From: Anaeromicrobium sp.
GTDB lineage: Bacteria; Bacillota; Clostridia; Peptostreptococcales; Thermotaleaceae
NCBI RefSeq assembly: GCF_025210435.1
Contig: NZ_JAOART010000017.1
Location: 1-35,292 of the forward strand
Direction of reading: 5' to 3'
DNA: 35,292 bases
The position numbers and the translations under genes were made by a program. The notes under the pieces are model-generated. The model ran no database searches. It was not told where the DNA came from and was given only the letters and a program-made list of their open reading frames with translations. This document shows, piece after piece, positions 1 to 35,292 of this stretch (positions within the stretch are counted from its first letter, which is position 1; every line of letters starts with the position of its first letter).

Positions 1-95
1 AAAAAATTTTCAATATATTTTCCTGAAGTAGGCTCACATAAAGCAAATTTATAAATGTGATAGATTTCTTGGTTGTGATTTTGTTTTATACTGTA
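1..95 (-). repeat. Structured intergenic repeat, copy A (partial, cut by window edge)
   Basis: Read on the minus strand, this is the 3' end of a repeat unit. Positions 1-23 match the inverted arm seen in the complete copies (TTTTCAATATATTTTCC core), followed by the conserved flank with CTTTATGTGAGCCTA. The core of this copy lies outside the window. It sits in tandem with copy B, sharing the spacer at 24-109, exactly as copies C and D do near 28 kb. Confidence 0.75.
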
Positions 96-295
96 ACTTG
101 CCTATAAGGGAAAATATATTGAAAATCTTTGCAACCCTGGAACGTCACAACATCCTATGCTACTCCAACATGACACATGAACCTATATACGGAGATTCAC
201 ACTTTCGCTTGTGACAAGGACTTGGGTGGAAAAGATTTTCAATCGTTTCCTGAAATAGGCCCACATAAAGCAAGTTTATACACCAGAAATCTATA
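84..295 (-). repeat. Structured intergenic repeat, copy B (complete)
   Basis: The reverse complement of this segment is about 95% identical to 27897-28109, with roughly ten differences over about 212 bases counted by eye. It has inverted arms at 109-130 and 231-250 around a core of about 100 nt at 131-230. The second arm has lost two bases (AATCGTTTCC instead of AATATATTTTCC), so this copy's stem is slightly damaged. Outer helices GCCTAT/ATAGGC and AACTTG/CAAGTT flank the arms. No ORF is present. It could be a non-coding RNA family or a small non-autonomous mobile element; no target-site duplication is obvious. The remaining bases to 440 hold no gene that I can see. Confidence 0.85.
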
Positions 296-440
296 ATAAA
301 TAAGTATAAAGTTAGGATCGCATAGGGTATAAAAGAACAATCTAATGTCCTTCATACTAAAAACAATAGTAATATTTTGATAGAATTGATCAATATGGGA
401 AAACTATATAATGATTATCTACAAATTGGAGGAACTATTG

Positions 441-1529
441 GTGAATAAAGAAATTATTTCAGATAAGCAAGGTATAGCTCTTATGGTTATGCTTATAATA
501 GGAACATCTTCAATAGTTGTTACAGGGTTAGAGGCTAAAAAAGATTTATTGATAGCAATTATTTTATCCATATTAATGACATTACCACTAATGATTATCT
601 ATGCTCGGCTCCACCATATGTTCAAAGATAAGGATTTATTTGATATTCTTGAAATTTGTTTTGGTAGATTTATTGGAAAATTCATTAGTATATTATATGT
701 TTTGTATCTCCTATATGTGGGAGCATCAATTTTATGGGTTCAAGGGGAATTTGCTATTACAGTTTCTTTGTCAAAAACTCCTAGAATTATAGTTGCTATA
801 ATTATTATAATCAATGGAATTTTCATAATAAAAAAAGGAATGGAAGTTATGGGTAGATGGACAGAGTTTTTTGTAATTATACTTATAACGTTTATTTTAA
901 GTACAGTAGTATTAATGATTCCTAATATGAATATAAATAATATTCGTCCTATTCTAGGAGAAGGTATAAAACCAGTTATAAAAGGGGCTACTTCTGCCTT
1001 TGCATTTCCATTTTCCCAGACAGTAGTATTTACCATGGCTTTTTCAAATTTTAAGAGTGAGAAATCATCCTATAAAATTTATGTGAGGGGTTTATTCTTA
1101 GGTGGAATAATCATATTAATAACTTCCTTAAACGATGTGTTAGTTTTAGGAATAAATACGTGTACTACCATGTATTTCCCTACTTATGTGGCTGCTTCAA
1201 AAATAAATATTGGTGATATATTACAAAGAATAGAAGTAATAATAGGGATTATTTTCATGTTAGGAGCATTTATTAAATTAAGTATATATCTATTGGCCTT
1301 CTGTAAAGGAATAAGTAAAGTATTTGGATATACTGACTACCGATTCATAGTAATACCTGCTTCTTTACTTATGATGAATTTAAGTGATTTCGTATATGAG
1401 AGCTTAATGTATTACTCTGAATGGGTTGAAAGTACTTGGGTATACATATCTTTCCCCTTCCATGTAGCTTTCCCTGTATTCACTCTTATTGTTGCGGAAA
1501 TTAGAAAAAAAGGATTGGTTAATAATTGA
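441..1529 (+). CDS. GerAB/GerKB-type spore germination permease (APC superfamily)
   Basis: This is an integral membrane protein of about 363 aa with around ten hydrophobic segments, matching the B subunit of GerA-type germinant receptors in the spore inner membrane. The opening NKEIISDKQGIALMV and the pattern of short loops are typical of the family. I chose GTG at 441 because GGAGG at 428-432 lies 8 nt upstream; an in-frame ATG at 411 has no binding site. A strong terminator follows. The usual GerAA and GerAC partners are absent on both sides: the upstream DNA is intergenic repeat and the next gene is a response regulator. It is therefore an orphan permease that must work with subunits encoded elsewhere, or it has another transport role. 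Confidence 0.85.
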   Translation: MNKEIISDKQGIALMVMLIIGTSSIVVTGLEAKKDLLIAIILSILMTLPLMIIYARLHHMFKDKDLFDILEICFGRFIGKFISILYVLYLLYVGASILWVQGEFAITVSLSKTPRIIVAIIIIINGIFIIKKGMEVMGRWTEFFVIILITFILSTVVLMIPNMNINNIRPILGEGIKPVIKGATSAFAFPFSQTVVFTMAFSNFKSEKSSYKIYVRGLFLGGIIILITSLNDVLVLGINTCTTMYFPTYVAASKINIGDILQRIEVIIGIIFMLGAFIKLSIYLLAFCKGISKVFGYTDYRFIVIPASLLMMNLSDFVYESLMYYSEWVESTWVYISFPFHVAFPVFTLIVAEIRKKGLVNN

Positions 1530-1564
1530 ATCATGCCCGTACTAGTTTGTTTTTTTAGTGAGCC

Positions 1565-1599
1565 TAAGGAGTATTGTTTATCAATACTTCTTATTTTTT
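1565..1599 (+). terminator. Intrinsic terminator after the GerAB-like gene
   Basis: TAAGGAGTATTG at 1565-1576 pairs with CAATACTTCTTA at 1582-1593 (12 bp, one G-U pair, 5-nt loop), followed by a T run. It separates the germination gene from the Bce-type operon. Confidence 0.85.
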
Positions 1600-1685
1600 A
1601 TAAAATAATATTAAATTGTGATATGATTTATATTGTCCAAAACATAATTAAAAGTAATAGATTTTAATAAGAAAGTTGGAAAGAT

Positions 1686-2366
1686 ATGAAAAAAATATTA
1701 ATTATAGAAGATGATTATAAATTGATTGAATATATAACTGAGTATTTTACAGCTTATGATTTTAATGTACTTGGAGTTGACGATTTTAAGGATGTAATGG
1801 GAAAGATAGAATGGGAGAAGCCAGACTTAATTATTTTAGACATTAATCTTCCAAAGTTCGATGGCATTTATTACTTGAGATTGATTAGAAAGAAATATAA
1901 TATTCCCATAATAATTTTATCTGCAAGAAGTGAAGAAAGTGAACAGATAAGAGGAATTGAACTTGGTGCAGATGACTATATTACAAAACCTTTCAGTATG
2001 GGGATTCTTTTTGCAAAAGTAAATGCCATATTCCGTAGAAATACAGGAGGAATTATGCCAGATCAAATCAATGCTAGTAATCTTGTATTAATGGAAAAAA
2101 GTATGAAGCTAAAATATAGAGAGAAACTTATAGAGCTTACAAAAAATGAATATCTACTTTTAAAGAGTTTAATGAAAAGTGCTGGAGAAGTAATCAGTAG
2201 AGAAGAACTTTTAGAAGCTATTTGGGATAATGAAAGTTTTGTTGATGATAATACCTTAACAGTTAATATTACAAGAACAAGAAAGAAATTAAGTAAATTA
2301 GGATTAAATGATATTATTATTACAAAACGAGGTGTGGGATATGTATTTGAAAGAAATTTTAATTGA
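1686..2366 (+). CDS. BceR-like OmpR-family response regulator
   Basis: This 226-aa protein has a receiver domain at about residues 1-115 and a winged-helix DNA-binding domain at about 125-223. Visible receiver residues are the acidic pocket E8-D9-D10, phosphoacceptor D52 (in IILDINLP) and the conserved lysine in DYITKPF. The C-terminal part carries the family pattern LTKNEYLLLKSL and ITKRGVGYVF. It overlaps the downstream kinase by 26 nt and heads a four-gene set with an FtsX-type permease, the arrangement of Bce-type peptide-antibiotic modules. It probably activates the transporter genes on phosphorylation by the kinase. The binding site upstream of ATG 1686 (GGAAAG) is weak, which may keep the level low. 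Confidence 0.93.
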   Translation: MKKILIIEDDYKLIEYITEYFTAYDFNVLGVDDFKDVMGKIEWEKPDLIILDINLPKFDGIYYLRLIRKKYNIPIIILSARSEESEQIRGIELGADDYITKPFSMGILFAKVNAIFRRNTGGIMPDQINASNLVLMEKSMKLKYREKLIELTKNEYLLLKSLMKSAGEVISREELLEAIWDNESFVDDNTLTVNITRTRKKLSKLGLNDIIITKRGVGYVFERNFN

Positions 2367-3351
2367 GGTCCTAAAAAGAAGTAAAAGAAGTATTATTACT
2401 TATTGTATAAATACTATTTTTATTTTAGGATTTTACTATTTATTGATAGGAATAGAAGCTATAACATATCCATTTTTCGTAAGTATACTGATTTTATTAG
2501 TATATATTTTTGTTGAGGTTATTTCCTATAAAGAGTTATGCCATAAGCTTCATATAGCTAAAAATAGTCCAGATTATGAAGATGAATCTGATGACAAGAT
2601 TTTTAATATAATCAGTTCCTTGCATAGAAATTATAATAAGAAATTACATACAATTGATCAAAAGTATAAAGAAAAATTATTCTTTTTTTCACAGTGGATA
2701 CACAATATGAAAACATCAAGTACAATTATTGACTTGGCCTGTGAAAAAGGATTTCATAAAGATTTTAACCAGAGAATATTAAAGGATATAAAAGATGAAA
2801 ATGAAAGGCTGAAATCTAATTTAGAACAAGGCCTTAATTTTCTTCGGTTAGATGATTTTGCGAAGGATTATGCCATAGATGAAGTTAGTGTCCATGATAT
2901 GGTTTGTAATGTAATAAATTCTAAAAAAAGAGATTTCATATATAATGGGGTTTATCCTAAAGTTGAATTAGATAAAAGATTATCCGTTTATACAGATGTA
3001 AAATGGTGTAGCTACATAATCCATCAAATAATAAATAATTCTATAAAATATTCGCCTAAGAATAGTAGTAAATATATTAGAATAAGTGGAAAAAGAAATG
3101 AAGAAACTACTTCCCTTATCATAGAGGATGAGGGGTTAGGCATTGATAAAGAGCATATCAGTCGGGTTTTTGAACCTTTTTTTACTGGGAATAATGGAAG
3201 AAAAAACAGTAACTCAACAGGGATAGGATTATATATGGTAAAAAAAATATGTGAAAGTCTTAAGCATAGTGTTCAAATAAAATCACAAAGAAATAAAGGT
3301 ACTTCAGTAATAATTACTTTTATTCATCCTAATAACCTTTTAAAAATGTAA
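2341..3351 (+). CDS. BceS-like intramembrane-sensing histidine kinase
   Basis: This protein of about 336 aa has two membrane segments (about residues 15-55) with almost no extracellular loop, so it is unlikely to bind a ligand outside the cell by itself. The dimerisation helix carries FFSQWIHNMK with phosphoacceptor H121. The ATPase domain shows N, G1 and G2 boxes (IINNSIKYSP, DEGLGI, STGIGLYMVKKI). ATG 2341 is preferred because GAGGTG lies about 6 nt upstream and the reading frame then overlaps the regulator by 26 nt, giving translational coupling; the ORF is open to 2308. In the known family such kinases read the activity of the partner transporter through direct contact, which fits the neighbours here. 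Confidence 0.92.
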   Translation: MYLKEILIEVLKRSKRSIITYCINTIFILGFYYLLIGIEAITYPFFVSILILLVYIFVEVISYKELCHKLHIAKNSPDYEDESDDKIFNIISSLHRNYNKKLHTIDQKYKEKLFFFSQWIHNMKTSSTIIDLACEKGFHKDFNQRILKDIKDENERLKSNLEQGLNFLRLDDFAKDYAIDEVSVHDMVCNVINSKKRDFIYNGVYPKVELDKRLSVYTDVKWCSYIIHQIINNSIKYSPKNSSKYIRISGKRNEETTSLIIEDEGLGIDKEHISRVFEPFFTGNNGRKNSNSTGIGLYMVKKICESLKHSVQIKSQRNKGTSVIITFIHPNNLLKM

Positions 3352-3434
3352 GGTTATGTAAGGTAAATCGATTTATGAAAAGTATAATTGATTTTATAAT
3401 AGGTTTATCAATAAAAAAAGAGGTGAATTTATTT

Positions 3435-4187
3435 ATGGAAGTCCTTAATGTAAAAAACTTAGTAAAAATTTATAATGCATATAAAAATGCAAAACATGTG
3501 ACTGCCCTAAATGGTATTAGCTTTTCAGCTAATAGGGGGGATTTTATTGGAATTATGGGCCCATCAGGAAGTGGGAAGACAACTTTACTAAATATACTTT
3601 CAGGGATAGATATGGCCACATCAGGGGAAGTATTTATAAGTGGAAAAGATGTTTGCTTGATGGATAAAGAGGAACTTTGTTATTTTAGAAGAAAGAATAT
3701 AGGATACATATTTCAAGATTTTAATCTTCTTGATAGTTTAACTATTAAAGAAAATATTTCATTGCCACTTATTATAGATAATGTTAGAGCATCTAAAATT
3801 GAAAAGAAAGTAAGTGGACTAATGAAGTTTTTTCAGATACAAGATTTAAAAGAAAAATATCCATTTAATATTTCAGGAGGACAAAAACAACGAACAGCTG
3901 CGGCAAGGGCCTTAATAAATGAACCTTCTATAATTTTGGCTGATGAGCCAACGGGGAATTTAGATTCAAAGTCATCAAGCAGTATTATGGAAACAATATT
4001 AAGAATGAATGAAGAACTCAATAGCACTGTACTTATGGTAACCCATGATCCATTTGCAGCTTCCTTTTGCAAAAGAGTTATTTTTGTAAAGGATGGACAA
4101 TTGGAATTAGAGATTTCATCAAAGGGTCACAGAAAATCTTTTTTTGATAAAATACTTGAAACTCAAAGTATTCTAATGGGAGGGTAA
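3435..4187 (+). CDS. BceA-like ABC transporter ATP-binding protein
   Basis: This is an ATPase of about 250 aa of the MacB/LolD/BceA group, working as a dimer on the cytoplasmic face of the permease encoded next. Visible motifs are Walker A GPSGSGKT with K48, Q-loop IFQDFNLL, signature SGGQKQR at 147-153, Walker B ILADEP with D170-E171, and the switch histidine in VTHD. Start ATG 3435 has GAGGTGA at a good distance; an in-frame ATG at 3375 would add 20 residues not expected in the family and has no binding site. The gap of 83 nt from the kinase gene could carry an internal promoter, but I see no clear one. Role: energises removal or target release of peptide antibiotics such as bacitracin-like compounds (substrate inferred, not seen). 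Confidence 0.95.
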   Translation: MEVLNVKNLVKIYNAYKNAKHVTALNGISFSANRGDFIGIMGPSGSGKTTLLNILSGIDMATSGEVFISGKDVCLMDKEELCYFRRKNIGYIFQDFNLLDSLTIKENISLPLIIDNVRASKIEKKVSGLMKFFQIQDLKEKYPFNISGGQKQRTAAARALINEPSIILADEPTGNLDSKSSSSIMETILRMNEELNSTVLMVTHDPFAASFCKRVIFVKDGQLELEISSKGHRKSFFDKILETQSILMGG

Positions 4188-4192
4188 TTTAA

Positions 4193-6295
4193 ATGACATT
4201 CTCTCATATAGTTATAAAAAATATAAAATTTAATTTTAAAAGATATATTTCCTTATTTTTTGTCAATAGTTTTACGGTTATGCTACTTTTTATGTATAGC
4301 AATTTATTATTTGAACCTGAAATGTTGTCTATGGTTTCTTCTGTAGCAAGGAAGGTTTTTTATATGGGATTTGAAGGGTTAGTAATATTTTCAATTATTT
4401 TCATTTCATATAGTGTAATGGCATTTATTAAGTACAGGGGAAAAGAATTTGGAGTTTATATGACACTGGGAATGACACAAAAGAACTTAAAAAGAATGGT
4501 ATTTTATGAGAATATAGTAACAGTAGGAAGTTCTTTGATAGTAGGTCTATTAAGTGGATTTGTTTTTTCAAGGATTTTTTATATGGCATTTTCAAAAGTC
4601 TTAAAAATAGAAGGTCTAGTGTTTAGGATACATTATGAAAGTATTTTACTTACAATAGGAATCTTTTTTATTATATTTTTATTTAGTTCTGTATTAAGTA
4701 AAAGGACCATTTCAAAAATATCCGTAATTGAAGTGATTAAATCATCAGCAAAAAAAGATATGGTAAAACCTAGAAAATATACAGGTATAGTATCCTTTCT
4801 TTTAGTGGTTACAGCCTTAATCCTGTTGGGAAATTTAAAGTCAAAATTTTCTATTGAGGAAACCTTGGTAACAGAAACTTTAAAGTGGATATGTCCTATA
4901 ATTATAGTGATTGGACTCTATCTGTTCATTGGAAGCTCCATTGAATCCATTAAAAACATCCTTAAGAGGTATCCCAATATATACAATAAAAATATTCTTC
5001 TTTTAAACAACTTATCCCATAAGCTCTTAAGTTATAGAAGCATGTTGTTTATAGTATCATTATTGATTGGATCTGCAATATTTTTGATACAATTTTCATA
5101 TAATCTATATGCTACAATTCCAACTCTTACCGAAAAAAACTATGTATCTGATATTATGTTTGTTCAAGCTAAAGGATATAACAAGGTGACCGAAGTAGAA
5201 GTAAAAAACATAATCCAAAAGTCAGGTGGAAAGGTAGAAGGATATTCAACTATTGAATATATACCCGTAGATGAATATAAGCTTATAGGTAAAGATAGAG
5301 TTTCTATATTTTCCACAAATAAACCTATAGTGAGTGAAAGTATGTATAATAAACATATGAATAAAAACGTTAATATACTCCCTGGAGAATTTATGGAGAT
5401 TCTAAATCCATCTTCATCCAGTAGGGGCATGGAGCGATTACCTTATGAATCAATTATAACAGCCCATGACAATGTAATTTTTCAACGGATGGAACAAGCA
5501 ACAGTGGAATTTGCAAGTGTTCTTCGAGATGATTTTGATAATATCATAAAAGAATACAAACATTATACTTTAAAGCCCAATCATATACCTTTTCAGTGGG
5601 AACCATTGGCTGTCCATTATTACAATTCTGCATATAAAAGTGGAGGTGCTTATATTGTAGATGACAGTGATTATGAGAATATAAAATTAACATTGACAGA
5701 TAGGGTAGAAGTATATCATAAGATAAATTTAAGTGAAAATAAGGATAAGTATTTTAATGCACTAATTTCATTCCTTAAGGATAAAAATAATTTAGATGAT
5801 AGTTATTGGAATAATAGAATTTATGAACGTATAGAATACCATGACCCAGTGAAACAATATATTAATGACTTGAGACCAATATATGTAGAAGAAGCCAAGT
5901 TAGATCCTATACAAAAGTTTGGAACATTTTTCTTTGTATTCTTTTTTGTAGGAGCTTTGATATTAATATCAAGTGGAGTAGTTCTTTATTATAAGATTTT
6001 AACAAGTATAGATGAAGAAAGAGAAAGAGTATTTAAAATGTCAAAGATAGGAATGACAAATAAAGAAATAAAAAAACTCATCTCCAAGGAGCTAAAAATC
6101 CTGTATTTTGTTCCAGTTTTCATAGGAGGTTTTTTAGGTTCATACTCCATAAGTATTGTATTGTCAGCACAAATAGTTTATGACCAAATAATGGTTAATA
6201 CAATTTCCATGATAGTTTTGTATATGGTAATTCAAATTATTTTCTACAATAGTTCAAAGAATAAATACCTTAAAGAGGTCATGTATAAAAAATAA
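4193..6295 (+). CDS. BceB-like FtsX-family permease
   Basis: This 700-aa membrane protein has about ten hydrophobic segments: seven before residue 310, a large hydrophilic, presumably extracellular domain at about 310-575, then three more. This layout is diagnostic of BceB-type permeases. Two FtsX-type repeats are seen (GMTQKNLKRMVFYENIVT in the first half and GMTNKEIKKLISKE in the second), which mark the coupling helices that contact the ATPase. ATG 4193 follows the ATPase stop by 5 nt and has GGGAGGG upstream, so the two are co-translated. The large loop is the likely substrate-recognition and kinase-signalling part. No terminator is obvious after it. Confidence 0.93.
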   Translation: MTFSHIVIKNIKFNFKRYISLFFVNSFTVMLLFMYSNLLFEPEMLSMVSSVARKVFYMGFEGLVIFSIIFISYSVMAFIKYRGKEFGVYMTLGMTQKNLKRMVFYENIVTVGSSLIVGLLSGFVFSRIFYMAFSKVLKIEGLVFRIHYESILLTIGIFFIIFLFSSVLSKRTISKISVIEVIKSSAKKDMVKPRKYTGIVSFLLVVTALILLGNLKSKFSIEETLVTETLKWICPIIIVIGLYLFIGSSIESIKNILKRYPNIYNKNILLLNNLSHKLLSYRSMLFIVSLLIGSAIFLIQFSYNLYATIPTLTEKNYVSDIMFVQAKGYNKVTEVEVKNIIQKSGGKVEGYSTIEYIPVDEYKLIGKDRVSIFSTNKPIVSESMYNKHMNKNVNILPGEFMEILNPSSSSRGMERLPYESIITAHDNVIFQRMEQATVEFASVLRDDFDNIIKEYKHYTLKPNHIPFQWEPLAVHYYNSAYKSGGAYIVDDSDYENIKLTLTDRVEVYHKINLSENKDKYFNALISFLKDKNNLDDSYWNNRIYERIEYHDPVKQYINDLRPIYVEEAKLDPIQKFGTFFFVFFFVGALILISSGVVLYYKILTSIDEERERVFKMSKIGMTNKEIKKLISKELKILYFVPVFIGGFLGSYSISIVLSAQIVYDQIMVNTISMIVLYMVIQIIFYNSSKNKYLKEVMYKK

Positions 6296-6315
6296 TTATG
6301 ACAAAAATTTTTACT

Positions 6316-6332
6316 TTAGGCATATGCCTTAA
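6316..6332. promoter_or_regulatory. Palindrome upstream of the MerR-family gene (candidate operator)
   Basis: GGCATATGCC (6319-6328) is a perfect 10-bp palindrome within the near-palindrome TTAGGCATATGCCTTAA, 57-73 bp before the merR-like start codon. It differs in sequence from the dyad in front of the downstream gene. It could be an autoregulatory site or belong to another regulator. Confidence 0.4.
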
Positions 6333-6388
6333 TAGGCCATATTATTATATATAAGAAAAAATATTTTAAATCTAAGGATGAGATTTCA

Positions 6389-7210
6389 ATGAATAATAAA
6401 TTTTCCATTGGTGAAATGTCAAAATTGCATAATACTTCAATTAAAACATTAAGATATTATGATGAAATAGGATTATTTAAACCTATTGAAGTAAACAAGA
6501 ATAATGGATATAGATATTATTCCGTTGAACAATTTGAAAAATTAAATACTATAAATTATTTAAAGTTTTTAGGAATACCTTTAAAGGAAATAAAAACTTA
6601 TTTAGAGACTAGAAATATTGACTATTTTTTAGAATTATTAAAGAAAGAGAAGGATATTACAGAGGATAAGATAAAACAATTGATGGTAATAAAAAGTAGA
6701 TTTGAAAATCGAATTGAGGAAATTGAAAGGGCACAGAGGATAAAGGAATTAGATGTTGTAAAGATAAAAAAAATTAAGGAAAGAAAAATATTAAGTTTAA
6801 AAGAAAATATCCATACAAAACTTAAATTGGAAATATGTTTAAGAAATCTAGTAAATAGGGCAAAGATAGGATCTGCAATTATGATTGGTAGAGTAGGTCT
6901 TACAGTTTCTATAGAGAATATAAGAAAGCATAAGTTTAATGAATATAATTCCATATTTATTTTACTAGAAGAAAATATGGATAATGAATTAGTAAAAACC
7001 CTAAAAGAAGGTGAATATGCTTCTATTTACTATAGAGGCTGTGATCATAGGGAGTCTGAAAAGTATTTTAAAATCATCATAACATATTTAGAGAAAAATA
7101 ATTATAAAATTACTGGAGATGCTGTGGAAAGGGTGATTATTGATCAGTATATATCAAAATGTAGGGAAGACTATCTTACAGAAATACAAATACCAGTAAA
7201 AAAACATTGA
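6389..7210 (+). CDS. MerR-family transcriptional activator with C-terminal effector-binding domain
   Basis: This 273-aa protein opens with a classical MerR winged-helix domain (about residues 4-75: FSIGEMSKLHNTSIKTLRYY, GYRYYS), then a dimerising coiled coil (about 80-125), then a domain at about 145-270 that resembles GyrI-like/BmrR effector-binding domains (weak similarity by eye). Such proteins twist promoters with an over-long spacer when an effector binds. The stop codon overlaps a TTGACT-N19-TTAAAT promoter in front of a DUF554 gene, so that gene is the most likely target. The effector is unknown; a lipophilic or cationic compound would be usual for this class. It follows the Bce-type permease by 93 nt, and read-through from that operon is possible. 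Confidence 0.88.
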   Translation: MNNKFSIGEMSKLHNTSIKTLRYYDEIGLFKPIEVNKNNGYRYYSVEQFEKLNTINYLKFLGIPLKEIKTYLETRNIDYFLELLKKEKDITEDKIKQLMVIKSRFENRIEEIERAQRIKELDVVKIKKIKERKILSLKENIHTKLKLEICLRNLVNRAKIGSAIMIGRVGLTVSIENIRKHKFNEYNSIFILLEENMDNELVKTLKEGEYASIYYRGCDHRESEKYFKIIITYLEKNNYKITGDAVERVIIDQYISKCREDYLTEIQIPVKKH

Positions 7211-7237
7211 CTCTCCAGTTACTGGATGGTTTTAAAT
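7207..7237 (+). promoter_or_regulatory. MerR-type promoter with 19-bp spacer
   Basis: The -35 TTGACT (7207-7212) and -10-like TTAAAT (7232-7237) are separated by exactly 19 bp. Inside the spacer lies the perfect palindrome CCAGTTACTGG (7215-7225). A long spacer with a dyad between the elements is the hallmark of MerR-regulated promoters. The adjacent upstream gene encodes a MerR protein, and the -35 box overlaps its last codon and stop. Confidence 0.75.
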
Positions 7238-7280
7238 AAATATAAAGAATTGTAATTTATATTTATTTAGGAGGTAAATT

Positions 7281-7997
7281 ATGTTAGGAACTATTGTAAA
7301 TACAAGCACCATTGTAGTTGGAAGTTTTGCTGGAGCTTTATTGAAGAAAGGAATAAAAGAAAAATATAAATCAACCATAATGCAAGCTCTTGGATTAGTA
7401 GCCATATCATTAGGAATTACATGGATAGTAAAGAATTTATCGCAGAGTAAAGAACCTCTTCTTTTCATAGTTAGTTTAGTCCTTGGAGGTTTTGTGGGAG
7501 AAATCCTAGATATAGAATTAAAAATTAATAAATTGGCAGATAGATTCAAAAAAAGTGATGAAAATGGGTTGATTGAGGGCTTAACTACTGCTGTTTTACT
7601 ATTTTGCGTAGGTACAATGTCTATTTTAGGACCTTTAGAAAGTGCATTGAGAGGAGATAATACTTTATTATTTACAAATGCATTACTTGATGGGATTACA
7701 TCATTAATATTAGCATCTACCTTTGGTATAGGCATAGCATTATCTGCACTCATATTGTTTATATGGCAAGGAAGCATATATTTATCAGCTCAGATTATTG
7801 CTCCCTTTGTGACACCTGAAATTTTAGGACAAGTTTCAATAATAGGTGGAATACTAATTTTTAGTACGGGAATTAATATTTTAGAGATAAAAAAGATAAA
7901 AACTATTAATTTATTACCAGCTTTATTTATTACTATGATTTATTATTTTCCTTTTATAAATAATTCAATAAATAAGATAGCTAATTTATTGAATTAG
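7281..7997 (+). CDS. DUF554 family membrane protein
   Basis: This 238-aa protein has about six to seven hydrophobic segments and the family-typical start MLGTIVNTSTIVVGSFAGALL, with the later signature FCVGTMSILGPLESALRGD and a glycine-rich GGILIFSTGINIL. DUF554 members (YdfK/YqgA) are small polytopic proteins often annotated as putative transporters; their substrate is not established. The ribosome binding site AGGAGG is strong. Transcription is probably controlled by the preceding MerR protein, which would make it an inducible exporter or stress protein (inference). Confidence 0.88.
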   Translation: MLGTIVNTSTIVVGSFAGALLKKGIKEKYKSTIMQALGLVAISLGITWIVKNLSQSKEPLLFIVSLVLGGFVGEILDIELKINKLADRFKKSDENGLIEGLTTAVLLFCVGTMSILGPLESALRGDNTLLFTNALLDGITSLILASTFGIGIALSALILFIWQGSIYLSAQIIAPFVTPEILGQVSIIGGILIFSTGINILEIKKIKTINLLPALFITMIYYFPFINNSINKIANLLN

Positions 7998-8072
7998 TAT
8001 TTTATCCTCGCCTTGTTTATCCTTAAGACTTAACAAAAAAATTTATTTTATTATTACCTTGACTAATGAAAG

Positions 8073-8182
8073 TTCAACAAGGATTTTTGTGATAACTATA
8101 ATATATAGATATTGTTAAATTATATTATAAAATATTATTGGCAGATTTTCCGTGTATTAAAATCACAAAATACCTCGTTGAG
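8073..8182 (+). promoter_or_regulatory. Large inverted repeat in front of the reductase gene
   Basis: Arms at 8073-8093 and 8162-8182 can pair over 18 of 21 positions (TTCAACAAGG... with ...CCTCGTTGAG, and TTTTGTGAT with ATCACAAAA), closing a loop of about 68 nt. The loop and first arm contain -10-like sequences such as TATAAT at 8097-8102. It may be a pair of half-sites for one regulator or a folded 5' leader. The second arm ends 34 nt before the start codon. Confidence 0.5.
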
Positions 8183-8215
8183 CCATAATAAAATAAAGAA
8201 TTAGGAGGAAAAGTA

Positions 8216-9793
8216 ATGAATAAAATTAAAAGAGCACTAGTACTTATAGTAGCTTTAATGATGGCTATTTCTGTAATTGGATGTTCGGGTAAAACAGAAA
8301 AAGCAGACGCTACTTCTCAAGCTAGTCCAACAAGGGATGAGGCTGGATTATACAAACTTCCAGTTGTTGATCCAAAACCAGAAAAAGAAACTGAGCAAAC
8401 TTATGATGTAGTTGTTATTGGTGCAGGAGGAGCTGGTTTCTCAGCAGCTATTGAAGCAGCATCTCAAGGGGCTAAGGTTGTAATCCTTGAACAAGAAAGT
8501 GTAGTTGGTGGTAACACGAGCTTATCTGGAGCAGGTTTTAATATTCCTGAAAACTGGGTTCAAAAGTCGCAAGGTATTGAAGATAGTGTAGCACTATTTA
8601 AAGGAGATACAATGAAGGGTGGAGATAGTAAGAGTATCGAGCCTTTAGTAGATGTATTAGTAAATAGAGCTTTACCTACTGCACAGTGGTTAAGAGATAC
8701 AGTAGGCGTTGAAATTATGGATGACTTTCAAAAGCATTTTGGTGGACATACTGTGGCTCGTGCATTAGTTGTTAAGGGCGGAGTAGGTTCCCAAATGGTT
8801 TATAAAATGTATGAAAAAGCATACGAATTAGGCGTTAAAATTAAAGTTAATACAAAAGCTGAAGAATTAATCACTGATGAGAGTGGTAGAGTAATTGGAG
8901 TTAAAGCTTCAAATAAGTCAGGACAAGAATTAGTATTTAAAGGAACAAAGGGTGTAATCGTTGCAGCAGGTGGATTTGCTGGTAATGTTGAAATGAGAAT
9001 GAAGTATAGACCTGACCTAAATGAAACAGTTAAGACAACAAATGCGCCAGGACATGAAGGTAGCGGTATTGTAATGGCACAAAAATTAGGTGCTGGTACA
9101 GAGCAAATGGAGTATATTCAAACATACCCATTCTGTTTCCCAACAACTGGAAAAATTGCATTCGTTGCTGATACTAGAATGTATGGTGCACCAATGGTAA
9201 ATATAGAAGGTAAGAGATTTATTAACGAAAATGATAGAAGAGATATGGTTTCTAAGGCAATATTATCTCAATCTGATTCATTTGGTTACATGGTTTGGGA
9301 TAAGAAAATCATGGAAGAAGCAAGAACACTTGAAATCTACAAAGGTGAGTATGACAAGTTAGTTGCAGATAAATTATTAATAGAAGCTAATACATTAGAA
9401 GAAGCAGCAGATTTCTTCGGAATTCATAAGGAAGCTTTAGCAACTACAATTAAAGACTATAACAGCTATGCTGAAGACTTTATCACAAACGGAACAGATA
9501 TAAAAGTTGCAGATAAAGAATTCCATAGAAATGCTAAAATGGCTAAGGTAGAAAATGGTCCATTCTATATCCAAAAGGTTATTCCTGGAGTTCACCATAC
9601 TATGGGTGGATTAGCAATAGATACAGAGGCTAGAGTATTAACTATTGATGGTAAAGTGATTAAAGGATTATATGCTGCTGGTGAAGTAGTAGGAGGAATC
9701 CATGGTACAAACCGTCTAGGTGGTAATGCGTTAACTGATATAACTGTATTTGGTAAACTTGCTGGTGAAACAATTATAAAGGATACAAAATAG
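8216..9793 (+). CDS. Lipoprotein FAD-dependent reductase of the flavocytochrome c/fumarate reductase family
   Basis: This 525-aa protein starts with a lipoprotein signal peptide (about residues 1-23, lipobox VIGC with lipidated C23), so it is tethered outside the membrane. The FAD-binding Rossmann motif VVVIGAGGAGFSAAIEA begins near residue 65, followed by GGNTSLSGAGFN. The substrate end shows the family residues in ENDRRDM, HHTMGGL (near 460) and HGTNRLGGNAL (near 500). The FMN-binding domain found in many relatives is missing, so electrons must come from a separate carrier. Likely acceptors are fumarate, urocanate or a similar enoate; substrate not decidable here. EetA/EetB-like genes follow after a terminator. 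Codon use is smoother than in its neighbours, suggesting high expression, and the binding site AGGAGG is strong. Confidence 0.88.
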   Translation: MNKIKRALVLIVALMMAISVIGCSGKTEKADATSQASPTRDEAGLYKLPVVDPKPEKETEQTYDVVVIGAGGAGFSAAIEAASQGAKVVILEQESVVGGNTSLSGAGFNIPENWVQKSQGIEDSVALFKGDTMKGGDSKSIEPLVDVLVNRALPTAQWLRDTVGVEIMDDFQKHFGGHTVARALVVKGGVGSQMVYKMYEKAYELGVKIKVNTKAEELITDESGRVIGVKASNKSGQELVFKGTKGVIVAAGGFAGNVEMRMKYRPDLNETVKTTNAPGHEGSGIVMAQKLGAGTEQMEYIQTYPFCFPTTGKIAFVADTRMYGAPMVNIEGKRFINENDRRDMVSKAILSQSDSFGYMVWDKKIMEEARTLEIYKGEYDKLVADKLLIEANTLEEAADFFGIHKEALATTIKDYNSYAEDFITNGTDIKVADKEFHRNAKMAKVENGPFYIQKVIPGVHHTMGGLAIDTEARVLTIDGKVIKGLYAAGEVVGGIHGTNRLGGNALTDITVFGKLAGETIIKDTK

Positions 9794-9970
9794 TAATATG
9801 AGGGCCATTTGTGTAAAAAGTGTAATAGAGAGTAAAAAACTGGGAATTAGGCCCGCAACCCTGGTGTGTGATACTTAGAAACAATATATTATTTTGAGTT
9901 ATCTTTAGAATATTGAAAATACAGTACTTCTGTAAATATGAATTTTTTAATGACACAGCCCTAAATATTT

Positions 9971-10008
9971 AATAAATGAATTTTACTTAGTAATTCATTT
10001 ATTTTTTC
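9971..10008 (+). terminator. Intrinsic terminator between reductase and EetA-like genes
   Basis: AATAAATGAATT (9971-9982) and AATTCATTTATT (9992-10003) form a perfect 12-bp stem with a 9-nt loop, followed by TTTT. The stem is A-T only but long. A TATAAT at 10011-10016 just after it could be the -10 of the next transcript. The rest of the 9794-10056 gap shows no gene. Confidence 0.8.
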
Positions 10009-10056
10009 TGTATAATAAATATATTGTAGAGAATAGATTTGTTAAGGAGAAATCAT

Positions 10057-10440
10057 ATGAAAAAAATGGATTTTATTATTGCAATAAGTGCTTTGTTCAT
10101 AGCATTTGTTTTTTTAGGTTTTAATCAATATAGGTCAGGCATAATAGAAAGAAATAGTAGTGTCTTAAGGGCACAAATAACAGTAAAAGGAGAACTATAT
10201 AAAGATATCCCTCTTTCGGAAAAAAAAGAGGAGTATGTGGTAGAAACAGATTTAGGAAAAAATATAATAATATTTAACCATATGGGCGTATCTATTACAG
10301 AAGCAGATTGTCATGACCATATTTGCGTAGAGACGGGCATTATTAGTAAGCCTGGTGAGATTATTGCTTGTTTGCCACATAAAGTAGTAATAGAAATTAA
10401 AGGACATGTGGAGGGGGAAATTGATGCTTTATCCAGATAA
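10057..10440 (+). CDS. NusG domain II-containing membrane protein (EetA-like)
   Basis: This protein of about 127 aa has one N-terminal membrane anchor (residues 5-22) and a C-terminal beta-rich domain (about 40-120) with the family pattern DCHDHICVETG followed by GEIIACLPHKV. These are features of the NusG domain II proteins called EetA in the Listeria flavin-based extracellular electron transfer locus; the domain lies outside the cell. ATG 10057 has AAGGAGA upstream; the frame is open to 10039. It overlaps the next gene, whose product is EetB-like, so the two form a unit. Molecular function is not established; a role in passing electrons from menaquinol-type carriers to extracellular flavoproteins is proposed for the family. 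Confidence 0.82.
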   Translation: MKKMDFIIAISALFIAFVFLGFNQYRSGIIERNSSVLRAQITVKGELYKDIPLSEKKEEYVVETDLGKNIIIFNHMGVSITEADCHDHICVETGIISKPGEIIACLPHKVVIEIKGHVEGEIDALSR

Positions 10441-10963
10441 GAGACAGTACACAATGAGTAAAACTCAAAAGATCATATTCATTTCACTTTTAGTATCTCA
10501 AGCCGTTGTCCTCAGCTTCATTGAAAAAATGATTCCCCTAAATTTTAGTATTCCTGGAGCAAAATTAGGTCTTGCAAATATTATTACATTAACATCCTTA
10601 TATCTGTTCTCTTTTAAAGAAACCTTTTCCATAATTTTATTAAGAACTATTATGGTGGCATTTATTGGAGGAAGTATTTCTGGTTTTTTATATAGTATTT
10701 CAGGAGCCCTTCTTAGCTTTCTAGTTATGTATCTATTAATGAGAGTGAGCCTTGAAAAAATAAGCACAATAGGTGTTAGCGTTACGGGTGCCATTTTCCA
10801 CAACCTAGGACAATTACTAATGGCAGCTTTTATTATACAAAATTTAAGAATTATTATCTATTTACCTTTGTTAATGGTAACAGGTGTTATAACGGGGGTT
10901 GTTGTTGGAATTACCGTTAAGTATTTGTTAGGATTTTTACTAAAAATCAAGTATTTTAATTGA
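10424..10963 (+). CDS. Gx transporter family protein (EetB-like; often named heptaprenyl diphosphate synthase component I)
   Basis: This protein of about 179 aa has five to six hydrophobic segments and the family signature IPGAKLGLANIITL near the N-terminus, then GGSISGFLYSISGA and FHNLGQLLMAA. The fold resembles ECF-transporter substrate-binding subunits. Start ATG 10424 is supported by GGAGGGGG at 10411-10418 inside the upstream gene, giving a 17-nt overlap and coupled translation. EetB in the Listeria locus belongs to this family and works with EetA. The old synthase name comes from its usual neighbour, a polyprenyl synthetase, of which only a stub remains here. Confidence 0.83.
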   Translation: MLYPDKRQYTMSKTQKIIFISLLVSQAVVLSFIEKMIPLNFSIPGAKLGLANIITLTSLYLFSFKETFSIILLRTIMVAFIGGSISGFLYSISGALLSFLVMYLLMRVSLEKISTIGVSVTGAIFHNLGQLLMAAFIIQNLRIIIYLPLLMVTGVITGVVVGITVKYLLGFLLKIKYFN

Positions 10964-10984
10964 AAGAGATAAAAAGGTGATGAA

Positions 10985-11092
10985 ATGAATAATTTTTGGA
11001 AAGCATATTCTCATGTGGAGAAAGAATTAGCAAATGTTAATAAGATTATGAAAAATATGAAACATATATCTAATGCACGAGAAATAAACTAG
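10985..11092 (+). pseudogene. Stub of a polyprenyl (heptaprenyl) diphosphate synthetase gene
   Basis: A 35-codon ORF with a binding site (AAAGGTG) encodes MNNFWKAYSHVEKELANVNK and then stops. This resembles the first helix of polyprenyl synthetases, which normally follow the Gx transporter gene. None of the DDxxD motifs or the catalytic body is present; the DNA up to 11228 is open in no frame for long. The most likely reading is a gene lost by deletion after its first 35 codons. Alternative: a genuine small protein. The identification rests on position and on a short N-terminal resemblance only. Confidence 0.5.
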
Positions 11093-11185
11093 TCAGTTCT
11101 CTGAGGAATTTGGATTATTTTCAAGGTATTGTGAGGGAGCATATTAAACATATTTAAGGGACTCCATAAGGAAGAAAATAATTCG

Positions 11186-11217
11186 AATAACCAGTGAAAT
11201 GACTCGTTTATTTTTTT
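11186..11217 (+). terminator. Weak hairpin with T run before the convergent permease gene
   Basis: AATAA and TTATT with inner AGT/ACT form an imperfect stem followed by seven T residues. The same AATAACCAGTGAAAT string recurs at 23532-23546. It may terminate the EetB-like transcript, and may also be a fragment of decayed coding DNA (it reads ITSEMTRLFFSYV). Confidence 0.4.
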
Positions 11218-11228
11218 CATATGTCTGA

Positions 11229-12626
11229 TTAAGATTTTATGTCTAGATGAAATTCATGGAGACCAAAATCATTGTAGGATAATTTAGCCCATATATAAAA
11301 TACTATACCAAGAATTGACCAGCCTATGATTATGGACCATTCATAAGGCCATATTAATGCAGCTGGTGCTCCAGGAGCATATAGGACTATAATTGCGAAA
11401 CTTAGAATAACAGCTATATTTCCAACTAATATGCCATTTTTTACTTTGTATGGTCTAGGCATATTTGGCTCTTTTTTTCTCAATACCAAAAATGAGATTG
11501 AAACTATTAAGTAAGCTACAACTATTGTTAATCCTCCTGCATCTACAAGCCAAACTAACATTTTTCTTCCTAGAAGGGGTGCTAGGGTGGATAATATTCC
11601 AATTAATAAAACGGCATTTGTTGGCGTTTTATACTGAGGATGGATTTTTCCTAAGAAGGAGGGTAACATTTTAGAATGGGCCATAGAATAAATTGCACGG
11701 CTGCCTCCTACGAAGAAGGAATTCCAGCTTGTTATTATTCCTCCTATTCCTCCAATAATCATTATTTTAGAAGCAATAGTACTTCCATTAAATACGGAGC
11801 CCATGGCGTCTGCGGTTACTAGGTTAGAAGCACTTATGGATGTACTGTCCATGGCAAGGGAAACTCCTATTATTATCATGATGTACCAAAATACAGCCAT
11901 AATAACAGACAAAATTAAAATTTTTCCTATTTTATCAAAGGGCATATCAATTTCTTCTGCTGCTTGGGGTATAACATCAAAACCAACATACATAAATGGA
12001 GTCATTACTGCAACTGTAAAAACTCCTTTTACACCGTCTGTAAACAAGGGTTGCATATTTGCTGGACTTCCGTTTACTAATGCTCCTCCAAAGAAGGATA
12101 AACCTATAAGGGTGATAAAAAGGGTTAGAACCCATTGTAAAAAGGCAGCAGGTTTAACACCAAAATAATTTACTATTGTGATTGCCATAGAACTTAAAAC
12201 TCCAAGCAAAACCCAAGTAAAATAAACATCATATCCAGCTATACTATACATTTTAAATTTAATATAATGAGGGAATAAGTATTCAACAACCGTTGGAAGG
12301 GCAACGGCCTCAAAGGCAACAACGGATACATATCCTAGTATGATTGCCCAGGTACATATGAATGATATATTTGGACCTAAAGCTCTATGGCTAAACACAT
12401 GCTCTCCACCACATTTGGGCATGGCAGAGGTGAGTTCAGCATATGTTAATCCTACGAATAGAACCATAATTCCACCAAATAAAAAGGCTATCATTGCTCC
12501 TAAAGCGCCAGCTTTTTCTACCCAGCTTCCTGCCAAAACTACCCAACCCCAACCAATCATAGCACCAAAGGCTAAGGCCAAAACATCTTTTCTCGATAAA
12601 ACTCTTTCGAAATTGTTTTTTTCCAT
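11229..12626 (-). CDS. APC-family amino acid permease
   Basis: This 465-aa protein has about 12 membrane segments. The first carries the family motif GAMIGWGWVVLAGSW, equivalent to the unwound substrate-binding helix of APC transporters, and the sixth begins with FDVIPQAAEEID. It is a secondary transporter of amino acids or amines in the cytoplasmic membrane; the substrate cannot be told. Start ATG 12626 has AAGGAGTG upstream on the minus strand. A leader with promoter and intrinsic terminator lies 150-260 nt upstream, so expression may be controlled by attenuation. The C-terminus ends in a short hydrophilic tail. Confidence 0.9.
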   Translation of the reverse strand: MEKNNFERVLSRKDVLALAFGAMIGWGWVVLAGSWVEKAGALGAMIAFLFGGIMVLFVGLTYAELTSAMPKCGGEHVFSHRALGPNISFICTWAIILGYVSVVAFEAVALPTVVEYLFPHYIKFKMYSIAGYDVYFTWVLLGVLSSMAITIVNYFGVKPAAFLQWVLTLFITLIGLSFFGGALVNGSPANMQPLFTDGVKGVFTVAVMTPFMYVGFDVIPQAAEEIDMPFDKIGKILILSVIMAVFWYIMIIIGVSLAMDSTSISASNLVTADAMGSVFNGSTIASKIMIIGGIGGIITSWNSFFVGGSRAIYSMAHSKMLPSFLGKIHPQYKTPTNAVLLIGILSTLAPLLGRKMLVWLVDAGGLTIVVAYLIVSISFLVLRKKEPNMPRPYKVKNGILVGNIAVILSFAIIVLYAPGAPAALIWPYEWSIIIGWSILGIVFYIWAKLSYNDFGLHEFHLDIKS

Positions 12627-12777
12627 AAATTCACTCCTTATAATTTCTGTAGTAGTTTATTAATTAACAGACATTATTCAGAAATATCTGTAAAATTCAA
12701 AGATATGAGTTTTTATGATTGTATTTATGTATAATAGACCTATTCATGTTCATGATATTTGAATTTTTTACATAGGA

Positions 12778-12838
12778 AATAAAAAAACGTCAACAAATGA
12801 GGATAACACTTCCTTTCGTTAACGTCTTCGTCTGTTGG
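12778..12838 (-). promoter_or_regulatory. Leader RNA with intrinsic terminator (candidate attenuator) of the APC permease
   Basis: On the minus strand GTTAACGAAAGGA pairs with TCCTCATTTGTTGAC (13 bp with a 2-nt bulge; 7-nt loop), and a run of T follows at once. Just upstream, CAACAGA (plus positions 12831-12837) can pair with TTTGTTG of the terminator's 3' arm, which would break the terminator. Mutually exclusive helices between a promoter and a start codon are typical of riboswitches or attenuators. I recognise no known riboswitch consensus in this leader of about 70 nt. Confidence 0.6.
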
Positions 12839-12859
12839 TTTATTACATTTATTGGTAAT

Positions 12860-12888
12860 ATTATACAATATATTTCTTATTTATGCAA
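12860..12888 (-). promoter_or_regulatory. Sigma-A promoter reading into the permease leader
   Basis: On the minus strand -35 TTGCAT (plus 12883-12888) and -10 TATAAT (plus 12860-12865) are separated by exactly 17 bp. Transcription would begin near 12853 and run into the terminator hairpin after about 65 nt. Bases 12889-13118 hold no gene that I can see. Confidence 0.7.
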
Positions 12889-13118
12889 TAGATAAAGGTA
12901 AAATTGTCTGAAAAATCTGAAAATACTACTAAGAATAATGCCTCATTAATTGTAATATTTTCATTTTTCTAATAGAATCATCTATAATATTTAGTGTACA
13001 GATTTTTTTGAAAATCTATAATAAATTATATGTAATATTTATCCAAGAATATTTTCCTTCAAAAAATAGATAATAATATTGTGTAACCAAGTACAAAAAT
13101 TATTAGGAGGAATATAAG

Positions 13119-13319
13119 ATGAATAACAATCAAGGTAAAAATGCAAAGGAACACGTACAAGACGTTAAAGGACAACTTCAAAGTGCTCAAAGCTGTTTAA
13201 ATCAGGCAATAAGTTCAGTTGAAAAACCAGAGAACAAACAAAAAATTCAAGATACTCTTAATGCAGTTAATAATGCATTAAATTCAGTTAATAATACTCT
13301 TACAAATTATACAGAGTAA
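13119..13319 (+). CDS. Small hydrophilic helical protein, unknown function
   Basis: This 66-aa protein has a very strong binding site (AGGAGGAATATAAG before ATG) and its own terminator, so it is a real monocistronic gene. The sequence is rich in N, Q, K and S with heptad-like hydrophobic spacing (VKGQLQSAQSCLNQAISSV, LNAVNNALNSVNNTL) and would form two amphipathic helices, perhaps a helical hairpin. One cysteine (C30) is present. No signal peptide or membrane segment is seen. I do not recognise the family. A small, well-expressed helical protein of this sort could be a spore or stationary-phase protein, but nothing in the sequence proves it. Confidence 0.75.
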   Translation: MNNNQGKNAKEHVQDVKGQLQSAQSCLNQAISSVEKPENKQKIQDTLNAVNNALNSVNNTLTNYTE

Positions 13320-13340
13320 ATTATAATTGATAAAACTTTT

Positions 13341-13375
13341 AAAAAAGCTATAATCTAGGGATTGTAGCTTTTTTT
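13341..13375 (+). terminator. Intrinsic terminator of the 66-aa gene
   Basis: AAAAGCTA-T-AATC pairs with GATT-G-TAGCTTTT around a 4-nt loop and runs into a T tract. The A-rich 5' side could allow action on the other strand as well. Confidence 0.85.
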
Positions 13376-13385
13376 AATCCCAAAA

Positions 13386-13431
13386 ATAAACTCTGCATTA
13401 ATGGAATAATACAGAGTTTATAAAATATGTA
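13386..13431 (-). terminator. Second hairpin, terminator-like on the minus strand
   Basis: ATAAACTCTG (13386-13395) and CAGAGTTTAT (13422-13431) are perfect 10-bp inverted repeats. On the minus strand the stem is followed by TTTTTG, so it could stop antisense transcription towards the small gene. Confidence 0.5.
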
Positions 13432-13788
13432 ATAATCTTACTAATGCTCTTATACATAGACTAGCCTACCTATAAGGACAATTAATTCTACCAAATAAGA
13501 TACAAAAAGTACCCTATATAATATTAGTTCAATCCTTTATGATGGGATAGTTCACCATAAAAAATCTTATGTCCCATGCTATATAAACCCTGTGGCTGAT
13601 AGAGCATATTTCATGGATTTACATAAGTCCTAAAGAGTTTATGCAAATCTTAACTAGATCATTACATATCTTGAAATTATTTTATCCAATAGTGTAGAAA
13701 ATATTATTTTTTTAATATGTCTAAGTTAGCAAATCTATAGGTAATACATATTATATGAATAAGTTAAATAAAGGAAAGGAGAGATAAT
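13432..13788. other. Gene-free stretch with weak hairpins
   Basis: No ORF with a binding site is seen. CCTATAAGG at 13469-13477 matches the border of the structured repeat, and ATGGGA (13542-13547) pairs with TCCCAT (13572-13577), but the rest does not align with the repeat. It may be a worn relic or a leader. The end (AAAGGAAAGGAG) is the binding site of the next gene. Confidence 0.3.
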
Positions 13789-14541
13789 ATGTATTATCAT
13801 CCCATGGATTTTCGAGGCAATATTGGACCGAAGAAAAAGACTAGTTATATATTAGACTTTAAAGAAGGAGATGTGAATGGAAATGGATTTATTGACTGTG
13901 TATACTTAATAGGAGATAAACCCTATGGAGATGAAAGCCCCTTTAGAGATAATATAAGATTAAAGATTGTAGATGGAAAAACAAATCTTATCACTATAAT
14001 TAAACTAAAAGAAAATGCAGGATATAACCCAACTTTATTTTTAGGAGATTTTTCAGGAGATAAGGTGGATGATATTTTAATTAGTATAGATTCTGGAGGA
14101 AGTGGTGGGTATGCCTTTTATTATATCTATTCATTTTTAAGAAATAAGCCAAAGATTATCTTTGATTTTGAAAATTTCAATAAAGATTATCTATATGAGG
14201 TAAACTATAAAGATGACTATAAGGTAGAAGTGATTAGTAAAAGTACCAATACTAAGTATATACTAGATATTACTTACAAGGGAGAGTCTTATCTATCAGA
14301 AATTTATTATGAAAATGGTAAACTAAAGGAACCCATTAAGGGCTGGATAAATCCATTAGGTGGACTATATCCTATTGATTATCAAAGGGATGGTACCTAC
14401 GAATTATATGCACTTCAGCGTATTGCTGGGAGATATAATGCAGATGGGTTAGGATATGTTCAAACTTCTCTTAAGTGGAATGGCCAGACCTTTGTAGATT
14501 TCTTTCAAACTGTAGGAGTATATGGAGAAGAATTTGAATAA
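13789..14541 (+). CDS. VCBS/FG-GAP-like protein of unknown function, no signal peptide
   Basis: This 250-aa protein contains two aspartate-rich loops, GDVNGNGFIDCVYLIG (about residues 27-42) and GDFSGDKVDDILISID (about 86-101), that resemble EF-hand or FG-GAP/VCBS calcium-binding turns before a beta strand. A long beta-rich stretch and YPIDYQRDGTYELYALQ, a third such turn, follow. There is no signal peptide or membrane segment, so it is presumably cytoplasmic or packed into a spore layer. It shares layout and loop spacing with the lipoprotein at 28516-29766 and is probably a distant paralogue. Function unknown. The binding site AAAGGAGAG is good, and a terminator follows. Confidence 0.75.
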   Translation: MYYHPMDFRGNIGPKKKTSYILDFKEGDVNGNGFIDCVYLIGDKPYGDESPFRDNIRLKIVDGKTNLITIIKLKENAGYNPTLFLGDFSGDKVDDILISIDSGGSGGYAFYYIYSFLRNKPKIIFDFENFNKDYLYEVNYKDDYKVEVISKSTNTKYILDITYKGESYLSEIYYENGKLKEPIKGWINPLGGLYPIDYQRDGTYELYALQRIAGRYNADGLGYVQTSLKWNGQTFVDFFQTVGVYGEEFE

Positions 14542-14549
14542 AATAGATG

Positions 14550-14573
14550 AAAATTTCCCTAGAGTGAAATTTT
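14550..14573 (+). terminator. Short hairpin after the VCBS-like gene
   Basis: AAAATTTC (14550-14557) and GAAATTTT (14566-14573) form a perfect 8-bp stem with an 8-nt loop; the T run is part of the stem. A second inverted repeat, AATGTTAAA (14576-14584) with TTTAACATT (14612-14620), follows. Confidence 0.45.
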
Positions 14574-14656
14574 AAAATGTTAAATACATTTATTTTGAAA
14601 ATATAAAGGCGTTTAACATTCTTAAACAAAAATTAAATAATTTAATCTATAAATAA

Positions 14657-14690
14657 AGACCTAAGGGATTGCGATTCTTTGGGTTTTTTG
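14657..14690 (+). terminator. Intrinsic terminator
   Basis: ACCTAAGG (14659-14666) pairs with CTTTGGGT (14677-14684) including G-U pairs, followed by a run of six T. It is probably the main terminator for the upstream gene. Confidence 0.65.
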
Positions 14691-14936
14691 TAAATAAATG
14701 CTGAAATATGGAATATTTTACCTGTTTTTTAATTTACCTATATATGGTAAAATTTACTGGATCAAAGGCAGATGAGTCTGTAAAAGTAAGGCTTAACAGG
14801 TCCTTATGAGAAAGTGAACTTGGAGTTTAGGCATACCTATTATGGGGGTAAAAATATAAGGAAGGGAAATTAATTGAAATTATTGGGCATTTTCAATGAT
14901 ATTTATATGAGCATAGACATAAGGAGGAGATAACAA
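14691..14936 (+). promoter_or_regulatory. Upstream region of the sigma-54 activator gene
   Basis: TTTACC (14733-14738) and GGTAAA (14746-14751) form a palindrome around TATATAT, a possible operator. Further on, CAGA/TCTG (14769-14780) and TAAGG/CCTTA (14787-14806) are two small hairpins that could belong to a 5' leader. No known riboswitch pattern is recognised. Confidence 0.35.
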
Positions 14937-16784
14937 ATGAAATCTAGGCGCATGAAAAAGTGTGTGAATTTAATAAATGTGGATGAATTACTTATGGAAT
15001 CGGAAATCATTAAGATAATAGATAAAAAAATGATATTTTTTATTTTGTGGCAAAATAAGATTATATATGTTAATTCATTCTTTGAAACAAGTCTTGGATA
15101 TAATAAAGAAGAATTGATTAATAGAAAAACCGATGATGTTTTAGATGAGGATTTTAAAGAGATTATTAAGGAAAATAAAAATGGAGGAAAATATTACAAC
15201 ATTAAAGCATATAAAAAAAATGGTGAAGAAATATGGATAGATGCATGTACAAAGGAACTAAAGGTAAATCATAAGGAAATAACCTTGGTTTTAGCCTGTG
15301 AAGTAACAAAATATGTGGATACGAAAGAGGCACTGAAAAAACTTAGGGATCAATTAGAAATAGAAATAGAAAAAAGAACAGAGGAATTAAATAAAGCTAA
15401 CCAGGAATTAACTTTAATTAATAGTTATATGAACAGTATTTTAATGAATACGTCTGAAGGGGTAGCAGTTATTGACGAACTGGGAAATTTCAAAAACTTA
15501 AATGGAAATCCTGAGAGAGATTGGTATGATCATATTAAGGATATAGAAAAATCTTTAAAGAAAATACTTATAGAAGAAAAAAAACATGACATTTATAAAA
15601 TGTTAAAGGAAAAAAAATCCTTTTATGGATCTGAATTGACTGTTCCAACGGGAAAGGGAAATTTACAATTTTTCATATCGGGAGATCCTATTGAGGATAA
15701 GGAAGGTTCTTTGAATAAAGGAGTTATTGTATTTAGACCTATAAAACAAGTCCATGACCTTATAAACCGTTTTAGTGGTGCACAGGCTAGATTTAATTTT
15801 TCAGATATTATTACAAAGAATAAGAAGATGATAGAGACTGTTGAATTGGCATTTAGGGCTTCCATGGGAGATAGTAATGTGCTTGTACAAGGGGAAAGTG
15901 GAACAGGAAAAGAATTATTTGCCCAAGCCATACACAACTATAGTAATCGTTGTAGAGGGCCCTTTGTAGCTGTAAATTGTGGAGCTATTCCTAGAGATTT
16001 AATAGGTAGTGAGTTATTTGGTTATGTGGAAGGAGCTTTTACAGGAGCAAGAAAGGGTGGGAAGCCAGGCAAATTTCAATTGGCTTCTGGGGGAACTATA
16101 TTTTTAGATGAAATAGGAGATATGCCCTTTGAACAACAAGTATCCCTATTGAGAGTTATTCAAGAAAAAAAAGTTACACGAATAGGGGGAGAGGAAGAAA
16201 TACCCATAGATGTGCGTATAATTTGTGCTACTAATAAAAACCTATTTGAAGCCATGCAAAATGGAAGTTTTAGAAATGATCTATATTATAGGTTGAATGT
16301 TATTTCTGTTAAAATTCCTTCCTTGAGGGAACGACGTGAAGACATTCCTTTATTATTCGAATATTTCATAAAACAAACTACAAAGAATGGGGAGAAACTT
16401 TTAGAAAATATGGACCCCATGGTGATGAAATACTTAACTAAATATAATTGGTATGGGAATGTTCGTGAACTACAGAATGTGGTAGAAAGGATAGTTCATA
16501 TGGTACACGATGAACATGTAACTATAAATCATTTACCAGAAAATATTTTACAATACTATTGTACGATTATGGATGATTCTGTTTCTAAATTAGAAAATGA
16601 AGTAACTATTAAAGATATTGTAAAAAGGGAAAGAAAGATGCAAGAAGAACAGGAATGTAATGAAATTCTTAGACTTTTTAAGGAATATAAGGGTAATCTT
16701 AGTAAAGTGGCTAGAATATTGGGAATCTCTCGTAGTACCCTCTATAGAAAATTAAATAAATATAAGATTGATAAAGACATATAA
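14937..16784 (+). CDS. PAS-domain sigma-54-dependent transcriptional activator
   Basis: This 615-aa bacterial enhancer-binding protein has a PAS domain (about residues 30-120), a coiled coil (about 122-160), a second PAS-like region (about 160-270), an AAA+ domain (about 290-530) and a Fis-type helix-turn-helix at the end (about 575-612). Walker A is GESGTGKE with K325. The sigma-54 contact loop GAFTGA is intact at 366-371, so it can activate sigma-54 RNA polymerase, and Walker B is IFLDEIGD. No receiver or ACT domain: the PAS domains must sense the signal, perhaps a small ligand or redox state. A matching -24/-12 promoter begins 230 bp downstream, before a Spo0E-like gene, which is the likely target. 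Confidence 0.95.
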   Translation: MKSRRMKKCVNLINVDELLMESEIIKIIDKKMIFFILWQNKIIYVNSFFETSLGYNKEELINRKTDDVLDEDFKEIIKENKNGGKYYNIKAYKKNGEEIWIDACTKELKVNHKEITLVLACEVTKYVDTKEALKKLRDQLEIEIEKRTEELNKANQELTLINSYMNSILMNTSEGVAVIDELGNFKNLNGNPERDWYDHIKDIEKSLKKILIEEKKHDIYKMLKEKKSFYGSELTVPTGKGNLQFFISGDPIEDKEGSLNKGVIVFRPIKQVHDLINRFSGAQARFNFSDIITKNKKMIETVELAFRASMGDSNVLVQGESGTGKELFAQAIHNYSNRCRGPFVAVNCGAIPRDLIGSELFGYVEGAFTGARKGGKPGKFQLASGGTIFLDEIGDMPFEQQVSLLRVIQEKKVTRIGGEEEIPIDVRIICATNKNLFEAMQNGSFRNDLYYRLNVISVKIPSLRERREDIPLLFEYFIKQTTKNGEKLLENMDPMVMKYLTKYNWYGNVRELQNVVERIVHMVHDEHVTINHLPENILQYYCTIMDDSVSKLENEVTIKDIVKRERKMQEEQECNEILRLFKEYKGNLSKVARILGISRSTLYRKLNKYKIDKDI

Positions 16785-16794
16785 GGAACAATAT

Positions 16795-16830
16795 GATACA
16801 AATCTATACGATATAGAACATACTGATACA
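16795..16830. promoter_or_regulatory. Candidate upstream activator site for the sigma-54 regulator
   Basis: The palindrome CTATA-CGA-TATAG (16804-16816) is framed by two GATACA copies (16795-16800, 16825-16830). It lies about 190-220 bp before the -24/-12 promoter, a usual distance for enhancer sites. Inferred from position and symmetry only. Confidence 0.45.
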
Positions 16831-16943
16831 GATAAAAGAAAAAAGGGTGAATAAAAAGAAAAATGGGAAAAGGTAGAAAAATAAATTATTATGAAGAAAA
16901 ATGACACAATATGAAGAAAAATAAAAAAATATAAAATAAATAA

Positions 16944-16967
16944 AAGTTTTCTAATGAAGGAAAACTT
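16944..16967 (+). terminator. Hairpin after the activator gene
   Basis: AAGTTTTC (16944-16951) and GAAAACTT (16960-16967) pair perfectly with an 8-nt loop. A T-rich tract (eight T in a row) follows about 10 nt later, so it may work as a terminator between activator and target. Confidence 0.5.
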
Positions 16968-17013
16968 GTATTTATTATTTTTTTTGCAATGATTTTAATA
17001 AAAAGGTAATACA

Positions 17014-17029
17014 TGGAATGAGTTTTGCA
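17014..17029 (+). promoter_or_regulatory. Sigma-54 (-24/-12) promoter
   Basis: TGGAATG-AGTT-TTGCA matches the consensus TGGCACG-N4-TTGCW with the invariant GG (17015-17016) and GC (17027-17028) exactly 12 bp apart. It lies between an enhancer-binding protein gene and a Spo0E-like gene, which strongly supports it as a true site. Confidence 0.72.
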
Positions 17030-17116
17030 TTGGTATTCAGTAACTACACAATAGAGTATGGGATGAGAGATTATTGTTAAGGTTATTATTGCAAAAGAAA
17101 AGGGGGATGAGGAAGT

Positions 17117-17275
17117 ATGAGTAAAGCTATTAAGGGAAGAATAATATTTCTAAGGGACCTCATGGAGAAACTCATTGAACAAAAGGATAATTTGTTAGAC
17201 CCAGAAGTAATAAAAATTAGCCAAGAGCTAGATGGTCTATTAAATGAATATAATATGCATGTACTAGATAAATAA
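17117..17275 (+). CDS. Spo0E-like aspartyl-phosphate phosphatase (sporulation regulator)
   Basis: This 52-aa protein has the two-helix pattern of the Spo0E family: IIFLRDLMEKLIEQK, then DPEVIKISQELDGLLNEY. The SQELD signature contains the residues that act on the phosphorylated aspartate of Spo0A, so the protein is expected to dephosphorylate Spo0A and hold back sporulation. ATG 17117 has GGGGGATGAGG upstream. The gene is preceded by a sigma-54 promoter and the gene for a PAS/sigma-54 activator, suggesting that a metabolic or redox signal feeds into the decision to sporulate (inference). A truncated chemoreceptor gene follows after 17 nt. Confidence 0.88.
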   Translation: MSKAIKGRIIFLRDLMEKLIEQKDNLLDPEVIKISQELDGLLNEYNMHVLDK

Positions 17276-17292
17276 CATAAGGGGTGGTATAA

Positions 17293-17535
17293 ATGAAGAG
17301 CTTTAAAACAAAAATAGTTATATTTTTTTTCATCATATTACTGGTTGTTTGCAGGACTTTAGGAATTACTTCTTATGTACAATTATCAGGTGTACTCATA
17401 AATAGTGTTGAAAGGAATCTTGAGAAAATTGCAAAAGAATCTTCGAAAGTGATTAAAGTAAGGATTGATGTTCAATTGGAAAATTCAAAATATAATAAGG
17501 GTGAAGTTTATGAAAAGGGAATTGTAAATTCTTAG
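17293..17535 (+). pseudogene. Truncated methyl-accepting chemotaxis protein (N-terminal fragment)
   Basis: The 80-aa product starts like a clostridial chemoreceptor: MKSFKTKIVIFFFIILLVV membrane anchor, then a short extracellular helix with NSVERNLEKIAKESSKVIK. It ends after about 20 more residues without the rest of a sensor domain, the HAMP domain or the signalling domain. Downstream DNA shows no continuation in another frame but a structured RNA-like segment, so the 3' part was deleted rather than frameshifted. It could still be expressed as a membrane peptide with the Spo0E-like gene, since the gap is short and a binding site (GGGGTGG) is present. Confidence 0.6.
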
Positions 17536-17555
17536 GATTGTGGATAAGTAAAAAA

Positions 17556-17676
17556 ATAAGGCGGTGTGGGGAAGAATTCCCCTGCCCCTTTGAAGGAGGA
17601 TGCTCAGCAACGTTAGTTCCGTTGAAGGGAACCATAGGGTTTCATAGCCAATCGTAGGTCTTACGATTTTTTATTA
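17556..17676 (+). ncRNA. Candidate structured RNA ending in an intrinsic terminator
   Basis: The segment is much richer in G and C than its surroundings. It holds a GGGGAA/TTCCCC hairpin (17567-17582), a CAACG/CGTTG hairpin (17608-17624), a possible closing helix GGC/GCC (17560/17649), and ends in AATCGTA-GGTCT-TACGATT followed by T6. This is the layout of a small RNA or riboswitch, with the aminopeptidase gene about 220 nt downstream. I compared it mentally with TPP, SAM-I, FMN, cobalamin, lysine, guanidine and c-di-GMP patterns and found no convincing match. Alternative: a fragment of a mobile element joined at a deletion point. Confidence 0.5.
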
Positions 17677-17773
17677 TAAAATGAAAATAAGATTTTCTTT
17701 AAATAGATAAGTTACTGTATGGGTAAACCTTTGAGTGTACAAATTTATAATGAATAAAGAAGGAAATTTACAC

Positions 17774-17851
17774 ATGGATGATGAAATTTTAAATATAATA
17801 ATATTTTATTATGAGGATTTTAATAGTAAAGGGATGAGAAATATTAAGTGA
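17774..17851 (+). CDS. Very short ORF, 25 aa, doubtful
   Basis: MDDEILNIIIFYYEDFNSK plus six residues, with AAGAAGGAAA upstream. It may be a leader peptide, a leftover of a deleted gene, or chance. Nothing else is seen between the RNA-like segment and the aminopeptidase gene, apart from AAGTTACTGTAT at 17709-17720, which matches a piece of the structured repeat. Confidence 0.2.
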   Translation: MDDEILNIIIFYYEDFNSKGMRNIK

Positions 17852-17894
17852 AATCATAATAAAAAATAAACTACCTAAATAGAGAGGACTTATT

Positions 17895-19688
17895 ATGAGT
17901 ATAAAAGAAAGAATAACCCAATTAAGAAAGCAAATGAAAGAAAAAAATATAGATGCCTATATAATTCCATCTTCTGATAGTCACCAGAGTGAATATGTAG
18001 GAGACTATTTTAAATCTAGAGAATTCATATCAGGATTTACTGGATCAGCAGGAACTGTAATAGTAACCAAAAATGAAGCAGGTCTTTGGACTGACGGAAG
18101 ATATTTTATACAAGCCCAAAAGGAGTTAGAGGCAAGTGGTATAAAATTATTTAAGATGGGTGAAGAAGGGGTTATGACTACTGACGAATATATATATAAG
18201 GTCATACCAACAGGTGGCACACTAGGTTTTGATGGAAGATTAATATCAGCTAAAGAAGGTGCTAACTTAGAAAATGAGTTAAAGGATAAGGATGTAAACA
18301 TATCCTATGAATATGATTTGATAAATGATATATGGGAAAATAGACCATCACTACCCCAGAGTAAAGGATTTTTATTAAATATTAAGTATACAGGAGAAAC
18401 CTTTAGTTCTAAATTATGTAGATTAAGGGAAAAGATGAAAGAAAAAAAGGTTACTACCCATGTTTTAACTTCCCTTGATGATATAGCCTGGCTATTTAAT
18501 ATAAGAGGTAGAGATATATTATATAACCCCGTGATACTTTCCTACTCCTTAATCACATTAGATGAGGTATTTCTATTTATAGATGAAAGGAAATTAAATG
18601 ATGAAATATTAAAGGAATTACATAAGGAAAATGTTCAGATAAAATCATATGATAGTATATATGAAGTTGTAAAAAATATAAGTGAAAATGAAATAGTATT
18701 ACTAGATAAAAATAAGGTAAACTACGCCATAGTTAATAATATACCATCTAAAATAGAAGTATTAGATGAGGTTAATCCAACCATATTTTCCAAAGCACAA
18801 AAAAATGAAATTGAAATAAAAAATATAAGGAATAGCCATATAAAAGATGGGGTAGCCCTTACTAAGTTCATGTACTGGTTAAAGAAAAATGTGGGAAAAA
18901 TACACATATCTGAAATGAGTGCAACAAAAAAGTTAGAAGATTTAAGAAGAGAACAAGAAGGATTCATAGAACCAAGCTTTAGTACAATAGCTGCATATAA
19001 GGAACACGCAGCTATGATGCATTATAGTGCAACTAAAGAGTATGATTATGAATTAGAAGCAGAACATTTATTTTTAATAGACTCAGGTGGCCAATACTTT
19101 GATGGAACTACAGATATAACTAGAACTATAGCTTTAGGACCTATAACTGATGAGGAAAAATTACATTTTACAGCCGTGTTAAGGGGGATGATAAATTTAT
19201 CCATGGCAAAATTTTTACATGGAGCTAGGGGCCATAATTTGGACATACTAGCTAGAAGGCCCATATGGAATCTAGGGATAGATTATAAATGTGGAACTGG
19301 ACATGGTATAGGATATTTACTCAATGTTCATGAAGGTCCAAATGGATTTAGATGGAAGGTAAGGACTGATATATTTGATAGTGCCGTTTTAGAAGAGGGA
19401 ATGGTCACAACTAATGAACCAGGCATATATATAGAAGGTTCTCACGGTATAAGAATAGAAAATGAATTGGTTGTAAAAAAAGCTGAGAAGAATGAATATG
19501 GACAATTTATGGAATTTGAAGTTATAACTTTTGCTCCTATAGATTTAGATGCTATAGATGTTACTCAAATGAATAGGGAAGAAAAGGATTATTTAAATTC
19601 ATATCATAAATTAGTTTATGATAAAATATCTGTTCATTTAAATGATGATGAAAAACAATGGTTAAAGGAATATACTAGAGAAGTGTAA
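17895..19688 (+). CDS. Xaa-Pro aminopeptidase (M24B family, aminopeptidase P)
   Basis: This 597-aa cytoplasmic metallopeptidase removes N-terminal residues before proline. Two creatinase-like N-terminal domains (about 5-135 and 160-310) precede the pita-bread catalytic domain (about 320-540); a C-terminal extension to 597 fits the longer three-domain APP type. The five dimetal ligands are all visible: D396 (IDSGG), D407 (TTDITRT), H470 (TGHGIG), E508 (TNEPGIY) and E522 (RIENEL). Start ATG 17895 has AGAGAGGA upstream. It is monocistronic, with a strong hairpin shortly after the stop. It probably serves peptide use and turnover. Confidence 0.95.
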   Translation: MSIKERITQLRKQMKEKNIDAYIIPSSDSHQSEYVGDYFKSREFISGFTGSAGTVIVTKNEAGLWTDGRYFIQAQKELEASGIKLFKMGEEGVMTTDEYIYKVIPTGGTLGFDGRLISAKEGANLENELKDKDVNISYEYDLINDIWENRPSLPQSKGFLLNIKYTGETFSSKLCRLREKMKEKKVTTHVLTSLDDIAWLFNIRGRDILYNPVILSYSLITLDEVFLFIDERKLNDEILKELHKENVQIKSYDSIYEVVKNISENEIVLLDKNKVNYAIVNNIPSKIEVLDEVNPTIFSKAQKNEIEIKNIRNSHIKDGVALTKFMYWLKKNVGKIHISEMSATKKLEDLRREQEGFIEPSFSTIAAYKEHAAMMHYSATKEYDYELEAEHLFLIDSGGQYFDGTTDITRTIALGPITDEEKLHFTAVLRGMINLSMAKFLHGARGHNLDILARRPIWNLGIDYKCGTGHGIGYLLNVHEGPNGFRWKVRTDIFDSAVLEEGMVTTNEPGIYIEGSHGIRIENELVVKKAEKNEYGQFMEFEVITFAPIDLDAIDVTQMNREEKDYLNSYHKLVYDKISVHLNDDEKQWLKEYTREV

Positions 19689-19708
19689 TAGTATATAAAA
19701 TATAGTTA

Positions 19709-19783
19709 CCTTCCTAGGCGAGTTACTGGATAAAGAAAGCTTAGTCTTCATAAATCCATATATAGATTTATGAAAGCTAAGCT
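19709..19783. terminator. Hairpin shared by convergent genes, related to the structured repeat
   Basis: AGCTTAG and TTCATAAATC on the left pair with GATTTATGAA and CTAAGCT on the right (17 bp with a 2x2 internal loop). It lies between the aminopeptidase and the convergent XRE gene; the minus-strand side is followed by TTTCTTT. The left part (19709-19771) aligns well with the flank of repeat copy C at 28084-28148 (GTTACTG.ATAAAGAAA.CTTAG), so it looks like a solo module of that element. Confidence 0.65.
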
Positions 19784-19823
19784 ATTGTATTAGAATAGAA
19801 TAAAAATTTATTACATATACACA

Positions 19824-20492
19824 TTATATAGAAAATTCATTTTTAATAATTTTTCCTAAAATCTTTATTTCATTCATGCCTACAGTCATAGTGGAATTAT
19901 CATTTGTACATTTTGATAATTCCACTTTTTTATTGTCTTTTTTTCTTAATTGACGAATCATCTTATTTCCCTTCATTTCAAATAAATATATACATTGGTT
20001 TTGTATATCTTTAGTCATAAGGACAGTTAATACATCACCCTTTTCAATCCTAAATTTTTTCATATGATCATTTGAAGATTTTACAAACATTATTTTATCT
20101 GGATGATGACCTTCGATTTTTTTACTAAGTATAGGCAAGTCCTTGTAGGCAACAATTTTATTAGTATATAAATCATATACGGGATACTTCTTAATAACTC
20201 CTGCTAAAGCGTCAGCCCAAGTTTGGTTTGGTTCCACTGGGATTGTTCCTTGAGGTTTAAAAGTTGATTTAGATTTTTCTTTCTTTTCTGCAGGCTTTTC
20301 TTCTTGAATAAGTTCTTCTTTAGTCCCTAAAGCCTTTAGAATTTTATCAGCAACACTTTCATTAACAATTTTTTTACCTGATTCAACCTGTATTATGTAG
20401 TTAACTGATAAACCACATTTTTTAGCAAGGCCTTTTTCTGTTAATCCAGCCTTTATTCTAGATTCTTTTATTTTTACAGCAAGTCTATTCAT
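19824..20492 (-). CDS. XRE-family regulator with C-terminal S24-like domain
   Basis: This protein of about 222 aa has an XRE helix-turn-helix at residues 1-60 (MNRLAVKIKESRIKAGLTEK, GLAKKCGLSVNYIIQVESGK), a charged linker (about 65-90, EEKPAEKKEKSKS) and a C-terminal domain (about 95-222). In the C-terminal domain FRIEKGDVLTVL resembles the fold of S24/LexA-type repressors; I cannot point to a Ser-Lys protease pair, so it may only sense or dimerise. ATG 20492 has AGAGGTGAT upstream; a GTG three codons earlier overlaps that site. It follows the membrane protein gene by 19 nt on the minus strand and is co-transcribed with it. Target unknown. Confidence 0.8.
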   Translation of the reverse strand: MNRLAVKIKESRIKAGLTEKGLAKKCGLSVNYIIQVESGKKIVNESVADKILKALGTKEELIQEEKPAEKKEKSKSTFKPQGTIPVEPNQTWADALAGVIKKYPVYDLYTNKIVAYKDLPILSKKIEGHHPDKIMFVKSSNDHMKKFRIEKGDVLTVLMTKDIQNQCIYLFEMKGNKMIRQLRKKDNKKVELSKCTNDNSTMTVGMNEIKILGKIIKNEFSI

Positions 20493-20511
20493 TAATATCA
20501 CCTCTAATATT

Positions 20512-21138
20512 TTAAATTATTGATTTTACAAAATATTTAATACCATCTTCATGTACTTCTTCAAATCCCATTTTTTTGAGATATTCAATATGTTCATCTT
20601 TTGATGAAAAACTTATAAATTTAGAGTAACCCTTATCTAGAAAATATTCTTTTTTATTTTCATAAATATAGTTTCCTATTTTAAAATCCCTATATTCTGG
20701 TATGACAAAATCAAGGTCCACCTTTAGGGTATTCTCATCGTATTTAGAGCCAATAAAAACTCCTGCTGGTACCATGTTTCTTAAAATATAAAAGCTTATA
20801 TCTGAATTATGAATATTAAATTCATATGTACCAGCGTATTCTTCTAATCCCTTTTTATGAAAATCTAAGAAGTATTTAAAATATTCATAATCTCCTTTAA
20901 TAGGAAGAATTTTAAAATATTCTTTTGATTTATATATTTTTACAAGGTAGTAGATATTAATAATAGCAATACCAAGATTCATAAATCCTACTGGTAATGC
21001 TCCAATTAAAAATCCATATAAAGAAAATAAACTAGAACCTACTAGATTAATCCACCTTAGTTTTATGATAGAACTCATTAATAGGGATATTAGTACGAAA
21101 AGAGAAGCTAAATAACCTAACCATTCTAACCAATTCAT
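20512..21138 (-). CDS. YgjV-like membrane protein fused to a GNAT-like domain
   Basis: This protein of about 208 aa has three hydrophobic segments in the first 80 residues (WLEWLGYLASLFVLISLLMS, then LRWINLVGSSLFSLYGFLIG, then GFMNLGIAIINIYYLVK), matching YgjV-type inner membrane proteins. The cytoplasmic part (about 85-208) looks like an acetyltransferase fold: VDLDFVIPEYRDFKIGNYIYENK resembles the acetyl-CoA loop, and LKKMGFEEV is a typical GNAT ending. ATG 21138 has AAAGGTG upstream; a TTG six codons before lies inside that region. Function unknown; it shares a transcript with the XRE regulator. Confidence 0.72.
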   Translation of the reverse strand: MNWLEWLGYLASLFVLISLLMSSIIKLRWINLVGSSLFSLYGFLIGALPVGFMNLGIAIINIYYLVKIYKSKEYFKILPIKGDYEYFKYFLDFHKKGLEEYAGTYEFNIHNSDISFYILRNMVPAGVFIGSKYDENTLKVDLDFVIPEYRDFKIGNYIYENKKEYFLDKGYSKFISFSSKDEHIEYLKKMGFEEVHEDGIKYFVKSII

Positions 21139-21170
21139 TTGAATAACACCTTTCAAAATTAATATGAGTT

Positions 21171-21179
21171 ATTATACCA
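21171..21179 (-). promoter_or_regulatory. Extended -10 promoter of the minus-strand pair
   Basis: On the minus strand TGGTATAAT is an extended -10 element (TGnTATAAT) about 33 nt before the start codon at 21138. The -35 region is weak, as is usual with extended -10 promoters. Confidence 0.55.
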
Positions 21180-21275
21180 CAATAATTATATTTTAACCTT
21201 AAAAATATAATATTAGAACTATGATAAAATAATAATTAATATTATGGCAAATACACAAATATGAGGAGAGATAAA

Positions 21276-21848
21276 ATGCAGAAATCAGATATGGCAAAGT
21301 TTATAGGAGTTATAACAGTAATTGTTCTTATTTATTTTGTATATGGACTAATTGAGAATGGAAATAACGATCACATTGATAACAGTATCATAAATAAAGA
21401 AGAATCTATTGGGCAAGAAGAATATGCACATATTGATTCGGATAAAAATGATTATACTAAGAATCAGGACTCTAATTTAGATGGAGAAGAATTTAAGAGA
21501 ACTTTAGAAGCTGTATACATGAATTTAGATGAAATGATAGGCAAGGAAGTTATATTATCAGGTGTTGTTCATAGGGAATCAGATTTTCCTAAGGAGAGAT
21601 TTGTAATTTCTCGATTGCTATTAAGTAGACATGGTGATCATAATCACCAAGAAATGGCTGGTTTGTTATGCGAATGGAGTGAAGGAAGTAAATTTCAGGA
21701 TAATGAATGGGTAGAAGTTAGGGGAGTAATTGGTACAGTTATGTATTATAATAAATATACTGAAAAGGAGGAAATGATTCCAATGATTAAGGCAATTAAA
21801 GTTGAAAGTATTGACCCTCCTAAGGAAAAAAATATATACCAAAATTAA
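21276..21848 (+). CDS. Membrane-anchored YcgQ/DUF1980 C-terminal-type domain protein (TIGR03943-like)
   Basis: This protein of about 190 aa has one N-terminal anchor (about residues 9-27), a polar linker to about 75, then a beta-rich domain. NLDEMIGKEVILSGVV, RFVISRLLL and NEWVEVRGVIGTVMY match the C-terminal part of the YcgQ family, which normally pairs with the permease YcgR. Two things are odd. The usual cysteine pair in the middle loop is replaced by a histidine-rich SRHGDHNHQE, and there is no permease gene next to it. ATG 21276 has GAGGAGA 7 nt upstream; an ATG at 21261 overlaps that site. The domain is extracellular and could bind metal (inference). Confidence 0.68.
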   Translation: MQKSDMAKFIGVITVIVLIYFVYGLIENGNNDHIDNSIINKEESIGQEEYAHIDSDKNDYTKNQDSNLDGEEFKRTLEAVYMNLDEMIGKEVILSGVVHRESDFPKERFVISRLLLSRHGDHNHQEMAGLLCEWSEGSKFQDNEWVEVRGVIGTVMYYNKYTEKEEMIPMIKAIKVESIDPPKEKNIYQN

Positions 21849-21920
21849 TTATATGTAATAAAAATCATAATAATAGGTTCCTTTGTATTGAAATGGTAAT
21901 AATAGATAATATATGAGATA

Positions 21921-21929
21921 TGATATAAT
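21921..21929 (+). promoter_or_regulatory. Extended -10 promoter before the first cyclase
   Basis: TGATATAAT (TGnTATAAT) lies about 62 nt before the chosen start at 21992. No clear -35 is seen. Confidence 0.5.
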
Positions 21930-21991
21930 AGACATATGAGTGAAAATTAATACAAATTTAGACAATGCAATATGAAATTAGGGTGGGAAGA

Positions 21992-23380
21992 ATGAGGACT
22001 GAAAGAAGTATTGAAAAGACTATTTTTATGAATATGGTTATAGTTATTATTGTAGGTACTCTAATTTTAGGAGTTACACACGTAATCGTTGAATATTTTC
22101 AATTCATATCAGAGACAAAAACTTTAAGAGAAGAGTATATACAGAAACAAAAGGCCATTATAGAAAAAGAAGTAACTGATGTTATTAATTACATAGAATT
22201 TGAGAAAAGTCAATTAATACAAGATGGTAATTATACAGATGAGAAAAAGACAATTCTTCAAAATAAAATAGCTAAATGGGTTTCTAAAATTTATTATGGA
22301 TATAAAGATGAACAATATATATATATTATAAACTATAAGGGTGTAGAGCTTGCAAATGGTGGATTTCCAGAATTAATAGGTAAAAGTGTTTGGAATCTAG
22401 AGAATGACAAGGGAGATAAGATTGCCCAAAAACAAATAAAACTTGCAAAAGAAAATCCAAAGGGAATCTTTTTTAAAGAAGAATGGATTAAAAAAAGTTC
22501 AAATAAAAAAAGTGAAAAACTATATTATATAAAAGCATTTCCAGAGTGGCAATGGGTAGTTGGAACGGGCATACATACGGACGAAATTGAAGAAATAATA
22601 AATTTGAGAAAAGAATCATTAAAAAATCAGTTTAAAAAAGATATGGCAGTGACATTCATAATGTTTTTATGTATTATTGCTATAATCAAATTTCTAACAA
22701 ATGAAACTGTTAAAAAAATTAATAAAAATATAAAAGTATTCTTTTCATTTTGTGAAAAGGCTTCAAAGGAAAAGGTTTATATTGATATAGAGAAAATAAA
22801 TTATTTAGAATTGAAAGAATTGGCTCTTTCTTTAAATGAAATGATTGAAGGACGGAATAGGGCAGAAAATGAAATTATTAAAGTGAATAATAAATTGAAA
22901 CGACTTAGTATAACAGACGGACTTACGGGTTTGTATAATCATAAATATATGTATGAAATCCTAGAAAAAGAAATTGAAAAATCAAGAGAAAAAAACATAT
23001 CCTTATGTGTTATCATGTATGACATTGATAAGTTTAAAAGGGTTAATGATATTTATGGACATCAGTGTGGAGATATGATTTTAAAAATTGTTGCAGAAAC
23101 TATTAAAAATCATGTGGGACCCAGAGGCGTAGTGGGAAGATACGGAGGAGAAGAATTTCTAGTTATTTTGTTCAAACAAAATTTACAGGAGGCCTATGTC
23201 CTTGGAGAGGAAATCCGAAATAAAATAAAAGAATTAAGTTTTCAATATGAAGAATTAAAAATTACTATTAGCGGTGGAATTGTCCAGTTTAAATCAGAAA
23301 ATCCACAGGAATTAGTAAATAAGGCAGATAATCTTTTATATAAGGCAAAGGAACAGGGCAGAGATAGAATTGAAAAATAA
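21992..23380 (+). CDS. Diguanylate cyclase with extracellular Cache domain
   Basis: This protein of about 462 aa has an N-terminal anchor (about residues 9-31), an extracellular single Cache domain (about 35-200, with the typical YIYIINYKGVELANGG and FPEWQWVVGTGIHTDEI), a second membrane helix (about 215-235), a HAMP-like or coiled linker and a GGDEF domain (about 295-462). The active site is GGEEF at 385-389 with DIDKFKRVND upstream, so cyclic di-GMP synthesis from two GTP is expected. The product-inhibition RxxD motif is missing (GPRGVVGRY instead). ATG 21992 has AGGGTGGG upstream; an ATG nine codons earlier has none. A terminator follows, then the HD-GYP gene. Confidence 0.93.
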   Translation: MRTERSIEKTIFMNMVIVIIVGTLILGVTHVIVEYFQFISETKTLREEYIQKQKAIIEKEVTDVINYIEFEKSQLIQDGNYTDEKKTILQNKIAKWVSKIYYGYKDEQYIYIINYKGVELANGGFPELIGKSVWNLENDKGDKIAQKQIKLAKENPKGIFFKEEWIKKSSNKKSEKLYYIKAFPEWQWVVGTGIHTDEIEEIINLRKESLKNQFKKDMAVTFIMFLCIIAIIKFLTNETVKKINKNIKVFFSFCEKASKEKVYIDIEKINYLELKELALSLNEMIEGRNRAENEIIKVNNKLKRLSITDGLTGLYNHKYMYEILEKEIEKSREKNISLCVIMYDIDKFKRVNDIYGHQCGDMILKIVAETIKNHVGPRGVVGRYGGEEFLVILFKQNLQEAYVLGEEIRNKIKELSFQYEELKITISGGIVQFKSENPQELVNKADNLLYKAKEQGRDRIEK

Positions 23381-23388
23381 TAGAAAAG

Positions 23389-23432
23389 AACATGATTTCC
23401 CCATTATTTTATGGGAATCATGTTTTTTTTAT
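23389..23432 (+). terminator. Intrinsic terminator after the cyclase
   Basis: AACATGATT-T-CCC pairs with GGG-A-ATCATGTT (23389-23424), followed by eight T residues. Confidence 0.88.
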
Positions 23433-23476
23433 TTATTATTTAATGGTAGAATAGGGTTAGAGAAAAAAGAAAAAAA

Positions 23477-23483
23477 TGTCGAA
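23477..23483 (+). promoter_or_regulatory. Candidate Spo0A box
   Basis: TGTCGAA is an exact match to the core 0A box (TGNCGAA). It lies 118-124 bp before the HD-GYP start, in the only intergenic region between the terminator and that gene. A single 7-mer may occur by chance. Confidence 0.35.
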
Positions 23484-23523
23484 TATCCATATTAATAGTA
23501 AAAGGATAGGATAGGTAAGGTAT

Positions 23524-23604
23524 ATGAAAAAAATAACCAGTGAAATTACTAATTTATTTTTAAAAATATACCTAGCTATAATTATAGGAGTGATATACAT
23601 ATGA
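23524..23604 (+). CDS. 26-aa hydrophobic peptide ORF coupled to the HD-GYP gene
   Basis: ATG 23524 opens a 26-codon frame (MKKITSEITNLFLKIYLAII plus six residues) ending at TGA 23602-23604, which overlaps the HD-GYP start in the form ATGA. GGTAAGG lies just upstream, closer than ideal. The second half would span a membrane. It may set translation of the downstream gene by coupling, or be the remains of an older N-terminus. Confidence 0.35.
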   Translation: MKKITSEITNLFLKIYLAIIIGVIYI

Positions 23605-25025
23605 AGAAGACAATAGATTTAATATATAAAAAGAATAAATTAGAAGATGATGATTTTGAAAAAGCTCCTATGAGAATAGCCGCTACCTATGTATTGTTTG
23701 GTTGTTTCTGGATTTTATTTTCTGATGGAATATTAAACATATTTATAGATAATGTGGATATATATACGAATATACAAACCTTTAAGGGCTGGTTTTTTGT
23801 CTTTTTAACAGGAGTTTTAATCTATAATTTAATTTGGAAGTATTTTTCTAAAATCAAGGAATTAAATATGAACTTGGTAAATAGCAAATCAGAATTTGAT
23901 AAGAACTTGATTTTAATGGAAGAAAAAAATATAGAAATGAAAAGGGCAACTAGTGTTACAAATGATTTTTTTATGCTAATGACTAAAGTATTAAAAAATA
24001 GTCATGTGGACGATGAAATGTTTTTAAGGGAAGTATTTAGAATTGCTTTTAATTTGGTGAAAGAGTGTAATTTTGGAAGTGCCTATATTGTTGAGAATGG
24101 AAAAATCAAATATATAGAAGAAATTGGTTTTCACCAGGAAACTTTAAAAAATCTTGAAGTTAGTGCGGATAAATTTGAATTTGCCTTTAATCATATAAAA
24201 ATCAAAAACTATCCTGAATACAATATTAAAAAAAGATTAAACAATGATGACTATGAAGAGTATTCTAATAATAATATTCAAATAAAACAATCTGTTTATG
24301 TGGGAATATCTAATGATGATAGCTTATATGGTGGATTTAGTTTAGACATTAGTTCAGATGATCATATGGAATTTACCCATGAAAGCATTCGTAATTTAGA
24401 AGCTTTACAACAACTTGTTAATGGATTTTATAAGATTAAAAAGATAAATGATCAAAAAAACCTAGTACAAAGGGATATTGTACAATCATTTATTTCGGCC
24501 TTAGAACTTCATGATGAATATACAAAGGGACATTCTGAAGCTGTTGCATCCTATAGTCTTCAAATAGGAAAGAAGCTAAATCTTGATGATAGTGAAATAA
24601 ATGACCTTTATTGGGCTGCCACTGTTCATGATATAGGTAAAATAATAATACCTTCTAGTATTTTAAATAAAAAGGATAAATTGACTAAAGAAGAGTATGA
24701 ACTTGTTAAGAGTCATACACAGATAGGGTATGATATATTATCAAAGGCAGATACATTAAGAGAAGTTTCTAAATATGTATTGTTACATCATGAACGTTGG
24801 GATGGAGATGGTTATCCAAAGGGATTAAAAGGGGATGAAATTCCTTTAATATCTCAAATAATATGTGTGGCAGACTCATGGCATGCAATGATATCAGATA
24901 GGCCTTATAAAAGAAAAATAACTAAAGAAGAAGGCCTTGAGGACTTGAAAAACAATAGGGGAACTCAATTTTCTCCCAAAATAGTAGATGTCTTTTTAGA
25001 AATATTATTAAAGGAAACTAATTAG
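23601..25025 (+). CDS. HD-GYP domain cyclic di-GMP phosphodiesterase
   Basis: This 474-aa protein has two N-terminal membrane helices (about residues 27-47 and 60-83), a short coiled segment, a GAF-like region (about 110-285) and an HD-GYP domain (about 290-474). The metal ligands and signature are complete: ALELHDEYTKGHSEAV, HDIGK at 343-347, HH at 396-397, GDGYP at 402-406 and DSWHAMISDRPYK. It should hydrolyse cyclic di-GMP to pGpG or GMP and so oppose the two cyclases in this window. AGGAGTG lies at a proper distance before ATG 23601. A possible Spo0A box upstream would tie it to sporulation. Confidence 0.92.
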   Translation: MKKTIDLIYKKNKLEDDDFEKAPMRIAATYVLFGCFWILFSDGILNIFIDNVDIYTNIQTFKGWFFVFLTGVLIYNLIWKYFSKIKELNMNLVNSKSEFDKNLILMEEKNIEMKRATSVTNDFFMLMTKVLKNSHVDDEMFLREVFRIAFNLVKECNFGSAYIVENGKIKYIEEIGFHQETLKNLEVSADKFEFAFNHIKIKNYPEYNIKKRLNNDDYEEYSNNNIQIKQSVYVGISNDDSLYGGFSLDISSDDHMEFTHESIRNLEALQQLVNGFYKIKKINDQKNLVQRDIVQSFISALELHDEYTKGHSEAVASYSLQIGKKLNLDDSEINDLYWAATVHDIGKIIIPSSILNKKDKLTKEEYELVKSHTQIGYDILSKADTLREVSKYVLLHHERWDGDGYPKGLKGDEIPLISQIICVADSWHAMISDRPYKRKITKEEGLEDLKNNRGTQFSPKIVDVFLEILLKETN

Positions 25026-25035
25026 TTAAATAAAG

Positions 25036-25080
25036 AAAACGTCTATGTGCCAAATAAATTGGTATATAGGCGTTTTATTA
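25036..25080 (+). terminator. Intrinsic terminator after the HD-GYP gene
   Basis: AAAACG-T-CTAT pairs with ATAG-G-CGTTTT, with inner CCAA/TTGG (25036-25076), followed by ATTAT. It is long and clear. Confidence 0.75.
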
Positions 25081-25102
25081 TATGAAATAGTTATTAGGCA
25101 TA

Positions 25103-25130
25103 TTTACCATGATAAATGATATACTATAAA
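25103..25130 (+). promoter_or_regulatory. Promoter of recQ
   Basis: -35 TTTACC (25103-25108) and -10 TATAAA (25125-25130) with a 16-bp spacer, about 29 nt before ATG 25159. Confidence 0.45.
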
Positions 25131-25158
25131 TACTTTCAATTATGGAGGGGGTAATACC

Positions 25159-27270
25159 ATGTTACAAAATCCACAACATATATTAAAAAAATATTATGGA
25201 TATGAAAATTTTAGAAAAGGTCAAGAATCTATTATAGATAGTATATTAAATAAAAATGATACATTTGCCATTATGCCCACAGGAGGGGGAAAATCTATTT
25301 GCTTTCAAATACCAGCCCTTTTACTAGAAGGCCTAACCCTTGTAATCTCTCCTTTGATTTCCCTTATGAAGGACCAGGTGGATGGACTAGAAAGTATAGG
25401 TATTAAGGGTACCTACATAAATAGTTTGCTAGATAACAAAGAAGTTGCATATAGAATCAAGAGGGCTAAAGAAGGAGAGTATAAGCTTTTATATGTGGCA
25501 CCAGAGAGGTTACAATCCTGGGAGTTTTGTCAATTATTAAGGTCAATAAATATATCCTTAATAGCAGTTGATGAGGCCCATTGTGTATCCCAATGGGGAC
25601 ATGACTTTAGACCAAGTTATAGGTATATTACAGAATTGATAAAAGAATTGCCAAATAGACCTATTGTGGCTGCCTTTACGGCCACTGCCACAGAACAGGT
25701 AAGAAATGATGTTCTAAACCTTTTAGAATTAAAAAATGAAAATACATATATTACAGGATTCGATCGTGAAAATTTATCCTTCTCCGTTGTAAGGGGAGCT
25801 AATAAAAAGGATTACATCATTAATTATGTGGAAGAGAATAAGGATGAAGTTGGAATAATTTATGGGGCCACTAGAAAAGAAGTGGAGAGTTTGCATGAAA
25901 ATTTAAGAGCAAAGGGGTATGCTGTAGGAAAATATCATGGAGGCCTGAGTGCCCAAGAGAGAAAAGAAAGTCAAGAAGCTTTTTTATATGATGATATAAA
26001 GATTATAGTAGCAACAAATGCCTTTGGCATGGGAATTGATAAATCAAATGTTAGATATGTGATTCACCACAATATGCCTAAGAATATGGAGGCCTATTAT
26101 CAAGAAGCAGGTCGTGCAGGAAGAGATGGAGAGCCTAGTGAATGTATTTTATTATTTGCAGCTCAAGATGTGTTGCTTCAAAAGTTTTTAATGGAACAAT
26201 CTAATATATCCTTAGATAGGGAGAAAAACGAGTATAGGAAACTTCAAGAAATGGTTGATTATTGCCATACGACTAAATGTCTAAGAAAATATATATTAGA
26301 ATATTTTGGTGAAGAGAATGTGGAAGATAAATGTGATAATTGTAGTACTTGTAATGATAATAGTGAACTTACAGATGTTACCATAGAAGCACAAAAGATA
26401 TTTTCCTGTGTATATAGGATGAAAGAGAGATTTGGAATGTCCCTTGTGGCTCAAGTCCTTAAGGGTTCTAAGAATAAGAAGGTTTTGCAATTTGGACTTG
26501 ATAGATTATCCACCTATGGAATCATGAAGGAATACAAAGAAAAAGAATTAAAGGATATGATGAACATATTCATTGCAGAAGGATATCTTGGTCTTACAGA
26601 AGGCCAATATCCTATAGTGAAATTACAACAAAGGGCTATTCCTGTGTTAAAGAGTAGAGAAAAGGTATTTCAAAAAATACAAAAGAAAAAAGAAAAGATA
26701 TTTGTGGACAATCCATTATTTGAAATGCTCAGAGCACTTAGGAAGGATATTTCAACTAGGGAAAAAATCCCACCATACATTATATTCTCAGATAGTACCC
26801 TTAGAGAAATGGGAAAAGTTTTTCCTGTAGATCATGAATCTATGTTAAGAATCAAGGGCGTTGGAGAAGGAAGGTTAAAGAAATATGGAGAAGAATTCTT
26901 AAGTATTATTAAAACCTATGTACAGGACAATGGTATAACGCCGAAAGTAATAAATGTTGAGAAGGAAGAGAAGATTCCTAGCCATGTTATAACTCTAAAT
27001 ATGTATAAAGAGGGAAAATCATTAAAAGAAATATCTGAAGAGAGAGATATGAAAATAATAACCATAAACAATCATATTATCAGGTGTGCCTCAGAAGGGT
27101 TAGATGTGGATTTAGATGATTTTATTCCAAGTATTTATGAGGAAATTATCATAGAAAAGATTAATGAAATAGGTGCTGAAAAATTAAAACCCATCAAAGA
27201 AGTCCTTCCTGATGGAGTTAGTTATTTGGCAATTAAGGCAGTACTTTGTAAGCATAATATGATAGGGTAA
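25159..27270 (+). CDS. recQ: ATP-dependent DNA helicase RecQ
   Basis: This 703-aa superfamily 2 helicase unwinds DNA 3' to 5' in recombination and replication repair. Visible parts are Walker A MPTGGGKS with K45, DEAH at 138-141 followed by the aromatic-rich loop CVSQWGHDFRPSY, motif VI YYQEAGRAGRDGE, a zinc site (C374, C392, C395, C398), a winged-helix RQC part (about 405-505) and an HRDC domain (about 510-590). After it comes a helix-turn-helix extension (about 610-703, LNMYKEGKSLKEISEERDM), common in Firmicute and Bacteroidetes RecQ. The full length and all motifs are intact. The start has GGAGGGGG upstream. It is monocistronic, with a convergent acetyltransferase gene behind a shared terminator. 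Confidence 0.97.
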   Translation: MLQNPQHILKKYYGYENFRKGQESIIDSILNKNDTFAIMPTGGGKSICFQIPALLLEGLTLVISPLISLMKDQVDGLESIGIKGTYINSLLDNKEVAYRIKRAKEGEYKLLYVAPERLQSWEFCQLLRSINISLIAVDEAHCVSQWGHDFRPSYRYITELIKELPNRPIVAAFTATATEQVRNDVLNLLELKNENTYITGFDRENLSFSVVRGANKKDYIINYVEENKDEVGIIYGATRKEVESLHENLRAKGYAVGKYHGGLSAQERKESQEAFLYDDIKIIVATNAFGMGIDKSNVRYVIHHNMPKNMEAYYQEAGRAGRDGEPSECILLFAAQDVLLQKFLMEQSNISLDREKNEYRKLQEMVDYCHTTKCLRKYILEYFGEENVEDKCDNCSTCNDNSELTDVTIEAQKIFSCVYRMKERFGMSLVAQVLKGSKNKKVLQFGLDRLSTYGIMKEYKEKELKDMMNIFIAEGYLGLTEGQYPIVKLQQRAIPVLKSREKVFQKIQKKKEKIFVDNPLFEMLRALRKDISTREKIPPYIIFSDSTLREMGKVFPVDHESMLRIKGVGEGRLKKYGEEFLSIIKTYVQDNGITPKVINVEKEEKIPSHVITLNMYKEGKSLKEISEERDMKIITINNHIIRCASEGLDVDLDDFIPSIYEEIIIEKINEIGAEKLKPIKEVLPDGVSYLAIKAVLCKHNMIG

Positions 27271-27278
27271 AAGGTTTA

Positions 27279-27322
27279 AAAATAAGAAGATAAGCATTAT
27301 ATTGCTCGTCTTCTTATTTTGA
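27279..27322. terminator. Bidirectional terminator between recQ and the acetyltransferase gene
   Basis: AAAATAAGAAGA (27279-27290) and TCTTCTTATTTT (27309-27320) form a perfect 12-bp stem with an A tract on one side and a T tract on the other, serving both convergent genes. Confidence 0.85.
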
Positions 27323-27327
27323 TTAAA

Positions 27328-27819
27328 CTATAGTACTAAATACATGTCATACCATGTGGCTCCGCCGTGTGTAGAGTTTGACAAACCTTCATTTACATAT
27401 CCAAATTTTTCATAGTATTTTATTAAATGTTTTTTACATGTAAGTAATACTTTTTTTCTACCTGATTTTCTTGCATATTCAATAAAATGATTCATTAATT
27501 CCTTACCATAACCGCTACCATGATAATTTGGATGAACATCAAGACCGAAGATTACTATGTTATTTGCACCGGGTATATGTAAATCCATAGTCTTGAAAAA
27601 ATTATCTTTCAGGTTGTTATCATTTGTGATTCCACTATTAATTAATCCTATAATTTCACCATCTAATTCAGCTATAAAAAATCCCTCAGAGAAGATTGCA
27701 ATTCTTTCTTTGAAGACCTTTTTTGAATCCGCTTCAGCTGCTGGAAAACAAAGACATTCTATTTGAGATATATGGTCTAAATCCCTTGGTAGCACATTTC
27801 TTATATTTAATTTACTCAT
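27328..27819 (-). CDS. GNAT-family N-acetyltransferase
   Basis: This 163-aa protein has the full GNAT fold: LNIRNVLPRDLDHISQIE start (motif C/D region), FFIAELDGEIIGLI beta strands, then VIFGLDVHPNYHGSGYGKELM (motif A, acetyl-CoA-binding loop HGSGYGK) and the closing CKKHLIKYYEKFGYVN. It transfers an acetyl group to a small-molecule or protein amine; the acceptor is unknown. The arrangement with a cysteine-containing LTCKK is shared with polyamine/arylalkylamine-type GNATs, a weak hint only. ATG 27819 has GGGGAGGGGG upstream. It stands alone, convergent to recQ. Confidence 0.92.
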   Translation of the reverse strand: MSKLNIRNVLPRDLDHISQIECLCFPAAEADSKKVFKERIAIFSEGFFIAELDGEIIGLINSGITNDNNLKDNFFKTMDLHIPGANNIVIFGLDVHPNYHGSGYGKELMNHFIEYARKSGRKKVLLTCKKHLIKYYEKFGYVNEGLSNSTHGGATWYDMYLVL

Positions 27820-27896
27820 TAAATACTTCCCCCTCCCCTTAGTTATTATAACCTAATTAGTAAATTCAGTGAAAATTTATCATATTAATGTGGATA

Positions 27897-28109
27897 TATA
27901 GATTTCTGGTGTATAAACTTGCTTTATGCGGGCCTATTTCAGGAAAATATATTGAAAATCTTTTCCACCCAAGTCCTTGTCACAAGCGAAGGTGTGAATC
28001 TTCGTATATAGGTTCGTGTGTCATGTTGGAGTAGCATAGGATGTTGTGACGTTCCAGGGTTCCAAAGATTTTCAATATATTTTCCCTTATAGGCAAGTTA
28101 CTGTATAAA
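27897..28109 (+). repeat. Structured intergenic repeat, copy C (complete)
   Basis: Arms at 27942-27963 and 28064-28085 are perfect 22-bp inverted repeats around a core of exactly 100 nt. Outer helices GCCTAT/ATAGGC and AACTTG/CAAGTT extend the fold. Inside the core TCACA/TGTGA (near 27979-27996) and GTCA/TGAC (near 28020-28049) can pair. It is about 95% identical to the reverse complement of copy B. No ORF is present. It forms a tandem pair with copy D. Confidence 0.88.
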
Positions 28110-28138
28110 GAAATCTTAGTGTTGATAAACCTATATAT

Positions 28139-28375
28139 AGAGATTTATCGTTTATAAACTTGAGTTATGTGAGTCTATTTCAGGAAAATATATTTGAATT
28201 TTTATCCATCTCAGTGGCCTGTCACATGCTAAAGTGTAAATTTTAAAGTTAGGTTTACGTGTCATGTTGACTATGCTTAGGATATAGTGACGCTACAGAT
28301 TCCTAAAAATTCAAATATATTTACCTTTATAGACAAGTTACTGCATAAAGAAAACTTAGGGTTGATAAATCTATA
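28139..28375 (+). repeat. Structured intergenic repeat, copy D (complete, diverged)
   Basis: Arms at 28183-28204 and 28304-28325 pair at 21 of 22 positions around a 99-nt core. The arm sequence differs from copy C at several places, yet each change on one side is matched on the other; likewise the outer helix is GTCTAT/ATAGAC here and GCCTAT/ATAGGC in copy C. Core identity to C is much lower than for B, but TGTCACA, GTGTCATGTTG and TAGTGACG-like blocks remain. The spacer shared with C holds a GATAAA..TTTATC hairpin. Bases 28376-28515 contain only the next gene's upstream region. Confidence 0.85.
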
Positions 28376-28515
28376 TGTGAAAAATGGAAAGAATAGATTG
28401 GGCATAGAGCATATCATATGATGGATAAAATATAAGGGTAGAGATGAACAGAAAAAATAACAATGGGTATTGAAATAATTATTACACATGAAGATGAATT
28501 TAAGGAGGGTAGAAC

Positions 28516-29766
28516 ATGAGGCATAACGGATTCATAAGGCTATTATTAATATTTCCTTTCCTTTTGCTATTTGGAGCATGTTCAAAATCTCCATCACAAA
28601 TTAATAAGAACTCTAAAGGACCTATTGAGGAAAATAAAATTAATAATTTAAATGAAGAGTATATGAAAATTTGGGATTCCTTTTATGCTGATGTTAATGG
28701 AGATGGAGATTTGGAAAAGATTGAACTTATTGGAAGGAAAGATAAAGATAGTCCTATTTTTTGTATGGGAAATTTAAAACTAAATATAAGAAATTCTAAC
28801 AGTAATGAAATAATTAAAACCCAGTTGATTTTCAAAAATCAAGGCCATCACCCCCAATTAGTTACTAGTGATATAAACAATGATGGAGCAGAAGATATGC
28901 TTGTTAGTATGACTTCTACATGTAATGGCTATGGACATGTATATTATGGATTATACACATTTTCAAATAATGAATTAAATGAGATTGACCTAGAGAGTAT
29001 TCGTGATAAAGATACACATATTAAATTTGAATTATACGATGAAGATCAATTAATTTTAAAGTTTGATGGGTTAAAATATGGTTTTATTGTGCCACTTTCA
29101 AAATATCAAGGAGTACTTTATAAAAAGATACAGAATAAAGAAAAACACTATGATGATAGAGAAGAATTTGGTTATTTTCCAGGCTCAAATTTTAAAATTG
29201 CAGATTATGATGGAGATGGAAAAAATGAACTAAAATGTTCAAAAATATTTGCCGCAGAATACCAATCTGAAATCGCTTGGATAGAGGTTATTTATAAGTA
29301 CAAGGATAGAGGTTGGACAGTTATTGATGCAAAGATTGAACCAATTTATAAAAGAAAGAGCCAATCTGATAAGGATAAAGAAATTAACATTAGTGATCTA
29401 AAATTTGGCAAGTTAATGTGTGGACTTAACTATGAAGACATTATTAAAATACTAGGTAAACCTTTAAAAGAAGAGTTCAATGGAGTAAAGTTGCAATATA
29501 AAGATGAAACAAGACTGTATATTAATCCAGTTGTCAAATCTATTGAAATTAATAGTTCTAATTATAGTACTCCTAGAGGTCTTATTGTGGGAGATTCAAA
29601 AGAGAAAGTAAGAGAGTTATATGGTGAACCTGATGACATTAGAAGGGATGGGACAAGTGAATTCTGGGAGTACTTGACGAATGATTTAGATTATCTGCAT
29701 ATTGATTTTGTAGAAGAAAAGGTTAAGAGTATAATGATTAATTGTAGCAATTCCTTAAGGAAGTAA
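28516..29766 (+). CDS. Lipoprotein with VCBS-like and SmpA-like repeats
   Basis: This 416-aa protein has a lipoprotein signal (lipobox LFGAC, lipidated C22), so it is anchored on the outer face of the membrane. The middle part has calcium-binding-like turns DVNGDGDLEKIELIG, DINNDGAEDMLVSM and DYDGDGKNELKC, each before a beta strand. The C-terminal 120 residues hold two copies of a SmpA/OmlA-like unit: LKFGKLMCGLNYEDIIKILG with PLKEEF, and GDSKEKVRELYGEPDDI. It shares layout with the leaderless protein at 13789-14541. Function unknown; a surface-exposed envelope or germination protein is possible. The binding site AAGGAGGG is strong. It has no co-transcribed neighbour. Confidence 0.8.
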   Translation: MRHNGFIRLLLIFPFLLLFGACSKSPSQINKNSKGPIEENKINNLNEEYMKIWDSFYADVNGDGDLEKIELIGRKDKDSPIFCMGNLKLNIRNSNSNEIIKTQLIFKNQGHHPQLVTSDINNDGAEDMLVSMTSTCNGYGHVYYGLYTFSNNELNEIDLESIRDKDTHIKFELYDEDQLILKFDGLKYGFIVPLSKYQGVLYKKIQNKEKHYDDREEFGYFPGSNFKIADYDGDGKNELKCSKIFAAEYQSEIAWIEVIYKYKDRGWTVIDAKIEPIYKRKSQSDKDKEINISDLKFGKLMCGLNYEDIIKILGKPLKEEFNGVKLQYKDETRLYINPVVKSIEINSSNYSTPRGLIVGDSKEKVRELYGEPDDIRRDGTSEFWEYLTNDLDYLHIDFVEEKVKSIMINCSNSLRK

Positions 29767-29811
29767 CTAGTAGGTAAATTATATGAAATAAATTAGCCAA
29801 CTAGAATAGGG

Positions 29812-29840
29812 TTCGCTTTTATATTGTATAAAATTATAAT
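29812..29840 (+). promoter_or_regulatory. Candidate promoter of the helicase-NUDIX pair
   Basis: TATAAT (29835-29840) with a weak -35 TTCGCT (29812-29817) at a 17-bp distance, 85 nt before ATG 29925. Confidence 0.4.
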
Positions 29841-29924
29841 AGGATTTTTTAAAACTTATTATAAAGGACATGAGTGTTTTTTATAGAAGATTTACTATCA
29901 GGGTAAAACTTCAAGGAGGTTATC

Positions 29925-32900
29925 ATGCTAAAAGATGGTTTATATGAAGAATTAATTAATAGTAAGTTAAATGATGAATTGGATAGATTACATTCTATTA
30001 AAGATATAAAAAGAAATAAAATAGACTTAGAAGAAAGTAAAAATATATTAAGCAAGTATATAAGTGAGGTAATAAAAAAAGGCTTAAATTATATAAGAGA
30101 AGATACTAAAAATAATAAAGATGAAGAAATCATATTAAAGCAGATAAAGGCTTGTAATCATATCATAGATAACCTTAGTAATATAGCTAATGAGGATTCT
30201 TTAAAAGAATACAATATAAGTGAAAAAGCAGAAATATTAATGTCATTATATTCAAAGATAAATTCAGCAAGAAGTGTAAATGACAAACTTAAAATAATAA
30301 GACCTACCACATCCATATCGGAAAGTTCTTTATTCACAGGATCTCAAATAGAACCAAGTATGATAAGTGAAATAAAAAAAGAGATAGTAACATGTGATTC
30401 TATAGATATGTTAGTTTCCTTTATAAAGTGGAGTGGGCTTAGATTAATATTAGATGACCTTAAGGAATTTGTGAAAAAATCAGATAATAAAATAAGAATA
30501 ATAACTACATCATATATGGGAGCTACTGATTATAAGGCTGTAGAAGAATTATCTAAAATTCCTAATGTGAAAGTGAAGGTATCCTATGATACAAAGAGAA
30601 CAAGGCTTCATGCAAAGGCCTATTTATTTAAGAGGGAAACGGGATTTACTACGGCCTATATAGGTTCATCAAATCTTTCTAATCCAGCCATGACAAATGG
30701 CCTTGAATGGAACATAAAAGTATCTGAAAAAGACTCCCTTCATATAGTTAAGAAATTTAATGCTACTTTTGAAAGCTATTGGAATGATAATGAGTTTGTA
30801 TTGTTTAATGGAGAAGATGAAAAAGATAAAAATATATTAAAAGAAGCTCTTAATAATAGTTTTACTAAAGAAAATGACTTTAATTTTAATTTAGATATAC
30901 ATCCTTATTATTATCAAAAGGAAATACTAGAAAGATTAGAAGCAGAGAGGACTTTATTTGGTAGGCATAAAAATTTGTTAGTAGCGGCTACAGGAGTAGG
31001 AAAGACAGTTATATCAGCCTTTGATTATAAAAGATTTATGAAAAGTAATCCTAAGAATAATAGATTATTGTTTGTGGCTCACAGGGAAGAAATATTAAAA
31101 CAAAGCAGAGATACTTTTAGAGCCATATTAAAAGATTCAAATTTTGGAAGTCTCCATGTGGGAAGTTATAAATTAGATTCATTAGAGTATTTATTTATGA
31201 GTATACAAAGTTTTAATAGCACTAAACTTTATGAAAAAATTACACCTGATTATTATGATTTTATTATAGTAGATGAATTTCATCATGCAGCAGCCAATTC
31301 ATATGAAAAATTATTAAAATATTTTAAACCTAAGGAGTTATTAGGTCTTACAGCTACTCCAGATAGGATGGATGGTAAAAGTATATATGAATATTTTGAT
31401 GATAAAATTGCAGCGGAAATGAGATTAACAGAAGCTATAGATAAAAAACTGTTATGTCCATTTCAATACTTTGGTGTGACAGATGAGGTTGATTTGTCAA
31501 AGGTAAAATGGAAGAGAGGAGGCTATGATAAGTCAGAGCTTTCTAACTTATATACAGAAAATCATATTAGAGTTATACAAATAATAAATAGTTTAAATAA
31601 ATATGTAAACAGTATAGAAGAAGTAAAGGGCCTAGGCTTTTGTGTAAGTGTAGAACATGCTAAATTTATGGCACATGTGTTCAATAAAAAGGGAATAAAG
31701 TCCATATGTCTTCATGGACAGTCAAACAAGGAAGAAAGAGAAAGTGCTAAAGATAAAATTACTAAAGGTGAAATAAAGTTCATATTTGTAGCAGATTTAT
31801 ATAATGAGGGAATAGATATTCCGCCTATAAATACTGTATTACTTTTAAGGCCAACAGAGAGTTTGACTATATTCTTACAGCAATTAGGTAGAGGCCTTAG
31901 AAACTATGAAGGGAAAGAGTGCTTAACTGTATTAGATTTCGTGGGACAATCCCATAAAAATTATAATTTTGAAGAAAAATTTAGAGCCTTAATAGGGAAG
32001 ACTAAATACTCTATAAAGTATTCCATAGAAAATGAATTCATACATCTGCCTAAGGGGTGTTACATAAAACTAGAAAAGCAAGCCAAAGAATATATTTTAA
32101 GAAATATTTCTCAAGCCAGAAATACTAAAAATAATCTTTTAATTAAGATGAGAACTTTTGCAAATGATACGGATATGAAGTTAACATTAGAAAATTTTTT
32201 GAATTATTATCAGATGGAATTGATAGACTTCTATAGTTCTAGTGTAAATAGAAGTTTTTATCACATAAAATCAATCATAGAAGATAGGGAGTTTCAGATA
32301 AATAAAGAACAGGAAAAGACCATAAAGAGATTTAAAAATCTATTTTACATAAACTCTAGAAGATTTATTAAATTTAGCATAGATCTAATAATGAATATAG
32401 AAAAGGTTTCTATTATGGATTTAACTAAGGAACAAAAGATACTATTAAATATCTTGTATTATTCTTTTTATTCGAACAATCCATTTAAAGAAGGTTTAAC
32501 ATGTTCCTTAGAAGGACTTAAGAAAATATTTAATGAGGAGTATATAAAAGATGAAGTAATAGATATACTAAACCATAATTACAATAAAATATGTTTTGTG
32601 GATGAAAGAGTTGATCTTGGATTTGCAAGTGGATTAGACCTTCATTGTACCTATACTAAGGATCAAATTTTATCGGGATTAGATTACTATAATGAAAAGC
32701 AAAGTCCTGCCATGCGTGAAGGTGTAAAATATATAGCTGATAAAAAGTTAGACGTCTTTTTCATAACTTTAAATAAATCAGATAAGGATTTTTCTCCATC
32801 TACATTATATGATGATTATGCCATAAATGAAATACTATTTCATTGGCAAAGCCAAAGTAGAACCACTGTTCAAAGTCCTACAGGCCAGCGTTATATAAAT

Positions 32901-33098
32901 CATAAAGAAAAGAATAGTAAGATTGTTTTATTTGTAAGAGAATACAAGAATAAAAATGGAATAACTAGTCCATATACTTACCTGGGCAAGGCATCTTATG
33001 TAAGACATTATGGAGATAGACCCATAAGTTTTGAATGGAAATTAGAAAAACAAATGCCAGCTAACATGATTAGTAGTGCAAATAAAAGTATTGTATAG
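29925..33098 (+). CDS. PLD-nuclease/SF2 helicase/DUF3427 fusion protein
   Basis: This 1057-aa cytoplasmic protein has an alpha-helical N-terminus (about 1-130) and a phospholipase D-like domain (about 140-300) with the half motif H229-x-K231 and GSSNLS. The usual aspartate of HxKx4D is not evident. A superfamily 2 helicase core (about 320-690) follows, with Walker A ATGVGKT and K360, DEFH at 450-453, LTATPDR and motif VI QLGRGLR at 653-659; a C-terminal DUF3427 region (about 730-1050) contains RYINHKEK. These fusions are thought to act on DNA, in repair or defence; the exact activity is not established. The gene is followed 10 nt later by a NUDIX hydrolase gene whose binding site overlaps this stop. 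GGAGG precedes ATG 29925. Confidence 0.9.
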   Translation: MLKDGLYEELINSKLNDELDRLHSIKDIKRNKIDLEESKNILSKYISEVIKKGLNYIREDTKNNKDEEIILKQIKACNHIIDNLSNIANEDSLKEYNISEKAEILMSLYSKINSARSVNDKLKIIRPTTSISESSLFTGSQIEPSMISEIKKEIVTCDSIDMLVSFIKWSGLRLILDDLKEFVKKSDNKIRIITTSYMGATDYKAVEELSKIPNVKVKVSYDTKRTRLHAKAYLFKRETGFTTAYIGSSNLSNPAMTNGLEWNIKVSEKDSLHIVKKFNATFESYWNDNEFVLFNGEDEKDKNILKEALNNSFTKENDFNFNLDIHPYYYQKEILERLEAERTLFGRHKNLLVAATGVGKTVISAFDYKRFMKSNPKNNRLLFVAHREEILKQSRDTFRAILKDSNFGSLHVGSYKLDSLEYLFMSIQSFNSTKLYEKITPDYYDFIIVDEFHHAAANSYEKLLKYFKPKELLGLTATPDRMDGKSIYEYFDDKIAAEMRLTEAIDKKLLCPFQYFGVTDEVDLSKVKWKRGGYDKSELSNLYTENHIRVIQIINSLNKYVNSIEEVKGLGFCVSVEHAKFMAHVFNKKGIKSICLHGQSNKEERESAKDKITKGEIKFIFVADLYNEGIDIPPINTVLLLRPTESLTIFLQQLGRGLRNYEGKECLTVLDFVGQSHKNYNFEEKFRALIGKTKYSIKYSIENEFIHLPKGCYIKLEKQAKEYILRNISQARNTKNNLLIKMRTFANDTDMKLTLENFLNYYQMELIDFYSSSVNRSFYHIKSIIEDREFQINKEQEKTIKRFKNLFYINSRRFIKFSIDLIMNIEKVSIMDLTKEQKILLNILYYSFYSNNPFKEGLTCSLEGLKKIFNEEYIKDEVIDILNHNYNKICFVDERVDLGFASGLDLHCTYTKDQILSGLDYYNEKQSPAMREGVKYIADKKLDVFFITLNKSDKDFSPSTLYDDYAINEILFHWQSQSRTTVQSPTGQRYINHKEKNSKIVLFVREYKNKNGITSPYTYLGKASYVRHYGDRPISFEWKLEKQMPANMISSANKSIV

Positions 33099-33108
33099 GA
33101 GAATAAAT

Positions 33109-33492
33109 ATGATAGAAGTAGTAGCAGCAATCATAAGAAATGATAAAAATGAAATATTAATAGCTAAAAGAAAAGAATCTAAGAGCTTAGGAGGATTTTG
33201 GGAATTTCCAGGAGGCAAAATAGAAAAAGGAGAAAGTGATGAAGAAAGTCTCATAAGGGAATTAAAAGAAGAGATGGATATAGATATAGAAGTTAAGAAT
33301 TATTTTGATGAAAATATATATGATTATGCCGATAAAATAATTAAGCTAAAGGCTTATGAGGCCGTTATAAAAAAGGGGAACATAAATTTGAAGGATCATT
33401 CTCAGTTTGTATGGTGTAAACCATGTGAATTAGACAAATATAAGATAGCACCAGCAGATATTAAATTTGTAGAAGAAATAAAGAATGATTGA
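33109..33492 (+). CDS. NUDIX hydrolase, MutT-like (8-oxo-dGTP diphosphatase type)
   Basis: This protein of about 127 aa has a complete Nudix box, G36-x5-E42-x7-R50-E51-L52-x-E54-E55, and the MutT-like opening IEVVAAIIRNDKNEILIAKR and WEFPGGK. It should hydrolyse a nucleoside triphosphate such as 8-oxo-dGTP to the monophosphate and pyrophosphate; the substrate is inferred. ATG 33109 has TAGGAG upstream, overlapping the helicase stop codon; a longer frame open to 33076 lies inside the helicase gene and lacks a site. The close coupling suggests that the two proteins work in one process, for example DNA damage or phage response. Confidence 0.92.
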   Translation: MIEVVAAIIRNDKNEILIAKRKESKSLGGFWEFPGGKIEKGESDEESLIRELKEEMDIDIEVKNYFDENIYDYADKIIKLKAYEAVIKKGNINLKDHSQFVWCKPCELDKYKIAPADIKFVEEIKND

Positions 33493-33574
33493 ACTAGTTG
33501 ATGAAAATTGCAGAAAAAAAGGGGATTTGCAATAAATTGGAGAATATTCATTATATGGTGGGTCATTTTGGGAG

Positions 33575-35149
33575 GTGGATATTATCCTACAGAAAAGAAG
33601 AAAATATATACTTCAAATTATTATTATTGTAATTAGTGCATTCATACTCTTTAATGTATTTTTTTATATGGAAGTTAAAAAGAGTTATGAGAATAGATTT
33701 TATGAAGTTGGGGATAAGATTACTTCTCAAACAACTAATGCTCTAACTCATTGGATTGATCATCAGGTGAGGGTTGTAAAAATGATTTCAAAGGATAAAC
33801 GAGTTATTAATGCCTGTAGATTCCCTGAAAATGAGGGAGTCATCAATGAAGCACAGGAATTTTTACAAGAGGTACATAGCCTATATCCATACTATGAAAA
33901 CTTACCCATAAGTGCAAAATTAGATAAATCAATAATAAGAAGTGTAAATGGGAAAGAAGTAGAAATAAATCATGGAGAATTTTTAGTAGATACGGTAGGA
34001 GGAAAAACCGTTGGAAAAGGTGGTATGAAATATTCATATGTGAGGGAAATATTTAAGGGGAAAGAGTATTTCATAAGTGAAATTTATCCTAGTATATTAA
34101 GGGGAAATCCAATTTTTGTAATTAGTGCACCAATTATATATGATTCAGAAATTATAGGAGTTGCACTCATATCTCCTAAAATTGAATATTTCACAAAGAC
34201 CTTTGTGGACAATGTGAATTTTGAAAATACGGGCTATATGTTTTTTGTTGATGATAGGGGTGTGGCAATAGCCCATCCAAATAGGGAAATGATCTTACGC
34301 AATAACCATAAATTTGAAAATATTGGTGAAAAAATCCTTAATACAAGATCAAACAAAAATAATTATTTTCAAGCAGATTTTATGGGACAGGAAAAATTTT
34401 ATATTAGCACAGAAGTACATATTCCATCAGAAAATATTATGAATAAATGGTATATTGTATTTACCCAGAAAAAAGGTGAGGTTTTACAACATGTTAAAAA
34501 ATATTTTAATATTATTATGGCACTAGTGATTATAGCTACTGTTGTAGTAGTTGGGGCCATATATCTTGTATCAAGTATTAATCAAAAGGAGTTACATAAA
34601 GATCAGTTAGAAAAAATGAATAGATCCTTAGAAAATAAGGTTGAAGAAAGAACCAAGGAACTAATAAAATTAGCAAAAACAGATGGACTAACCCAATTAG
34701 TCAATCATCAAACCGCATATGAAAAGTTAGAAGAAGCAATTTATAACTCAAGGGAAAGGGAAGTACCTTTAGTATTGATTATGGCAGATTTAGATAGGTT
34801 TAAAAGGGTAAACGATACCTATGGCCATCAAGTGGGAGATGAAGTTTTAAAGGATGCTGCTTTTATTATTTCTTCTAATATAGGAGAAGAACATACAGCA
34901 GGAAGGTATGGAGGAGAAGAGTTCATAATTATTTTACCTAATACAGATTTAGATGAAGGGTTAAGAATAGGAAATAGTATTAAAGAGCATATTGCAAGTG
35001 AAAGATTTTCTATTGAAGGATTAAGAGTTACAGTTAGTATGGGAATTCGTCAATGGAATGGAGAATCTTCTACTGATTTAGTTAAATATGCTGATAAGGC
35101 ATTGTATAGGGCAAAGGAAAATGGTAGAAATAGAATAGAAATAGGGTAA
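33575..35149 (+). CDS. Diguanylate cyclase with double-Cache-type sensor
   Basis: This protein of about 524 aa has a first membrane helix (about residues 12-32), a large extracellular Cache region (about 35-305; GYMFFVDDRGVAIAHPNR is the typical strand), a second helix (about 312-335), a coiled coil (about 345-365) and a GGDEF domain (about 365-524). The active site GGEEF is at 446-450 and DLDRFKRVND lies upstream, so it should make cyclic di-GMP. The RxxD inhibition site is absent (GEEHTAGRY). The start is uncertain: the first in-frame GTG (33575) lies inside the only good binding site GGGAGG, so ATT 33581 or ATC 33584 may be used instead, which would be a rare start. Confidence 0.9.
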   Translation: MDIILQKRRKYILQIIIIVISAFILFNVFFYMEVKKSYENRFYEVGDKITSQTTNALTHWIDHQVRVVKMISKDKRVINACRFPENEGVINEAQEFLQEVHSLYPYYENLPISAKLDKSIIRSVNGKEVEINHGEFLVDTVGGKTVGKGGMKYSYVREIFKGKEYFISEIYPSILRGNPIFVISAPIIYDSEIIGVALISPKIEYFTKTFVDNVNFENTGYMFFVDDRGVAIAHPNREMILRNNHKFENIGEKILNTRSNKNNYFQADFMGQEKFYISTEVHIPSENIMNKWYIVFTQKKGEVLQHVKKYFNIIMALVIIATVVVVGAIYLVSSINQKELHKDQLEKMNRSLENKVEERTKELIKLAKTDGLTQLVNHQTAYEKLEEAIYNSREREVPLVLIMADLDRFKRVNDTYGHQVGDEVLKDAAFIISSNIGEEHTAGRYGGEEFIIILPNTDLDEGLRIGNSIKEHIASERFSIEGLRVTVSMGIRQWNGESSTDLVKYADKALYRAKENGRNRIEIG

Positions 35150-35234
35150 ATCCCTGACCTACGTACAGTAATTAGGGCAAATCATGAATAAAATCCATAA
35201 TTTGTAATTAATTGAACTTTAATATGTTTAATCT

Positions 35235-35264
35235 TTGACTTAAACTATTATATTCTTGTTAAAT
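35235..35264 (+). promoter_or_regulatory. Candidate promoter near the right end
   Basis: TTGACT (35235-35240) and TTAAAT (35259-35264) with an 18-bp spacer; would serve a gene beyond the window. No gene is seen after 35149. Confidence 0.35.
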
Positions 35265-35292
35265 AGAAGTATTTCTACACCTTTATTCCTTT

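Follow-up and report, generated by a model that had tools for sequence, protein, structure and literature searches.

In a 35,292-nucleotide stretch of Anaeromicrobium sp. DNA (contig NZ_JAOART010000017.1, positions 1 to 35,292; here called the window), two similar sequences with long inverted arms lie side by side, and they raise the question of whether such a repeat is a structured RNA or a mobile element, and of what keeps its arms matched. A preliminary description, made from the sequence, had offered a likely new structured RNA or a hairpin-type mobile element, and had seen in each copy 22-nt arms around a core of about 100 nt. Copy C does have exact 22-nt arms, at 27942-27963 and 28064-28085, around 100 nt, and the arms of copy D lie at about 28182-28211 and 28297-28326 (+ strand). 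The full unit, though, is longer than that description had it: 239 to 240 bp with outer inverted ends TATAGATTT/AAATCTATA, its borders taken from an alignment of 30 to 33 own-genome copies. Copy C (27897-28135, +; TATAGATTT...CCTATA) is full-length at 239 bp by the copy alignment and scores 158.8 bits with our second covariance model (R2). Copy D (28136-28375, +; 240 bp; 131.6 bits with R2) abuts copy C, is also full-length, and belongs to a diverged subfamily, with 76% identity to copy C over the inner 213 to 215 nt.

Within copy C, on the + strand, helix H1 joins GCCTAT (27932-27937) to ATAGGC (28089-28094); the long arm, made up of helix H2 and a distal part, is an exact inverted repeat with compensatory changes; and helix H4 joins GTCACA (27979-27984) to TGTGAC (28045-28050). 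The matched differences quoted earlier are present in the sequence, namely TTGAAAATC/GATTTTCAA versus TTTGAATTT/AAATTCAAA, and GCCTAT/ATAGGC versus GTCTAT/ATAGAC. Arm matching holds for C and D but fails in copy B, a nearly full-length copy near the contig start (about 58-295, -; outer end approximate), whose two arms read GGAAACGATTG and CAATATATTTTCC. Copy A (about 1-57, -; inner limit approximate) is a left part only, cut by the contig start, with 91% identity over 53 nt and 28.8 bits with R2. Two isolated right-end remnants lie on the + strand, at 17703-17749 (70 to 72% identity to the C and D right ends) and at 19698-19759 (nhmmer 33.8 bits, model positions 177-238). About 70 nt upstream of a right-end remnant there is a match to the sRNA family Clostridiales-2 (RF02937) at window 17552-17632 (+), with a score of 53.8 bits that is below the gathering score of 58.6 (E = 2.9e-12). 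A separate direct repeat, D4 (window 23135-23190 and 34901-34956), reads GRYGGEEF at both sites and so resembles the GGDEF-type motif of two diguanylate-cyclase-like genes.

This bacterium carries well over a hundred copies of the repeat. A search of its genome for the right-end motif gave 218 places, compared to 0 for a reversed-pattern control; a covariance model built on the inner 163 nt scores at least 150 places, and two model listings combined give at least 164 distinct places. For counts made copy by copy, 251 hits were reduced to 152 by overlap and, after duplicate removal, to 69 full and 36 partial copies; where the palindromic element gave hits on both strands, the better-scoring strand was kept for the 69-copy set. 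Arm alleles were counted in 85 own copies, that is, the 69 full copies and 16 long partials.

Outside this genome the repeat is rare. R2 found 83 matches in a sister species of the same genus (G001), 2 in a same-family genome of another genus (G015), and none in the remaining 14 family genomes, so that 3 of 17 are positive with the own genome included. The search of clostridial genomes proposed in the preliminary description was extended to the order with stricter filters and returned the same three genomes out of 394, own included; a first search of relatives had found 3 of 41 positive, again counting the own genome. One exact degenerate pattern run against genome contigs gave a single record, Marinisporobacter sp. 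MAG McD1.33. A G015 copy (L061, G015:C5:1258-1420; 198 bits) is very close to the own-genome family although it lies in another genus of the family, and this closeness suggests that it may have arrived by recent horizontal transfer. A phage or plasmid origin was also considered and rejected, as the 239-bp element had no match in the phage collection or in the plasmid collection.

The mobile identity of the repeat is well supported, and this half of the preliminary proposal stands: the copies are near-identical, their ends are precise, a TA target is duplicated at one nested insertion, and the ends resemble those of IS630-type remnants. Among the 69 full copies, 58 start with TATAGATTT and 53 end with AAATCTATA. 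At the nested insertion (L018), a young copy sits within an older D-type copy and is flanked by the duplicated TA; the flanks without the insert and with one TA align to copy D at 106 of 141 positions, gapless at the junction. Direct repeats flanking the TATA ends of the full copies measure 2 bp in 7 cases and 3 bp in 2, and in none do they reach 4 bp or more. At 10 tandem junctions of the form AAATCTA-TA-TAGATTT the neighboring copies have one TA in common, and 5 further junctions are a shorter form without one TA (own-genome loci, with overlapping loci counted separately). Copies sit almost always between genes, only 1 of the 69 lying inside an ORF of at least 90 aa.

Matches to the transposase domain DDE_3 (PF13358) were found at three places in the own genome, two of them above the cut-off; the match on contig C94 is below it, and that on C107 is interrupted by a stop. 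The fragments at the ends of contigs C114 and C94 adjoin element-like ends, TATAGATTTCGTGGTAAAGACTTTG... and TATAGATTTATTGGTAAAGACTTTG..., whereas in the stretch inspected around the C107 match there were no element-like ends. The C94 end shares 26 of 33 bases with the ends of both L010 and L028, 22 with the left end of copy C and 19 with its right end. Another genome, G009, has three DDE_3 places, and the one inspected (L122) is an IS630-type copy with ends TATAGATAAAC, a form that also occurs in many G001 repeats. The DDE_3 search of the own genome turned up fragments only and no complete IS630-type transposase; a diverged N-terminal transposase query from G009 had no match there; G001 had no DDE_3 match at all; and no full IS630 relative was confirmed in viral contigs. 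Since none is complete in the own genome and none was found by DDE_3 in G001, an active transposase is something that we infer. The likeness of the ends to IS630-type remnants, together with the duplicated TA, means that the repeat is best read as an IS630/Tc1-type MITE. It shares with IS630/Tc1-mariner MITEs its terminal inverted repeats, the TA target duplication, a lack of visible coding capacity, and ends resembling resident IS630-type remnants (19 to 26 of 33 bases relative to C94, whose own match is below the family cut-off).

Orientation relative to replication was determined in 44 own-genome stretches (873.7 kb), with the leading strand assigned from GC skew over ±10 kb and hits shorter than 120 nt left out. 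The stretches were chosen for holding copies, 8 of them for lying on mixed-orientation contigs, a choice that works against a bias. Many own-genome contigs start or stop inside the repeat (e.g., C77, C73, C61, C112, C101, and C124), so the repeat breaks the assembly and orientation at contig edges may be unreliable; the 22 edge copies among 113 (17 leading, 5 lagging) were set aside. Of the 91 others, 86 run with the leading strand. Sorted by gene context, the leading-to-lagging counts are 70:2 between two leading genes and 14:1 between divergent or convergent genes (two-sided binomial p = 0.001), and of the copies between two lagging genes, two follow the fork (L218 and L222) and two follow the genes (both at L195). 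Copies exceed genes in this bias, as 596 of 692 ORFs in the same stretches are on the leading strand (Fisher p = 0.029). Neighbors on a contig agree in orientation in 73 of 81 copy pairs, and on 33 of 41 contigs all copies point the same way. In the sister species G001, 43 of 47 copies run with the leading strand, as judged by skew over ±1.5 kb, a measure that gene direction partly confounds; this count takes the place of one from G001 stretches that had been picked in part for their exceptions. The link to the fork is strong, but the assembly behind it is a draft and the informative mixed sites number 15.

Two places stand out in the orientation maps. At G000:C119, about 4.7 to 8.8 kb (L195), a block of four lagging-strand ORFs holds two gene-aligned repeats, and the whole block may be an inversion. 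At G000:C144, near 59.8 to 60 kb (L179 and L193), GC skew and repeat orientation both flip at or near a copy; the flip may mark an origin or terminus of replication, or a chimera in which the repeat is the joint.

The inner fold is the second property to be explained. By RNA folding relative to dinucleotide shuffles, copy C has a z score of -6.5 and copy D one of -5.7, and 0 of 200 shuffles equaled either. RNAalifold on an unrefined all-subfamily alignment gave one helix only, with the 3' strand of helix H5 misaligned between subfamilies, and we realigned the copies segment by segment. An earlier 53-row set consisted of 52 of 67 matches plus one further place, omitting 8 same-place repeats, 6 opposite-strand matches, and one 44-nt match; a later precursor of 63 rows omitted L073 and took 11 of 27 own copies; and removal of L085 (an N), L099, and L111 (internal deletions) left the 60-copy, segment-wise alignment of 11 own, 47 G001, and 2 G015 copies. 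In an alignment of 43 sequences with 40 pairs, 90.4% of cells are paired, compared to 78.5% after shuffling and 38 to 46% with the partner slid, and 192 cells are changed on both sides, compared to 55.8 in shuffles; the number of pair types in this set is not above shuffles (40 compared to 41.8). H1 and H4 are each 97.3% paired in this alignment, H4 across subfamilies and H1 with double-sided change at 4 of its 6 pairs.

A phylogeny-aware null, in which columns evolved independently on the tree (300 replicates), was applied to the 60 copies from three genomes. Over the 40 pairs, the Watson-Crick fraction is 0.887, compared to 0.588 ± 0.033 in the null (maximum of 300, 0.679), and doubly changed Watson-Crick cells number 277, compared to 47 ± 17 (maximum 123). 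Among individual pairs, 6 of 40 reach E < 0.05 and 11 of 40 have an own-column p < 0.01, with H5 supported at 0 of its 6 pairs. When all 14,706 column pairs were scanned without restriction, the best E was 0.075 and no pair fell below 0.05, although the top ranks are largely structure pairs; what is significant is the tested structure taken together. In the 28 arm positions of the same copies, 1570 of 1668 cells are Watson-Crick, parsimony counts 48 changes from one Watson-Crick pair to another, and several positions show all four pair types (e.g., GC, CG, TA, and AT in H3). Taken together, these results give solid support to a conserved fold, with many more copies than the preliminary description had. 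A known RNA family was looked for and rejected: Rfam gave no match at gathering over the whole window and none at E up to 1 over 27800-28450.

How the matched arms arose is a further question. The preliminary description had taken matched changes to be the mark of selection on a fold; the changes are real, but the premise is too strong, because the same complex alleles are found on both arms and recombined in young copies, which makes arm-to-arm copying likely too. Over the 85 own copies, the central arm allele is matched in 49 and mismatched in 36, where shuffling expects 34.6 ± 2.5 matched, and the distal arm allele is matched in 57 (37.3 ± 4.0 expected). The complex alleles, among them ones with deletion plus substitution (ATATATTG, CTATTG, and CGATTG), occur on either arm, also in mismatched combinations, and suggest that one arm was copied to the other or that copies recombined. 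One could go further and regard the matching as mainly mutational, produced by template switching (quasi-palindrome correction) and inverted-arm conversion with little or no selection on the fold. Apart from the complex alleles, this account would fit H3 mismatches of both kinds (CCC with CAA in 6 of the 85 copies, TTG with GGG in 2), the small number of wobble intermediates, and the TCC/TCC internal loop, which pairs in many G001 copies and is therefore no fixed loop. We nonetheless consider it somewhat unlikely, since copying or template switching alone should have erased other loops that persist beside changing helices: the AAGTC/GTTCC internal loop has retained its sequence, the two sides of which are non-complementary, and 57 of 60 cells are unpaired at the first position of the loop beside H1, although the helices that border these loops change on both sides. 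H4, too, covaries between subfamilies yet is nearly invariant within the young family, having 1 rare variant in 12 positions over the 85 own copies, compared to about 0.6 to 0.9 rare variants per position in other regions of the element. The interior thus holds the least variable part of the element, helix H4. On G001 terminal branches, changes per column are 1.09 in the arm stems and 0.75 in both H4 and the AAGTC loop, and 3.9 in the apical loop, 5.4 in the flanks, 2.7 in H5, and 4.75 in the stretch after H4. Constraint on H4 in single young copies is unexpected for dead insertions. Fold selection and copying between arms probably both contribute, because matching in young copies is imperfect and arm alleles are shared and recombined; H4 and its loop would then be the functional heart of the element, with both processes acting.

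A fold under selection need not act as DNA, and the element could instead encode, or belong to, a functional structured RNA that is spread by mobility. Such an RNA might be a small RNA, or a part of an mRNA that serves in its processing or regulation, and the case would be comparable to the ERIC and NEMIS repeats, with hairpins that affect mRNA. The strong covariation would suit this, as would the unpaired motifs AAGTC, GTTCC, and CATAGGATGTT conserved beside covarying helices, the slower change, in G001, of stems and AAGTC loop relative to the apical loop, and the near-invariance of H4. So would gene direction: 66 of the 69 full copies are flanked on each side by an ORF of at least 90 aa, and 47 of these copies point with both genes and 5 against both. 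The RNA reading is nevertheless rather unlikely in our judgment. Orientation tracks the fork and not the genes in mixed contexts, by the same 14:1, and G.U intermediates are few, helices 1 to 5 of the 43 sequences having 192 cells with a double-sided change and 4 with a single-sided one. The strand preference is also inconsistent. Single-sided arm mismatches in the 60 copies, read on the plus strand, comprise 25 A.C and 8 G.U events (19 and 17 in H4/H5), and the distal arm of own copies has 19 C.A and 2 T.G; H1 shows the opposite trend, with 7 T.G and 2 C.A. Loop mutation spectra are near symmetric, with no mutational bias that would match the A.C excess. That excess first pointed to a minus-strand fold, but other sites conflict with it, as do folding energies, which with RNA parameters favor the plus strand in 49 of 69 own copies and the minus strand in 40 of 51 in the G001/G015 set. 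Transcription might also account for the orientation bias itself, through selection for, or co-orientation with, transcription rather than insertion at the fork. With 596 of 692 ORFs leading, 70 of the 91 copies satisfy both the gene rule and the fork rule, and the two L195 copies in a lagging gene block follow their genes, which are the points in its favor; yet these two copies share a single block that was possibly inverted whole, the mixed contexts go with the leading strand, and L218 and L222, between lagging genes, follow the fork. Purging, moreover, predicts a bias that rises with divergence, whereas the figure for the more diverged G001 copies is not larger than that of the own genome, and own copies ordered by score from low to high show leading-to-lagging counts of 11:1, 27:2, 32:0, and 16:2, with no such rise. 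We therefore regard a transcriptional origin of the bias as unlikely.

The reading that we favor, with a confidence of roughly 0.6, is that the repeat is a MITE of the IS630/Tc1-mariner kind, moved by a transposase acting in trans, inserted with polarity at replication forks, carrying a fold that works at the nucleic-acid level, and shaped by both selection and arm copying. An IS630-type transposase, probably supplied in trans, would excise the element at its ends and would insert it, with fixed polarity, at TA sites at or behind replication forks. For the inner fold we infer a role as nucleic acid: in mobilization or fork passage it would most likely serve as a hairpin of DNA, or as a DNA structure bound by protein, and the main alternative is an RNA role. 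Arm-to-arm copying and recombination between copies would supply matched new arm sequences, and selection would remove master copies with unpaired helices, those in H4 above all.

Elements of the IS200/IS605 and REP type make no target duplication, and their ends are recognized as single-stranded DNA hairpins by a Y1 transposase; membership in that group was considered and rejected, the nested insertion having a TA duplication. A likeness to IS200/IS605 (IS608 and ISDra2), REP/TnpA-REP, and Tn7-TnsE does exist in the fork-related polarity, which passages of one source describe for Tn7-TnsE and IS200/IS605, with similar biases for several IS families (PMC5371812), while passages of another describe recognition of folded subterminal DNA by IS200/IS605 (PMC6006769). 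Unlike these systems, the present element combines a TA target duplication with DDE-type ends. The bacterial IS630 element ISY100 duplicates TA and moves by a cut-and-paste mechanism, and mini-transposons with 30 bp of each of its ends moved as well as the full element (PMC2170065). Two properties set the present repeat apart from the ISY100 type: an inner fold conserved by compensatory changes from subfamily to subfamily, and a strong orientation bias related to the fork. Another dispersed mobile repeat with conserved secondary structure is bcr1 of the Bacillus cereus group, and the likeness is one of description only; bcr1 is tabulated at 167 nt and 31 copies (PMC2267715). Similarly, by their descriptions, ERIC, NEMIS (Correia), and CIR are small hairpin-forming repeats; sections of one article state that ERIC acts on mRNA in an orientation-dependent way and that NEMIS RNA is proposed to be cleaved by RNase III (PMC2229807). 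They differ from our repeat in belonging to other lineages and in that here orientation tracks replication. Our search of open-licence full texts found no report of fork-related polarity for IS630-type MITEs, and none that joins fork polarity with a conserved fold in such an element.

MITEs are usually seen as shrunken transposons whose interior is of little importance. In this family, contrary to that usual view, the least variable part (H4) lies in the interior and shows covariation between subfamilies, and the direction of replication can be read from the copies. A bolder proposal, which we consider quite improbable, is that the fold of a DDE-type (IS630) MITE is recognized as a folded single strand at the fork, so that polarity and hairpin are one mechanism. 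If true, folded-DNA mobility of the IS200/IS605 or attC type would have a convergent counterpart in a transposon class described as cut-and-paste of double-stranded DNA, and a link between fold and polarity would reveal the way in which a DDE transposon is coupled to the fork. Whether or not this holds, the repeat offers more than 100 near-identical natural copies with which to tell hairpin selection from arm-to-arm copying, two processes whose confusion could affect covariation studies of inverted repeats generally.
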